Assembly: GCA_937981995.1 (NCBI GenBank)
Contig: CALJNC010000009.1
Span: forward strand, 33,917-97,916
DNA from: an uncultured Chitinophagaceae bacterium
GTDB lineage: Bacteria; Bacteroidota; Bacteroidia; Chitinophagales; Chitinophagaceae
Direction of reading: 5' to 3'
Length of the DNA: 64,000 nt
The position numbers were made by a program, and so were the translations under genes. Positions 1 through 64,000 of this stretch are shown here, in pieces. Numbering within the stretch: position 1 is the stretch's first letter; every line of letters begins with the position of its first letter. The notes beneath the pieces are model-generated. The model was not told the DNA's origin. It saw only the letters and a list, made by a program, of their open reading frames with translations, and did no database searches.

Positions 1-1257
1 TCCCAATGTAGACTTATAGGTACTTAAATTACCTGCACTCGTAAGATCTTTGCCCTCAAGTGTTGCTTTTGTTTTTTCTAAAATTGGCAGGGCTTTTCCT
101 AGGGCCGCATCAAAACCAACTTTTAGTTTTTTATACTTTGCGTTATCCGCCTCATTGTTCATCACGGTACCTATTTTGGCTGCTTTGTTATAGTATAAAG
201 AACCTAAATTAAATTGATAATTCGGCTTATCTCCATCTAAGGATATTGCCTTTTTATAAGCAGCCTCAGCTTTAGTAAAATACTGTGTTCTAGTTGCCTG
301 ATCTTTTGCAGCATCAGACAGTTTAGCATAAAGCGCACCTGCATTCATGTGATACTCGGAATTTTGAGGATCTTTGGCTATAGCGGCTTCAAATTTCTCA
401 ACAGCTTTGTCTATCTTATTGGTTCTTAGCAAATAATTCAATTCTTCGTTTTTAAGCGCCTTATTGCTCGGGTGCTTTTGCAAACCTTCTTGAATCATGG
501 CTTCATACTTTGCACTATTCCCTTCTTTTTGATAAATATTAGCGGCACGCAAATACATATCTGGCGCAGCTTTAGGTGACTTCAATATTTCTAAAATAAT
601 AGGCAAAGCCGCTTTATAGTCATCTTGATTATATAAAGACGACGCTTTAAGGTTCATAATATTTGCCTGAACATCTTTTATCTGTTTTTTAAACTGATCA
701 TATTTCGCAGGCAAACTAGGAATAAACTTCCCTTTTTTAAGATTTGCTATACGATCAACTAAAGCAAACTTTTTAAACGCTTTGTCATATTGTTCAGCTT
801 TATAAGCTTTTACTCCTTGACCATAACCCGAAAGTAAAATCATAGAAGCCGCTCGAGCAGCTAAATCATTATCTGGTCTTTTGGAATAAACTATGTAACG
901 ATTAAAAGATTGTAATGATTTTTTTAAAGGATCTGGCGTACTTGGCTTTAATGAATTAGCTTTTTCCATATCAATTTTCACCACCTTGCCATTAATATTT
1001 GCTAACATAGGTACAACTTGCCCCTCCTTAGTTTTAGTTACATCTGAACCAATTGCTTGATATACAAAAGCTCTAATTAGCCATGCTTTGCCATCTTTCT
1101 TGGTTGACTCATTTGTAGTTGCTTTATCAATGTATTCTTTTGCCTTTGCTACATCATTCTCCTTGAGGGCATCCAATGCATTTTGAATGTTCAACTTTTG
1201 CGCCTGCAACCCTAAAGTTATAAAGCTTACTAGTACTATTAAAAAACCTTTTTTCAT
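1..1257 (-). CDS. Tetratricopeptide-repeat protein, C-terminus truncated by window edge
   Basis: Reverse-strand reading frame from ATG at 1257 (MKKGFLIVLVSFITLGLQAQKLNIQNALDAL...) stays open to position 1; signal peptide and repeated TPR-like helices (AEAAYKKAISLDGDKPNYQFNLGSLYYNKA). Not in the ORF track because it runs off the edge. Confidence 0.85.
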   Translation of the reverse strand, partial: MKKGFLIVLVSFITLGLQAQKLNIQNALDALKENDVAKAKEYIDKATTNESTKKDGKAWLIRAFVYQAIGSDVTKTKEGQVVPMLANINGKVVKIDMEKANSLKPSTPDPLKKSLQSFNRYIVYSKRPDNDLAARAASMILLSGYGQGVKAYKAEQYDKAFKKFALVDRIANLKKGKFIPSLPAKYDQFKKQIKDVQANIMNLKASSLYNQDDYKAALPIILEILKSPKAAPDMYLRAANIYQKEGNSAKYEAMIQEGLQKHPSNKALKNEELNYLLRTNKIDKAVEKFEAAIAKDPQNSEYHMNAGALYAKLSDAAKDQATRTQYFTKAEAAYKKAISLDGDKPNYQFNLGSLYYNKAAKIGTVMNNEADNAKYKKLKVGFDAALGKALPILEKTKATLEGKDLTSAGNLSTYKSTLG

Positions 1258-1291
1258 TTCTCGTCCTATTTATTTGTGTTCTAAATTAAAA

Positions 1292-4033
1292 TTATTCTTC
1301 GGTTGATTCAGTTTCTGAATCGTTATTTTCATTTTCATTAACATCGCTACCCTCTTCAGGATTCGCTTCGTTATGCGCAATTTCATCGTCTGCTATTTTT
1401 GCTATTGCATCTTTATCAATTGGTGCACTTACAGTTGGTTCTCCACTATCAGCATTAATTGCTCCATCTTCTGCCACAACTTTTACTACCGGATTACCGT
1501 CGTCATCTAATACAGGATTACCATCTTCATCTAGTTCAAATTCATCCTCTTCATCCTCATCGGCTTGGATTTTTGCAAGAGCTGCAATTTTATCACCTTC
1601 ATCAATATTAATAAGTTTCACTCCTTGTGTTGCTCTGCCCGCTTCTCTAATATCTTCTACCTTCATACGAATAGTTACACCTGATACACAAGTAATAAAT
1701 AAATTATCAGTTTCTTCAACCAACAACATACCGGCAAGGTCACCCGTTTTGGCAGTAACATTAATTGTTTTTACACCTTTACCGCCACGATTAGTTACAC
1801 GATACTCCTCATAACCTGTGCGCTTACCTAAACCATTTTCACTAACCACTAAAATAGTTTTAGTTCCTTCTTCTTGCGCTTCTTTATTAATTTTAAGCAT
1901 GGATACTACTTCATCGCCTTCAGCAATTTTTATACCTGATACTCCAATAGCACCTCTACCCGTTGGACGCACTTTTTCTTCTGGGAAACGAATTGCATAA
2001 CCAGACTTCTTAGCCATCATTATAAATGAACTACCATCCGTTACAGCTACATCTAATAACTGATCTCCTTCATTAATTGTAATTGCATTTACACCGCTTG
2101 ATCTTGGACGACTAAAGTCTTTCAACTTCGTCTTTTTAATAATTCCTTTTTTAGTACAAAGCATAATGAAGTGCGTATCTACATACTCTTCATCTTTAAA
2201 GTTTCGGATATTAATAATCGTACGAATCTTATCTTCCTTAGGTACTTGCAATAAGTTTTGAATAGCTCTTCCTTTAGCGGTTTTATCCCCTTCAGGAATT
2301 TGATGCACTTTTAACCAATGCACTCTACCGCTATCCGTAAAGAATAATAAAGTAGCATGCGTACTCGCTATAAAAATATCTGCTATATAATCTTCTTCTC
2401 TTGCTCTGCTACCTCTTGCTCCTCTACCACCACGGCGTTGTGCACGATACTCATCGGCCGATGTTCTTTTGATATAACCTAAGTTAGAAACACTAATAAA
2501 TACTTGCTCCTCCTCAATTAAATCTTCGATTGAAACATCGCTGCTAGAAAACTCAATATTTGTACGACGCTCATCGCCAAACTTTTCTTTCATTTCTGCA
2601 GTCTCTTCCAGTATCAATTCATATTGTTGACTTTCAGTTGCTAATAATTCTTTTAAGCCTGCAATCTTAGACATGATTTCATCATACTCTGCCTTAATCT
2701 TATCACGCTCCATTCCTGTAAGGCGCTGTAAGCGCATTTCAAGAATAGCTTTGGCTTGAATTTCGGTTAAATCAAAGTTTGATATTAATCCTTCTTTTGC
2801 TTCTTCGGGATTTTTTGACTCACGTATTAGGGTAATGATTGCATCTAAATTATCAAGGGCAATTAAATAACCTTCTAAAATATGAGCACGCTCTTCTGCT
2901 TTGCGCAATTCATATTTTGCTCTACGCTGAATAACCTCTAAACGGAATTTAACAAACTCGCTTATCATATCCAACATAGAAAGCTGACGTGGACGACCGT
3001 TTACCAAGGCAACATTATTTACACCATAGCTAGATTGCAACTCAGTATATTTAAATAACTGATTTACGATTACTTGCGCCATGGCATCTCTTTTAAGATC
3101 TACCACTAATCGCATTCCATTACGATCACTTTCGTCACGCACATCGCTTACTCCCTCTATTACTTTATCATTTACCAAGTAAGCAATTTTCTGATGCAAG
3201 TTTGCTTTATTAACTTGATACGGCAATTCATGTATAATGATTTGCTCTTTACCTTTTTTATCTTCTACAACATTATACTTGCCACGTACAACTACTCTAC
3301 CTCGACCTGTTTCAAAAGCCTGCTTCACACCCTCTACACCATAAATTGTTCCTCCCGTAGGAAAATCTGGCGCTTTGATATGCTGCATTATTTCGGCGGT
3401 AGTAATTTCAGGATTGGCTATATATGCGGCAATCGCATCACAAGCTTCTGATAAATTGTGCGGCAACATATTAGTAGCCATACCTACTGCAATACCCGAT
3501 GCTCCATTTATAATTAAATGAGGTAGCTTGGTGGGCATTACCGTTGGCTCAGTAAGCGTATCATCAAAGTTGTCTTGAAAGTCAACGGTTTCTTTATCTA
3601 GATCATTTAAAATAGCATCAGCTATTTTGCTTAGGCGCACCTCAGTGTAACGCATCGCTGCCGGGCTATCACCATCTACACTACCAAAGTTACCCTGACC
3701 ATCAATCAACATATAACGCAAACTCCAAGGTTGTGCCATACGCACCATAGTATCATATACACTACTATCACCATGCGGGTGATACTTACCCAAAACCTCC
3801 CCTACGATACGGGCAGATTTTTTATGTGCTTTGTTATAATAATTACCCAACTCGCTCATACCATATAGCACCCTTCGGTGTACAGGTTTAAGACCATCTC
3901 TTACATCAGGTAATGCACGACCCACAATTACCGACATAGAGTAATCTATATAAGCAGTTTTCATCTGTTCCTCAATAAGTACAGGAATGATTTTATCGTG
4001 TTCTGGGTTTCCTAAATCTTCGTTCTCAGCCAT
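1292..4033 (-). CDS. gyrA: DNA gyrase subunit A
   Basis: 913 aa; N-terminal [59 protein letters not shown]-terminal beta-pinwheel repeats, acidic tail. Confidence 0.98.
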
Positions 4034-4225
4034 AATAATTTTGCTTTTGCGAATTTAACCAATCGCACAACCGAATGCGTAATTTTAAAAACTAAGATTT
4101 CCCCAAAAATCGAAATTTACCCACTTAAAATGCCAAATATGAGGTGTTTGTTGTTTTTCGGGTGGATTGCAAATACATTTTTTTTGGGTATTGGATTTTT
4201 GAGGTGTTTGTGTGCGATTTACATT

Positions 4226-4275
4226 GGAGCAATACAATTGCTCCTTTATTCTGAATCCGTAGCTTGAAGCTGCGG
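4226..4275. repeat. Two adjacent short inverted repeats (GGAGCAA-TACAA-TTGCTCC and CCGTAGC-TTGAA-GCTGCGG)
   Basis: Read directly in the gyrA/4313 divergent intergenic region; 7-bp stems, the second with one G-T wobble. Confidence 0.6.
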
Positions 4276-4300
4276 AAAGCCAAAGAGTTGTATAGTTAAT

Positions 4301-4308
4301 TATATTTG
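4301..4308 (+). promoter_or_regulatory. Bacteroidota -7-like box TATATTTG, 4 nt before ATG
   Basis: TATATTTG-CATC-ATG(4313). Confidence 0.45.
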
Positions 4309-4312
4309 CATC

Positions 4313-5320
4313 ATGAAAAAACTTCTATCCCTATTATCTTTTCTTACAATTGCTAGTATTCTTACTGCACAAGTAAATCTAAATCAAGGCTTACTAATGC
4401 ACCTGCCTTTTGATGGTAGCATAAGCGATATTTCCCCTAATGGTTTAACGGTTAACCAATTTGGCAACCCAAGCTTTACTATGGACAAATTTAATAATCC
4501 AGGTGCCGCACTCAATTTTAATGGCAGTGCATACCTCGAAGTCAGTACGCCAAATGGCGAACTTTCTCCTAAAGATTCTATGAGTTTTGCCTTACGATTT
4601 CGTACAAATTCAACAGCAATTCAAACTCTTTTTACCAATGTAGATTTTAATAGCAATACCAAGAAGGAATACCAGATAGCTATAAACTGGTCAACACATC
4701 CAGGAGCTTTATTTGGTGTAGAAGCCAGTGTAAATAATGCCTCTTGCGTTTCTTTAGGCCCTTACACAGATTATGTAAGCACAGGCACTTCTACCATTAA
4801 TCAAAATACTTGGTACTGCCTTGCTGGAACCTACGATGGCGATAGTATGAGAATTTACCTAGACGGTATGCTTATGCATACTAAAGAATTGAATAATGAA
4901 ATTAATGATTGCGGCAATATGGTAATGCGCATTGGCCGTTGGGCCTCTTTTCAAGATCAGTATTTCAATGGAGATCTTGATGAATTTAGAATTTACAACA
5001 GAGCCCTAAACATTGATGAAATTGGTACACTTTGTGATTATTATCAATTTCCCGAAAGTACCAAAAACATCAAAGAAGTTGTCACAAACTTTACACTTAG
5101 CCCCAACCCAACATCCGATTATATAACTATTGATTTTGAAAAAACAATCGTACAAGGAACTGTTACAATTAGTGATATAACCGGCAGAATACTCAAAACA
5201 AAATTGCTAAATAAAACAAACACAATGCAACTTAATATTAGCAACCTACCTTCCAATTTGTATTACCTTACTATTAAAACCAATGAAGGAACAGTTACCA
5301 AACTAATTGGGAAAGAATAA
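4313..5320 (+). CDS. LamG-domain secreted protein with T9SS type A sorting domain
   Basis: Signal peptide; LamG/concanavalin-like region (GLLMHLPFDGSISD...LDEFRIYNRALNIDEI); C-terminal FTLSPNPTSDYITIDF...GTVTKLIGKE typical of a T9SS CTD. Confidence 0.85.
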   Translation: MKKLLSLLSFLTIASILTAQVNLNQGLLMHLPFDGSISDISPNGLTVNQFGNPSFTMDKFNNPGAALNFNGSAYLEVSTPNGELSPKDSMSFALRFRTNSTAIQTLFTNVDFNSNTKKEYQIAINWSTHPGALFGVEASVNNASCVSLGPYTDYVSTGTSTINQNTWYCLAGTYDGDSMRIYLDGMLMHTKELNNEINDCGNMVMRIGRWASFQDQYFNGDLDEFRIYNRALNIDEIGTLCDYYQFPESTKNIKEVVTNFTLSPNPTSDYITIDFEKTIVQGTVTISDITGRILKTKLLNKTNTMQLNISNLPSNLYYLTIKTNEGTVTKLIGKE

Positions 5321-5321
5321 A

Positions 5322-6032
5322 TTATTCTGCTCCTTTCTCAGGAAGCGCATTGTTGTAAAAAATTGAATCTTCAACAGATGAGGTTTCAATTACTTGCAAC
5401 TCATCTTCAAGTTGACCATAGCTTTTCATTATTTTAAGAAGTACAATTCCTGATACTATTAAACACACCGAGCTAACTAAATCCATGTAATAACTTGTAG
5501 CTAGTGTATCTAGTCCCTCGTCTCTTAATGTCATACGTGCTGAGGCATTACTTATTAAACTACCTGCAATCCATGTACCCCACCATAAACTTATAGAACC
5601 CTGTATATCAGCTGGAGGTACAACGGGCGAATGCTGTCTTAAAAAAGCAACGCTTTCTAACCAAATTTCACGCATTATTTGAACAGGTCTAAAAAGACTT
5701 AGGATAGGCACAAACCAAGCACCCGCTGCCCAACCCTCAGTAAAACGAGGTGGACTAATTGCAAACCGCCACACATTAAAATAAGCACGACGAAACCACA
5801 TAACAAATACAATAATTGTTACTGCAAAATCAACTAAGTAAGCACTTGAGTAAATCACTTCTATTTGATCAAATTGCTGCAACCACTCTTGGCTGTAATT
5901 ACCACTTTCAAGATTTCCCAAAAACATTATACCTACTATTGATATAGGCACTCCGATTGCATCCATTATCACCGAAATAATCATAAACAAAGTGGCTATT
6001 TGTAATCTTTTAGAATTGTTTTTTAGTTGCAT
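5322..6032 (-). CDS. DUF4328-like membrane protein
   Basis: Multi-TM; FRRAYFNVWRF...GWAAGAWFVPILSLFRPVQIMREIW motif resembles the DUF4328 family. Confidence 0.7.
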   Translation of the reverse strand: MQLKNNSKRLQIATLFMIISVIMDAIGVPISIVGIMFLGNLESGNYSQEWLQQFDQIEVIYSSAYLVDFAVTIIVFVMWFRRAYFNVWRFAISPPRFTEGWAAGAWFVPILSLFRPVQIMREIWLESVAFLRQHSPVVPPADIQGSISLWWGTWIAGSLISNASARMTLRDEGLDTLATSYYMDLVSSVCLIVSGIVLLKIMKSYGQLEDELQVIETSSVEDSIFYNNALPEKGAE

Positions 6033-6166
6033 GAGTTTAAAAGTTGTTTATTTAATTATCTGGGCAATTTTATTATTAAGAATTGATTCCTGCTTAAGAA
6101 CATTTTTGTAAAGGCAATTGCAATAAGTAAGAAAAGAGCGATTAAAGGAAGTATATTTTTTAAATA

Positions 6167-6958
6167 TTAATTCCTAGTTCCTGTTGAATAATTTGTATTG
6201 TAACCATTTATCACATTCTCTTCTGCTCCAAATCTGTTATAATGATTTGCACCGTAAGGCAGATTATTTGTAACCGAAGTGTCAAGACTAGACCCATCAT
6301 AATAGTCAGTAAAAAAATCAGAATGATTCCATGAATTTCCCATATACAATCTAAAAACAGAATCAGAATTATTCATAGGAAGATACAGTTGGTCAAATTC
6401 AGAATAATCATATTCAAAGTTTGGATCTACCCAACTATAACTTCTTATTGGCGCAGTAACCCCTTTAGAAAAATCAATAAATGGTGAGATATCAGCAGCT
6501 GGTGAAAACTTGGAATTCATGTAAGCAGTAGAGGTATCAGCTTCGGAGTCAAAGTAATAATAAGAAAAAACCCAATGTGTACTTTGATAATCTCCGGTAT
6601 AATGCAAACGAACACTATTACTGCTAGCACTATTAGTCAATTGTATTATATTACTTGAAATAAACTTAATGGTATCGAAAGTGTTTATTTGATAAGTAAA
6701 GAAACTATCTACCAAATGAGTTCCTCGATAAGAATCCCAAAATGCCATCGAATCTTGCACATTGTTTATTCCTAAAAATAGCGTCCCGCTACTATCTATA
6801 TTTCTGCCCCAACCATTAGTAAAGCTAATAACTTTACCATCTAAGGTTTGTTGCATAGCTGAGGTAACTATTGGTGGCGGATCCGGCTCAGGATTATCTT
6901 TTTTACAAGCCGTAATAAATAAAATAACAAGAGCAATTAATGGGAGTACTTTCTTCAT
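6167..6958 (-). CDS. Hypothetical lipoprotein
   Basis: N-terminal MKKVLPLIALVILFITACKKDNPEPDPPP lipoprotein signal. Confidence 0.7.
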   Translation of the reverse strand: MKKVLPLIALVILFITACKKDNPEPDPPPIVTSAMQQTLDGKVISFTNGWGRNIDSSGTLFLGINNVQDSMAFWDSYRGTHLVDSFFTYQINTFDTIKFISSNIIQLTNSASSNSVRLHYTGDYQSTHWVFSYYYFDSEADTSTAYMNSKFSPAADISPFIDFSKGVTAPIRSYSWVDPNFEYDYSEFDQLYLPMNNSDSVFRLYMGNSWNHSDFFTDYYDGSSLDTSVTNNLPYGANHYNRFGAEENVINGYNTNYSTGTRN

Positions 6959-7062
6959 TTCATAACAAAGCTAAGGAATTTTAATAATTTACCATTCAAC
7001 ACCTGAAACCGACACTCTACCGAAAGGTTCTTTATTTAGGCTATGGTCTAAACTCTACTATT

Positions 7063-7070
7063 TACATTTG
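7063..7070 (+). promoter_or_regulatory. Bacteroidota -7-like box TACATTTG, 4 nt before ATG
   Basis: TACATTTG-CTTC-ATG(7075). Confidence 0.45.
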
Positions 7071-7074
7071 CTTC

Positions 7075-8472
7075 ATGCTTAAGATAAAATTTGGAACAGA
7101 CGGTTGGAGAGCAATAATTGCACAGGAGTATACAACTGAAAATGTAGCACGAGTAACGCAAGCGGTTTGTACTTGGTTAAAAGCCAAAAAGGAAAACCCA
7201 ACTATTATAATTGGACATGATTGCAGATTTGGCGGTGTTCTTTTTACTGAAACGGCCGTTAAAGTTTTTTGCGCTAATGGAGTTAAAGTTATAATGGATA
7301 CCAAGTATGTAAGTACTCCTATGATATCTTTTGCAGTGTTGCAGCATAAGGCGGATCAAGGTATTGTAATTACGGCTAGCCACAACCCGGCTAGTTATAA
7401 TGGCTATAAATTAAAATCTCCGCATGGTGGCCCAACAGCTCCAGCTCAAATTCAAGAAGTAGAAGGTTTAATTCCAGATCATGTTGTAGATATAAAAGGA
7501 GAAATTGCTGAATACGAAAAACAAGGGCTTATTGAATACATAGATTTAGAACAAGAATACCTAGATTATCTGAATAGCAAATTTGATTTAGAAAAACTAC
7601 GCAACTCCAATATGAAGTTAGCGTATGACTCAATGTACGGTGCTGGGCAAAATGTAATGAAACGTATTTTTCCTAACGCAGTACATTTACACAATCATGT
7701 AAACCCTTCTTTTAAAGGAACGGCTCCTGAGCCTTTACATAAAAATTTAATAAAACTAAGTGAGACGATTGCTAATACCGAAGAATTAAAATACGGATTT
7801 GCAAACGATGGCGATGCTGATCGTATTGCTATGTATGACGAAGACGGGAATTACGTAGATTCACACCATATCATTCTTATGCTCATTCATTATTTGCATA
7901 AATATAAAAACATGAGTGGCAAGGTTGCTATTGCTGCAAGTACATCATTACGTGTAAATAAAATGTGTGCTGATTATAACTTGGAGTGCGAAGTAACTCC
8001 AGTTGGCTTTAAATACATTAGCGAAATAATGAGTAAAGAAAACGTATTGGTTGGCGGCGAAGAAAGCGGCGGCATAGCTGTTGCGGGCCACATACCCGAG
8101 CGTGACGGAATTTATGATGGCATATTACTTTATGAATTTATGAATGAAACGGGCAAAACATTAAAAGACCTTATCAAAGAAGTCTATGATGTTGTTGGTG
8201 CATTTACTTACGATAGAAATGATTTACACGTTACGAATGAATTAAAGTTAGCAGCAATAGAAAAATGTAAAAATGGCATAGAAGCTTTTGGAGATTACAA
8301 AGTAGAAGAAACTATTACAATTGATGGCTACAAATTTAAATTGCCAAACGATTGTTGGGCCATGGTACGAGCTTCGGGTACGGAACCTGTACTTCGCATT
8401 TATGCCGAAGGAAATAACCCAGAAGAATGCGCTGATATTTTAAAAACAGTTCGCGCTTCGCTTAATGTTTAG
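7075..8472 (+). CDS. Phosphoglucomutase/phosphomannomutase family protein
   Basis: KFGTDGWRAIIAQEYT, VITASHNPASYNGYKLK, FANDGDADRIAMYDEDG, GGEESGGIAV, RASGTEPVLRIYAEG motifs. Confidence 0.95.
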   Translation: MLKIKFGTDGWRAIIAQEYTTENVARVTQAVCTWLKAKKENPTIIIGHDCRFGGVLFTETAVKVFCANGVKVIMDTKYVSTPMISFAVLQHKADQGIVITASHNPASYNGYKLKSPHGGPTAPAQIQEVEGLIPDHVVDIKGEIAEYEKQGLIEYIDLEQEYLDYLNSKFDLEKLRNSNMKLAYDSMYGAGQNVMKRIFPNAVHLHNHVNPSFKGTAPEPLHKNLIKLSETIANTEELKYGFANDGDADRIAMYDEDGNYVDSHHIILMLIHYLHKYKNMSGKVAIAASTSLRVNKMCADYNLECEVTPVGFKYISEIMSKENVLVGGEESGGIAVAGHIPERDGIYDGILLYEFMNETGKTLKDLIKEVYDVVGAFTYDRNDLHVTNELKLAAIEKCKNGIEAFGDYKVEETITIDGYKFKLPNDCWAMVRASGTEPVLRIYAEGNNPEECADILKTVRASLNV

Positions 8473-8498
8473 TTTTGAATTATTAATTAAAAAAAATT

Positions 8499-9488
8499 GT
8501 GTACTGCTTAGAACCAAAAACTAAATTCTTAAAACTTGCTATACTTTTAGTAGCATGCTTTATTGTTTTAAAAAGCTCAAAAGCGCAGGATACTGTTTGG
8601 TCAAATAAAAACTTTATACAAAAAACAACGAGCATTGCTCCTTCTCCTAACAAAGGAAGAATCATTGGAGTAACTAGCGGATATGCTTTGGGTTGGACAG
8701 CCAGTTTATTAGCTTTGAATGAAACTTGGTATTCGGGTTTTCCTAAATCAAAACTACACTCATTTGATGACAGCGGCGAATGGCTTCAAATAGACAAAAT
8801 TGGTCATGCATGGAGTTCTTACCGTTTGAGTTTAGTATACTCTTCTATATTGCAATGGAGCGGTGTAGACAAAGACAAAAGTGTTTACCTAGGAGCTGCA
8901 AGTGGCATACTTTCTTTATCAGTTATTGAACTATTAGATGGCTATAGTGCCAAGTGGGGCTTTAGCTGGAGCGACATGGGTGCCAATGCATTTGGTAGTG
9001 GCATGTATGCAGGACAACATGCCTTATGGGGCGAACAACGGATTGCTTTTAAATTTACATCTCATAAAAACATATACCCGGATGGCATGTTGAGCGACCG
9101 AGCAAATAGCTTATATGGTACAAGCGTAGGGGCAAGATTGTTTAAAGATTACAATGCTCAAACTTATTGGCTAAGCGCCAACCTTAAATCATTTATGCCC
9201 GAAAGCAGATTGCCCAAATGGCTTAACCTAGCAGTAGGTTATGGTGCTCGAGGCATGTATGGAGGTTTTGAAAATACATGGAACGATGACAATGGAAACT
9301 ATTACGATCGTTCTGATATTCCACGACTACGTCAATTCTATCTTTCACCGGATATAGATTTAGGTTACATTGATTTTAAATCTAAGTTTTGGAATACTTT
9401 TTTTAAGGCAGTGCGTTTCAAGGTACCCTTACCCACTTTAGAGGTAAATAGCGATGGTAGCACTAAGTTTCACGCTTTTTATTTTTAA
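8499..9488 (+). CDS. DUF2279-family protein (outer-membrane/periplasmic)
   Basis: DKIGHAWSSYRLSLV...ELLDGYSAKWGFSWSDMGANAFGSG pattern; GTG start. Confidence 0.7.
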   Translation: MYCLEPKTKFLKLAILLVACFIVLKSSKAQDTVWSNKNFIQKTTSIAPSPNKGRIIGVTSGYALGWTASLLALNETWYSGFPKSKLHSFDDSGEWLQIDKIGHAWSSYRLSLVYSSILQWSGVDKDKSVYLGAASGILSLSVIELLDGYSAKWGFSWSDMGANAFGSGMYAGQHALWGEQRIAFKFTSHKNIYPDGMLSDRANSLYGTSVGARLFKDYNAQTYWLSANLKSFMPESRLPKWLNLAVGYGARGMYGGFENTWNDDNGNYYDRSDIPRLRQFYLSPDIDLGYIDFKSKFWNTFFKAVRFKVPLPTLEVNSDGSTKFHAFYF

Positions 9489-9528
9489 ACCAATGCACCA
9501 TCCTAAAATGAAAGTATTTTCAGTTTAC

Positions 9529-10953
9529 TTACTTTAAAATATTACCATGTAGAAGAGATTTTCTACTGAAACAATGTGTCTTATTATCTATTAGAAGTAA
9601 TTCATAAGGATTAATTATCTCAAATGACCCAGAATCAAACCCTATAAAACCTCTTAAATCAATTCGTTCACCTTTCTCATTAAAAGATAAATAATACACA
9701 GTATTCTTAATATCGTACTTATAAAGAATAGCAAAAACCCCTTCCTTTGGATTAAAGTATGTAAAACCATTATGAAGTTTCGATAAATCTGCTAACACAT
9801 CAGCTGGATAAGGAATCCTTATCAATTTATCATGAAAAGCACTATAAATAGAATCTCCTCTTCTCATAAGAATAGTATAATTTGATGTAGTTAATAGATT
9901 GCCTGTCCCTTCGTTAATAGTACTCTTGAAATAATTTTGAGGATAAATATGTTGCAATGCGTCACCTCTTGCAGTAAAAACTTGACGCTTAGAATCTAAT
10001 GCTAATGCATAAAACATAGGACCATTTGAAGTAGAAAACTTTCCATATAATTGATTTTTTAGTCTTACCACTTTCATTAAATCTTTGTCGGCAAATGCAC
10101 ATTTTAAATCCTTATTGTAGGCTGAAATAAATTTTTCCTTCTTTAAATCATAAACTAATATCATGCTAGTTACACTTACACTAGAATCTCCACCCTCCAC
10201 ATTAAAATCCCAAGGAAGATAAGACATTACTATTTTTTCACCTTTAATTAAAACAGAACCCCAATATATACTAGGTTTAAATTTAGGTGTTTCTTCTATT
10301 ATTTTCTTCATTATAGGATAACGCTCATTAAAATGCTCGCGATATAAACCTTTATATAAGAACTCTAAATTTTCTTTCTTATCCATTCGAATTTCATGGT
10401 ACTTATTAATTAATAAATCAAAAACAAATACATTGTTGTACCTATCTTGTGATATCACATGATGACCAAATTGAGAAACACCCTCTAGATATTTGCTCAA
10501 AACAGGTGCAGGGCAAATAGTAGCCATTTTATCAAGCTTAATATTAAACAAAATTTTATTTAGATAACCTAATTCAAGAGGAGACACAAAAACCACCTTC
10601 CCCTCTCTAATAATTAGAACTTCACTGCCATGAGCCCGACCAACCGTCTGAAAAAATTGAAACAAGGAATCAGAGAAACGATATGTAAAATTGGTAAATT
10701 TATCTAAACCTAATTCTCTTTTCATTATTACTTCTTCGGCTGCATAACTTTGAGGAACAACAACGAATACATTTTCAAACAATGATGCTTCGGACAATTC
10801 TGATAGCACCATAGAACACTTTGCACAATCTTGCACATCTAATTTGATAAATACCTTAGCACCAGAAAGTTTAGGAATAGAAACTAAAGTAAAAATAAAG
10901 AAAAGCCTTGCCGTCATATCAACAAGGCTTTTTAAATATTTGAATTTGAACAT
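9529..10953 (-). CDS. Secreted hypothetical protein with N-terminal CxxC segment and probable beta-propeller-like remainder; likely start ATG at 10917
   Basis: 474-aa ORF; from 10917 it reads MTARLFFIFTLVSIPKLSGAKVFIKLDVQDCAKCSMVL (signal peptide then CAKC). Confidence 0.65.
   Translation of the reverse strand: MFKFKYLKSLVDMTARLFFIFTLVSIPKLSGAKVFIKLDVQDCAKCSMVLSELSEASLFENVFVVVPQSYAAEEVIMKRELGLDKFTNFTYRFSDSLFQFFQTVGRAHGSEVLIIREGKVVFVSPLELGYLNKILFNIKLDKMATICPAPVLSKYLEGVSQFGHHVISQDRYNNVFVFDLLINKYHEIRMDKKENLEFLYKGLYREHFNERYPIMKKIIEETPKFKPSIYWGSVLIKGEKIVMSYLPWDFNVEGGDSSVSVTSMILVYDLKKEKFISAYNKDLKCAFADKDLMKVVRLKNQLYGKFSTSNGPMFYALALDSKRQVFTARGDALQHIYPQNYFKSTINEGTGNLLTTSNYTILMRRGDSIYSAFHDKLIRIPYPADVLADLSKLHNGFTYFNPKEGVFAILYKYDIKNTVYYLSFNEKGERIDLRGFIGFDSGSFEIINPYELLLIDNKTHCFSRKSLLHGNILK
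10901..10932 (-). terminator. Intrinsic terminator/attenuator between small ORF 10973..11296 and the 9529 gene
   Basis: Minus strand AAAAGCCTTG-TTGATATGACGG-CAAGGCTTTT followed by CTTTATTTTTACTTT; 10-bp perfect stem. Confidence 0.7.
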
Positions 10954-10972
10954 AAAGGATTCTTATCTCTTA

Positions 10973-11296
10973 TTAAAATGAAAAAAGCAGGTCTTCAAAA
11001 TTATCAAGGTGATCAATTATATCCTCACCTGATATTACTTCGCCTGTTTGGTCATTAATAACAGTAGGCGCGTGCCCTTCAAACCAAATTGTTCCATCGG
11101 AATTAAAAACGGTAACATCCCCATTAGAATTAGCAGACATGCATATAGTAGTAGCTGCGCCACGGCATGCGACCATAGTCCCCCAGGTAGGTCTTTGAAC
11201 AGTCTTAGCAGTTCCGTTAGCAGTCCAAGGAGTATACGCCTGAACAGTTGGTGCTACGAACAATAAAATAGCTAAACCAAAAATAATTCTTCTCAT
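10973..11296 (-). CDS. Small secreted hypothetical protein (about 107 aa)
   Basis: ATG at 11296 gives MRRIIFGLAILLFVAPTVQAYTPWT... with clear signal peptide; the longer 11347 start (MCVCVCKL) is translated from a CA microsatellite. Confidence 0.7.
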   Translation of the reverse strand: MRRIIFGLAILLFVAPTVQAYTPWTANGTAKTVQRPTWGTMVACRGAATTICMSANSNGDVTVFNSDGTIWFEGHAPTVINDQTGEVISGEDIIDHLDNFEDLLFSF

Positions 11297-11330
11297 GATA
11301 TATAAATTTAAATAGTTAAATACTAACTTA

Positions 11331-11346
11331 CACACACACACACACA
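11331..11346. repeat. (CA)8 microsatellite in divergent intergenic region
   Basis: Direct reading: cacacacacacacaca. Confidence 0.95.
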
Positions 11347-11429
11347 ATTCTCCAAAATTTTAACATTCCAAGTTTTCGATTTTAACTTTTCCAAACCACC
11401 CTTTTGTGCGACATTTATGGTCCCCTAGT

Positions 11430-14279
11430 ATGAAAAAACTATTCTACCTATTAATTCTTCTCTCAAGTGGAAGCACTTCATACGCTCAGGCACTATCAAT
11501 CCAAGGAGCACTATACGACTCACTAATTTCAAAACCGATCCCCTTTGGTAGCATTGCACTTTTAAAAAGCGACTCCAGCTTAGTAACTAGCAAGCGAAGT
11601 TCATCAAAAGGTCAATTCAGTTTCACGGGATTAGAAAATGATAATTACATTCTACTAGTTGAGCACCCGAAGTACGTAACCCATACGCGAAACCTTCAGC
11701 TTACCACAAATCAAACACTTAAAAAAGTATTTCTATTTCAGAAAAAGCAACTACTAAAAAAGGTGGTTATCAAAGACAAAAAAGCCATAATAATAAAAGG
11801 CGACACCGTTTCATTCGCTGCTGACAGCTTTGCAACAAGAGATGGCGATGTAGTAGAAGATTTACTAAAACTTCTACCCGGCATGCAAGTTGACGAAAGC
11901 GGTAACATCACAAGCCAAGGAAAAAAGGTAGAAAAAGTATTGGTAAATGGGGAAGAATTTTTTGGCACTGACCCAACCATTGCCACACAAAACTTACCCA
12001 GTAAGGCCGTAGAAAAAGTGGAGGTATATGATGCAAAAGATGCGCAAGAACAGTTTACAGGTTTTAGTACAGAAAAAGATACCAAGGTTATCAACCTGAA
12101 ATTAAAAAAAGAAATGAGCAAAGGCTTCTTTGGCAAAGCAGCTTCAGCAGCAGGGCCTAACGACCGATGGAAACAAAGTATCATGCTCAATAAATTTAAT
12201 GATAAAGAGCAGTTAGGCGGTTATTACTTATCCAACAGCAATGGCATGGCTAATATGGGCTGGCAAGATGGCAATGATTATGGAGCAGCTGCCACAGGTG
12301 GAAATAGTTTTTCTTGGAATCCCTTCGGAAGCAGTGCCCAAAACGGCATCACAAAATCTTGGAAAACGGGAGGACGCTATATCAATAAATATGAAAAAAA
12401 TAACCAAGAGCTAAACGTAAGCTATGGCAATGCTCGTTTTAAAAGAGAACGCAGCTCCAGAAGCTATACTGAAAATCTATTGCCTGAGAATACGTTTTAT
12501 AAATCGGATACAAATCAAAGCATTCGCTTTAATATGAAACATGCATTGAATGCACGATACAAAACCGATATAGATTCTTTTCTAAGGTTAGATTATAGCA
12601 TCCGCACCTCAGTGGATAAATCAAATAATTTTTCTTCGGCATCCTACTATAACAAAAATGAAAACGACTCTTTAATTAGTTTTAATAATAGAAATGCAGA
12701 AACTGAAGGAATAAATACAAACGTTAGTAACAACCTTAATTTAAACCGCAAATTTCGCAAAAAAGGTCGCACCCTTTCTCTACGAGCCACGCACTCATTT
12801 CAGTCGAACAATTCAGATCGATTTACGCAAAGCAACAATGCCTTGAATTTGTTAAACGATGCTGAGAATATAGCCTTAGATCAAAAAAGAAAAGTAAAGA
12901 ATCGAACACGATCGATTGGAACAAATTTAGTTTTTACTGAACCATTAAGTAAAAAGCTTAGATTAAAACTTAGTTATGAATTTGATGACGATAAAAATAG
13001 CAACCAAAGTATCACATCAGACACCGCTGGTTATAGCGATGGCACCTACAGTAATCAAATAGATGACCTAAGTAATATTTTTACCTCACGCCAAATTTCG
13101 CATACTCCTGGATTTGTACTGCGCTATGAAAGTAAGAAATGGAAATACACCCTAGGTTCCGATATTAATGTTAGCCAGTTTGAGCAATTCGACTTTATAA
13201 GATCAAATGATTTTAGCTACCGTCAAACGAACTATATTCCTAGGGCATGGTTACAATATAAGTTTTCAAAATATCAAAAAATATCTATGGGTTATAGAGG
13301 CTATACTACAACCCCACGACCAAACCAGCTACAACCATTTCAGGATAATACAAACCCCTTAAGTGTGATTGTGGGAAACCCAAATTTAAAAATGGGTTAT
13401 AACCAAAACCTATCCATAAACTATCATAGCCGCTCTAGATTAGATGGAAACTATTTTAACATCTCTACGAATTTTGGGAACAGAATAAATAGAATTGGAA
13501 CCAATCGAATATTTGATGAGACTGGCCGCACCACAACAACTTACATTAATCTGCCCAATAGTTACAATGCAAACTTATGGTCCTATCTAAGAAAAAAAGT
13601 AAAGGGCTCTTGGTACCTAGGCTTGCGAGTTAATGGTAACTATGACCACACGCCTAATAAGATTAATAATATAGATGGGCTGAATGAAAATATTTCAGGC
13701 CGAATAAACCCTAGTCTTACTTATAACAATAGAGATTTACTCTATTTTAAGTTGAGTCTTTCAACTGCAGTAACCCGAAATCAAAACAAAGGAAACCTTG
13801 AAAGAACGGTTAGTTATATAAGCTACTCTCCTTCCTTTACATTAAACTTATACCTCCCACAATTTGTTTCAATCAATAATAATATAGAATATAACTACCA
13901 ACCTGCCGTAGCTCCTTTTAATACTCCTTTTACCAGAGCATTAATGACATCTTCTATATCCAAACAATTATTACCCAAGAAAAACCTAGCGCTCAAGTTT
14001 GAAATCTTTGATGTATTTAATCAAAACAAAGGTTACACTAGAAGAAACGATATAAACTACAACACTGAGCAATTTTACCTAACCCTTGGACGCTATTGGA
14101 TGATAGGCGCAACATGGAATTTCTTCTCAGGCCCTATGGCAACAAAAAGACAAGGAGCTAAAGAAAAAGGACTTTCAGGAAAAGCCTGGCTTAGCAAAAA
14201 GAAAAGAGCAAAAGTTAAAGACAAGAAAAGCTCCACACCATCTGGCGGCGGTGAGCAAATAATAATTATTGGCGGTTAG
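11430..14279 (+). CDS. TonB-dependent receptor-like outer-membrane beta-barrel protein with carboxypeptidase-regulatory-like N-terminus
   Basis: Signal peptide MKKLFYLLILLSSGSTSYAQ; CarboxypepD_reg-like start; plug-like LLKLLPGMQVDESGNITSQGKKVEKVLVNGEEFFG; long beta-barrel. ORF track start is 11406. Confidence 0.88.
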   Translation: MKKLFYLLILLSSGSTSYAQALSIQGALYDSLISKPIPFGSIALLKSDSSLVTSKRSSSKGQFSFTGLENDNYILLVEHPKYVTHTRNLQLTTNQTLKKVFLFQKKQLLKKVVIKDKKAIIIKGDTVSFAADSFATRDGDVVEDLLKLLPGMQVDESGNITSQGKKVEKVLVNGEEFFGTDPTIATQNLPSKAVEKVEVYDAKDAQEQFTGFSTEKDTKVINLKLKKEMSKGFFGKAASAAGPNDRWKQSIMLNKFNDKEQLGGYYLSNSNGMANMGWQDGNDYGAAATGGNSFSWNPFGSSAQNGITKSWKTGGRYINKYEKNNQELNVSYGNARFKRERSSRSYTENLLPENTFYKSDTNQSIRFNMKHALNARYKTDIDSFLRLDYSIRTSVDKSNNFSSASYYNKNENDSLISFNNRNAETEGINTNVSNNLNLNRKFRKKGRTLSLRATHSFQSNNSDRFTQSNNALNLLNDAENIALDQKRKVKNRTRSIGTNLVFTEPLSKKLRLKLSYEFDDDKNSNQSITSDTAGYSDGTYSNQIDDLSNIFTSRQISHTPGFVLRYESKKWKYTLGSDINVSQFEQFDFIRSNDFSYRQTNYIPRAWLQYKFSKYQKISMGYRGYTTTPRPNQLQPFQDNTNPLSVIVGNPNLKMGYNQNLSINYHSRSRLDGNYFNISTNFGNRINRIGTNRIFDETGRTTTTYINLPNSYNANLWSYLRKKVKGSWYLGLRVNGNYDHTPNKINNIDGLNENISGRINPSLTYNNRDLLYFKLSLSTAVTRNQNKGNLERTVSYISYSPSFTLNLYLPQFVSINNNIEYNYQPAVAPFNTPFTRALMTSSISKQLLPKKNLALKFEIFDVFNQNKGYTRRNDINYNTEQFYLTLGRYWMIGATWNFFSGPMATKRQGAKEKGLSGKAWLSKKKRAKVKDKKSSTPSGGGEQIIIIGG

Positions 14280-14907
14280 TTAAGTGAGAAATAAATACGT
14301 CTCGAGTAAGCATTTCTGCACCCAAGCTTTCTAAATGTTCTGAGTGCACTTGACAATCTATCAAATGATACTTTTCCTTTTCTAAATGCTGCACCCATTT
14401 AATAAAACCAAATTTGGAGGCATTGGTTTCAAGCGAGAACATACTTTCGCCACAAAAAACAGTACCCAAATCTATTCCATACAATCCCCCTACAAGATTA
14501 TCACCGTTCCAAACTTCTACGGATTTTGCATAACCTAAGGTATGCAATTCAATATAGGCAGCTTTCATTTCATTAGTTATCCAAGTACCTTCTTGACCTT
14601 TCCTTTTTGACTGGGAGCAATTACTTATTACTTCCTCAAAATGCTGATTAAAAGTTACTGTAAACGCCTCATTGCGCAAAAGCTTTTTCATGCTTTTAGA
14701 TACTTTAAGTTTGTTAGGAAATAAAACAAATCTTGGATTAGGACTCCACCAGAGAATTGGCTCGCCCGCACTATACCAAGGAAAAATTCCTGAGCGGTAT
14801 GCAAGCATAAGGCGATCAACACTTAAGTCGCCACCTATTGCTAACAGTCCGTCTTCGTTGGAACTGGCAACGCTTGGAAATATTATTTTTTGAGTTAAAA
14901 AATTCAC
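14266..14907 (-). CDS. aat: Leucyl/phenylalanyl-tRNA--protein transferase
   Basis: GLLAIGGDLSVDRLMLAYRSGIFPWYSAGEPILWWSPNPRFVLFP, GGLYGIDLGTVFCGESMFS; GTG start; overlaps convergent 14279 end by 14 bp. Confidence 0.95.
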   Translation of the reverse strand: MNFLTQKIIFPSVASSNEDGLLAIGGDLSVDRLMLAYRSGIFPWYSAGEPILWWSPNPRFVLFPNKLKVSKSMKKLLRNEAFTVTFNQHFEEVISNCSQSKRKGQEGTWITNEMKAAYIELHTLGYAKSVEVWNGDNLVGGLYGIDLGTVFCGESMFSLETNASKFGFIKWVQHLEKEKYHLIDCQVHSEHLESLGAEMLTRDVFISHLTNRQ

Positions 14908-14988
14908 TGCTTTTACTAAAGACTGCTTCGTTCCTCGCAGAACGCAAACATGATTAGTTATTTACTATTAAGAACTAAAAATTTAAAA

Positions 14989-17613
14989 CTAAGCACTAGC
15001 CAACTCTTCTTCTTTATACTTCAAAATTTGCTCTAATGCATCAGGAATCACATCGCTGGATATAACTATAAAATCATCTTTTACAGCAAGTTCCTTAATG
15101 GCAAATTCTACCGCTTTATACTCTTCGGGTATCATATGAATTTTAATATCAGGGTTTGATTTAGCGATACCTGTTTTGAGTAAATCCATAATTTCATCAG
15201 CCGTCTTACCACGCAAATTTTTGTCCTGACGAATAATTATTTCATCAAACATCTCACCAGCAACTTCGCCAAGCTCCATGGTATCCTCATCTCTGCGATC
15301 TCCTACTCCTGCTATAATTCCTATTTTTTTATTCGCCTCTGTTTTTTCTAAAAAGCCTTTGATTGCTCGCATACCATGCGCATTATGCGCATAATCGCAC
15401 ATCACTTTAAAGTCTTTAAACTCAAAAATATTCATACGACCCGGTGTTGTATCTGCGCCTGGCTCAAAACTTTTTAGTGCCGCTCGTATTTCAGTTGCTT
15501 TTATACCATTTGTATAGGCAGCCAAGGTTGCGCCCATTACATTTTGAATATTAAACTCTGCCCGACCGCCAAAAGTAATTGGAATATTTTTCGCTTCTGC
15601 TACTCTTACTTTCCAACCTCCTTTTAAGAGTGTCACATAACCATTTTCATACACACAGGCCAATCCGTTTTTCTTTGCATGGTCTTTAATTCGATTCGAA
15701 TTTTCATCCATAGAAAATAAAGCGATCTCCCCTGTGCTTCCTTTTCGCATGCCATATACTAAATCATCATCTGCATTAAGCACAGAGTAACCACCGGGTA
15801 AAACCACTTTAGTTACCACAGCCTTTACATGTGCTAAACGTTCTATAGTATCAATACCACCAATGCCCAAATGATCGCCGCCTACATTGGTAACAACTGC
15901 CGTATTGCACTTATGAAAACCAAGACCCGCTCTAAGTAAACCACCTCTTGCACATTCTAATACAGCAAAATCTACCGTAGGATCTTTTAATACAAACTCT
16001 GCCGAAACAGGCCCTGTACAATCACCTTGCATCATTAATTCATCTCCTATATATACACCGTCAGTTGTGGTATAACCCACATTATAACCAGCTGATTTTA
16101 CTATATGCGATATTAAACGTGAGCTTGTAGTTTTTCCATTCGTACCAGAAATAGCAATGATAGGAATTCGATCTCCTTGCTGTCTATTAGGGAATAGCAT
16201 ATCAATTACTGGCTCGGCCACGTTCCGTGGCAAACCATGTGTTGGTTCTAAATGCATTCTAAATCCGGGAGCAGCATTTACTTCTAAAATTGCACCGCCC
16301 GTTTCTTTCATTGGTTTAAAAAGCGAAGGCGCCATAATATCAATACCACAAATATCTAAACCAATAATACGCGCTACACGCTCACACATAGTAATAATTG
16401 AAGGATGTACTTGATCTGTAATATCCTCCGCCGTTCCTCCTGTACTTAAATTAGCGGTTGGTTTTAATAAAACCTCATTCCCTTTTTCAGGAATGCTATC
16501 AATTGTCAAGTCTTGATCCTTTAAAAAGTTTACAGTTTGGTCATTTATTGTAATAGCAGTCAAAACTTTTTCATGTCCAAAACCTCTTCTTGGATCTTCG
16601 TTTACTTTATCTATCAAATCCTTAATAGTACTTTTCCCATCACCCACAACACAAGCAGGTTTGCGCACTGCGGCTGCATCAAACTTATAATTAATCACTA
16701 ATACCCTGTGATCAAAACCAGTAATAAACTTCTCTACTATCACTCTACGAGAATGCTCTTTAGCAATGCGCAAAGCCTCGATTGCATCTTCTAAATTTTT
16801 CACATTCGTAGTAATTCCTTTGCCATGATTTCCGGCTATTGGCTTCAGAGCCAATGGATATCCTAAACGCTCAATCGCATCTTCCAAATCTTCTTGATCT
16901 CTAATGATTCTTCCCTTTGGAACGGGTATCTCTGCAGCTTCTAAAAGCTCCTTTGTATCTTCCTTATCACAAGCAATTTCTACCGCTATGCTACCTGTTG
17001 TACTAGCAATCGTTGCTTGTATTCTTTTTTGGTTTATACCATAACCCAATTGAACTAATGAACGATTATTTAATCGGATCCAAGGTATTTTTCTTTTTTC
17101 AGCTTCTGCTACTAAAGAACCAGTACTTGGCCCTAAACGGTCTTCTTCTCTAATCTCTCGTAAATTCTGAACATGTTTTTCAAGTTCAATATCATTTCCT
17201 TCAATTAAATTTTCAGCAATACGCACAGCGGCTTTTGCAGCATAACGTCCCGCTCTTTTTTCGTAATAAGAAAAAACTACATTGTACACTCCACGTTCGC
17301 TCATTTCTCGAGTACGTCCGAAACCGCATTCCATTCCCGCTAAAGTTTGAATCTCTAAGGCAATATGCTCTATCACATGCCCCATCCATGTACCGCGCTT
17401 TACCCGTACAAAAAAACCACCAGGCTCTCCAACTGAACACCTATGCGGATACATGCTCGGAATTTGTTCCGTAATACGCTCATAAAATCCTGGAATTTTA
17501 TCAGTTGGTTTTTCTTCCAACTCCTGCAAATCCAAAACCATTACTATTAATTTATGACGATTGGCGCTCCAATAATTTGGTCCGTTTAATGCTCGTATAC
17601 TTCTTATCTCCAT
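14989..17613 (-). CDS. cphA: Cyanophycin synthetase
   Basis: 874 aa; N-terminal MEIRSIRALNGPNYWS, ATP-grasp domain (GNHGKGITTNV, EVNAAPGFRMHLEPTHGLPRNVAEPV), Mur-ligase P-loop ISGTNGKTTSSRLI, PGRMNIFEFKDFKVMCDYAHNAHG. Confidence 0.95.
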   Translation of the reverse strand: MEIRSIRALNGPNYWSANRHKLIVMVLDLQELEEKPTDKIPGFYERITEQIPSMYPHRCSVGEPGGFFVRVKRGTWMGHVIEHIALEIQTLAGMECGFGRTREMSERGVYNVVFSYYEKRAGRYAAKAAVRIAENLIEGNDIELEKHVQNLREIREEDRLGPSTGSLVAEAEKRKIPWIRLNNRSLVQLGYGINQKRIQATIASTTGSIAVEIACDKEDTKELLEAAEIPVPKGRIIRDQEDLEDAIERLGYPLALKPIAGNHGKGITTNVKNLEDAIEALRIAKEHSRRVIVEKFITGFDHRVLVINYKFDAAAVRKPACVVGDGKSTIKDLIDKVNEDPRRGFGHEKVLTAITINDQTVNFLKDQDLTIDSIPEKGNEVLLKPTANLSTGGTAEDITDQVHPSIITMCERVARIIGLDICGIDIMAPSLFKPMKETGGAILEVNAAPGFRMHLEPTHGLPRNVAEPVIDMLFPNRQQGDRIPIIAISGTNGKTTSSRLISHIVKSAGYNVGYTTTDGVYIGDELMMQGDCTGPVSAEFVLKDPTVDFAVLECARGGLLRAGLGFHKCNTAVVTNVGGDHLGIGGIDTIERLAHVKAVVTKVVLPGGYSVLNADDDLVYGMRKGSTGEIALFSMDENSNRIKDHAKKNGLACVYENGYVTLLKGGWKVRVAEAKNIPITFGGRAEFNIQNVMGATLAAYTNGIKATEIRAALKSFEPGADTTPGRMNIFEFKDFKVMCDYAHNAHGMRAIKGFLEKTEANKKIGIIAGVGDRRDEDTMELGEVAGEMFDEIIIRQDKNLRGKTADEIMDLLKTGIAKSNPDIKIHMIPEEYKAVEFAIKELAVKDDFIVISSDVIPDALEQILKYKEEELASA

Positions 17614-17697
17614 AGCTCAGTCTTTGAACTTCTAAATTTAAACAAAAGCTTACTTAATTACGAATGATTCAATTATGAATTACGAATAGCTTTAACT

Positions 17698-17705
17698 TAC
17701 TTTCG
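17698..17705 (+). promoter_or_regulatory. -7-like box TACTTTCG, 4 nt before ATG
   Basis: TACTTTCG-TAAA-ATG(17710). Confidence 0.35.
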
Positions 17706-17709
17706 TAAA

Positions 17710-18639
17710 ATGTTTAGTATTGCATTGCATGGTGGCGCTGGCGTTATAGAGCCCAACATGCTTACTCCAGAAAAAGAAACCGCTTACAAAAACGCTTTGA
17801 ACGAAGCGCTTCAAATAGGTAAATCAATACTTGCCAATGGTGGAGATAGCTTAGAGGCGGTTACCAAAACCGTAATGAGTTTAGAAGACTGTCCATTATT
17901 TAATGCAGGCAAAGGAGCAGTTTTTAATAGCTTGGGCAAACATGAAATGGACGCATCTCTAATGCGTGGAGACAATTTAGAAGCAGGAGCCGTTGGTGCT
18001 ATTAAAGGTGTAAAAAATCCAATTTTACTTTGTAAAAATATTTTAGAACAAAGCGAACATGTATATTTATCTGGAAGCGGTGCTTTAGAATTTGCAAAAC
18101 AAGTAAACGCAGAATTAAAAGAAGACGATTACTTTTTTGACCAATTTAGATACGATCAATTTTTACAAGCCCAAAAAGCGGGAACGGTTCAAATGGACCA
18201 TGCAAAAAATCCCTTGAATGAAAAAAAGTTTGGTACCGTGGGAGCTGTTGCTCTTGACGCTTATGGCAATTTGGCAGCCGCAACCTCTACAGGTGGCATG
18301 ACCAATAAAAAATATGGACGCGTTGGTGATACTCCAATTATTGGTTCCGGTACCTATGCAAATAATAATACTTGTGCGATTTCAGCAACAGGTCATGGGG
18401 AGTATTTTATCAGAGCAGTTGTGGCACATGATATTTCTTGCCTAATGGAATATAAAGGCCTTAGCTTAAAAGAAGCATGTGACGAAGTGGTAAAAAACAA
18501 ATTAGTAAAACTAGAAGGCGAAGGCGGTGTAATTGCCATTGACGCTCAAGGTAATATTGAATTATGTTTTAACTCAAGCGGGATGTATCGCGCCAGCGCG
18601 AATAGCGCCGGCGTCGAACTGGTTGCTATATATAGTTGA
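17710..18639 (+). CDS. Isoaspartyl peptidase/L-asparaginase (Ntn hydrolase)
   Basis: FSIALHGGAGVIEP; nucleophile context KKFGTVGAVALDAYGNLAAATSTGGMTNKKYGRVGDTPIIGSGTYAN; ATGHGEYFIRAVVAHDI. Confidence 0.95.
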   Translation: MFSIALHGGAGVIEPNMLTPEKETAYKNALNEALQIGKSILANGGDSLEAVTKTVMSLEDCPLFNAGKGAVFNSLGKHEMDASLMRGDNLEAGAVGAIKGVKNPILLCKNILEQSEHVYLSGSGALEFAKQVNAELKEDDYFFDQFRYDQFLQAQKAGTVQMDHAKNPLNEKKFGTVGAVALDAYGNLAAATSTGGMTNKKYGRVGDTPIIGSGTYANNNTCAISATGHGEYFIRAVVAHDISCLMEYKGLSLKEACDEVVKNKLVKLEGEGGVIAIDAQGNIELCFNSSGMYRASANSAGVELVAIYS

Positions 18640-18649
18640 TTTCGAGTTT

Positions 18650-18664
18650 GTAAATTACGAATTA
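18650..18664. repeat. Left arm of 15-bp perfect inverted repeat GTAAATTACGAATTA (right arm 19078..19092)
   Basis: Exact reverse complement of TAATTCGTAATTTAC at 19078..19092. Confidence 0.85.
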
Positions 18665-18690
18665 CGTTTTATAACTTTATGGCCAACAGT

Positions 18691-19053
18691 ATGAAAGAAG
18701 ACAATATTATTCAATAGAAAAGTTATGAACTTACTTTGGAAATAATTAAGGTTTTTAAAGAACTAAAAAACCAAAGAGAGTTCATTTTATCCAAACAGGT
18801 ATTACGAAGTGGCACCGCAATAGGTGCGCTAGTGGAAGAAGCTATTGGTGCGGAAAGTAAAAAAGATTTTATACATAAAATGTCCATAGCTTATAAAGAA
18901 GCTCGATAAACCAAATACTGGTTGCGCCTCTTAAAGGATAGCGAGTTACTTTCAAAAAGCAAAACTGAAAAACTCCTCACTAAAAATGAGGAGCTACTTA
19001 GAATAATTGGTAAAATTCAAATCTCAAGTAAGAAGGCTTTAAACAAGAAATAG
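18691..19053 (+). pseudogene. Four-helix-bundle (23S rRNA intervening-sequence-protein-like) pseudogene with two in-frame stops
   Basis: Frame reads MKEDNIIQ*KSYELTLEIIKVFKELKNQREFILSKQVLRSGTAIGALVEEAIGAESKKDFIHKMSIAYKEAR*TKYWLRLLKDSELL...; homologous to intact ORF 60224..60568; stops TAG 18715..18717 and TAA 18907..18909. Confidence 0.85.
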
Positions 19054-19077
19054 TCGAATTCGTAATTTGTAATTGAC

Positions 19078-19092
19078 TAATTCGTAATTTAC
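19078..19092. repeat. Right arm of 15-bp inverted repeat (TAATTCGTAATTTAC)
   Basis: See 18650..18664. Confidence 0.85.
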
Positions 19093-19095
19093 TAA

Positions 19096-19857
19096 TTAGT
19101 CTATTAGCAAAGGCGCTTTACCATTGGTAATAATCACCTTACCATTTGAAGAGTTACTTAGTTTTTCAAAGGCTTCAATGCTTCTAAGTTTGATAATTTC
19201 ATCGGTTAAACCTTGGGATAAAATTTTCTGAGCATCTCGCTTACCCTTTGCTTCTATTAATCTTCTTTCGGCTTCCAATTTTTCCTGCTTCAATACAAAT
19301 TCCATACGCATAGCATCTTGCTCAGCTTGTAATTTTTGCTCGATAGAACTACTTAGCCCAGGAGGCAATGAAATACTTTTCATCAGAACGGACTCAATGC
19401 TTATACCATTTCCATTAAGTAATTCTATCATTTTTACTTTGATAGATTCTTCAATATTGGCTCGCTTGCCGGAATGCATATCCTTAGCGTAATACTTAGC
19501 ACATACATCTGATGCAGCTGATCTAAAAATACTCCCTATTAAAGGCTCGTAGTCTAAACCGTAATTGCTAATAATTTGACCAATACTATCACGCTCCAAT
19601 CTATATAATATTGATATTAAAGACTTTACGCTTAGACCTTCTTTACTAGGAAGGTTCAAGTCTAATCGAAGATTTTGTGTTTGAGTACTAGCTTTGATAA
19701 CCTTTGTGGTAAAGGGATTATAGGAAGTCATTCCTTGAGATAAAGAGGTATTTTTTAGCTTACCAAAGCGCTGCTTTATACCAACCTCTCCAGGCCTAAT
19801 AATCGTACATTGAGATAATAAAGGAATTAGAAATAATAAGGGAATTAGTTTTTTCAT
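19096..19857 (-). CDS. Prohibitin/SPFH-domain protein
   Basis: RPGEVGIKQRFGKL, coiled-coil EQKLQAEQDAMRMEFVLKQEKLEAERRLIEAKGKRDAQKILSQGL; N-terminal LIPLLSQC possible lipobox. Confidence 0.88.
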   Translation of the reverse strand: MKKLIPLLFLIPLLSQCTIIRPGEVGIKQRFGKLKNTSLSQGMTSYNPFTTKVIKASTQTQNLRLDLNLPSKEGLSVKSLISILYRLERDSIGQIISNYGLDYEPLIGSIFRSAASDVCAKYYAKDMHSGKRANIEESIKVKMIELLNGNGISIESVLMKSISLPPGLSSSIEQKLQAEQDAMRMEFVLKQEKLEAERRLIEAKGKRDAQKILSQGLTDEIIKLRSIEAFEKLSNSSNGKVIITNGKAPLLID

Positions 19858-19922
19858 ATCATAAAATTTCCTTTTTGACTACGAAAGGTCATTAAGGGTT
19901 TAATAACAATTGAAAATTTATC

Positions 19923-19950
19923 AAAAAAAATCCCAAGTCGTGCTTGGGAT
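19923..19950 (-). terminator. Intrinsic terminator downstream of cphB
   Basis: Minus strand ATCCCAAG-CACGA-CTTGGGAT-TTTTTTT; perfect 8-bp stem plus T tract. Confidence 0.85.
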
Positions 19951-19970
19951 AGAAAATTTAGATTCTTTAT

Positions 19971-20840
19971 TTAAACAAGTTCATTTACTTCTGCTGAAAA
20001 AACTCTTTCTTTCAAGTCATACTTATTGCCACGCTCCATGATATGCACCTTGAGATTTTCCAATGAAATTGTACTCCCCTGACCAATATCAGCAATATTA
20101 TTATGCCTTACATCAAAACCATCAATCAAAGTAACCGAACCAGAACCTATAATTTCAATTTCCTGACCTTGCTTTATTATAACTCCCGTATCCTCTCCTA
20201 AGCCTATTCCCATAGAGCCAGGATTTGTGCCAACAGCCTGAGCTAGTCTGGTAAAACGTCCACGTTTTATAAAATGAGAATCAATTACCAACTTACGTAT
20301 TAAGCCCCAACCTACCGTTAATTTTACCGCACCTTTTTTATGTGCTGTTGAAGCATTACCCTCTGCTATCATGGTAGAACTCATAGCCATTGCACCAGCA
20401 CTGGTACCAGCTATTACAAAACCTTCTTCCTCCCTATATCTTGTATGTATGATGTCTAGAAATTCTGAACCTCCATATATCGTAGTTAATCGCATTTGAT
20501 TACCACCAGAAATCATTAAACCATCACAATTTTTGATCGCTTCTAATGTCTCGGCTGTATCTACTTCATCACGATTTCTTATTCTTAAATGTGTAACATT
20601 TGTACAATCTAATTTTTGAAAAGCATCTAAGTAGTTCTCTGCTACTTCATCAGGTATTTGAGATGCTGTAGTAATTAATATAATAGTAGGATTCTCTTTC
20701 CCAATTTCATTTAAAACACTTTTTAGTATTCCTAAATCAAAAAAGTTCAAATGATCTTTTTTTATAGCGCCTTCTACTAAGTCGGTGCCTTTGTCTTCCG
20801 CCCCCCCAATTGGAATCAATGTTCCTTTCGGTAAATTCAT
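19971..20840 (-). CDS. cphB: Cyanophycinase
   Basis: GTLIPIGGAEDKG, GLMISGGNQMRL, FVIAGTSAGAMAMSSTMI, GLIRKLVIDSHFIKRGRFTRLAQAV. Confidence 0.95.
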   Translation of the reverse strand: MNLPKGTLIPIGGAEDKGTDLVEGAIKKDHLNFFDLGILKSVLNEIGKENPTIILITTASQIPDEVAENYLDAFQKLDCTNVTHLRIRNRDEVDTAETLEAIKNCDGLMISGGNQMRLTTIYGGSEFLDIIHTRYREEEGFVIAGTSAGAMAMSSTMIAEGNASTAHKKGAVKLTVGWGLIRKLVIDSHFIKRGRFTRLAQAVGTNPGSMGIGLGEDTGVIIKQGQEIEIIGSGSVTLIDGFDVRHNNIADIGQGSTISLENLKVHIMERGNKYDLKERVFSAEVNELV

Positions 20841-20906
20841 AATTGTAAAATTAAGCTTATTTCAATGATACTAAATCATTAAATTATAAGGATTTGTGGA
20901 TAAAGG

Positions 20907-22463
20907 CTAGCCCTTGTACTCACCCCACACATCGCGTAAAGCATGAGCTATCTCGCCCAAAGAGGCAAGGCTTTCAACACATTCCACTACATGTGGCATA
21001 AGGTTTTCAGTGGTTTGTGCTTTTTCTTTTAACTGAGAAAGTAATAATTCTACTTTATCATTATCTCTGCGATTCTTAAGTTCTGTCAATTTAGCAACTT
21101 GTTCTTTTTCTATTGCCGCATCAATTTTCATGATAGGAATATCCGTTTTATCATCGGTTTCAAACTTATTAACTCCTACGATTACCTTTTCTCCACTTTC
21201 AATCTCTTTTTGATATTTATAAGCCGATGCCGCTATTTGATCCTGAATAAATCCTTGCTCAATAGCTTCAACACTTCCACCCATTACATCAATTTTTTCA
21301 ATTAATTCCAAGGCTTCTGTTTCTAATCGATTAGTCAAATCTTCTACAAAATAAGAACCGGCTAATGGATCTACTGTATCTGTAACGCCACTTTCGTATG
21401 CCATTACTTGCTGCGTGCGCAATGCAATCGTTGCAGCTTCTTCAGTTGGTAAACTTAAGGCCTCATCATACCCATTGGTATGCAATGATTGCGTGCCACC
21501 TAAAGTTGCCGCTAAAGTTTGAATGGCAACGCGTACTATATTATTATGCGGCTGCTGCGCTGTCAAAGTACTGCCCCCTGTTTGTGTATGAAATCTGAGC
21601 ATTTGTGCTTTCTTTTCTGTTGCTCCTAAATCCTTTGTAATCTTTGCCCAGATTCTTCGAGCCGCTCTAAACTTTGCAACTTCCTCAAATAAATGATTGT
21701 GTGCATTAAAGAAAAAAGAAAGTCTTTTTGCGAATACATTTATGTCCAACCCTTTTTCAATAGCCGCTTTTAAATACGCCTTCCCATTACTCAATGTAAA
21801 AGCCAATTCCTGCACTGCATTACTTCCAGCCTCACGAATATGATAACCCGAAATTGAAATTGTATTCCATTTAGGCACTTCCTTACTGCAGTATTCAAAA
21901 ATATCTGTAATCAATCGCATGCTTTGTTTTGGTGGGTATATATAGGTTCCTCGAGCAGCATACTCTTTTAAAATATCATTCTGTATCGTTCCTTTTATTT
22001 TAGAAATATCAGCACCTTGTTTTTTTGCCAGCGCAACATAAAAGGCCAACAAAATAAAACCACTAGCATTTATCGTCATGGAAGTAGAAACTTTTTCTAA
22101 TTCTATCCCTTTAAATAAACGCTCCATGTCCTCTAGGGTATCAATGGCTACACCCACTTTACCTACTTCACCCATAGCCATTTCATCATCACTGTCGTAA
22201 CCTATTTGGGTAGGCAAGTCAAAGGCTACACTTAAACCGGTTACCCCATTTTTTAGTAAATAATGGTAGCGCTCGTTACTAGCTTCCGCCGTACTAAACC
22301 CAGCATATTGACGCATTGTCCAAAAACGATCTCGGTACATACCAGCATGTACCCCTCTTGTAAATGGAAACTCACCCGGATTTTCAAGATCGTATTCTTT
22401 CTTAAAATATACTTTATCTATTTCTAAACCTGAAGTGGTTTCTTTTTTATTCTCTTCGCTCAT
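20907..22463 (-). CDS. Methylmalonyl-CoA mutase family protein, catalytic domain only
   Basis: [76 protein letters not shown]; about 519 aa without a C-terminal B12-binding domain; TAATG junction with upstream RDD gene. ORF track start is 22514. Confidence 0.92.
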
Positions 22464-22942
22464 TAACCTTGATTTATTAAGTCTTTCTTTTTTACAACAT
22501 ACGTTTCTGACCATTTATCATGCCATCCCATTTCTCCAAAAAAACTAAATGCTTCAAACGGAACTAATCTACTTACAGATCTAATTGCTATTTGTTTACT
22601 CGTTGGTTTTTCACCAGATTGATTTACCACTATAGTACCTGTAAAAAATTTACCAATGGTACGCTGCGTTGTAGCTTCTGAAATAAAATAATATAAAAAC
22701 ATTACACCAAAACCTACTATATACGATATAATAGTAACTGCTGGGCTTTCTTCTTCCTCCATAAATACCTCACTTGCTAGTTGCTCATCGGCAGTAAACA
22801 TCAGTAAACCAATCAAAGCTCCTACAATTAAAACAACAACGTAATAAAAAATTGTATCAATAATTAAATTAGCAAAGCGTACACTGTTATCTGCCCTTTT
22901 TAAATAATTCGTTTCTTCAGTTAGTAAATCTTTTTGTTCCAT
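22463..22942 (-). CDS. RDD-family membrane protein
   Basis: [22 protein letters not shown]...[15 protein letters not shown] pattern of RDD domain. Confidence 0.85.
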
Positions 22943-23124
22943 AATCTAATTTATTATCCATTGAATTTTATTCCATCCTTCTACTAATCAATAATAATAC
23001 AAATATAGCGGTTCTGCTTTTTGAAAAGGAAGTAAACTCCTTCCAAAGTCATATTTTGGCTATTTCAGTTTATTCCTTACGTTCATATTTATTTTAGACA
23101 TACTTTAGTTATAAAATCCCTATT

Positions 23125-24513
23125 TTGAAAATACACTTTCTACTTTCCGTTTTAATCATCTTAAGTTTCCAAAGCAATTTAAACGCTCAAACAGTTTCAG
23201 AAATTGGTCCTAATTTTCCAGGCAATCATTCTATTTCGGGCACATCTACTATTAACGCTACTCCTTATAATTTTTTCGACCAGTCAGTTCATATTCAGTT
23301 TATTTACACAGCAAGTGAAATTATGCAAGGAGGTGCTAATCAAGCGTATAATATTGATAGCATTGGTTGGTATGTAATGAATCAAATTGGGGGTAGCTTA
23401 TTAAACTATACAATTAAAATGAAAAACACCTTATCAACACATGCAAATGTGTATGATAACAATGGACTTACTACGGTGCGCAATCCATCTTCTTTACTGC
23501 CCGCAACGGACACTGCTTGGTACATGATACCACTTACTAATTCCTTTATGTGGGATGGTACAAGCAACTTACTTATAGATGTTTGCTGGGGCGTAAACCT
23601 CGGTAATACTGCAACAGGTAGTATTAGACAATTTAACCAAGGTATGATAGCCGAACGAATTTTTGAAAAAAATAATTTCAATAATATGTGCAGCTTACCT
23701 ATAAGTGCTACCGCTTTATCAAAACCATATGTACGACTAGCTGGCACCTGCGCAAATACAAATACAATTATTACCGATAGCATTTGCAGCGGTCAGAGCT
23801 ACTTATTCAATGGCAATCTTTATAGCACCACAGGAGTTTATACTGATACCTTTCAAAGTTCAATAGGATGCGACTCCATGGTAAGCTTAGATTTAAAAAC
23901 GGTAAATAGTTTTACAACGATTCTTGACGAAAACATTTGTTCGGATACATCATACACTTTTGCAGGACAGATATTAACTCAAAACGGAACATATATTGAC
24001 ACATTACAAACGGCAGGAAATTGCGATTCTATTATTCAGTTAAACTTATTTTTTGTTTCTATTGATACCACCATTACTAAATCAGGAAATAACTATACAG
24101 CCAATCAAAACAATGCGCAGTACCAATGGTACGATTGTATGTTCACGTTTCAATATGTAAATACCCAAACGTTTAACCCTACTAACTTTGGTCAATTCAT
24201 TGTAACCTTAAATTACAAAGGCTGTCTTGACACTTCAGAATGCATGGGATATTATTTGCCCGAAAGTGTAAAAAACGTTGGAGCCAATCCCGCTCTTAGC
24301 TCATATCAAATAATACCCAATCCTGCCTTAAACTATATAAAAATCAAAGGATGTGAACCCAACACGGAAATAAAAATTTATAATATGACAGGAACTTTAG
24401 TTCAGCGTAATAATACACAGAATGATCAACAAGTGCCTATTGAAAGCTTACCTAAGGGAATCTATCTGATTCAAATTGATAATTCTTATTGGAGCAAGTT
24501 CTATAAGGAATAA
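23125..24513 (+). CDS. Secreted protein with cysteine-containing repeats and T9SS C-terminal sorting domain
   Basis: Signal peptide; two repeats CSGQSYLFNGNLYSTTGVYTDTFQSSIGCDSM / CSDTSYTFAGQILTQNGTYIDTLQTAGNCDSI; C-terminal YQIIPNPALNYIKIKG...LPKGIYLIQID. Confidence 0.82.
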   Translation: MKIHFLLSVLIILSFQSNLNAQTVSEIGPNFPGNHSISGTSTINATPYNFFDQSVHIQFIYTASEIMQGGANQAYNIDSIGWYVMNQIGGSLLNYTIKMKNTLSTHANVYDNNGLTTVRNPSSLLPATDTAWYMIPLTNSFMWDGTSNLLIDVCWGVNLGNTATGSIRQFNQGMIAERIFEKNNFNNMCSLPISATALSKPYVRLAGTCANTNTIITDSICSGQSYLFNGNLYSTTGVYTDTFQSSIGCDSMVSLDLKTVNSFTTILDENICSDTSYTFAGQILTQNGTYIDTLQTAGNCDSIIQLNLFFVSIDTTITKSGNNYTANQNNAQYQWYDCMFTFQYVNTQTFNPTNFGQFIVTLNYKGCLDTSECMGYYLPESVKNVGANPALSSYQIIPNPALNYIKIKGCEPNTEIKIYNMTGTLVQRNNTQNDQQVPIESLPKGIYLIQIDNSYWSKFYKE

Positions 24514-24514
24514 T

Positions 24515-25879
24515 TTATAGAGCATTAAACACCCCTTTCCCAAACTTCTCCAAGCTAGGATCCCGAGCACCCATTAAAAGCAATACAGTACCTTCTGTTA
24601 AATGAGGACGCATTGTTTCAAGCAAATCATCTCGATTATCTACAAAGAATGATTGCACACGATTCCCTTTTAAATCCTCAATCAAATCATTGGCAGAAAT
24701 ATCTTTCGTTGTGGTTCCACCTGCATAATATATTTCGCTCATCCACATTTGGTCTTCAGGACGCATACAAGCCGTCACTTCTTTTACTAACTCTTCTCTT
24801 ATAAAACGTGTAGGTTTAAAACCATGAGGTTGAAACCAAGCAACTACTTTTTTGCCTACTGCCTGTGCAGATTTTATACTTGCTGCAATTTTAGCAGGAT
24901 TGTGCGCATAATCATCTATTACAATTACTCCATTCTTTTCTCCTAGCAATTGGTGTCGTCTATAAATACCAGGATACGTACCAAGTGCTTTAGCAGCTTT
25001 GGCTAAATCTACTTTAAGGATATCTGCTACAGCTATACAAGCTAGCGCATTTTCCATATTGTGCTCTCCAATAGTTGGCAACATAACTTCCTGCTCACCA
25101 ACATTAAACGTTATTGAAAATCCTTTTTGATTAAAGTCTTTGCCTTCAAAACGAGTGCCCACTCCAAAATCATATTCACTTCCTTTAGAAAATTCAACAA
25201 CCTTGGCGATTGGATTATGATTTACTATAAAGTATTCATTCGAGTTTCCTTTGAACGTATTGAACACTTTATCCAATTCATCTTCTTCTAAATGATCTTT
25301 ATCTTTGTTTAATAATACGCCAACGTGCGGCTTATATCTTACTAAAGAACCATCACTCTCATCGGCCTCAATTAATAAGTAATCACTTTCGCCAACAAAG
25401 GCATTGCCTATTTTTCCTTTTTCAATTAAAGAGGCTAATCCTGCACCTGTAATCAAACTTGGACTTACACCACACTCATATAGCATATGGAACATCATGG
25501 CCGTCACTGTACTTTTTCCGCTTGTGCCACCAATAGCTATCGTCTTTTTGCTTGCGCAGATAGCAGCTAACATTTCAGCTCTACTTACAATAGGTATATT
25601 TAACTCTTTGGCTTTTTTAATTTCTACATTGGTATCCTCAATGGCTGTAGAAGCCACCATGATTTGTGTATCACTTGTTATCCCGTTAGCGTCTTGTACA
25701 AAACATTTAATATTCTCAGCTTCCAACTGATCTTTTATATAATCATTTTCAGGATTGGTAAATAAACGATCGCTACCGGCCACTTCATTTCCTGTACCCG
25801 ATAAAAATTGTGCAATGGCACTCATTCCAGCACCACCTATACCTATAAAGAAAAAATTTTTATTATCTAGAATGTTCAT
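24515..25879 (-). CDS. Mur ligase family protein, MurC/Mpl-like (UDP-N-acetylmuramate--amino acid ligase)
   Basis: FFIGIGGAGMSAIAQFL, AIGGTSGKSTVTAMM, GEHNMENALACIAVAD, YPGIYRRHQLLG, VIDDYAHNPAKIAASIKSA. Confidence 0.88.
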   Translation of the reverse strand: MNILDNKNFFFIGIGGAGMSAIAQFLSGTGNEVAGSDRLFTNPENDYIKDQLEAENIKCFVQDANGITSDTQIMVASTAIEDTNVEIKKAKELNIPIVSRAEMLAAICASKKTIAIGGTSGKSTVTAMMFHMLYECGVSPSLITGAGLASLIEKGKIGNAFVGESDYLLIEADESDGSLVRYKPHVGVLLNKDKDHLEEDELDKVFNTFKGNSNEYFIVNHNPIAKVVEFSKGSEYDFGVGTRFEGKDFNQKGFSITFNVGEQEVMLPTIGEHNMENALACIAVADILKVDLAKAAKALGTYPGIYRRHQLLGEKNGVIVIDDYAHNPAKIAASIKSAQAVGKKVVAWFQPHGFKPTRFIREELVKEVTACMRPEDQMWMSEIYYAGGTTTKDISANDLIEDLKGNRVQSFFVDNRDDLLETMRPHLTEGTVLLLMGARDPSLEKFGKGVFNAL

Positions 25880-25909
25880 TTATTTAGTTTTGAGTTTTTA
25901 GTTCTAAGT

Positions 25910-25948
25910 TTCCTAGTTCTATTCCAAGTAATAATTAAGAACTAGGAA
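25910..25948. repeat. 11-bp perfect inverted repeat TTCCTAGTTCT ... AGAACTAGGAA, 17-nt spacer
   Basis: Direct reading in the gap between 24515..25879 and 25954..26502. Confidence 0.8.
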
Positions 25949-25953
25949 TGAGT

Positions 25954-26502
25954 TTACTCTTTTGCCAAAAGCATTTTTTTAGCCTCTCCGTTTAAGATGT
26001 GTATAGCAATATCTGTGGGTACTTCTGTATGTTCGTCTAATGCAAAAGTGCTTAGCCGAGTTACAAATTCTTGAGCTGGAGCACCTAAATCCATACTAGC
26101 TCCTATTTGATTAATCATTGATATTTCTTGCTCCTTAGCGGCTTTTACAGTTTCCCAAACTTCATGGCTCACATATATCTGTTGTGATAAATTATGCTCA
26201 TATTCCTCACGAATATTTCTTATCATACTTAATTGTACATCTTGCGCTGTAGCACCTTTCATATAATGACGACTAATCAAAGCATTAGGGTGAATACGTT
26301 CAACAAAATGAATCAAACGCTCATAAGCCTGTAAGCGCAAACGCAATATTTCATCTGCTTTTTTACCAAAAAGAGCTAAATGTTTTTTCTCAGTCTCAGA
26401 GGTTAAAAACTTGCTTACAATTACACTTGTAGCTATTAATACTACAACTGCAGGTAAAGTGTACTTAACGATTTCTAAAATTATATTTACTGTTTCCGAC
26501 AT
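25954..26502 (-). CDS. Conserved hypothetical protein with one N-terminal TM segment
   Basis: IVKYTLPAVVVLIATSVIVSKFL TM followed by alpha-helical domain. Confidence 0.65.
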   Translation of the reverse strand: MSETVNIILEIVKYTLPAVVVLIATSVIVSKFLTSETEKKHLALFGKKADEILRLRLQAYERLIHFVERIHPNALISRHYMKGATAQDVQLSMIRNIREEYEHNLSQQIYVSHEVWETVKAAKEQEISMINQIGASMDLGAPAQEFVTRLSTFALDEHTEVPTDIAIHILNGEAKKMLLAKE

Positions 26503-26578
26503 TCCTGTTTATAAGTATTCAGCGGTAAATATACTTTGTTTTGTAGGTTTGTTTGTGACCTATTAGATAATATTATTA

Positions 26579-27205
26579 TTGAAAGCCTCTATTACATATT
26601 CGCAAAGGTTTTTAAACCTTTTTCCTTTGATAGGCATCTTGCTTTACGTGCTTTTATTCTATTACTCAACTACATTATATCCTGGCGGCTCACAAGCCAA
26701 TCCAAATAGTATTGGTTACGATTGGATACATAACTATTGGTGTAATTTACTCAATGACTATGCAATAAATAAACAAGCAAACCCTGGTAAGAATTATGCA
26801 GTTGTAGCAATGTTCGTTTTATGTACTGCGATACTAACGTTTTTCATCAATTTTGCACTTAACTTTTGTAAGAGCATATTCTGGAAACAAACAATCATTT
26901 TAAGTGGCATTCTATCTATGCTTTTTGCCTTTTTAATTAGTACGAACTATCATGATCTTATGACCATATTATCAAGCATTTTTGGTCTATTTGCACTTAT
27001 CGGAATACTTGTTGAACTTTATGGAAGCAAATTGAATTGTTATAAGTTAACAGCAGTTTGCTGCGTTATTCTTTTAGCTTTAAATAATTATGTCTATTAT
27101 TCTAAACATTTTTTGATTGCCCTACCCTTACTTCAAAAGGTTACAATTGCCTTTGTATTAAGCTGGATTGGTTTTCTAAATTATAGAATATCCAAACTAA
27201 GATAA
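26579..27205 (+). CDS. Hypothetical multi-TM membrane protein
   Basis: At least five hydrophobic segments; TTG start as given in the ORF track. Confidence 0.6.
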   Translation: MKASITYSQRFLNLFPLIGILLYVLLFYYSTTLYPGGSQANPNSIGYDWIHNYWCNLLNDYAINKQANPGKNYAVVAMFVLCTAILTFFINFALNFCKSIFWKQTIILSGILSMLFAFLISTNYHDLMTILSSIFGLFALIGILVELYGSKLNCYKLTAVCCVILLALNNYVYYSKHFLIALPLLQKVTIAFVLSWIGFLNYRISKLR

Positions 27206-27295
27206 AATAAAGTTATCCCTTTAGGTTATTGACTTTCCTGTTCATAAGTAATAAGCTACCACGATACATTCTTATATATTTTTGTTAGGCTTTAA

Positions 27296-28438
27296 ATGAA
27301 CGAATACTTTCAATCCATATTAAAATATATTCTCTTCCCAATATCCATACTCTATGGTATAATAATTTGGCTACGGAATAAACTATACGATGCGGGTTTA
27401 TTTTCTTCATTAAGCTTTGATGCTATCCCGGTAATAAGTGTAGGAAACTTATCAGTTGGTGGCACAGGCAAATCTCCCCATATTGAATATTTAGTGCGAT
27501 TGCTTTCTCGTAAGTTTCATACTGCCACGTTAAGCCGTGGCTACGGTCGTTCTACTAAAGGATTCAGAATAGCTAATGAAAATGCTGATGCTAGAAGCAT
27601 AGGCGATGAGCCCTATCAGTTTAAAAGAAAATTTGAAAATATACTAGTAGCTGTAGGCGAAGACAGGGTAACTGCTATTCCAGAATTATTGCAACACGCT
27701 CCATATATCGAAACTATTTTACTAGACGATGCGTTTCAACACAGAAGCGTAAAACCTGGATTAAATATTTTACTTACTGAATACGACAAACCCTATACCA
27801 AGGATTATATTTTGCCTTTGGGCAGATTACGCGAAAGCCGAAAAGCAGCAAAGCGAGCCGACATCATTATCATTACCAAGTGCCCCAATGATTTAAGCGT
27901 AGCTGATAAGGAAACTTTTATTACAACATTAAATGCCGAGGAAAGTCAATCAATCTTTTTTACAAGAATTGAATACGATCAACCTAGCTCACTTTTAAAC
28001 AATAACATAAATTTTAATAAGGAAACAAACGCCGTAACATTTTCGGGCATAGCAAATGCCAAACCCTTTATAGACCGAGTACAAAGCTTAACAAAGGAGG
28101 TACATGAACTAAGCTATAAGGACCATCATTACTTTACAACCGAGGACGTAAAAGAGCTGAATGAAACCTTTCAATACATTAAGAACGAGAATAAATGTAT
28201 CTTTGTAACTGAAAAGGACGCTACCCGTCTTTTGTTACACGAAGAACTACTTTTAAAATTCAATTTACCCATAGTAGTAATTCCCATACGCATTTCTTTT
28301 TTGTTTGATGAAGGAGAACAGTTTGACAAACTGCTCAATGAGTATGTTTATTCTTACTTTCCGGTAATTGAAAATCAAGATGTGCCTGAAATAATAAGTG
28401 ATGAAGATTTAATGGTGGACTATGAAGAAGTATTATAA
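27296..28438 (+). CDS. lpxK: Tetraacyldisaccharide 4'-kinase
   Basis: VISVGNLSVGGTGKSPHIEYL, LSRGYGRSTKGF, IGDEPYQFKRKF, LLDDAFQHRSVKPGLNILL. Confidence 0.96.
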   Translation: MNEYFQSILKYILFPISILYGIIIWLRNKLYDAGLFSSLSFDAIPVISVGNLSVGGTGKSPHIEYLVRLLSRKFHTATLSRGYGRSTKGFRIANENADARSIGDEPYQFKRKFENILVAVGEDRVTAIPELLQHAPYIETILLDDAFQHRSVKPGLNILLTEYDKPYTKDYILPLGRLRESRKAAKRADIIIITKCPNDLSVADKETFITTLNAEESQSIFFTRIEYDQPSSLLNNNINFNKETNAVTFSGIANAKPFIDRVQSLTKEVHELSYKDHHYFTTEDVKELNETFQYIKNENKCIFVTEKDATRLLLHEELLLKFNLPIVVIPIRISFLFDEGEQFDKLLNEYVYSYFPVIENQDVPEIISDEDLMVDYEEVL

Positions 28439-28537
28439 TCTGATATAAATAAAAGTAAGTCATAAGACTGAAACTAATTAGCTGCGATTAGAATACAAAA
28501 CCAAGTACTGCGACTAAGTACTAAAGACAAACAAATA

Positions 28538-30562
28538 ATGACAAAAAAAAGAAAAAAAGCGCGCCATAGCAGTGCGATGAAAAATAAGAAAAAAAAGAAA
28601 GGAACACAAGGTGCTCCTGGTAAAAAAAGAGGATCAGGCAAAGGTCAATTTTCTCCTTCTGTTACAGGTGTAATAGATTTTGCACCACATGGTGTAGCAT
28701 TTGTAATGGTAGACGGCATGACAGTAGATATAAAAATTGCTAAAAATGATACTAAAAATGCATTACCTGGTGATACAGTTGAAGCAACCATTACTCGCAT
28801 AGGCAAATCAAATAAACGACCACACGGCAAAGTATTACGTGTAGTAAAACGAGCAAACCAACAGTTAATTTGCCGTTTAGATATGGGCGAAAAACACATT
28901 TTTGCGATACCCGAAAATGAAAAATTCCCTAATGATATTTTTATACCTAAAAAGCCAGCCAATTTAAAAACAGGCGACCGCTGCTTAGTACAAATAACGG
29001 ATTGGCACCCTAAATCTAAGAACCCCGTTGGAGAAGTATTAGAATCTTTTGCAGGGCAAGACATTCATGACATTGCCATGAAAGAAATTTTATTAGAGCA
29101 AGGTTTCCCTTTATCATTCCCTGAAGAGGTAATGAAGGAAACAGCTGCAATGAAATTTGAAATTACAAAAGAAGATTTAGCGGAGCGTAGAGATATGCGC
29201 GATACATTTACAATTACAATTGATCCATTTGACGCAAAGGACTTTGATGATGCAATTAGCTACAAAGATTTAGGCGATGGAAAAATTGAATTGGGTGTAC
29301 ACATAGCCGATGTGGCGCATTATGTAAGACCAGGAACAGCTTTAGATAAGGAAGCATACGCTCGAGCTACAAGCGTTTATTTACCAGATAGAGTTTCTCC
29401 AATGCTACCTGAGAAAATTAGTAATGAGCTATGTTCGCTGAGGCCCAATGAAGATAAATTTACTTTTTCTACAGTATTTATCCTGGATAAAAAACTAGAA
29501 ATTATTGATGCTTGGATTGGCAGAACGGTTACCCACTCTAACCATAGATTTACCTATGAAGATGTACAAGAAATATTAGAAGGTAATGAAGGCGAGTATA
29601 AGAAAGAAGTACTTGCGATGAATGAAATTTCACGCAACTTACGTAAAAAGCGATTTGATAAAGGTGCCATTAATTTTGCAAGTAGCGAAGTTCGATTCAG
29701 ACTAGACGATAAAGGAAACCCTATTGAGCTTGTTGTGAAAACAAGTCAAGCATCTCATCAACTAATTGAAGAGATGATGCTCTTGGCTAATAGAACTACG
29801 GCAGAATATATTGGTCAACAAAAAAAGAAAAATAAACAATTACAATATCCATACCGCATACACGATGCACCAGATTTAGATCGATTAATCCCTTTCACAA
29901 AATTTGCAGGTAAGTTTGGTTACAATTTTGACCTCACGGATAATCATACGATTGTAAGATCATTTAATAGCATGATCGAAAAATCAAAAGGTGTACCTGA
30001 GCATCAAATACTGCATACACTAGGTATACGCACAATGGCTAAAGCAATTTACTCCACCAATAATATTGGACATTACGGCTTAGGATTTTCTGATTATTCC
30101 CACTTTACATCTCCCATCCGACGTTACCCCGATGTAATTGCACATCGCGTACTTTGGAATGAGTTACAAGGTATAAAACAAGATTTTACCAAGAAGAACC
30201 AAGCGGAAGAGCAGTGTGCTCATTGTAGCGAACAAGAGCGTGCGGCAACAAGTTGTGAACGAACTGGAAATAAATACAAGCAAGTACAGTTTATGGAACA
30301 ATACATAGGCGAAGAATTTGAAGGTGTTATTAGCGGTGTTGCTAGTTTTGGATTTTGGTGTCAAACAATTGACCATATGTGCGAAGGTTTAATAAGCGTA
30401 CGTGAGCTAGAAGAAGAATTTATCTTTGACGAAGAAAACTATATGCTTATTGGCAAAACAAGCAAACGTAAATTCCAAATGGGACAAAAAATCAGGATTC
30501 AAGTTGCTGCAGCTAATTTAAGCAAGCGTCAGTTGGATTATGATTTGGTGGAAGAAGATTAA
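28538..30562 (+). CDS. rnr: Ribonuclease R
   Basis: FTITIDPFDAKDFDDAISY, LGVHIADVAHYVRPGT, TSPIRRYPDVIAHRVL; Lys-rich N-terminus; S1 domain. Confidence 0.97.
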   Translation: MTKKRKKARHSSAMKNKKKKKGTQGAPGKKRGSGKGQFSPSVTGVIDFAPHGVAFVMVDGMTVDIKIAKNDTKNALPGDTVEATITRIGKSNKRPHGKVLRVVKRANQQLICRLDMGEKHIFAIPENEKFPNDIFIPKKPANLKTGDRCLVQITDWHPKSKNPVGEVLESFAGQDIHDIAMKEILLEQGFPLSFPEEVMKETAAMKFEITKEDLAERRDMRDTFTITIDPFDAKDFDDAISYKDLGDGKIELGVHIADVAHYVRPGTALDKEAYARATSVYLPDRVSPMLPEKISNELCSLRPNEDKFTFSTVFILDKKLEIIDAWIGRTVTHSNHRFTYEDVQEILEGNEGEYKKEVLAMNEISRNLRKKRFDKGAINFASSEVRFRLDDKGNPIELVVKTSQASHQLIEEMMLLANRTTAEYIGQQKKKNKQLQYPYRIHDAPDLDRLIPFTKFAGKFGYNFDLTDNHTIVRSFNSMIEKSKGVPEHQILHTLGIRTMAKAIYSTNNIGHYGLGFSDYSHFTSPIRRYPDVIAHRVLWNELQGIKQDFTKKNQAEEQCAHCSEQERAATSCERTGNKYKQVQFMEQYIGEEFEGVISGVASFGFWCQTIDHMCEGLISVRELEEEFIFDEENYMLIGKTSKRKFQMGQKIRIQVAAANLSKRQLDYDLVEED

Positions 30563-30629
30563 TTTTTATTCATTTAACCACAATGGTTCAGAAAATCAGT
30601 AGTTTCGAATAAGTATAAAACACAACTCC

Positions 30630-31301
30630 ATGAAACTATTCATTACCCTTTCTATAATTTTACTCACTTCCAGCAATCTGACTTTTGCGCAGAAAAATAA
30701 ATGTGTTAGACAAGCAAATTTTGGTACTGCCAAAATTTGCCTACCTCAAATAGATGGCTATGAGGAGTGTTATACATATCCAATTATTAAAGAACTGGCG
30801 GATAAGACAGAGGTACCTGCTAATAATGTTTTAGGTTATTATATAAACAATAAAATATTTAGTAAAAAAGATAGTTTAGGCATTATAAACTATGATGATT
30901 TTTTTAAAGTGTATGCCACCAAACAGATCAAAGACGTAAAAGCAGATGCGAGCCTTTTAAAAAGTCTGAAAGAGATGTTTGACAAGCAATTTATTAAAGA
31001 AAATTGGGAAGAGATATCAAAGGATATTGATCAATTAGGTAATAATACAAAAATTGGAGTGCCAACCGTCATTGAAGACTACTCTATTAATAAAAAGTCT
31101 TTTACCTTTATTATGCTTGCAAAATATGACCCTGAAGGCCAAGAGCCATACACAGTCGCTATGACCATAAATGCATATATAAATGCAGATAGATTAATAT
31201 GGATGGCGTATTATCTAAATTATGAAAACTTAGAAACTATAGTAAGGTTAAAGAAAAATTCTAACCGAATATTAAACGAATTAATTATGGCAGGTCAATA
31301 A
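30630..31301 (+). CDS. Secreted hypothetical protein
   Basis: Signal peptide MKLFITLSIILLTSSNLTFAQ; 223 aa. Confidence 0.65.
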   Translation: MKLFITLSIILLTSSNLTFAQKNKCVRQANFGTAKICLPQIDGYEECYTYPIIKELADKTEVPANNVLGYYINNKIFSKKDSLGIINYDDFFKVYATKQIKDVKADASLLKSLKEMFDKQFIKENWEEISKDIDQLGNNTKIGVPTVIEDYSINKKSFTFIMLAKYDPEGQEPYTVAMTINAYINADRLIWMAYYLNYENLETIVRLKKNSNRILNELIMAGQ

Positions 31302-31416
31302 TTTACACTTGCGTTGAAATTATCTCAGAGTGAGTATCAACACTTAAACAAGCGCAAATTGCATCATCTGTTCAACTATTGTAAGCAAGGACACAAGAAT
31401 TTAATAGAATTATAAA

Positions 31417-34377
31417 CTATTTAAATATCAACTTACTAAGGGACTGTTGCGTACGTAGAAAATCTATTTTATTAGTAGATAAAGAAAAAGAAATCTGACG
31501 ACTAAAACGGTTGGTTGAATAAACAGACTCAGTATAGTTTTTAAAGTCTCTACTAAGCACCAATGGTATTTTTAGCTGCAAAACATCACTTAATAAATTA
31601 AACTGTACCCCACCTTCAAATAGCATTTTACTACCACTAGGATTCAGCATAGATGCATTGCCAAAGGAAGCAGCATTAAAAAACACCTGCGGTAACCATT
31701 TATATTTAAGCGGAATATCTGAGCGTAGATTAACCGCCACTAACCAATCATCGGATTGCCCTAATGGATTTGACAAAAACGAAGTGCGCGTAGCAAAGCC
31801 TCCTTCCTTAGACATTACTTGCTGTCCCTTCCACCCATCGCGTTCATTTCGTCCAATGAAAACATTTTCATATGCATAATCATTTTGAGCGGTTGGCGTT
31901 ACATTCAAAAAATATGGCTCTACATCAAAGTAAGAAGATGAGTTATTTAAGTAAAAGAATTTACCAGCATACGCTCTAAGATAAAACGCTTTCTTAGGAA
32001 TAAAATAATCAATCTTAATATTCCCTTCAGCGCTTAACTTACTTATATCACTGGTTGTCTCGTATTGAAAATTATAACTGAATGGATTAAAGGTTCTATT
32101 ATTTTTGTGAGAATAGTTTACTCTAAATAAATTTTGCTTCTCGTAGCTACCCACACTTGCCCTAAAAATACTGTCTACAGGATCTTGGGTAAACTCAAAG
32201 TCTTGTGTGCCTGTATGAAAGTAATTCAATGTTACACTACGCTCAATTGGGCTGCGAAGGTTTTTCTTTGGCAGCTCAAAAACTAAGCGAGGATTTATTT
32301 TATACCACCTTGGATAAATCGCTTGGCTTAAATTTCTACTAGTAGAATCATCACTAAATGTAGCGCCATGCAAGGAAGCCGTTACACGATAGAAATTCTT
32401 TTTGGGATAAAAACTATAACCCATAAAACCAGTACCGATTAAATACTTAGAACGAAAACTATACAAAGGCGAAAACGCAAACTGAAATTGCTTATTGGGA
32501 ATAGTCAAATTATGTAACACAATGCCTGCCATGGTTCTATCATAATGGTTAAAGCCTACAGCTGGTAGTAAGTATGCTTTATTCTTACCTGGCTTTAAAA
32601 CACTTGAGCCAATACCTAATTTTGGTAAATTACCATTTAAAAACTTGGCAGGATTATAGGTATTATTTGCTTTATTAATCTCAGGTATCCAGTTTTTGTA
32701 ATCTACTACATATCGCACACCTTCCTCTTTAGGCAATGTTGTTTCGCCATTCCAAACCCAGTTCATACTAGTAATTTGAGAATCTTTTACTCCATATACA
32801 GGTACGGGATAGCTTGTAGCTCCAAATTTATCTTTTAATTTAATGCGTACTTTGTCTCCTTCAATTTTTACTGATTTAATTTTAAAATCTATTGGGTTAG
32901 GACTTTTAATTAAGTCATCAAAAAACCAAGCAATATTCTTTTGCGTATTACGCTGCATGGATTCCCTAAAATCGGAAGGTGAAGGATGTTTTAAATTCCA
33001 ATTTTTAAAATAATGTTTAATACCATTGCTAAAATCTTCTTTGCTCATAAAACCCTCAAGGTATTCTAATGCTTTGGCTGCTTTGGCATATACCACTCCG
33101 CCATAATTGGAGCTTAAATACTCCTCCGATGGAAGCTCAATAGGTTGATCATTATGGATATGCCCATTCAACATATACACAACACCATTGCCACCACTTG
33201 CAGCAATAGGAACTTTTTTCTTCCTTAGTTCCTCTACCACCTTTGCTTCATAAAAAGAATTTACACCTTCATCCATCCAAGGATGCACACGTTCATTGCT
33301 TCCTAAGATTCCTTGAAACCAGTTATGTCCAGCTTCATGAACGATTACAATATTAACGGTTGGCTCATCAGGCAAGGAGCCAATAATTGCAATGTTAGGA
33401 TACTCCATTCCGCCACCGGCATACAAAGGTCCATCTACTATACTTATTTGATTGTAAGGATACTCTCCTACTTCTTTGGATAAATACTTTGCTGTTTCTG
33501 CTAAGGCTATTGCACTGGTTGCATACTTCGCCTTATTTTGAGGGGTGTAGTAAGCATAAGCGGTACACTTTTTACCCGAGGGCAATTTAAATTCTTCTTT
33601 TAATACTTTAAAATTCTTATCTGCAAACCAGGCAAAGTCATGTACGTTTTTTTGCTTGAGCTTAACGGTCTTTAATACCTTACGATCATCAGTATTTGTC
33701 GAGCCAATTTGCAAGTTTACATTTTCGTTATCATATTGCACATCTCCTGTTGACGCCAAAACATATTTAGCAGGTAAAGTAACCTCCACATCATAATCGC
33801 CGTACTCATAATAAAACTCTCCTTGATCAAGGTAAGGCATCATATGCCAACCATCCTTATCGTAAACCGCTGGTTTAGGGTACCATTGTGTGATTTGATA
33901 ACTCTGACCAATATGCCCTAGACGAGAAACATTTTTAGGAATCACAACTCTAAAAGGTGTTTCAATATTTATGGATGCACCTGGTAATAAAGGTTCTACT
34001 AATTCTAAAAAAACAATATCATCATTATCGTTATATCTACTATAATTTAAAGGAAGATCATTTGCTTTAAAAGAAAGGCTATCTATAAATCCTTTTTCAT
34101 ACTTGTTACTATAGTAAAAATCTGTATCACCATCTTCTACTTTTTGCTTAGCAAAAGCTGTGTGGTCATGCTTGTAAGCATTAGGGTATAAATGCATAAA
34201 AATATACTCCAGCGTATCTGGCGAGTTATTAGTGTACAACATCTCCTGATACCCGCGCAGGATATGACTTTTGTCATCCAAGCTTACTCTAATTTTATGA
34301 TCAACTTTTTGTTGCCAATATGCATTTGCGGTGTGCGTAAAAAGTACGCACAAAAAAATAGTTGTTAGAAATCTCAT
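31417..34377 (-). CDS. M1 family metallopeptidase
   Basis: GGGMEYPNIAII and VIVHEAGHNWFQGILGSNERVHPWMDEGVNSFYEAK (HExxH...E). Confidence 0.92.
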   Translation of the reverse strand: MRFLTTIFLCVLFTHTANAYWQQKVDHKIRVSLDDKSHILRGYQEMLYTNNSPDTLEYIFMHLYPNAYKHDHTAFAKQKVEDGDTDFYYSNKYEKGFIDSLSFKANDLPLNYSRYNDNDDIVFLELVEPLLPGASINIETPFRVVIPKNVSRLGHIGQSYQITQWYPKPAVYDKDGWHMMPYLDQGEFYYEYGDYDVEVTLPAKYVLASTGDVQYDNENVNLQIGSTNTDDRKVLKTVKLKQKNVHDFAWFADKNFKVLKEEFKLPSGKKCTAYAYYTPQNKAKYATSAIALAETAKYLSKEVGEYPYNQISIVDGPLYAGGGMEYPNIAIIGSLPDEPTVNIVIVHEAGHNWFQGILGSNERVHPWMDEGVNSFYEAKVVEELRKKKVPIAASGGNGVVYMLNGHIHNDQPIELPSEEYLSSNYGGVVYAKAAKALEYLEGFMSKEDFSNGIKHYFKNWNLKHPSPSDFRESMQRNTQKNIAWFFDDLIKSPNPIDFKIKSVKIEGDKVRIKLKDKFGATSYPVPVYGVKDSQITSMNWVWNGETTLPKEEGVRYVVDYKNWIPEINKANNTYNPAKFLNGNLPKLGIGSSVLKPGKNKAYLLPAVGFNHYDRTMAGIVLHNLTIPNKQFQFAFSPLYSFRSKYLIGTGFMGYSFYPKKNFYRVTASLHGATFSDDSTSRNLSQAIYPRWYKINPRLVFELPKKNLRSPIERSVTLNYFHTGTQDFEFTQDPVDSIFRASVGSYEKQNLFRVNYSHKNNRTFNPFSYNFQYETTSDISKLSAEGNIKIDYFIPKKAFYLRAYAGKFFYLNNSSSYFDVEPYFLNVTPTAQNDYAYENVFIGRNERDGWKGQQVMSKEGGFATRTSFLSNPLGQSDDWLVAVNLRSDIPLKYKWLPQVFFNAASFGNASMLNPSGSKMLFEGGVQFNLLSDVLQLKIPLVLSRDFKNYTESVYSTNRFSRQISFSLSTNKIDFLRTQQSLSKLIFK

Positions 34378-34379
34378 GT

Positions 34380-35801
34380 TTATTTTCCTCTACCCTGCAA
34401 GATAACCAAAATGGTGTAAAGCATAATCTTTATATCTAATCCCATGCTGCAGTTTTTTATGTACAACAAGTCATAGCGCATACGCTCAATCATTTCTTTG
34501 GTATTTTCGGCGTAGCCAAATTTTACCATACCCCATGAGGTTAAACCCGGTTTAACTTGGTGCAAATAGCGGTAATGCGGGTGTGTTTGTGATATAATAT
34601 CAATAAAATATTTACGCTCCGGCCTTGGACCAACCAAGGTCATTTCACCACGTAAAATATTAATAAACTGCGGCAGCTCATCAATGCGCCATTTGCGCAT
34701 AAGCTTACCCCACTTTGTAATACGAGGATCGTGCTCACTTGACAATTGTGGGCCGGCATCCTCTGCATTTACTAACATGGATCGAAATTTATAAATCCAA
34801 AACGGTTCGCCGTATAAACCAATTCGTTGTTGCTTATAAAATATAGCTCCTGGCGAAGAGAGTTTTACCTTGATAGCAGAAAATAGATACAATGGACTTA
34901 AACATATCAGCACGAGTATAGAAGCTACAATATCAAATGCTCTTTTAAACACTCGCTGCCAGTCAGGCATTAACTCAGGATAAATTTCTATTAACACTGC
35001 GCCAAATACATTGCTTGTACGTACTGAACCAGAAATAATATCATAAGAATCTGGTGTGATTTTTATTACTACTTTTCTATGCGAAAGCTGAGAAAGTATT
35101 TTTTCTAAGCGATGATGCTCACTTGTATCTAAAGCTATTATCACCTCTTCTATTTGATGTTTATCTATTATACTTTCAAGCTCTGTTATACTGCCCAACT
35201 TGGGCAGGTAAGACGACAAACCATTGCTACCATTAGCATCAGCATATACAAATCCTTTGAAAGAGTAGCCTAGCTGAACTGTATTTTCTTTTATGTCTTT
35301 ATAAAGCTTTACTGCCAATTGATTCCCACCTATAATCAGCGTATTGTTACCAAATCGACCTTTATTAATATCTCGCTTTACACCATTCAGTACAAATACT
35401 CTAAATATAGAAGTAGCAATAAATTGAATTAGCAAGTATCCTAAATAAGCCTTGGCATAATAATTAGAAGTAAGATTTACATCATTAAATACTGCATACG
35501 CTGAAATAAAGCCAACTCCTATAGCAGAAATGATTAATGTGCGTAATATTTCACTTACACGAGATTTTCGGTAGGGATTATAATAAGCGCCAGAAAATAA
35601 ATGAAACACCAACCAAATACATGGAATAACAAGAAATGCCAATAAATAATCTTTAGAGCTTAATTCACTTATAAAGCTTGCATCAAGCGTGAAGCTTAAA
35701 TTCTTTTTACGAAAGGAAAGAAACAACAACCAAGCTACAGCAGCAGATATATAATCTACAATCGCGTACTTTAAAATTGCTTTTTTTACCTCTCTCCTCA
35801 T
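34380..35801 (-). CDS. Exopolysaccharide polyprenyl glycosylphosphotransferase (sugar transferase)
   Basis: KRAFDIVASILVLICLSPLYLFSAIKVKLSSPGAIFYKQQRIG...KFRSM...WRIDELPQFINILRGEMTLVGPRPE. Confidence 0.93.
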   Translation of the reverse strand: MRREVKKAILKYAIVDYISAAVAWLLFLSFRKKNLSFTLDASFISELSSKDYLLAFLVIPCIWLVFHLFSGAYYNPYRKSRVSEILRTLIISAIGVGFISAYAVFNDVNLTSNYYAKAYLGYLLIQFIATSIFRVFVLNGVKRDINKGRFGNNTLIIGGNQLAVKLYKDIKENTVQLGYSFKGFVYADANGSNGLSSYLPKLGSITELESIIDKHQIEEVIIALDTSEHHRLEKILSQLSHRKVVIKITPDSYDIISGSVRTSNVFGAVLIEIYPELMPDWQRVFKRAFDIVASILVLICLSPLYLFSAIKVKLSSPGAIFYKQQRIGLYGEPFWIYKFRSMLVNAEDAGPQLSSEHDPRITKWGKLMRKWRIDELPQFINILRGEMTLVGPRPERKYFIDIISQTHPHYRYLHQVKPGLTSWGMVKFGYAENTKEMIERMRYDLLYIKNCSMGLDIKIMLYTILVILQGRGK

Positions 35802-35806
35802 TACTA

Positions 35807-36673
35807 TTATTGACTTATTATTTTAAAATTATCAATAGCCACAAAGCCACTCTTTTGACCAGGCGTAAGACCTGCTTTAATTATAAAGTTAACCTTGCTT
35901 CCGAAGTAATTCGTTGCAATGTCTGTCAGGTTTATGTAAATTTTATTCCAATCATCACTTGCCTTTACTGATAAATAGTCAACTACAATTACTGCACTTG
36001 ATGGAGTAACTAGTTGTAGCTCAAGGGTAAAAGGAATATCACACTTATAATCTACTTCTAAATAAGATTCTAAATTCTGACTAAATTGAAATTGCTGTAC
36101 AGTTATAACCTGAGCATCACGATGAATACCATCAAAATAAATTAATCCCGAGCTACTTCCTTCAAACAAATAAGGCGCCAAGCTTGTGCGTGCCATGCTT
36201 GTATCAGGACTGTTATAGGGTACAAACGAATTCCCTGTTTCGAAATCTTCTTTTAAAAGAAAATTTAAACTGTCTCGATATTGAATTACAGGTACAATGT
36301 TTTGAGTTTGAGTAGACTTAACTAATTGCCCAGTATAGGGTACATAAAAAGGATAACGCCTTCTACTCAGGCTACGGCCATTATTTTTAATACCTCCAAA
36401 AATTACAATATCCGCACTATCCGCACCTTCTTCAAATAAAACAGGTATGGTTGCGGGTAATTGAAAATTTCCAACATTAAAACTATTTACATAAACCCAT
36501 GCATCAGTAATATTATCGCTTACACTACCATGATACGCAGGGTTAGTTGATGCAATACTAAAACTATCAATTTTGATATAGCTAGGTATGGGCTCATCTG
36601 GATTTATGATATTACAGCTATAAAAGCTAAATCCAGTCATAAGAATAAGGGCTCCAAACAACAATTTCTTCAT
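35807..36673 (-). CDS. Hypothetical lipoprotein
   Basis: MKKLLFGALILMTGFSFYSCNIINPDEP lipobox. Confidence 0.7.
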   Translation of the reverse strand: MKKLLFGALILMTGFSFYSCNIINPDEPIPSYIKIDSFSIASTNPAYHGSVSDNITDAWVYVNSFNVGNFQLPATIPVLFEEGADSADIVIFGGIKNNGRSLSRRRYPFYVPYTGQLVKSTQTQNIVPVIQYRDSLNFLLKEDFETGNSFVPYNSPDTSMARTSLAPYLFEGSSSGLIYFDGIHRDAQVITVQQFQFSQNLESYLEVDYKCDIPFTLELQLVTPSSAVIVVDYLSVKASDDWNKIYINLTDIATNYFGSKVNFIIKAGLTPGQKSGFVAIDNFKIISQ

Positions 36674-36705
36674 ACTACTTTCTCTCTAACGAAAATTGAA
36701 GGTAT

Positions 36706-37683
36706 TTATTTTTCTAAAGCTTCATTAATTTTTTTCAATATTTCGTAAGCAATATCCATAGCTTGATAACCATCTCTAGCACTTACTAGCGGAGGGGTGT
36801 CATTTACTATACATTCTACAAATTTTTGAAGCTCCATACGAATGGCATTTACCTCCATTTTAGGCGGAATATTCACGCTAATTTTTCTTTTTTTACCATT
36901 TGGTAGCTCAATAGGAAAATCAAGCAGCCCCTTCTTACCATCGTCATCCGATATGGTTACAATCTCAGTTTTCTTATCAAGGAAATCTAAGCTGATATAA
37001 GCATCCTTTTGAAAAATACGAATTTTGCGCATGCTTTTGAGCGATATGCGACTTGCCGTAAGATTAGCCACACAGCCATTGGCAAACTCTAATCGCACAT
37101 TAGCAATATCAGCCGTATCGCTTATAACGTTTACGCCACTTGCCGATACTTTTTTCAAGTCGCTTTGTACCAATGAAAGAATAATATCAATATCATGAAT
37201 CATTAAATCCAACACCACGGACACATCAGTCCCTCTAGGGTTAAACTGCGCCAACCTATGCCCTTCAATAAATAAAGGCGTTATTTCTTTATCTTTTAAA
37301 GCTAAATAGGCAGGATTAAAACGTTCAACATGCCCTATTTGGCATTTAACATCAGCCTCGGTACTCATTTCCAATATTGTTTTGGCTTGCTCTATAGAGG
37401 CCGCCATTGGTTTTTCTATAAAAAGATGCTTGCCTTTGCGTATGACTTGCTCAGCTAATTCAAAATGTGTACTAGTTGTGGTAACAATATCTGCGGCATG
37501 GCATAAATCAATAAGCTCTTCAACATTCGTTGCAACAGGAACATTAAACTCATCGGCAACTTTTTGGGCTTGCGCCGAATCAATATCGTATAATCCAACT
37601 ATCTCAGCTCCTTCAACATGTTGCCACTGCTGAACGTGAATCCTTCCAAGGTGACCCGCACCAAATACACCAATTTTAATCAT
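36706..37683 (-). CDS. Gfo/Idh/MocA family oxidoreductase
   Basis: IGVFGAGHLGRIHVQQW Rossmann; HLFIEKPMAASIEQA; GHVERFNPAY. Confidence 0.93.
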   Translation of the reverse strand: MIKIGVFGAGHLGRIHVQQWQHVEGAEIVGLYDIDSAQAQKVADEFNVPVATNVEELIDLCHAADIVTTTSTHFELAEQVIRKGKHLFIEKPMAASIEQAKTILEMSTEADVKCQIGHVERFNPAYLALKDKEITPLFIEGHRLAQFNPRGTDVSVVLDLMIHDIDIILSLVQSDLKKVSASGVNVISDTADIANVRLEFANGCVANLTASRISLKSMRKIRIFQKDAYISLDFLDKKTEIVTISDDDGKKGLLDFPIELPNGKKRKISVNIPPKMEVNAIRMELQKFVECIVNDTPPLVSARDGYQAMDIAYEILKKINEALEK

Positions 37684-37698
37684 GAATCTGAAGCAAAA

Positions 37699-38775
37699 CT
37701 ATGCTTCAACCGAGAACATCCAATTATACTTATCCTCACTGCGTCCATAACGAATGTCAGCAAGTTCTTGCTTAACACCAGGCGATACACTCCACTCTTC
37801 TTGTGGAGGCAAGCTCATCTTAGCACCTTTGTATGTCAAGGAGTTAATTGGAGCAATTACCGCAGCGGTTCCTGCACCAAAAGCTTCTTTCAAGGTACCG
37901 GTAGCACTAGCTTCCACAATTTCATCAATTGAGATTTTACGCTCTTCTACTTCAATGCCTTTATCTCTTAATAAAGTCATTACACTAGCACGTGTAAAAC
38001 CGTTTAAAATTGTGCCTGATTCTAACGAAGGAGTAACCACCTTATCTCCTATTACAAAGAAAACGTTCATTGTACCTATTTCTTCGATATACTTTCTTTC
38101 AACCCCATCTAACCATAAGTTTTGATCAAAACCTTGCTCTTGGATTTCTACAGTAGGTTGCATAGCTGCGGCATAGTTTCCTGATGCCTTAGCAAATCCT
38201 ACACCACCTGGGAATGCACGCACATATTTGTCTTGTACATAAATGTCAATCGCTTTGTTATAATATGCACCTGCAGGTGTCATAATTATCATAAAGCGAA
38301 ATTTGGTAGGAGGACGCACTCCAATAAACTCGTCTGTTGCAAACAAAAAAGGACGCAAATAAAGCGATGTACCATCTACTGCCGGTACCCAATCTTTATC
38401 CATGTCTACAAGTGTTTTTAAGCCACCCATAAAGATTCCTTCTGGAACTTCTTTCATAGCCATACGCTTGGCTGAAATATTAAAACGCTCAAAATTATCC
38501 TGTGGTCTAAATATATTTACTGAGCCATCTTCACTTTTGTATGCTTTAATTCCTTCAAATATTGATTGACCATAATGAATAAAGGTTGTAGCCGGATGCA
38601 TAGACATATTACCAAAAGGCATTATTTCAGCTGTTTTCCATTCTCCATCTTCATAATCAGCCACTAACATATGGTCAGTGTACATTCTAGCAAAGTTTAT
38701 ATTGTTCTCGTCAAACTGAGCTACTCGGCTCTCGGTTGTTTTGGTAATCTTTATATTCATTAAGGCTGTTTCCAT
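37699..38775 (-). CDS. ilvE: Branched-chain amino acid aminotransferase
   Basis: YGQSIFEGIKAYKSEDG, YLRPFLFATDEFIGVRPP, GFAKASGNYAAAMQPT, EAFGAGTAAVIAPI. Confidence 0.95.
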   Translation of the reverse strand: METALMNIKITKTTESRVAQFDENNINFARMYTDHMLVADYEDGEWKTAEIMPFGNMSMHPATTFIHYGQSIFEGIKAYKSEDGSVNIFRPQDNFERFNISAKRMAMKEVPEGIFMGGLKTLVDMDKDWVPAVDGTSLYLRPFLFATDEFIGVRPPTKFRFMIIMTPAGAYYNKAIDIYVQDKYVRAFPGGVGFAKASGNYAAAMQPTVEIQEQGFDQNLWLDGVERKYIEEIGTMNVFFVIGDKVVTPSLESGTILNGFTRASVMTLLRDKGIEVEERKISIDEIVEASATGTLKEAFGAGTAAVIAPINSLTYKGAKMSLPPQEEWSVSPGVKQELADIRYGRSEDKYNWMFSVEA

Positions 38776-38901
38776 TAAATCTTGTTAATTAGTTTGTAAG
38801 TCAAAAAGCGGTTAAATCGTTATTCAGAGCTAATTTGCTCTCACTTTTGTACCCCTCAGAACGTTCTGAAGTGCCGCAAATATACAAAATAGAAGTCACA
38901 A

Positions 38902-39354
38902 ATGAAAGCTAAACTTAAAGTTGAGAACCTTTTACTGTATCAGGAAAGCCTGATAAGTATTGATAATCAGGATATTAATGATTACAATGTAATTGGAGAC
39001 TTTGGCAAAAAGATTCTCATCATTACAGACGACTTTAAAACCGAGAGCGAAGAAGATACATTATTAGACAAAATGCTATTGGCAACAGGCTTGGGACATA
39101 CCGATATCTACCACCTTAAAGTAGCTACAAAAAGTAATTTGCTACCCTATATCAATAAAATCAAACCAGAGAAAATTATTTGCTTTGGCGCACAGCTAGA
39201 TACACATGCTACCAGATTTAGTAGCAGACTTTATAGCGTATCTCAAATAAATGATATACAAGTACTTATAGTCCATAACTTAAATAAAATAATTAGCTCA
39301 GAAGATGCTAAAAAAGCCCTTTGGAATAGCCTAAAAAAACTACTGAACCTATGA
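38902..39354 (+). CDS. Hypothetical protein, ATGA-overlapping with rdgB
   Basis: 150-aa ORF; stop overlaps downstream ATG. Confidence 0.6.
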   Translation: MKAKLKVENLLLYQESLISIDNQDINDYNVIGDFGKKILIITDDFKTESEEDTLLDKMLLATGLGHTDIYHLKVATKSNLLPYINKIKPEKIICFGAQLDTHATRFSSRLYSVSQINDIQVLIVHNLNKIISSEDAKKALWNSLKKLLNL

Positions 39355-39932
39355 TTCAAGAGCTCATTTTTGCAACAGGAAATGCCAATAAAGTATCAGA
39401 GATTCAATCCATTCTAGGCGATAAATTCTCAATTAAATCATTGAAAGACATTGGCTTTTCTCAAGAACTAGAAGAGCCCTTTGACACCCTAGAGGCAAAC
39501 GCCAAAACCAAAGCGGAGCAACTCAAAGAAATAACAGGAAAAGACTGCTTTGCGGAGGATTCTGGCTTATTTATAAATGGATTGAATGGCGAGCCAGGTG
39601 TATACTCAGCCCGCTATAGTGGCGCAGATGCTACAGATAGCAGGAATATTGAGCTTGTGCTAAAAAATCTTGAGGATAAAGAAAATCGTTCAGCCTATTT
39701 CAAAACGGTAATCCACTTATTAAAAAACGGCAAACACTACCAATTTACAGGCATTTGCGAAGGAAAAATTATACCCAACCCTATTGGAGACAATGGTTTT
39801 GGCTATGACCCTATATTTATTGCCAATGATATACCCGAACGAACCTTTGCACAGCTAACTAAAGAAGAAAAAAATACGATCAGCCATAGAGCTAAGGCAA
39901 CAAAGAAATTTGTTGAATGGTTGAAGAAATAA
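39351..39932 (+). CDS. rdgB: Non-canonical purine NTP pyrophosphatase (RdgB/HAM1)
   Basis: LIFATGNANKVSEIQ, CFAEDSGLFINGLNGEPGVYSARYSG, DNGFGYDPIFI, ISHRAKA. Confidence 0.96.
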   Translation: MIQELIFATGNANKVSEIQSILGDKFSIKSLKDIGFSQELEEPFDTLEANAKTKAEQLKEITGKDCFAEDSGLFINGLNGEPGVYSARYSGADATDSRNIELVLKNLEDKENRSAYFKTVIHLLKNGKHYQFTGICEGKIIPNPIGDNGFGYDPIFIANDIPERTFAQLTKEEKNTISHRAKATKKFVEWLKK

Positions 39933-40061
39933 TTTTAAATATTTTATAAAGTTATTAAACTTGTAATCACCCTTATTCAGAATAATAAGAATCTAATTAA
40001 ATTGGTACAAAATATAAAACTCTCTAATATCTCCCCTAATTGTAAAACCTTCATAATTCGA

Positions 40062-40085
40062 AACCTGCCTGCCGGCAGGCAGGTT
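40062..40085. repeat. 24-bp perfect palindrome AACCTGCCTGCCGGCAGGCAGGTT
   Basis: Direct reading; also nested inside AATTGTAAA (40038..40046) / TTTACAATT (40094..40102). Confidence 0.95.
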
Positions 40086-40150
40086 GAATAAACTTTACAA
40101 TTTAAAGACTTAGATTTAATTAATCAATCTTTACATTTACGGCTCGATTT

Positions 40151-40885
40151 ATGAAGAGCATTTTACTCAAAGAAATCCGTTCCTTTTTTAGCTCGCTGGT
40201 AGGCTATATAGTTATCATACTATTTATATTGATATGTGGTTTGTTCATGTGGATACTACCCGATACTAATATGTTTGATTATGGCTATGCAAGCATGGAT
40301 CAGTTTTTCTCTTTTGTCCCCTGGATATTAATATTTCTAATTCCTGCTATCACTATGCGCATGTTAGCTGATGAATATAAATCAGGAACCATCGAGATGC
40401 TAAGCACCAAACCATTAAAGGAAACCAGTATCATTTTTGGTAAATTTTGGGCTTCATTCATATTGGTATGTATTTGCCTATTGCCTACATTACTTTATGT
40501 TGTAAGTATTGAATCTTTAGCCGTTACGGCAAACAACTTGGATACTGGAGGGATTATAGGTTCTTATATAGGTCTTTTGTTTTTGATTGCTGCTTTTACC
40601 GCTATAGGCTTATTCTGCTCTGCCCTAACCGATAATCAGATAGTCGCTTTTTTAATCGCCGTATTTGTCAACTTTATCTTATTCCAAGGTTTCGAATCCT
40701 TTAGCCAGCTGCCAAGTTTTAGCGGTGGTGTAGATTATATTATTAGTCAACTTGGCCTGCAGTTTCATTATAAATCTATTAGCCGCGGAGTGATTGATAC
40801 TCGAGATTTAATCTACTTTGCTTCAGTAAGCTTATTATTCATATTTGCTACTCGTTTATTTCTTCAAAAAAGAAAATGGTCATGA
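40151..40885 (+). CDS. gldF: Gliding motility-associated ABC transporter permease GldF
   Basis: ABC-2 permease architecture (FFSSLVGYIVIILFI...MRMLADEYKSGTIEMLSTKPL) directly overlapping a GldG-like gene. Confidence 0.88.
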   Translation: MKSILLKEIRSFFSSLVGYIVIILFILICGLFMWILPDTNMFDYGYASMDQFFSFVPWILIFLIPAITMRMLADEYKSGTIEMLSTKPLKETSIIFGKFWASFILVCICLLPTLLYVVSIESLAVTANNLDTGGIIGSYIGLLFLIAAFTAIGLFCSALTDNQIVAFLIAVFVNFILFQGFESFSQLPSFSGGVDYIISQLGLQFHYKSISRGVIDTRDLIYFASVSLLFIFATRLFLQKRKWS

Positions 40886-42603
40886 AGAAACTAAAAGGAA
40901 CCCATATCATTCGGTTTGCAATTTTGGCGGCAATTTTACTTGCGGTAAATATTTTGGCAACCTACGTACACAAGCGCTTTGACCTAACTAAAGAAAAACG
41001 TTTTTCACTTTCTGAACCTACTAAAAAGTTTGTAGGTAAAATGGATGAGATCGCTAACGTAACAATTTTCTTGCAAGGAAACCTAAACGCTGATTGGCAA
41101 CGATTACAAAATCGTACAATTGAAACACTCAATGAATTTAACGAATACTCTGGTGGCAAAATTCAATACACAATAGTTAATCCAATGGAGGGCACTACTA
41201 CGCCCAAAGAAAAGGAAGAAGCTATGAAAGAGCTGAGTCAGCGTGGGGTACTTCCTGTGCGTGACCAGGTACAACAATCAGAGGACGACCTTGGCTTTTC
41301 GGAAAAAGTAATTTTTCCGTATGCCTTAGTGGCTCACAATGGTAAGGAATTTCCGGTAAGCCTTATAGAAAATCGTGGCGGCATGCAACCTAACGAGGTA
41401 CTAAACTATTCAAGCTCCTTATTGGAATATAAGTTTGCCCAGGCCATTCAAAAATCAAACTTAGCTGATCAACCAAGTATTGCTTACACTGTCGGTAACG
41501 GACAACCACTAGGCGTTAAAACGCTGGATATGCTTTCTACTTTAAATAAAATGTATCACCTAGATACCATTGATTTGAATGAGAATATTGAAGTGCCTAA
41601 AATATTTGACGCTATTATTATCACTTCGCCAAAATCTGGTTTTGATGAAAAAGTAAAGTTTAAAATTGATCAATATGTAATGAATGGTGGCCGTGTACTT
41701 TGGCTTATTGACCGCTTAAATACAAGCATGGATAAGCTTAAAGAAACTGGTACTTATTTAGCTTCTGACTTGACTACTAATTTGGATGATATCTTATTTA
41801 AATATGGTGCACGTATTAATCTAAACTTAGTAGAAGATGTACAACAGAATGCCCCTATCCCAATTACAGTTGGGTCTATCGGCGGCAAACCAGATATACG
41901 CTATGTGCCTTGGGTTTATTTCCCATTTGCCATATCTACATCGGATCATCCTATTGTGCATAATATGAATGGTGTATTATTTCAGTTTGCTAATAGTATA
42001 GATACCATTGCCAATCCTGAAATTAAGAAAACAGTACTACTCCACTCTTCTAGTGCTAGCCGCACGGTAAGTGCGCCAATACGTATTAGTTTATCAGATT
42101 TAAAGTTTGAGCCCAATCCTAGTTTATTCCGAGATAAGAATATACCAATGGCTGTATTATTAGAAGGTAAATTCAAATCAAACTTTGCAAATCGTTTAGC
42201 ACCTAAGTTTTTAAAAACATTAGAGGACCCATCTATTGACAATCCTTTTCTTGCAGAAGGAATTAAAAAGTCAAAGCAAATTGTTATAGGAAATGGAGCT
42301 GTTTTTTATAATGACTTTACTGAGCGCACTGGTCCATTACAATGTGGTTTCTGGAAATTCAATCGTGAGTACTATGCCAATAAAGCATTTTTATTAAACT
42401 GTATTGAGTACCTAGTCGATGATTCAGGCTTAATGAAAGCAAGAAGCAAAGACCTAGTTTTTCGTCCGTTAGACGACAAAAGAATCAAAAACGAAAAAGT
42501 AAAATGGCAGTTTGTAAATATTGCATTGCCTATTGTAATAACCATTTTATTTGGTGGAGTTTTTCTTTACTTCAGACGAAAAAAATACACGGGCAAAGGG
42601 TAA
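40876..42603 (+). CDS. gldG: Gliding motility-associated protein GldG
   Basis: RFDLTKEKRFSLSEPTKKFV, LLEYKFAQAIQK, ABC-type auxiliary domain; overlaps gldF by 10 bp. Confidence 0.9.
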   Translation: MVMKKLKGTHIIRFAILAAILLAVNILATYVHKRFDLTKEKRFSLSEPTKKFVGKMDEIANVTIFLQGNLNADWQRLQNRTIETLNEFNEYSGGKIQYTIVNPMEGTTTPKEKEEAMKELSQRGVLPVRDQVQQSEDDLGFSEKVIFPYALVAHNGKEFPVSLIENRGGMQPNEVLNYSSSLLEYKFAQAIQKSNLADQPSIAYTVGNGQPLGVKTLDMLSTLNKMYHLDTIDLNENIEVPKIFDAIIITSPKSGFDEKVKFKIDQYVMNGGRVLWLIDRLNTSMDKLKETGTYLASDLTTNLDDILFKYGARINLNLVEDVQQNAPIPITVGSIGGKPDIRYVPWVYFPFAISTSDHPIVHNMNGVLFQFANSIDTIANPEIKKTVLLHSSSASRTVSAPIRISLSDLKFEPNPSLFRDKNIPMAVLLEGKFKSNFANRLAPKFLKTLEDPSIDNPFLAEGIKKSKQIVIGNGAVFYNDFTERTGPLQCGFWKFNREYYANKAFLLNCIEYLVDDSGLMKARSKDLVFRPLDDKRIKNEKVKWQFVNIALPIVITILFGGVFLYFRRKKYTGKG

Positions 42604-42636
42604 TTTGACAATTTATTAGGGGCCTTGTTTAATTAA

Positions 42637-42658
42637 AAGCTTAACTTCGGTTAAGCTT
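42637..42658 (+). terminator. UUCG-tetraloop hairpin AAGCTTAAC-TTCG-GTTAAGCTT
   Basis: Perfect 9-bp stem; followed by gtcttttct; overlaps the predicted TTG start at 42657. Confidence 0.6.
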
Positions 42659-43799
42659 GTCTTTTCTAGTAACTACATATCGCTTTCTACTTTTTTTAGT
42701 ATTAATTTCTTTATTTACTATTTCTAGTTCAGCGCAGGAAGGAGAAAAAAAACAAAGTCTTGCAAATAAATTTATTGGCATTTTTAAAAAAAGCAATTAC
42801 GTAATTGCGCCATTAATTGCCTATAAACCCGTTACTAGCTGGCAGGTTGGCGTAGGTGTAAAATACCTCTACCGACCTAAAAACTATGATACTTCAGACA
42901 CACGTGTTTCATTTGTTGCTTCTGCTTTAATATACACCCTAAACAATCAGGTACTTTTCAATCCTTACTTTGTTCATTTTTTTAATCATGAAAACTATAT
43001 GCTTGATGGTTATTATGGAATTAAAAAATTTCCTCAAAACTATTATGGCATAGGCAATCTTAGCTCGGAAGATAATCAAGAAACTGTTGATTTGAGCGAG
43101 ATAAAAATTGAACAACTAGGATTTAAAAAAATAAAAGAAAACCTTTTTGCAGGAGTTGGCTTCCGAGCTATTGGAGCCATTAATGTTGTGCAGGAATACA
43201 ATGGTTTATTATTACAAGAAAAGCCCGCAGGTTGGGATGGTTTTTGGGCCATGGGACCTAGCGCCAACATTCGTTTTGATGATAGAGATAATATTCTAAA
43301 CGCACACAAGGGTAAATTTATTGACGTACGCCTTGAGTATATGAAAAAAGCAAAAAAGGTAAACGGTGGCTATTCCATGCTTAAAGTAGACACAAGAAAA
43401 TACATAACACCTTTTAAAAACAAAAAGAATGTACTGGCAGGTCAATTGTATATGCAAGCAAGCTTACAAGGCGATGTTCCTTTTTCTGAAATGGCATTTG
43501 TAGGTAGCGAAATGCTTATGCGCGGCTATTATGATAAGCGATATATTGATAGACACTTCCTAGGTGGCCAAGTAGAATATCGTCATACACTCCCCTATAA
43601 TTTGGGTATCGTAGCTTTTGCGGGTTTAGGCGATGTAAGCAACGATATCAGCAACTTTCAGTTGGCCAATTTAAAATATTCACTTGGCGCCGGACTGCGC
43701 TACAAGATTATTCCTAAAGAGGATATTAATATTCGTCTTGATTTTGGCGTTGGACGACAATCAAACACTTTCTATCTAAGTATAGCCGAGGCTTTTTAA
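42657..43799 (+). CDS. BamA/TamA-like outer-membrane surface antigen protein
   Basis: Signal peptide; GVGFRAIGAI, FDDRDNILNAHKGKFIDVRLEY, ending GAGLRYKIIPKEDINIRLDFGVG. Confidence 0.8.
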   Translation: MSFLVTTYRFLLFLVLISLFTISSSAQEGEKKQSLANKFIGIFKKSNYVIAPLIAYKPVTSWQVGVGVKYLYRPKNYDTSDTRVSFVASALIYTLNNQVLFNPYFVHFFNHENYMLDGYYGIKKFPQNYYGIGNLSSEDNQETVDLSEIKIEQLGFKKIKENLFAGVGFRAIGAINVVQEYNGLLLQEKPAGWDGFWAMGPSANIRFDDRDNILNAHKGKFIDVRLEYMKKAKKVNGGYSMLKVDTRKYITPFKNKKNVLAGQLYMQASLQGDVPFSEMAFVGSEMLMRGYYDKRYIDRHFLGGQVEYRHTLPYNLGIVAFAGLGDVSNDISNFQLANLKYSLGAGLRYKIIPKEDINIRLDFGVGRQSNTFYLSIAEAF

Positions 43800-43851
43800 G
43801 CTTTTATTGCGCATTCTCTTCCTTATTTTCACTTACATTTGCCACACTTTT

Positions 43852-44889
43852 ATGAAACCAATACAGGAGTATATAGCACAGCTCAATGAGCCTAAATCAT
43901 TTGCCATTACGCATCATTACAATGCAGATGCAGATGCATTAGGTAGCACCTTAGGGCTTCGTTTTTTTCTTGAAAAATTAGGTCATACCGTTACACTAAT
44001 ATCGCCAAATAAAAATCCGGCTTACTTATCTTGGTTACCTGGTTATAATGAAATTGTAGTGTTTGATGAAACTTCAGATGAGGTCAAAAATATTTTAAAA
44101 GATGTAGACGCAATTTTTTGCTTGGACTTTAATATTTTTCATAGAACAAAACACTTGGCAAAAACGCTAGAAGAATTTGCAGGAACCAAAATATTAATGG
44201 ATCATCACCTGCAACCAGATGAAGATTCGTTTGATTATGGCATTTCAATTCCTGCCAAAAGTAGCACGGCTGAAATGGTGTATGATTTCATTCAGCTATG
44301 CCAAAAAGAAGATTTACTGGATAAACAAATTGCGAGTTGCCTGTATATAGGAGCAGTAGCTGATACTGGAGGATTCAAATATTCCAATACGGCACCTTCT
44401 ACCCTAGAAATGGCTGCAGCACTTATGCGCACAGGTATTGATATTTCTCGCATACAAGAGCGCACCTTTAATACAAGGTCAGAAGGCGACTTGCGCTTAC
44501 TGGGTTATATCCTAAAAGATAATATGCAATTGTTTCCTGAGCACAATGCGGCATTAATAACCATACCTCAGGATATTTATAAAAAATATAACATTCAATC
44601 CGGTGGTACAGAGGGCTTAGTTAACTACCCTTTAAGCATTGGAAATATTATATTTTCTACTTTTATAGTAGAGAAGGATGGCGAAGTAAAAATGAGCCTT
44701 CGAAGCCAAGGATCATTAGATATAAGTAATATTGCACGTACTTATTTTAATGGTGGTGGTCATAGAAATGCATCCGGTGGAAAATCAGATGAATCCTTAG
44801 AAAAAACAATTGAAACTTTCAAAGAAGTATTAGACAAACACAAAAAAGAAATAAATTTATGTTACAAAGAATTACAACAATCTGTATAG
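43852..44889 (+). CDS. DHH-family phosphoesterase (NrnA-like oligoribonuclease/pAp phosphatase)
   Basis: ITHHYNADADALGSTLGL, LDFNIF, LMDHHLQPD, GGGHRNASGGKS. ORF track start 43807; ATG 43852 preferred. Confidence 0.92.
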   Translation: MKPIQEYIAQLNEPKSFAITHHYNADADALGSTLGLRFFLEKLGHTVTLISPNKNPAYLSWLPGYNEIVVFDETSDEVKNILKDVDAIFCLDFNIFHRTKHLAKTLEEFAGTKILMDHHLQPDEDSFDYGISIPAKSSTAEMVYDFIQLCQKEDLLDKQIASCLYIGAVADTGGFKYSNTAPSTLEMAAALMRTGIDISRIQERTFNTRSEGDLRLLGYILKDNMQLFPEHNAALITIPQDIYKKYNIQSGGTEGLVNYPLSIGNIIFSTFIVEKDGEVKMSLRSQGSLDISNIARTYFNGGGHRNASGGKSDESLEKTIETFKEVLDKHKKEINLCYKELQQSV

Positions 44890-46175
44890 CCAGCTTATTA
44901 ATTACAGCATCAGCTTTTGGTCAAAATGGATTTAAAAAATTAAAATCGGGCTTAGAATATAAGTTTCTAAGAAACAATCCTACCGGTAAAAAAGCTACTA
45001 TCGGTAGTAATATCACAATACATATTATTACAAGTGTAAGGGACTCTTCTATTTTTGATTCAAAAAAATTAAATAAAGGAAAAGCAGTTCCTACACCCGT
45101 TACCGCTCCAAAGCACCGTGGTGACCTTCAGGAAGGTTTTGCTATGATGCGCGTTGGCGAGAAGGCTGTTTTTAAAAGTGTAATTGACTCAGTGATGCGC
45201 ATTAAGCAGCAATGGCCTCCTATGGCTAAATCAGGAGATATGATGGTTTTTGAGGTTGAAATGGTTACTGTAAAAACACAGGCAGATATTGAAGCAGAAG
45301 CAAAACTTGCTAAAATTGCAGATGAAGTTGCCATAAAAAAATATGTAAAAGCTAATAAGCTTGGCAAAGTACAAAAAACTGAATCTGGCTTGTACTATAT
45401 AATTACTAAAAAAGGAACTGGTCCAAACGCAAAACCTGGACAAACAGTTTCAATGAATTATGAAGGAATGCTTATTGACGGCACAAAATTTGATTCAAAC
45501 CTTGATAGTGCATTTAATCATGTACAGCCTTTCAACTTTCCTTTAGGTCAAGGAAGAGTTATTAAAGGTTGGGATGAAGGAATTGCACTTTTAAACAAGG
45601 GGGCAAAAGCTAAACTATTAATTCCTTCGCGCTTAGCATACGGTTCAAGAGCTATGGGAGATAAAATACCAGCAAATAGTCCATTAGTTTTTGATGTAGA
45701 AATGCTTGGAACGATTGAGCAAAAAGCTCCTGAAGTTCAGGAAAAACCAAGTCCAGCAGGATCTGGCATGAACGAAGAAAAAGCGATTGCTGAATATATA
45801 AAAGCAAATGGTTTGATGAAAAACATAAAAAGAACACCTTCGGGCCTATATTATGTAATTACTAAAATGGGCACAGGGCCCAAAGCCAATAAAGGCCAAA
45901 TCGTATCTATGAATTATACGGGCGCCCTTTTAAACGGAAATGTATTTGATTCTAACGTAGATCCTAAATTTAACCATGTAGCTCCTTTCGACTTTCCATT
46001 AGGCCAAGGCCGTGTAATAAAAGGTTGGGATGAAGGAATTGCACTTTTAAATACAGGTTCCAAGGCAAAATTAATTATTCCTTCTCGCTTGGGCTATGGC
46101 ACAAGAGGAGCAGGTGCAAAAATTCCTGCAAATAGTGTGCTTGTTTTTGACGTAGAAATGCTCGGAACTAAATAG
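44859..46175 (+). CDS. FKBP-type peptidyl-prolyl isomerase with two complete FKBP domains and a degenerate N-terminal FKBP-like domain
   Basis: Two copies of GQ.VSMNY.G.L..G..FDSN.D..FNHV.PF.FPLGQGRVIKGWDEGIALLN.G.KAKL.IPSRL.YG. Confidence 0.92.
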   Translation: MLQRITTICIASLLITASAFGQNGFKKLKSGLEYKFLRNNPTGKKATIGSNITIHIITSVRDSSIFDSKKLNKGKAVPTPVTAPKHRGDLQEGFAMMRVGEKAVFKSVIDSVMRIKQQWPPMAKSGDMMVFEVEMVTVKTQADIEAEAKLAKIADEVAIKKYVKANKLGKVQKTESGLYYIITKKGTGPNAKPGQTVSMNYEGMLIDGTKFDSNLDSAFNHVQPFNFPLGQGRVIKGWDEGIALLNKGAKAKLLIPSRLAYGSRAMGDKIPANSPLVFDVEMLGTIEQKAPEVQEKPSPAGSGMNEEKAIAEYIKANGLMKNIKRTPSGLYYVITKMGTGPKANKGQIVSMNYTGALLNGNVFDSNVDPKFNHVAPFDFPLGQGRVIKGWDEGIALLNTGSKAKLIIPSRLGYGTRGAGAKIPANSVLVFDVEMLGTK

Positions 46176-46177
46176 AT

Positions 46178-47149
46178 TTGCAACATAAAGATTTTATTAT
46201 TCAAATTATGAAAAACACAATTAAACTAGTAATCGTATTTGCAGTTGTATTATTTGCAGCTTGTAAATCTGAAAAAAAGACTGAAGATGGTTATACCATT
46301 TTAGACAACGGTCTTGAAATGATGATGTTAGAAGAGAAAGGCGGACCAACTGCTGACTCTGGATTTATTGCAAAATTAAACATCGCGGTAAAAGTTGAAG
46401 ACTCAGTAGTTTTTGACTCTAAAAAAATGAATGGCAATAAGCCTGTGGTGCAACCAATAAGCCCAGGTAAAAACATAGCAGACCTTATGGAAGGTTTCAT
46501 GAGATTATCTCAAGGAGATAAAGCAATTTTTAGAATCCTTTCTGATTCTATATTTAAAAACCCACAGCAACGTCCTCCTTTTATCAAAGCAGGAGATATA
46601 ATGACGTGGGAAGTAGAAATGGTTGAGTTACAAAGCCCAGAAGATATGGAGAAAGCAAAGAGTGAACTAGCCGAAAAAGAAGGCGGCTTATTGGCTACTT
46701 ATATCAAAGACAATAATATTACGGCTACCAAAACAGCTTCAGGTATGTATATAGCTGTTACTAAAGAAGGTACTGGCGAATTAGTAGGCACTGGCCGTTT
46801 AGCTAAAATGAATTACACAGGTCGCTTATTAGATGGTACAAAGTTTGACTCTAATGTTGATCCTAAATTTAAGCACACGGATCCATTTGAATTTCCAGTA
46901 GGACAAGGAAGTGTAATTAAAGGATGGGACGAAGGTGTAGCCACATTAAAAGTTGGTTCTAAAGCTACATTTGTTATTCCTTCAGGAATGGCATACGGAG
47001 AGAGAGAAACACCAGGAAACGAAGCAAATCCTAAAGGGATTCCTGCAAATAGCCCACTTGTATTTGACGTAGAAGTTTTAGGTGTAAAAGATATGCCAAA
47101 ACGTGATCCACAACAGCCTCAAGTATCGGCTGATGGAACTGTTAAATAA
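46178..47149 (+). CDS. FKBP-type peptidyl-prolyl isomerase lipoprotein (GldI-like)
   Basis: Lipoprotein signal VVLFAACKSEKK (from internal ATG); C-terminal FKBP domain AKMNYTGRLLDGTKFDSNVDPKF...IPANSPLVFDVEVLG. Confidence 0.88.
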   Translation: MQHKDFIIQIMKNTIKLVIVFAVVLFAACKSEKKTEDGYTILDNGLEMMMLEEKGGPTADSGFIAKLNIAVKVEDSVVFDSKKMNGNKPVVQPISPGKNIADLMEGFMRLSQGDKAIFRILSDSIFKNPQQRPPFIKAGDIMTWEVEMVELQSPEDMEKAKSELAEKEGGLLATYIKDNNITATKTASGMYIAVTKEGTGELVGTGRLAKMNYTGRLLDGTKFDSNVDPKFKHTDPFEFPVGQGSVIKGWDEGVATLKVGSKATFVIPSGMAYGERETPGNEANPKGIPANSPLVFDVEVLGVKDMPKRDPQQPQVSADGTVK

Positions 47150-47172
47150 ATTAATAAATAGTAAGTTATTGG

Positions 47173-47207
47173 AAAGTGCTTCGTTTAATTAACGAAGCAC
47201 TTTTTTT
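47173..47207 (+). terminator. Intrinsic terminator downstream of FKBP genes
   Basis: AAAGTGCTTCGTT-TAATT-AACGAAGCACTTT-TTTT; perfect 13-bp stem plus T run. Confidence 0.9.
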
Positions 47208-47219
47208 ATATTTAATATT

Positions 47220-47921
47220 ATGAACAAGATTTTTTTAGCATTCCTAACTGCATTCACCTTCTTTGGATCAAACGCATTTTCCCAAGGTGGTGAGAACATC
47301 TCTCCTACTGAATTTAGCCAACAAATTATGGCACATGCCAATGATATACAAATTATTGATGTACGCACACCCGGAGAATTCAATGGAGGCCATTTAAAAA
47401 ACGCTGAAAATATTGATTATAACGACAGAAAATTTAAAATGGAAGTTGCTACACTTGATAAAAATAAGCCCACCTATATCTATTGCCTTAGTGGTGGTCG
47501 TAGCAACCAAGCCATGCAACTTATGCTAAGCGCAGGATTTACAAAAGTATATAATATGAAAGGCGGTATAATGGCTTGGCGCAAAGCAAAACTTCCTGTT
47601 GAAGGAGATATGAGCGCTAAAGCTGGTTTAAGTATGGATGAATTTATGAATCTTGTAAATCAAGATGTACCTGTACTAGTTGATTTTAACGCTACATGGT
47701 GTGGTCCGTGTAGAGTTTTAAAACCTAGAGTAGCACAACTTGCTAAGGCAAATCCTAACAATCTAAAAGTACTTTACATTGACGTTGATCAGAATAAAGC
47801 ACTATCCGACGAATTAGGAATACGAGCAATTCCATTGTTACACCTTTATAAAAATGGAAAACTCAAAAGAGTTAAAAATGAGGCAATTTCCTACAAAGAA
47901 TTGGAACGTTTCATAAGATAA
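47220..47921 (+). CDS. Secreted rhodanese-thioredoxin fusion protein
   Basis: Rhodanese: [21 protein letters not shown]...[12 protein letters not shown]; thioredoxin: [18 protein letters not shown]...[14 protein letters not shown]; signal peptide. Confidence 0.93.
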
Positions 47922-47940
47922 AGAAAGCAACATTCCGTAC

Positions 47941-47948
47941 TATATTTG
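47941..47948 (+). promoter_or_regulatory. -7-like box TATATTTG, 4 nt before folD ATG
   Basis: TATATTTG-TGAG-ATG(47953). Confidence 0.45.
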
Positions 47949-47952
47949 TGAG

Positions 47953-48825
47953 ATGCAATTACTAGACGGTAAAGAAGTATCAGCTGCTTATAAGGAGCAA
48001 ATTAAACTAGAAGTAGATAAACGTAAAGCGGAAGGTAAAACAACCCCGCATTTGGCTGCTATCCTTATAGGAGATAATCCTGCAAGTAAGGCGTACGTAG
48101 GTAATAAGGTAAAAACCTGTGCTCAGCTGGGTTTTGAATCTACATTGGTAGAGTATGATACCAATGTGAGCGAAGAAGACTTACTCAAAAAAATTGCAGA
48201 ATTAAATAAGCAAGAAGACGTAAATGGCATTTTGGTGCAACTCCCTTTGCCAAAACATATTGATGAAAATAAAGTCATTGAAGCAATCCATCCATTAAAA
48301 GATGTAGACGGATTTCACCCAAGTAATTTGGGTAAAATGATGATTGGTCAAGAAACTTTTATACCGGCTACTCCTTATGGCATTATACTCATGCTACAGC
48401 ATTATGGTATTGAAACTAGCGGAATGCATTGTGTAGTAATAGGTCGTAGTAATATTGTAGGTACTCCTATGAGTGTGCTATTAAGCAGAAATTCAAACCC
48501 TGGAAACTGCACGGTTACCCTAACACACTCACGCACAAAAAACCTAAAAGAACTTTGTGCCACAGCCGATATTATTATTGCTGCAATTGGGAAGCCAAAA
48601 TTTGTAACAGAAGATATGGTGAAAGATGGTGCCATAATTGTAGACGTTGGAATTAACCGCATACCAGATGCAACAAGAAAAAGTGGTTCAAGATTAGTAG
48701 GCGATGTTGATTTTGAAAATGTAAAGGAAAAATGTGATTACATTACTCCTGTTCCAGGTGGTGTTGGTCTTATGACTATATGTGCCTTAATGAAAAACAC
48801 TTTACGAGCAGCAGACCTAGTTTAA
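47953..48825 (+). CDS. folD: Bifunctional methylenetetrahydrofolate dehydrogenase/cyclohydrolase
   Basis: [67 protein letters not shown]. Confidence 0.98.
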
Positions 48826-48843
48826 AAGTAGCAGTATTCAATT

Positions 48844-49470
48844 TTGGAAAACCAAACAGATAACATAGAAAAAAGTACCCTACCTGTAATGGAAGATTTT
48901 TACAGTGTGCAAGGCGAAGGATTTCACCAAGGAAGAGCTGCATACTTTGTAAGATTGGGTGGCTGCGATGTAGGTTGTGTATGGTGCGATGTAAAAGAAA
49001 GTTGGGATAAAGACGCACACCCTAAACTAAGTACTCAAGAAATTATAGATAGAATACAACAATCCGAAACTGACTTTGTAGTTGTTACTGGAGGCGAACC
49101 TTTAATGCATGATTGCCAAAACCTAACAACAGCATTGCGTAATAAAAAGTATGAATTAGCTATTGAAACGAGCGGCGCCTATCCTATTACAGGAGCATGG
49201 GATTGGATATGCGTTTCGCCGAAAAAATTTAAAGCTCCCTTACCGGAAGTCTTGGCAGAAGCACATGAACTAAAAGTTGTAGTTTATAACAAAAGTGATT
49301 TTGCTTGGGCCGAAGAACATAGGGCCCTCGTAAACAAAAATTGTAAATTATTTTTACAACCTGAGTGGAGTAAGGAAAAAGAAATGTCTCAATTGATAGT
49401 AGACTACGTAAAAGAACATCCTGAATGGAATATCTCATTACAAATTCATAAGTACTTAGATTTAAGGTAA
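48844..49470 (+). CDS. queE: 7-carboxy-7-deazaguanine synthase
   Basis: FYSVQGEGFHQGRAAYFVRLGGCDVGCVWCDVKESW (radical SAM CxxxCxxC variant), VVTGGEPLMH; TTG start. Confidence 0.93.
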   Translation: MENQTDNIEKSTLPVMEDFYSVQGEGFHQGRAAYFVRLGGCDVGCVWCDVKESWDKDAHPKLSTQEIIDRIQQSETDFVVVTGGEPLMHDCQNLTTALRNKKYELAIETSGAYPITGAWDWICVSPKKFKAPLPEVLAEAHELKVVVYNKSDFAWAEEHRALVNKNCKLFLQPEWSKEKEMSQLIVDYVKEHPEWNISLQIHKYLDLR

Positions 49471-49541
49471 AAGGCTAAAGAAAATCGAAATCTAGATTGG
49501 TAAATAGCCACATATACTAGAAACCCTAAGGTCAAATCAGC

Positions 49542-50456
49542 TTAATCAGTTGCTGTAATTAATACCTCTACCCTTCTATTTTGTGCAGCTGCTATTCTAA
49601 TAGCAGCACCTCCTCCTGTTAAGTCAGGATACAATTTTCTACTACTTCCAAAACCTCTATACTTCATTCTATCAGCAGATACGCCTTTTGATATCAAATA
49701 CAGATAAACAACCTTCGCCCTCATTTCAGAAAGATTTTCGCGCCCAGTGGTGGGATCAAAACCATCCATGCCACCCAGCTTACAACAAATGTGCCCCTGC
49801 AATTCTATTTGTAATTTAGGCCTTGCTTGCATTACAGCTACTAGCTCAGTCAATACTCTATTTGAACTAGGAATTATAAAATGAGTTCCAGGTTCAAACA
49901 ACAAATCTGGCAATCTGATTTTCTTATTTTTTTTAAACTTTTCAACTTTTAATAATTCATTTTGCTCAGCAGCATTTGCTACATTTTCAGTTTTCTCCTT
50001 TCTTGGAATTACAATATTTGTTTTAGGTGTTGGAGCTACATAAGTCTTTTTGATTTGTACAATCGGTGTTTGCTTTAAAACCTGATCGCCTTTTTTTATA
50101 CCTAAGTGAAAAACTAGTTTAATGGTATTCCAATTTTTAGCGTTGTCATTTAGTTCAACGCTGCTTTTAATAATATTAAACGGATACCCTTTTTTAAGTA
50201 AGGATTGATAAATTGATTGTAAGCGGAATTCAGTAAGGATTCTTTTCTCCGATACGCCTTCACCTTTAGGAACGCTTGCGAAGATCTCAATGCGTTCAGC
50301 AAGGCGCTCAAGTGCAAAATTGTCAATTTGAGTTGTTTGCTTATCTAAAAGATATCCATTACTGCCTTCAAAAGTAAGGCTGCATGTATCTTGCCCAATA
50401 GCCAGATTTACAATACTTAGGAATAATATACTTAATAGGATACGCACTACATGCAA
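49542..50456 (-). CDS. OmpA-family protein
   Basis: FIIPSSNRVLTELVAVMQARPKLQIELQGHICC...NLSEMRAKVVYLYLISKGVSADRMKYRGFGS...NRRVEVLI. Start may be GTG 50447 or TTG 50456. Confidence 0.9.
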   Translation of the reverse strand: MHVVRILLSILFLSIVNLAIGQDTCSLTFEGSNGYLLDKQTTQIDNFALERLAERIEIFASVPKGEGVSEKRILTEFRLQSIYQSLLKKGYPFNIIKSSVELNDNAKNWNTIKLVFHLGIKKGDQVLKQTPIVQIKKTYVAPTPKTNIVIPRKEKTENVANAAEQNELLKVEKFKKNKKIRLPDLLFEPGTHFIIPSSNRVLTELVAVMQARPKLQIELQGHICCKLGGMDGFDPTTGRENLSEMRAKVVYLYLISKGVSADRMKYRGFGSSRKLYPDLTGGGAAIRIAAAQNRRVEVLITATD

Positions 50457-50683
50457 AGTTAAGTCTTCTATTTTTTGTTATGCCACTTGCAGTAGAATTC
50501 TACGTTAAATAAATGGGAATATTAAGACTATATCATTCTATGTAACATCTCCTGCGCATCCATCCAACGTAGATAAAGAATATGCCCTAGAACCTGCGTT
50601 ATTAGTTATTGATTGAAATAATTAGTATAGTACCTGGAAGTTTATAAATACAAATAAAGAATAAAAAGCGAATTCAGAAGAGA

Positions 50684-52951
50684 CTACTTCTTACTAAGCT
50701 TCACACTAAAGGTTTCATCCTTGGTATATACTTTTAATTGGTATAAACCAGTGGGCAATTGACTTACATTTAATTGTAGAAACTCTGTACGTATTACTCT
50801 TCTGCCATTTAAATCAAATAACTCAAGGCGCTCCACTTTGTTCTGTCTATCATTTATAGTGAAATAATCAGACGTCGGATTAGGATAAATAGTTATACCC
50901 TCCTTGGCTAAATCATCCAGTCCAAAAGGTGTTTGATTGGTAACCTCAACCATACCATTGTAAGGTGAAAAGTTTTGCTTAGTTGCAGTTACAAAAATAG
51001 TATCCAAATTCAATACTGCAGGAAAGCTAAACTCAGCTTTACCATTTTTCACAAGGCCAGAAGCTAAAAATTTATCTTCATAATACAGTCCAACTAGTGT
51101 TTCATTTTGATTACATAGCACTTCAAATTTTGTACTATTCACGCCAATAGTTGCATCATGGTTACATGTAAGGGCTCCTTTATCTTGCGTGTTTAATACT
51201 ATACTTGGGTCACCAAATACTACCCAAGTATCAGCTATTTCATTACCGCCATTAGAGTCTATATACGTATTGTAATGATCGTTTGTACTCATAATACCAC
51301 TACTGGTAATTGCACCAAAAGTAGTTTGATACGTACCTGTTCTATTATGACAAAGAATTGCATTCATTTCATCCTGACCTTCCATTGGAGGATCCCAACT
51401 TTGATTTATAGAACTCATAATTGCCGCAACTGCGCCAGTAGGTAATCCATTTACAGAGTCTCTTGCTCTTAGGAAAGACTCTCCTAGACATGTAGCATAA
51501 ACAAAGTTCCCGTTTTGACAGGCTGTAGAAAATATAAAAGGCCATTCGCCATTATCATTTGTAAGCAAAGGAACACCTAAGGTCCCGGTAAATGTGCTAG
51601 TTATAAAAATATCAGTAGAGCCATGACCACAATAATTAATAAGACCTACACCTGAATTAATTGCATCTTTTAAAGATTCTACTGGTGGTGCTCCCGGTGC
51701 GTCATTACCGCCATGCGTACCGTCAAAAAACTCGTAATTATATACGTAGGGGCCGTAGTTTTTATTACTATCAGCAATTCCACGTAAATGTTCATGATCA
51801 AATTGTCCTTTATCTCCGGGTCCCTGATCGCTGCCAATAGCCACTTGCTGCTGCATCCAATTACTTGCCGTATTTAAGTTTTTCTCATATTCCAACGTAC
51901 GTTCTACTTGTGTAATTGCATCCTGTAAAGTATCTGCCGAAAAACGCCCTACCATAAACTCCGGATAATGATCATTACCTGATTGATAAGCATAAGCCCA
52001 ATCTGAAGGTCCAAACAAACCAGGTAAATTCCAATAAGAATTTTGAGCAGGTATATCTGTTGCATCTCCTACAATAAGCAAGTAAGCAATTTGTTCTTGA
52101 TTATAATACTGTGTTACCCTTGCTAATAAATTAGGCTCCGTAGGGCCTCCATCCATAGTATCTGTAATTTCAAAAAATACCTGAATACCCTTTTGCTCTT
52201 TCCATTTTATAAAATCAGGCATCGCACTAGCATAATCTGCATCACATAAAATAAGCATTTTTCCGTGCTGTGCTATTGGACTATATTGCCCAAACAATGT
52301 TTTATAATTTAAAAAACGATAACGGTAAATCTCATCAAAGTCATGCTGTATATGCGTAGGAAATTCATCCTGATTAGATAAAATATTTTCCGTGGCCGCC
52401 TTATCGTAAGTTACTTTAAAGGTAAGCTCAGTATATTTTCTAAGCTCTTTAGTAATTGGGTTATACTGTAATGGATTTACATGAACCGCCTGACCTCTAA
52501 AATCTCTTAAGCCATAAGGCGTATTTAGGTTCACCAATTGATTAGGATAAAATTCATTTTTACTATACGCCTCACCATAAATATAGGGATAATCATTAGG
52601 ATCTTCATGACGGTACATTTTACCTTTTGAAGGAGCTATAGTTACATTAGGAATATCTTTAAATTTAGAAGACAACACTTCTACTCGTCCATCTTTAGTT
52701 TTTGGGACTATAAGTGAGAATGATACTTTTGATAAATCAGGAGCGCCTTTTTCTAATAAATGACTGCCTCTTTGTAAACTTACTCGTTGCTCAATTCCTT
52801 TTGGTGTTAATACATTTTGAAAGCTATGCTCTCCAATCTTCGCCTTGATAATATCATAGTCCTGACCATGTTCTATGATAGTAAAAGTTGATTGCTCTTG
52901 AGCAAGAGATATCAAAGGTAAACAGAGTAAAAAAAGTAAAATCTTTCTCAT
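50684..52951 (-). CDS. Gingipain-like C25-family cysteine peptidase with T9SS C-terminal domain
   Basis: YLLIVGDATDIPA, catalytic-like INYCGHGSTDIF and FIFSTACQNGNF; C-terminal ITIYPNPTSDYFTI...LPTGLYQLKVYTKDETFSVKLSKK. Confidence 0.9.
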   Translation of the reverse strand: MRKILLFLLCLPLISLAQEQSTFTIIEHGQDYDIIKAKIGEHSFQNVLTPKGIEQRVSLQRGSHLLEKGAPDLSKVSFSLIVPKTKDGRVEVLSSKFKDIPNVTIAPSKGKMYRHEDPNDYPYIYGEAYSKNEFYPNQLVNLNTPYGLRDFRGQAVHVNPLQYNPITKELRKYTELTFKVTYDKAATENILSNQDEFPTHIQHDFDEIYRYRFLNYKTLFGQYSPIAQHGKMLILCDADYASAMPDFIKWKEQKGIQVFFEITDTMDGGPTEPNLLARVTQYYNQEQIAYLLIVGDATDIPAQNSYWNLPGLFGPSDWAYAYQSGNDHYPEFMVGRFSADTLQDAITQVERTLEYEKNLNTASNWMQQQVAIGSDQGPGDKGQFDHEHLRGIADSNKNYGPYVYNYEFFDGTHGGNDAPGAPPVESLKDAINSGVGLINYCGHGSTDIFITSTFTGTLGVPLLTNDNGEWPFIFSTACQNGNFVYATCLGESFLRARDSVNGLPTGAVAAIMSSINQSWDPPMEGQDEMNAILCHNRTGTYQTTFGAITSSGIMSTNDHYNTYIDSNGGNEIADTWVVFGDPSIVLNTQDKGALTCNHDATIGVNSTKFEVLCNQNETLVGLYYEDKFLASGLVKNGKAEFSFPAVLNLDTIFVTATKQNFSPYNGMVEVTNQTPFGLDDLAKEGITIYPNPTSDYFTINDRQNKVERLELFDLNGRRVIRTEFLQLNVSQLPTGLYQLKVYTKDETFSVKLSKK

Positions 52952-53046
52952 AGTTTAATTGGACGATTAATTACCCATAAAATTACGACATTTTAAGGAA
53001 TTGCTGCTTTACATTTGTCATCGTTATCTCATTTTAAGATGACAAA

Positions 53047-53127
53047 ACCTTGGGGTGTTGGTTTATTTTAAAGCCATCTGAGATCAAACCCATGAACCTA
53101 GACCAGGTAATGCTGGTTAGGAAAGGT
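53047..53127 (+). ncRNA. TPP riboswitch (THI element) aptamer
   Basis: P1 ACCTT/AAGGT; core GGGGTG ... CTGAGATCAAACCCATGAACCTAGACCAGGTAATGCTGGTTAGGAAAGG matches the THI-box consensus (CUGAGA, ACCC, GAACCUGA-UCUGG-UAAUGC-CAGC-GUAGGGA). Confidence 0.95.
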
Positions 53128-53215
53128 AAGTAAAGATTCGTCTCTCTCTTACCGATTATTTAAAATAAACAGATGCCTCTGTTGATATCGGGCATCACAA
53201 AAAAAAGTAATTGAA

Positions 53216-55426
53216 ATGAAAAAACTAAATCTTGTTACACTCCTATTGTTAGTTGGAGCTTTGGTAAATGCACAAACTGATAGCAACTTTCGCAAAATTG
53301 AATTGCCTGCATCGGTAATCACCAATGGCAACCCGCTTGAAGAAACTAAAATAAAAAATTCAGAGGTTGTATTGAAAAAGAAGAATATTCAGAAACTAAA
53401 TACAGCAGTTGATGTACCCTATGTATTAAACCAAACTCCTTCGGTTGTGGTAGGATCAGATGCAGGGATTGGTGTGGGATATACTAGTATAAGAATCCGG
53501 GGTACAGACATTAGTCGTATCAATGTAAACATGAATGGAATTCCTATTAATGATGCCGAAGGCCAAGGAGTATTTTTTGTAAATTTTCCAAATATCTTAG
53601 GCTCTGCAAATTCGCTCTCGGTACAAAGAGGTATTGGAACGTCTAAAAATGGTTATGGAAATTTTGGGGGCTCTATTTCAATAAACAATTTAGACGTAAA
53701 CTATACTAAACCGCATGTGAGTATCATGAGCGATTATGCATCTTTTAATACATTTAAAAATAGTTTTAAAGCAAGTACAGGATTAATCAATAATCGCTTT
53801 ATCACCACTATGCGTTTATCAAAAATTACAAGTGATGGATTCATTCAACGTTCAAATTCTAATTTAAGTTCAGCTCAAATAACTAGTAAGTATTTTATTG
53901 ACCCCAATACCACCATTACGTTTAACTATTTAGGCGGAAAAGAAAAAACAGGCCAAGCTTGGAATGGTGTTTGGGAGGGCAATTTAGATAGCGCAAGAAA
54001 CTTTAATGAGCTAGGTGCTAAAGGCGATGGTACATTTTACGACAATCAAACAGATAATTATCAGCAGGATTACTATCAACTTTTTGTAGATAGAATGGTA
54101 AAAAATATTGATAATAAAAATGGTATCCTACGCTATGGTGGAGCACTATATTATACCAAGGGAAAAGGATATTACGAGGAGTACAAGCTAGATCAATCCT
54201 ATGCAGGCTATGGCTTATCACCTTTTATCCAAGGTAATGATACAAGTAACTCAACCGATTTGATTCGTCAACTTTGGTTAGACAATGACTTTTATGGTGC
54301 ACGTGCATTTGCCTCTTATTTTGGAAAAAAAATACAAGCCGGTTTATACCTTAACTCCTCACGCTATGATGGCGATCACTTTGGAGATATTATATGGGCA
54401 GATAAAGGAATTGCAAATGACTACCGATGGTATGAAAACGACGCAACCAAAACGGATAACAATGTATACGGAATGTTTTCTTATCAAGTAAATAAAAAAT
54501 TACAACTTTTTGCAGACGTGCAATATCGTAATGTACAATATGAAATAAACGGCTTTAGAGACTTTCCTAATTTGTATCAAGACTTAAATTGGAACTTTAT
54601 AAACCCTAAAATTGAAGTTCGTTATGCTCCTTCTAATAATACAAGTTTAGCTTTATTTGCAGCTAACTCTTCTAAGGAGCCTAACCGTGGCGATTTTGAA
54701 ACAAGCACAACACAATTACCCGAACCTGAACGCTTAACGAATATTGAACTAAACTGGAACCAGCGAATAATTAAAAGACTTAAATTATATACGACCCTAT
54801 TTTATATGGGATATGATAATCAACTTGTGCTTACCGGTCAGATAAATGATGTAGGAGCCTATACTCGTGAAAATGTAAAAAAATCCTACCGAGCGGGTGT
54901 AGAATTTTTAGTAGATTATAAACTGCAAAAAAACTTACAAATACAAGCAAATTTGAGTTTATCTAAAAATAAAATTAATTCCTTCTCAGAATATATTGAT
55001 GACTACGATAATGGCGGGCAGGAAGTGAATATTTATCAAAATACAGATATTGCTTTTTCGCCTAAGGTAGTAGCTGGTGCACAAATTACATTTTACCCAC
55101 TACGCGGTGGATTAAGCAATAATTTTTCTGAAGCTTCATTAGACATACTACCTAAATATGTAGGCCGCCAATACCTTGACAACACTCAAAATATAAATAG
55201 AAGCATCAGCGCATTTAGCACGACCGATGTATTAATAAATGTTCCCATAGCACTTAGAAAAAGCGGCAAATTCAAAGTAAGAGCCGGTATTATGAATGTG
55301 TTTAATAAGCTGTATGAAAGTAATGGCTACACCTATTCATTCATATATGGAGGTAAACAAACCTTCAACTACTATTATCCTCAGGCAGGTTTGCGCTATA
55401 CGTTTGGCTTAGGATATGAATTTTAG
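53216..55426 (+). CDS. TonB-dependent receptor, predicted thiamine/TPP-regulated
   Basis: Plug: VPYVLNQTPSVVVGSDAGIGVGYTSIRIRGTDISRINVNMNGIPINDAEGQGVFFVNFPNI; barrel ends AGLRYTFGLGYEF; TPP riboswitch upstream. Confidence 0.95.
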   Translation: MKKLNLVTLLLLVGALVNAQTDSNFRKIELPASVITNGNPLEETKIKNSEVVLKKKNIQKLNTAVDVPYVLNQTPSVVVGSDAGIGVGYTSIRIRGTDISRINVNMNGIPINDAEGQGVFFVNFPNILGSANSLSVQRGIGTSKNGYGNFGGSISINNLDVNYTKPHVSIMSDYASFNTFKNSFKASTGLINNRFITTMRLSKITSDGFIQRSNSNLSSAQITSKYFIDPNTTITFNYLGGKEKTGQAWNGVWEGNLDSARNFNELGAKGDGTFYDNQTDNYQQDYYQLFVDRMVKNIDNKNGILRYGGALYYTKGKGYYEEYKLDQSYAGYGLSPFIQGNDTSNSTDLIRQLWLDNDFYGARAFASYFGKKIQAGLYLNSSRYDGDHFGDIIWADKGIANDYRWYENDATKTDNNVYGMFSYQVNKKLQLFADVQYRNVQYEINGFRDFPNLYQDLNWNFINPKIEVRYAPSNNTSLALFAANSSKEPNRGDFETSTTQLPEPERLTNIELNWNQRIIKRLKLYTTLFYMGYDNQLVLTGQINDVGAYTRENVKKSYRAGVEFLVDYKLQKNLQIQANLSLSKNKINSFSEYIDDYDNGGQEVNIYQNTDIAFSPKVVAGAQITFYPLRGGLSNNFSEASLDILPKYVGRQYLDNTQNINRSISAFSTTDVLINVPIALRKSGKFKVRAGIMNVFNKLYESNGYTYSFIYGGKQTFNYYYPQAGLRYTFGLGYEF

Positions 55427-55441
55427 GCAGTGATAATTATG

Positions 55442-55449
55442 TAGTTTTG
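55442..55449 (+). promoter_or_regulatory. -7-like box TAGTTTTG, 4 nt before ATG
   Basis: TAGTTTTG-CTTT-ATG(55454). Confidence 0.4.
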
Positions 55450-55453
55450 CTTT

Positions 55454-56419
55454 ATGTCTTTCTTTAAAAGAATAAAAGCTGTTTATTGGATAAACAATTT
55501 GCTCAATAGTAAAAAGCTGGATTGTAATGAAGATGTATATAAAAAATATGGCCTTACTAAATCTACCAAAGATTTAATTTCAAGTAAAGATTTAAATCAT
55601 GCTAAGGACATTGACACTCCTTGGCTTGATAAAAGCGATGCAAGTGAGCAGCTTGCTGCGGCATTACCAAATACAAATTTTAGCGAAGACATAAAAAATA
55701 AAATAAAAACCTTTGCCCAAGACGGCTATGCAATACTTGAAAAAGCCTACACTGAAAATGAGGTGGATACCATCTTGTCAGAAATAGAAAGATTAAAAGA
55801 AGCAGGCAAAGCAAAACATCGGGATGACGAACGTATCATTTTCGCAATTCATAATTCCGATGAAATATATAAACTAGCTACTAAACCTCACATTACTTCT
55901 CTACTCGATTTTTTGTTGGGTAAGAAAGTAAAACTTTTTCAAAGTCTAAACTTTGAGCATGGCAGTGCACAACGCGCGCACAGCGATACTATTCATATGA
56001 CGACTTATCCATTGGGCTACCTAGTTGCTGTTTGGGTTGCCTTGGAAGATATTCATCCTGATAGTGGGCCACTATTTTATTATCCGGGGAGCCAAAAATT
56101 GCCTTATGTATTAAATGATGATTACCAACACGGCGGCAACTATTTCATGCTAGGTAAAAATGCTTACCAACAATACGAAGATGCTATACAGCAAGTAATA
56201 GAAAATAATAAATTGAAAAAGGAAATCTTCTGCCCTAAAAAAGGAGATGCATTTATATGGCATGCCAATATCCTACATGGTGGCTCCCCTATTAATAATC
56301 CTGACTTAACACGTAAGAGTATGGTACTGCACTTTTATGCCGAAGATGTAATTTGCTACCATGAGATAACACAGCGCCCTGCTATATTTAATGGCGCTGA
56401 GGCACATTGCCCTTCTTAG
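55454..56419 (+). CDS. Phytanoyl-CoA dioxygenase (PhyH) family protein
   Basis: FAQDGYAILEKAY, RAHSDTIHMTTYPLGYLVAVWVALEDIHPDSGPLFYYPGSQ, GDAFIWHANILHGGSPINNP (HxD...H). Confidence 0.9.
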   Translation: MSFFKRIKAVYWINNLLNSKKLDCNEDVYKKYGLTKSTKDLISSKDLNHAKDIDTPWLDKSDASEQLAAALPNTNFSEDIKNKIKTFAQDGYAILEKAYTENEVDTILSEIERLKEAGKAKHRDDERIIFAIHNSDEIYKLATKPHITSLLDFLLGKKVKLFQSLNFEHGSAQRAHSDTIHMTTYPLGYLVAVWVALEDIHPDSGPLFYYPGSQKLPYVLNDDYQHGGNYFMLGKNAYQQYEDAIQQVIENNKLKKEIFCPKKGDAFIWHANILHGGSPINNPDLTRKSMVLHFYAEDVICYHEITQRPAIFNGAEAHCPS

Positions 56420-56469
56420 CCAACCTAAGCATCTTTTCAAACGTCTTATATTTGAAATCTATTATTGTA

Positions 56470-57887
56470 TGAAAAACTTCATATACCTATTCTTACTATT
56501 CGTAAGTATAGGCTCAAATGCTCAAAATGTTACCAAAGAACGATTGGTTGGATTTAGCTATTATACCAATGGTAGTCGTTCGGATTCGGCAAGTTTTACT
56601 TATCCTGATAGATATACTACTAATGGATACAGTGATGCGCAAGTTCAATCAGTTGAAGAATACAAAGAAGTTGGATTCAAGGAACGCTACTCCTACGACT
56701 TAGAGAATAAAATACGCAGTAAAACAATATTCATAAAAAATAAAAAGGAAGTTGACAAGCAAATTTATAGCCACGACAAGAAACTAATAAGCAGTGATAA
56801 AATAATATTCTTAAGTGGAACAGAAAAACTTACGCATAGAATATGGAGAACAGATTACGATCGAGATGAAGAACTAGAAGATTATTATGTAAAAATCACA
56901 AATTACAATTCTGAAGAACGTCCAATCTATGATTCAAGTATTATTTATCACCCTAATAATACTTTTGACATTAATACAGCGCACTTCAGTTATCCGAATA
57001 AAAATGTGCTTAAGACAATTTCTTATAACAATAATTGGGAAGACTCATTAATGAATAAAGTAAGTATCGATAGTAATAGTAATGGTACGCATTACATTGA
57101 AACATACAATGTACTTATCGACAATACAATTACGAATAACAGAAAACGAATCAAAAGTAATATCAACGGAATTAGATTAAATATTCAATTCTTAAAAGTT
57201 AATGGTCTATGGGATACCATTAGTTATACCGAAACCAAATATTTAGAAATTAGAGATGGTATGAATCTTTTAGAACAAAAAACGCTCATAAGAAATTCAC
57301 CGACTGACACATTTAGAAATACGTACAAAATATCCAAAGAATACAATAAATATGGGCTTTATACTCTTCAAAGAACCTTTAATGTAGATAGTATAGGAAA
57401 CTGGAAATTAGAAACAACCAGTATACCAACCTATAATAATCTGAATCAATTAATTTTTTCAAAAACTATTTATGAAGAAAACAATAGGTATAGCACGACC
57501 CAAACTACTTATACATCCAAAGGCAGCCTTGCTTCTCTTAAGCAATCAAATGTATATCCTAATTTGATTACCAGTACAACTAATAACTATTACTATGAGC
57601 CCTACCTTAAAGAAGAAACTCAATTAAATTACAACCAACTCGTTCCAATAACTTACCCTAACCCTTTTAAATCGGATATAAATATTTTATTCTCTTGTAT
57701 ACCTAATAAAGCAGGAACTATTACTATTACAAATACTGAAGGCAAGATAATAGAGAAACATAATTTTAGTTCCCCGACGGAAATATACCAATACACTTGG
57801 AATGCCAATCACCTTCCTGCAGGGATTTATATTGCCCGTATTACTATGGGGAAAGAAACCGAAAATATTCAATTACAAAAGCAATAA
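56470..57887 (+). CDS. Secreted protein with T9SS C-terminal sorting domain
   Basis: Signal peptide MKNFIYLFLLFVSIGSNAQ; C-terminal ITYPNPFKSDINILF...LPAGIYIARITMGKETENIQLQKQ. ORF track start 56391. Confidence 0.8.
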
Positions 57888-57889
57888 AT

Positions 57890-58669
57890 TTAAGCTTTCG
57901 CTCCTTTAAAATCAGCTTTTCTTTTTTCTAAGAAAGCACTTACCCCCTCCTTCATTTCAGGTGTTCCAAAACAGCTACCGAATTCTTCAATCTCCGTATT
58001 AAAACCTTCAGGTGAATTGGAAGCATTGATGCACTTAATCGTTTTGGCTAAGGCCATGGGTGATTTTTTATTTATAATACCTAGAATGTTTTTTGTATGT
58101 TCTAATAAGGATTCAACCGTAGTTACATGATTTACAAGCCCAATATTTTCAGCTTCTTTAGCATCAGCTATATGGGCCGTCATGCAAAGCTCCATTGCTC
58201 TGCCTTTCCCAACCAAAGTAGTTAAACGTTGCGTACCACCATATCCTGGAATCAAACCAAGATTTACTTCAGGCTGGCCAAACTTTGCTTTTTCACTGGC
58301 AACTCTAAAATGACACGCCATGGCTAATTCACAACCACCGCCTAAAGCAAAACCATTTACGGCTGCCACAAAAGGCTTGCTACAGTTTTCAACTTTATTG
58401 AATAGAATCTCTTGTCCATGACGAGATAAATGCTCACCATCTTTTGCATCCATGCTCGGAAACTCAGAAATATCTGCACCGGCTACAAATGCTTTACCCG
58501 CACCAGTCAATATCGCAGATAAAATTTCTTCATTACTTTCTACTTCATCAATTGCTGCACTTAAATCATTTATCGTACCAGCGTTTAAAGCATTCAACTT
58601 ATCAGGACGATTAATGGTAATGATGGCTATGTTTTCTTCTATTTCAAATAAGATATTTACGAATGTCAT
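57890..58669 (-). CDS. Enoyl-CoA hydratase/isomerase family protein
   Basis: AIITINRPDKLNALNAGT, GKAFVAGADISEF, VAAVNGFALGGGCELAMACHFRVAS, PEVNLGLIPGYGGTQRL. Confidence 0.95.
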   Translation of the reverse strand: MTFVNILFEIEENIAIITINRPDKLNALNAGTINDLSAAIDEVESNEEILSAILTGAGKAFVAGADISEFPSMDAKDGEHLSRHGQEILFNKVENCSKPFVAAVNGFALGGGCELAMACHFRVASEKAKFGQPEVNLGLIPGYGGTQRLTTLVGKGRAMELCMTAHIADAKEAENIGLVNHVTTVESLLEHTKNILGIINKKSPMALAKTIKCINASNSPEGFNTEIEEFGSCFGTPEMKEGVSAFLEKRKADFKGAKA

Positions 58670-58739
58670 AATGGATTCTATTAGACCTGCAATTTAAGAC
58701 TAAAAGAAAATTAATATGAGGAAAGGCGAATGAGTTTTT

Positions 58740-59489
58740 CTACATTCGTTGGCTTAGTACCTCATGGCACATAATACCTGCGGCAACACTTACATTGAAA
58801 CTATCAAACTCGCCTAGCATGGGTATAATAAAATTATCATCACTAGCTTTCCTACTTGTAGAAGATATTCCTTTATCCTCTGACCCAAGCACCAAACACA
58901 AAGGTTCGGTCATATCAAGTTCTCTCAATTTTTTTTCTGCACGCAAATCAGATGAGTACACTTTGATACCATTCATTTTAATGGTTTCAAAAGCTACATT
59001 AATACTTTTTTCTCGGCAAAAATTCATTTTAGTAAATGCACCGGCTGATGTTTTTACCATATCCTCAAAAATGGGTGCTGCATTTTTTTCAGAAAAAATA
59101 ACTGCATCCACACCACAACAAACCGCTGAACGGATAATGGCTCCCATATTACGAACATCAGTTATACCGTCTAACAATAATAAAAAAGGGTTTTTACCTT
59201 GCTCAAAGCAAAGTGAAATTACGTCTTGCACCGATTGATATTCTACCACACCACACATAGCTACCATCCCTTGATGGTTTTTGCGGGTCATATTGTTTAG
59301 CTTTTCATTGGGCACACGCACAATAGGCACATTATTATTCTTAGCAGCTTCTAATACATCGCCTACTATATCTCCACTTATACCATGGTATATAAATATC
59401 TTGTCTATAAGTATTTCACTTTGTAATGCTTCAAAAATGGGCTGTCGTCCGAAGATGATTTTCTTCGAAGAGGATTGGTTGAATTTCAT
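58740..59489 (-). CDS. rlmB: 23S rRNA (guanosine(2251)-2'-O)-methyltransferase RlmB / TrmH-family SPOUT methyltransferase
   Basis: IIFGRQPIFEAL, LLLDGITDVRNMGAIIRSAVCCGVDAVIF, LVLGSEDKGIS, IPMLGEFDSFNVSVAAGI. Confidence 0.92.
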   Translation of the reverse strand: MKFNQSSSKKIIFGRQPIFEALQSEILIDKIFIYHGISGDIVGDVLEAAKNNNVPIVRVPNEKLNNMTRKNHQGMVAMCGVVEYQSVQDVISLCFEQGKNPFLLLLDGITDVRNMGAIIRSAVCCGVDAVIFSEKNAAPIFEDMVKTSAGAFTKMNFCREKSINVAFETIKMNGIKVYSSDLRAEKKLRELDMTEPLCLVLGSEDKGISSTSRKASDDNFIIPMLGEFDSFNVSVAAGIMCHEVLSQRM

Positions 59490-59819
59490 TTATCTAGCAA
59501 TCAAAAACTTTTCTGACTTTTCGATTTTACCGTTTTTACCTTTCACAAGTATTACATATACTCCTTCAGGGTATTGGCGCATATCATTAAACTCCAAATC
59601 TGTTTTACCACCGCATTTTACAGATTGTAGTTTTTTACCGATAAAATTTCTTAACTCCACCGTACTGGTTTTTCCAGCCACACTTGATGTCAATCGTACA
59701 TACAATTTGTTGTCCTTGGAAGGAACTGGATAAATCTCAATTTTAGATGACCTTGACTGAGCACTTGCAAAAAATGCAGTGCATAGTAAAAAGGATAATA
59801 TGACAACGAAGCGTTTCAT
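59490..59819 (-). CDS. Small secreted protein that is essentially a signal peptide plus a T9SS-CTD-like domain
   Basis: MKRFVVILSFLLCTAFFASAQSRSSKIEIYPVPSKDNKLYVRLTSSVAGKTSTVELRNFIGKKLQSVKCGGKTDLEFNDMRQYPEGVYVILVKGKNGKIEKSEKFLIAR; ORF track start 59909. Confidence 0.78.
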   Translation of the reverse strand: MKRFVVILSFLLCTAFFASAQSRSSKIEIYPVPSKDNKLYVRLTSSVAGKTSTVELRNFIGKKLQSVKCGGKTDLEFNDMRQYPEGVYVILVKGKNGKIEKSEKFLIAR

Positions 59820-59876
59820 CTGATATTGTAAAAATATAAACTTTTTTCCGGTATAAATAGTTAAAATTGGATAAAA

Positions 59877-60209
59877 ATGAGGATATACACTACTTTTGAA
59901 CAAGTGCATATCTTAAACAATACATGGATTAGCGAGTTTTGGTACATATTTTTAGTACTTATAGGGCTGATAATTACCATTGTTTACTACGTTCATCATA
60001 AGAAAAAGGCCTTTAGGCAATCCCTTCTTGTTCTTCTATCACTTTGCTTTTTCTCTTTTGGCATGCACTCCTTTATAGAGCCAGACCTAGATAACCCTTT
60101 TGGAATGAACGGAATTGAAAACCTGCATGAGGATCACTTTGGGACTTCGCCTGATTACCTAGGCAAAGGCGTTCAGCAACTCTATGAGTTCATTCGTAAA
60201 TTTCTTTAA
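59877..60209 (+). CDS. Hypothetical membrane protein
   Basis: Two hydrophobic segments; 110 aa. Confidence 0.55.
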   Translation: MRIYTTFEQVHILNNTWISEFWYIFLVLIGLIITIVYYVHHKKKAFRQSLLVLLSLCFFSFGMHSFIEPDLDNPFGMNGIENLHEDHFGTSPDYLGKGVQQLYEFIRKFL

Positions 60210-60222
60210 TAGTTTTTAGTTG
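60210..60222. repeat. Left arm of 13-bp perfect inverted repeat TAGTTTTTAGTTG (right arm CAACTAAAAACTA 60609..60621)
   Basis: Direct reading; brackets the four-helix-bundle gene. Confidence 0.8.
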
Positions 60223-60223
60223 T

Positions 60224-60568
60224 TCACTGGGAACTTGTTTTTACAATAGCAGTTAGCATTTTTATTATTTCAACTATTTCTAATTTCTCCTTTGATAGGT
60301 TTATTTCCACAAGATTTGATTGATCAAGAAGTTCTAGCCAATATTCCGTTTCTCTAGCTTTTTTTGAGGAAATGCTCATTTTAGGAATAAAGTCCTTTCT
60401 AGATTGAGCTGCAGAAGCCTCCCGCACATTTGCTCCAATACTGGTAGCTGATCGTAAAAGTTGTTTTGAAAGAATAAATTCTTTTTGTTCAACCAATTTC
60501 TTATAAACCGAAATAATATTTAATGCAAAGTTGAACGACTTATCCTTAATAGTGCTTGATTGGATCAT
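60224..60568 (-). CDS. Four-helix-bundle protein (23S rRNA intervening-sequence-protein/S23-like)
   Basis: SFNFALNIISVYKKLVEQKEFILSKQLLRSATSIGANVREASAAQSRKDFIPKMSISSKKARETEYWLELL, characteristic of the family. Confidence 0.92.
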   Translation of the reverse strand: MIQSSTIKDKSFNFALNIISVYKKLVEQKEFILSKQLLRSATSIGANVREASAAQSRKDFIPKMSISSKKARETEYWLELLDQSNLVEINLSKEKLEIVEIIKMLTAIVKTSSQ

Positions 60569-60608
60569 ATCCCAAATCTAAGAATTCAATACCAAAATAT
60601 ATTGTAAT

Positions 60609-60621
60609 CAACTAAAAACTA
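60609..60621. repeat. Right arm of 13-bp inverted repeat CAACTAAAAACTA
   Basis: See 60210..60222. Confidence 0.8.
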
Positions 60622-60632
60622 AACATTAAAAA

Positions 60633-62222
60633 CTATAATTTATGCTTAAAATCACTTGTGATATAAAACTCAATATCAGGATTGTTTTGTCTCTCGGTAT
60701 TTAAATACCATTCGCTTTCTGCTAGATAAACCAAGTTCCCTTCTTTATCTTCTACTATATTAGAAGACTTAAACTTAATAAAGGCATTAATTTTATCTTG
60801 GTCGCCTTTTATCCAGCAAGCTTTAAAATACGGCATATGCTGAAAAGAACATTTAGCACCATACTCGCCTAATAATCGGTATTGAATCACCTCAAACTGG
60901 AGCTCCCCTACACAACCCACAATCTTACGATTACCGCCATGTTGTGTAAACATTTGAGCAACCCCTTCATCAGTTAATTGTCGAATCCCTTTATCTAATT
61001 GCTTAGACTTCATTGGATCGTTATTGATAAGCTCTTTAAATAACTCTGGCGAGAAACTTGGGATACCTACATAATTCATTTCTTCTCCTTCGGTAAGCGT
61101 ATCACCAATTTTAAACGTACCCGAATCATAGAGTCCAACTACATCACCTGGAAAAGCCTCATCAATAATCTCTTTATCACTAGCCAAGAAAGCATAAGGA
61201 TTATTAAAACGTAATTTCTTATCCGCTCGTATGTTTTGGTAAAACTTATTTCGCTCAAAACGCCCAGAACATACACGTAAAAACGCTAAGCGATCTCTAT
61301 GCTTGGGATCAATATTAGCATGAATCTTAAAAACAAAACCGCTAAATTTATCTTCACTTGGTAGCACTTCACGCTGGTCTGTCATTCGGGGTCTTGGGTT
61401 AGGAGCTATTTCCACGAAAGTGTCGAGCATATCCTTAATCCCAAAATTATTTACAGCACTTCCAAAAAATACAGGTGCTAGTTGACCACTCAAATAAACT
61501 TCCTTGTCAAAATCTTCATAAACACCCATGAGCAATTCACCGTCCTCACGTAATTGATTGGCATCTTGCTCGCCTATCATAGTATCTAATTCTGGCACGC
61601 TCAAATCCGGCATAGGCACCAAATCATTTTCAGTTGCCTTTTGATTTTTACCAAAAGCGATTATGCTTTTATTAAATAAATTATAAACCCCTTTAAAATC
61701 ACTGCCCATATTTATAGGCCAGGTTAAAGGTTGTGTTTGTATGCCTAATTTCTCTTCTATCTCTTCTAATAAGTCAAACGGATTTTTACCATCTCGATCC
61801 ATCTTATTTATAAATACAATCACGGGCGTATTACGCATACGACAAACTTCCATGAGTCGCTCCGTTTGTGCCTCTACCCCTTTCACACAGTCAATTACGA
61901 GTATCACACTATCCACCGCCGTAAGCGTACGATAGGTATCCTCAGCAAAATCTTTATGCCCAGGTGTATCTAAGATATTTACAATCTTATCGCGATACTC
62001 AAAGCTCATAACCGAAGTAGCCACAGAGATCCCACGCTGTTTTTCAATCTCCATAAAATCAGAGGTGGCGCTCTTTTTAATCTTATTAGACTTTACAGCG
62101 CCCGCCGTTTGTATGGCCCCTCCAAAAAGGAGCAACTTCTCCGTAAGCGTAGTTTTACCAGCATCTGGGTGAGAGATAATGCCAAAGGTTTTGCGTTTTT
62201 CTATTTCAGCTTGAAATTTCAT
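60633..62222 (-). CDS. prfC: Peptide chain release factor 3
   Basis: [67 protein letters not shown]; 529 aa. Confidence 0.97.
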
Positions 62223-62441
62223 AGAGGGTGCGAAGGTAAGTTTTTAGTTTTTAAGCTTGCCACGCTTTGCGTGGTTTTGTATGCTTGGTTTTTAGTTTGA
62301 ATAGAAAAACGCTTACCCCTTTATAGTAATACAAATGAATGTTTCAGTAGAATATTATTATTTATATTCGTAAAAACATGCGCATATATCTGATATAGGT
62401 GGTATATAAACAATAGATATATAACACAATGGGTTTATACG

Positions 62442-62458
62442 GATGTTAGCTGTAATAA
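62442..62458. repeat. Left arm of 17-bp perfect inverted repeat GATGTTAGCTGTAATAA (right arm 63289..63305)
   Basis: Exact reverse complement of TTATTACAGCTAACATC at 63289..63305. Confidence 0.9.
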
Positions 62459-62476
62459 GAATAAAGCAACCAACAA

Positions 62477-62713
62477 ATGAACTTTCAAGATAAATTGTTT
62501 AATCAAACTCAGGATAAACTAGCTGAAACAATATCAGCGCTTATGAGAAGTATAAATGATAAAGAAAAAAGTGTTGAATTCTTGACCAATTTGAAAGATG
62601 TACCATCAATTGATACATTACAAAGAATAAATAAGATAGCAACTGATAAAGAAGATTATGAAACATGTGAAGCTCTAAAATCGTACTCTATAAAAAGAGG
62701 AATAACACTATAA
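62477..62713 (+). CDS. Hypothetical small protein
   Basis: 78-aa ATG ORF with helical, charged composition. Confidence 0.55.
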   Translation: MNFQDKLFNQTQDKLAETISALMRSINDKEKSVEFLTNLKDVPSIDTLQRINKIATDKEDYETCEALKSYSIKRGITL

Positions 62714-62720
62714 AAGGCAA

Positions 62721-62948
62721 ATGAAAATACTTATACAATCTGACATAGATAATAATTTAGAACTAATAGAGGAATTCAATGATTATGAAACTGAAAAGCA
62801 AGAAGCTGACATAGGAAGTGGAGCAGACTGGTGGTTTACTCTATTAACAATTGGAGGAATAGCAGGAACGATATTTTTAAGCGGAAAAAAAATTGAAGAA
62901 AATTTAGAAGCGTGGGTTAAAATTGGAACTAGAATTAAAAATGTTTAA
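62721..62948 (+). CDS. Hypothetical small membrane protein, possibly 5' part of a frameshifted gene
   Basis: 75-aa ORF with one TM (WWFTLLTIGGIAGTIFLS); begins 8 bp after the upstream ORF. Confidence 0.55.
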   Translation: MKILIQSDIDNNLELIEEFNDYETEKQEADIGSGADWWFTLLTIGGIAGTIFLSGKKIEENLEAWVKIGTRIKNV

Positions 62949-62974
62949 AAAATAAAAAGAAAATAACCGTCTTT

Positions 62975-63301
62975 TTGGACAAAGATGGAGCTATTGCCTT
63001 AGCGATTAAAGAAATTAATGACAAGGTAAAAAAACTGAATTCAATAGAATTAATTTTTGACAAGAAATTGAGTAACGGAGGACTTGAAAAATATTTTAAT
63101 GATGGAAGGAAAGTAGGAGATTTAATATCTGAACCTTACAATTTTTATATTTTAATCTTTAAGGTTAACGAAAATGACCAATTCATTTTTTGCGTAAAAT
63201 CAAATGGAGAGATTAAGTATAAAGATATTTTCAGCGATGCGTGGTTTGATTATAGCTATGATTGGAATACTATAGAAAATAGGACGGATTATTACAGCTA
63301 A
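62975..63301 (+). CDS. Hypothetical protein, TTG start; open frame extends upstream (..KKITVFLDKDGAIALAIKEIND)
   Basis: 108-aa ORF; the same frame is open upstream into the poly-A region near 62940. Confidence 0.5.
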   Translation: MDKDGAIALAIKEINDKVKKLNSIELIFDKKLSNGGLEKYFNDGRKVGDLISEPYNFYILIFKVNENDQFIFCVKSNGEIKYKDIFSDAWFDYSYDWNTIENRTDYYS

Positions 63302-63305
63302 CATC
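63289..63305. repeat. Right arm of 17-bp inverted repeat TTATTACAGCTAACATC
   Basis: See 62442..62458. Confidence 0.9.
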
Positions 63306-63380
63306 AGTAACTGATGCGCAACTCTAATTCAGACACATGAGATGCGTTATTATGCATGAGGTATCTTGACGAAAAAAACA

Positions 63381-64000
63381 CTAGGATACAACACAAGACT
63401 GCACACAAGCAAAACATTCCAAAAACAGCTTTCCTAAGCTGTTTTTTATTCGATTTTTGGCAATTAGTTGCTCATTCGGCACACTTATCCTAGGTGGTTT
63501 CAGATACTTTAATAATTTTTTGAGGTTATAAGCCGTAGCAGCCATAAGCATACATTTATTAGCTTGCGATTTACCACGAGTATTCACCTTGCTCATACCT
63601 AGAAAATTTATTAGCGTTCCAAAAACAGGTTCCACCGTACTCATACGTTTTGTTTTGTGCCAACGCTCATTTTGCAAACGGGCATTATTGCGCTCATACT
63701 CGGCACGGTAAGCCGTTATGCTTATTCTTTTTTCATGGCTTTTACCAATACATTTTTCTCTTATCGGACAAGCTTTGCAATCGCTACGCCGCGTAAAATA
63801 ATAATCTTTAAGCGTACCCTTTTCTACTTTTTGTCTGCGAAAAGTTACATGCTTGCCCCGTGGGCATAACCAATAATTTTCTGCTTCGTTATAAATAAAT
63901 CCCTCTGGGCCACCTTTGTATGTACCATGAGGCGGTATATAACTTTTTATATTTCTTGCTTCTAACCAAGCATAATTCTCGCCACTACTATAACCTGCAT
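63381..64000 (-). mobile_element. IS1182-like transposase, C-terminal part; gene continues beyond window end
   Basis: Uninterrupted reverse-strand frame from 64000: AGYSSGENYAWLEARNIKSYIPPHGTYKGGPEGFIYNEAENYWLCPRGKHVTFRR...DCKACPIREKCIGK...YRAEYERNNARLQNERWHKTKRMSTVEPVFGTLINFLGMSKVNTRGKSQANKCMLMAATAYNLKKLLKYL. Confidence 0.9.

Follow-up and report, generated by a model that had tools for sequence, protein, structure and literature searches.

An inverted repeat beside prfC in a Chitinophagaceae genome read as the boundary of an integron-type gene cassette

The window analyzed here is a 64,000-nucleotide stretch of a contig (C9) from an uncultured Chitinophagaceae bacterium. Near its right end, a perfect 17-bp inverted repeat encloses a short block of small co-oriented reading frames between prfC and an incomplete IS1182-family transposase gene. 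The arrangement raises the question of whether the repeat marks the ends of a transposon or has another origin. Considering the evidence as a whole, we conclude that the segment from 62446 to 63302 is very probably an integron-type gene cassette that lies behind a dispersed attI-like site and whose own attC is interrupted by an insertion sequence (Table 1).

Table 1. Features of the right-hand end of the window
Feature	Position	Strand	Basis or remark
prfC	60633-62222	-	flanks the block
attI-like attachment site	62350-62447	+	repeated copies, homology ending at GTT
Promoter-like -7 box, TATATTCG	62363-62370	+	consensus only
Stem arm L'' of the attI-like site	about 62380-62390	+	
Stem arm L' of the attI-like site, GGGTTTATAC	62431-62440	+	followed by spacer GGAT
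Left arm of the 17-bp repeat, GATGTTAGCTGTAATAA: R' box (GTTAGCTG, GTT word from 62445) and cassette 5' end	62442-62458	+	
Crossover GTT of the attI-like site	62445-62447	+	
Cassette gene 1, 78-aa helical protein	62477-62713	+	ORF
Cassette gene 2, about 190 aa (ORF2, 62721-62948, plus the ORF3 frame to 63301)	62721-63301	+	homology
Right arm of the 17-bp repeat, TTATTACAGCTAACATC: holds the R'' box (CAGCTAAC, 63295-63302) of the cassette's own attC	63289-63305	+	
ATCA, predicted 4-bp target duplication of the insertion sequence (TGAT|GTT on the minus strand)	63303-63306	.	copies compared
Outer end of the insertion sequence, GTAACTGATGCGCAACTC	from 63307	-	comparison with other copies
IS1182-family insertion sequence, 3' end only (transposase 63381-63998, incomplete)	63307-64000	-	PF13751, NF033551

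The inverted repeat and the two genes between its arms

A preliminary description of this DNA had reported the perfect repeat and its two neighbors, prfC and an IS1182-like transposase, and we recovered all three. The two arms are exact reverse complements, and the pair grows to 21 nt when one mismatch is allowed. With arms at least 300 nt apart, 17 nt is the longest perfect inverted repeat between the prfC start and the transposase stop codon (62223 to 63380), a length reached in 2 of 1,000 dinucleotide shuffles (0.2%). The DNA is AT rich, and repeats of 12 nt or more occur in 7% of shuffles, as would suit arms that arose by chance or that serve as terminators around resident genes. Against such an origin, which we consider hardly credible, stand the rarity of 17-nt repeats, the parallel loci in the same genome, and the absence of the block from congeners. 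In addition, the complementarity of R' and R'' extends over 14 nt counted from the G of GTT, an outcome found in 0 of 1,000 shuffles when the word was fixed at GTT.

The block had been described as three ORFs without recognizable homology, but it contains two genes. For gene 1, the description stands, as searches of Pfam, NCBIfam, PHROGs, and PADLOC gave no family above cut-off for its protein. Gene 2, in contrast, has homologues. ORF2 and ORF3 form a single reading frame, interrupted by a -1 shift where the sequence is rich in A (about 62940 to 62965), and its stop codon falls within R''. Both halves match an intact 191-aa protein (L048) of the Bacteroidota genome G1019, with pairwise E values of 7e-15 and 4e-13 and identities of 47% over 49 and 35% over 83 residues, respectively. 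The joined sequence also aligns across the junction with a 198-aa Paracoccus plasmid protein (24% over 157 positions; pairwise E, 2e-9). We considered programmed -1 frameshifting, but no canonical slippery heptamer was seen in frame before the ORF2 stop codon, and a real or sequencing frameshift is therefore preferred. Close relatives of gene 2 were absent from 299 genomes of the family and from the viral contigs, genome contigs, and phages searched, while a class-level search returned weak matches (E, 0.007 to 0.1). The gene 2 product has a conserved GAD motif followed by a hydrophobic stretch. An AlphaFold model of the homologue, computed without an alignment, reached a mean pLDDT of 36 and was discarded.

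The cassette is a non-autonomous accessory element. No integrase gene lies in cis to it, the integrase gene being located on another contig, and in the congeners G001 and G002 the DNA upstream of prfC carries neither the left attachment site nor the cassette. The idea of a non-autonomous mobile cassette in the preliminary description holds as far as the accessory nature and the absence beside prfC in two congeners are concerned; as to the kind of element, it does not.

A probable cassette boundary with a word of its own

The homologue of gene 2 occupies one of nine cassettes on a 9.5-kb contig (L054, G1019:C16:1-9519), with hairpin sites between the cassettes. Each of them opens with a GTT word, and the box at which it closes comes near to the reverse complement of that word. 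When the nine nucleotides behind GTT were compared, the two ends of a cassette agreed at a mean of 7.3 positions, versus 3.3 for the start of one cassette and the end of another, and 0 of 100,000 permutations were as good. The two boxes of one hairpin site mostly do not match each other. A match between the start and end words of the same cassette is the pattern left by site-specific recombination at G|TT and is known as the integron rule. The repeat in the window follows this rule, with R' at 62445 and R'' ending at 63302. It is the pair of R'/R'' boundary boxes of an integron-type gene cassette, not a pair of transposon termini. The array in G1019 also holds a zeta-toxin-like ATPase and a beta-lactamase-fold hydrolase and runs past at least one contig end.

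Since every cassette carries a word of its own, this 17-mer would not be expected to recur. At 0 to 1 mismatches, the 17-mer has no second locus anywhere in the 2.73-Mb genome, and the three matches with 2 mismatches each lack a second arm; the other cassettes with the same termini that the preliminary description had suggested looking for are therefore not present in this genome. The same result bears on the possibility that the block is a non-autonomous, MITE-like transposon with 17-bp terminal inverted repeats and a transposase acting in trans. A perfect terminal repeat, accessory content, and an adjoining transposase are what such an element would display. Its termini, however, would be without another copy in the genome, no target duplication was seen around the block, the repeat is already accounted for by the own-word rule, and the left flank is itself a repeated sequence, with copies that cease to be homologous at the crossover. 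We therefore regard a MITE-like transposon as very improbable. The block had further been likened in design to loci encoding four-helix-bundle proteins, a likeness that looks superficial; in the window, the gene for such a protein (a 23S rRNA intervening-sequence protein, 60224 to 60568) has TTTTTAG-type repeats on both sides.

Parallel loci were found on two other contigs of the same genome. On C10, a copy of the left site stands in front of GTTAGCTTCC, after which come a TPR lipoprotein gene, GGAAGCTAAC, and a 70-nt attC. The R'/R'' pair of this cassette measures 10 bp, and its attC folds into R and L stems with unpaired spacers of 3 versus 6 nt (z, -2.7). Behind this attC lies a second cassette, which encodes a DUF4240 protein. 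On C5, the cassette behind a weak copy of the left site has a 9-bp R'/R'' pair and a hairpin. In the window itself, R'' is present, while the remainder of the 3' attC is broken by the insertion sequence and cut off at the contig end, since contig C9 stops at the end of the window, inside this element. Folding of the right end as a complete attC was not significant, as a result of this interruption.

The left attachment site and a recombinase encoded on another contig

The left site, about 97 to 100 bp long, has copies that are about 80% identical on C10 and, in the congener G001, on C83 and C119. A covariance model of the site recovered these four copies and the weak fifth one on C5, and none in 297 other genomes of the family. 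The site was also not found on plasmids, and five matches from a pattern scan of viral contigs were read as chance. All four copies have in common a TAnnTTyG promoter-like box and two arms, of the GCGCATATA and GGGTTTATACGGATGTT types. Their homology ends at the GTT crossover, after which the sequences are unrelated. In G001, neither site has a matching R'' within 1 to 3 kb, so that a readable cassette does not stand behind every left site. The two attI-like sites of this congener (L088:1094-1209 and L089:2902-2992) lie 3' of an rRNA methyltransferase-like gene and of dnaA.

We interpret the left site as attI-like. Alternatively, the cassette could be real and the left site the attC of a lost upstream cassette, that is, a lone attC without an integrase. 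In its folded form, the left site shows attC-like L arms, its end reads GATGTTAGC, and attC clusters without an integrase are common in published surveys (PMC9024848). What precedes an attC, however, is part of the gene to which that attC belongs, whereas the four left sites are alike over 25 to 30 nt upstream of the stem, including the promoter-like box. Moreover, the 3' 31 nt of the site resemble the integrase-linked attI of the genus. On balance, a lone attC appears rather unlikely.

An integrase-linked attI is present in the same genome. On C7 (G000:C7:85387-87387; L116, L123), about 50 bp separate the gene for a 381-aa tyrosine recombinase from ACACAGATGTT (attI), behind which come a penicillin-binding/class-D-beta-lactamase-like gene (PF00905) between GTTAGCACC and GGTGCTAAC, a long attC, and the contig end. 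At the orthologous locus of the congener (G001:C84), the attI is near-identical up to GTT and a different cassette follows. The order of an integrase gene, an adjoining attI conserved to the crossover, and cassettes was thus observed at both loci, away from the contig of the window.

In the C7 recombinase, Pfam recognizes integrase and SAM-like domains, and the protein is extended at its N terminus. Against TIGR02249, two segments scored 100.9 and 93.8 bits (cut-off, 265), and profile positions 180 to 238 are missing. In comparison with VchIntIA, the IntI of Vibrio cholerae (2a3v), 68 residues are reduced to 25 at this gap. The enzyme lacks the IntI additional (I2) domain and hence differs from a canonical integron integrase. 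As this domain is considered necessary for integron recombination, its absence weighs against the cassette interpretation. Because a canonical IntI was recovered in the same order, in G054, the test is able to detect IntI. In a tree of 39 recombinases, Xer enzymes were split from the others with full support. Among the non-Xer enzymes, 12 have a GTT-started inverted repeat of at least 9 nt within 260 nt of the stop codon, compared with 2 for reversed words; seven of these 12 are at 10 nt, and chance probably accounts for some of those at 9 nt. The 12 do not form one clade. No such repeat was found behind eight Xer genes, where the downstream stretches were shorter. The IntI-specific domain is likewise missing from relatives of the C7 recombinase that have cassette-like repeats behind them in several genomes.

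Together, these loci suggest how the cassette may have reached its position. It would have arrived as a circle and been joined at G|TT of the attI-like site by a tyrosine recombinase acting in trans, for which the C7 enzyme, encoded directly upstream of its own attI and cassette, is the likely candidate. The 17-bp repeat would then be a trace of this insertion: the 5' end of the cassette (TTAGCTG...) and its 3' R'' box would represent two arms of one folded attC that are parted when the circle opens at the crossover. Judging from its consensus, the promoter-like box in the left site could drive transcription of both cassette genes.

The IS1182-family neighbor and relation to known integrons

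The C-terminal 205 aa of the transposase, the portion present on the contig, matched NCBIfam NF033551 with an E value of 5e-37 and 127.9 bits, below the cut-off of 270. One end of the insertion sequence is readable, with 4 bp separating it from the GTT in the attC box that belongs to the cassette itself; the other end is beyond the contig. We found the same placement, with NNNN|GTT directly behind an end in ...RGTYAC, in all five copies of this subgroup, a small sample that comprises the window, two chromosomal copies (L042 and L044), and copies on an Arenibacter (L092) and a Myroides (L094) plasmid. L092 and L094 have the same 4 bp on both sides of the element, a 4-bp target duplication, while the second duplication copy of the window element is off the contig. 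Among copies with the end AGCCAC, GTT placement occurred in 2 of 7. The RGTYAC subgroup thus seems to target cassette boxes, which would explain the presence of a transposase beside the module. The element is not a likely mobilizer of the cassette and instead interrupts its 3' attachment site. We propose that an element with a preference for such boxes entered the attC after the cassette had been joined, and that this insertion probably disabled the attC for excision.

In L094 (Myroides albus plasmid NZ_CP102755.1), the duplication CGAT is located exactly before a GTT box, with an ereD macrolide esterase gene downstream. Separately, an IS1182-family copy on a Hymenobacter plasmid (L176; NZ_CP141188.1) apparently sits in the loop of an attC-like hairpin (CTTATAAC ... 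GTTATAAG). IS110/IS1111 elements of the IS1111-attC group target attC. The window element would resemble them as an insertion sequence aimed at cassette attachment sites but is a DDE element of the IS1182 family, and its predicted 4-bp duplication adjoins the GTT of an R box. In the titles and abstracts covered by a search that left most subscription journals outside, we found no report of IS1182 in attC.

The system shares with integron cassettes and chromosomal integrons the order of its parts, the G|TT crossover, the R'/R'' and L'/L'' boxes, the asymmetric hairpin attC, the co-oriented genes, and an attI conserved up to the crossover. It differs in that the recombinase has an N-terminal extension and no IntI additional domain, the R boxes often break GTTRRRY, and attI-like sites that include a promoter-like box lie dispersed, with no integrase beside them. 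As in CALIN, the attC clusters without an integrase (PMC9024848), the cassette lies away from the integrase, but here it is a single cassette behind an attI-like site rather than a cluster of attC sites. Integron surveys select integrases by the IntI additional domain (PMC2426708, PMC9668308), and for Bacteroidetes proper IntegronFinder 2 lists only a single complete integron, from Salinibacter (PMC9024848). Our literature search, again with most subscription journals outside it, yielded no paper on cassette arrays with domain-less integrases in Bacteroidota.

These comparisons allow a broader interpretation, for which we find the case evenly balanced: an integron lineage that is widespread in Bacteroidota may have been overlooked, its recombinases lacking the IntI-specific domain and yet acting on asymmetric attC hairpins. 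Within the genus, one integrase would serve several attI-promoter sites at dispersed positions, any of which could accommodate a cassette, and an IS1182 subgroup would be specialized in these sites. If recombinases of this kind do act on the attI and cassettes beside them, integron-type gene capture in Bacteroidota is undercounted, and the system would offer a natural test of folded-attC recombination without a domain thought essential. Such a test would bear on the origin of integrons from Xer-like enzymes (PMC4792948). Finally, the class-D-beta-lactamase-like cassette on C7 and the Myroides insertion at a box near ereD suggest that the system may carry resistance genes.
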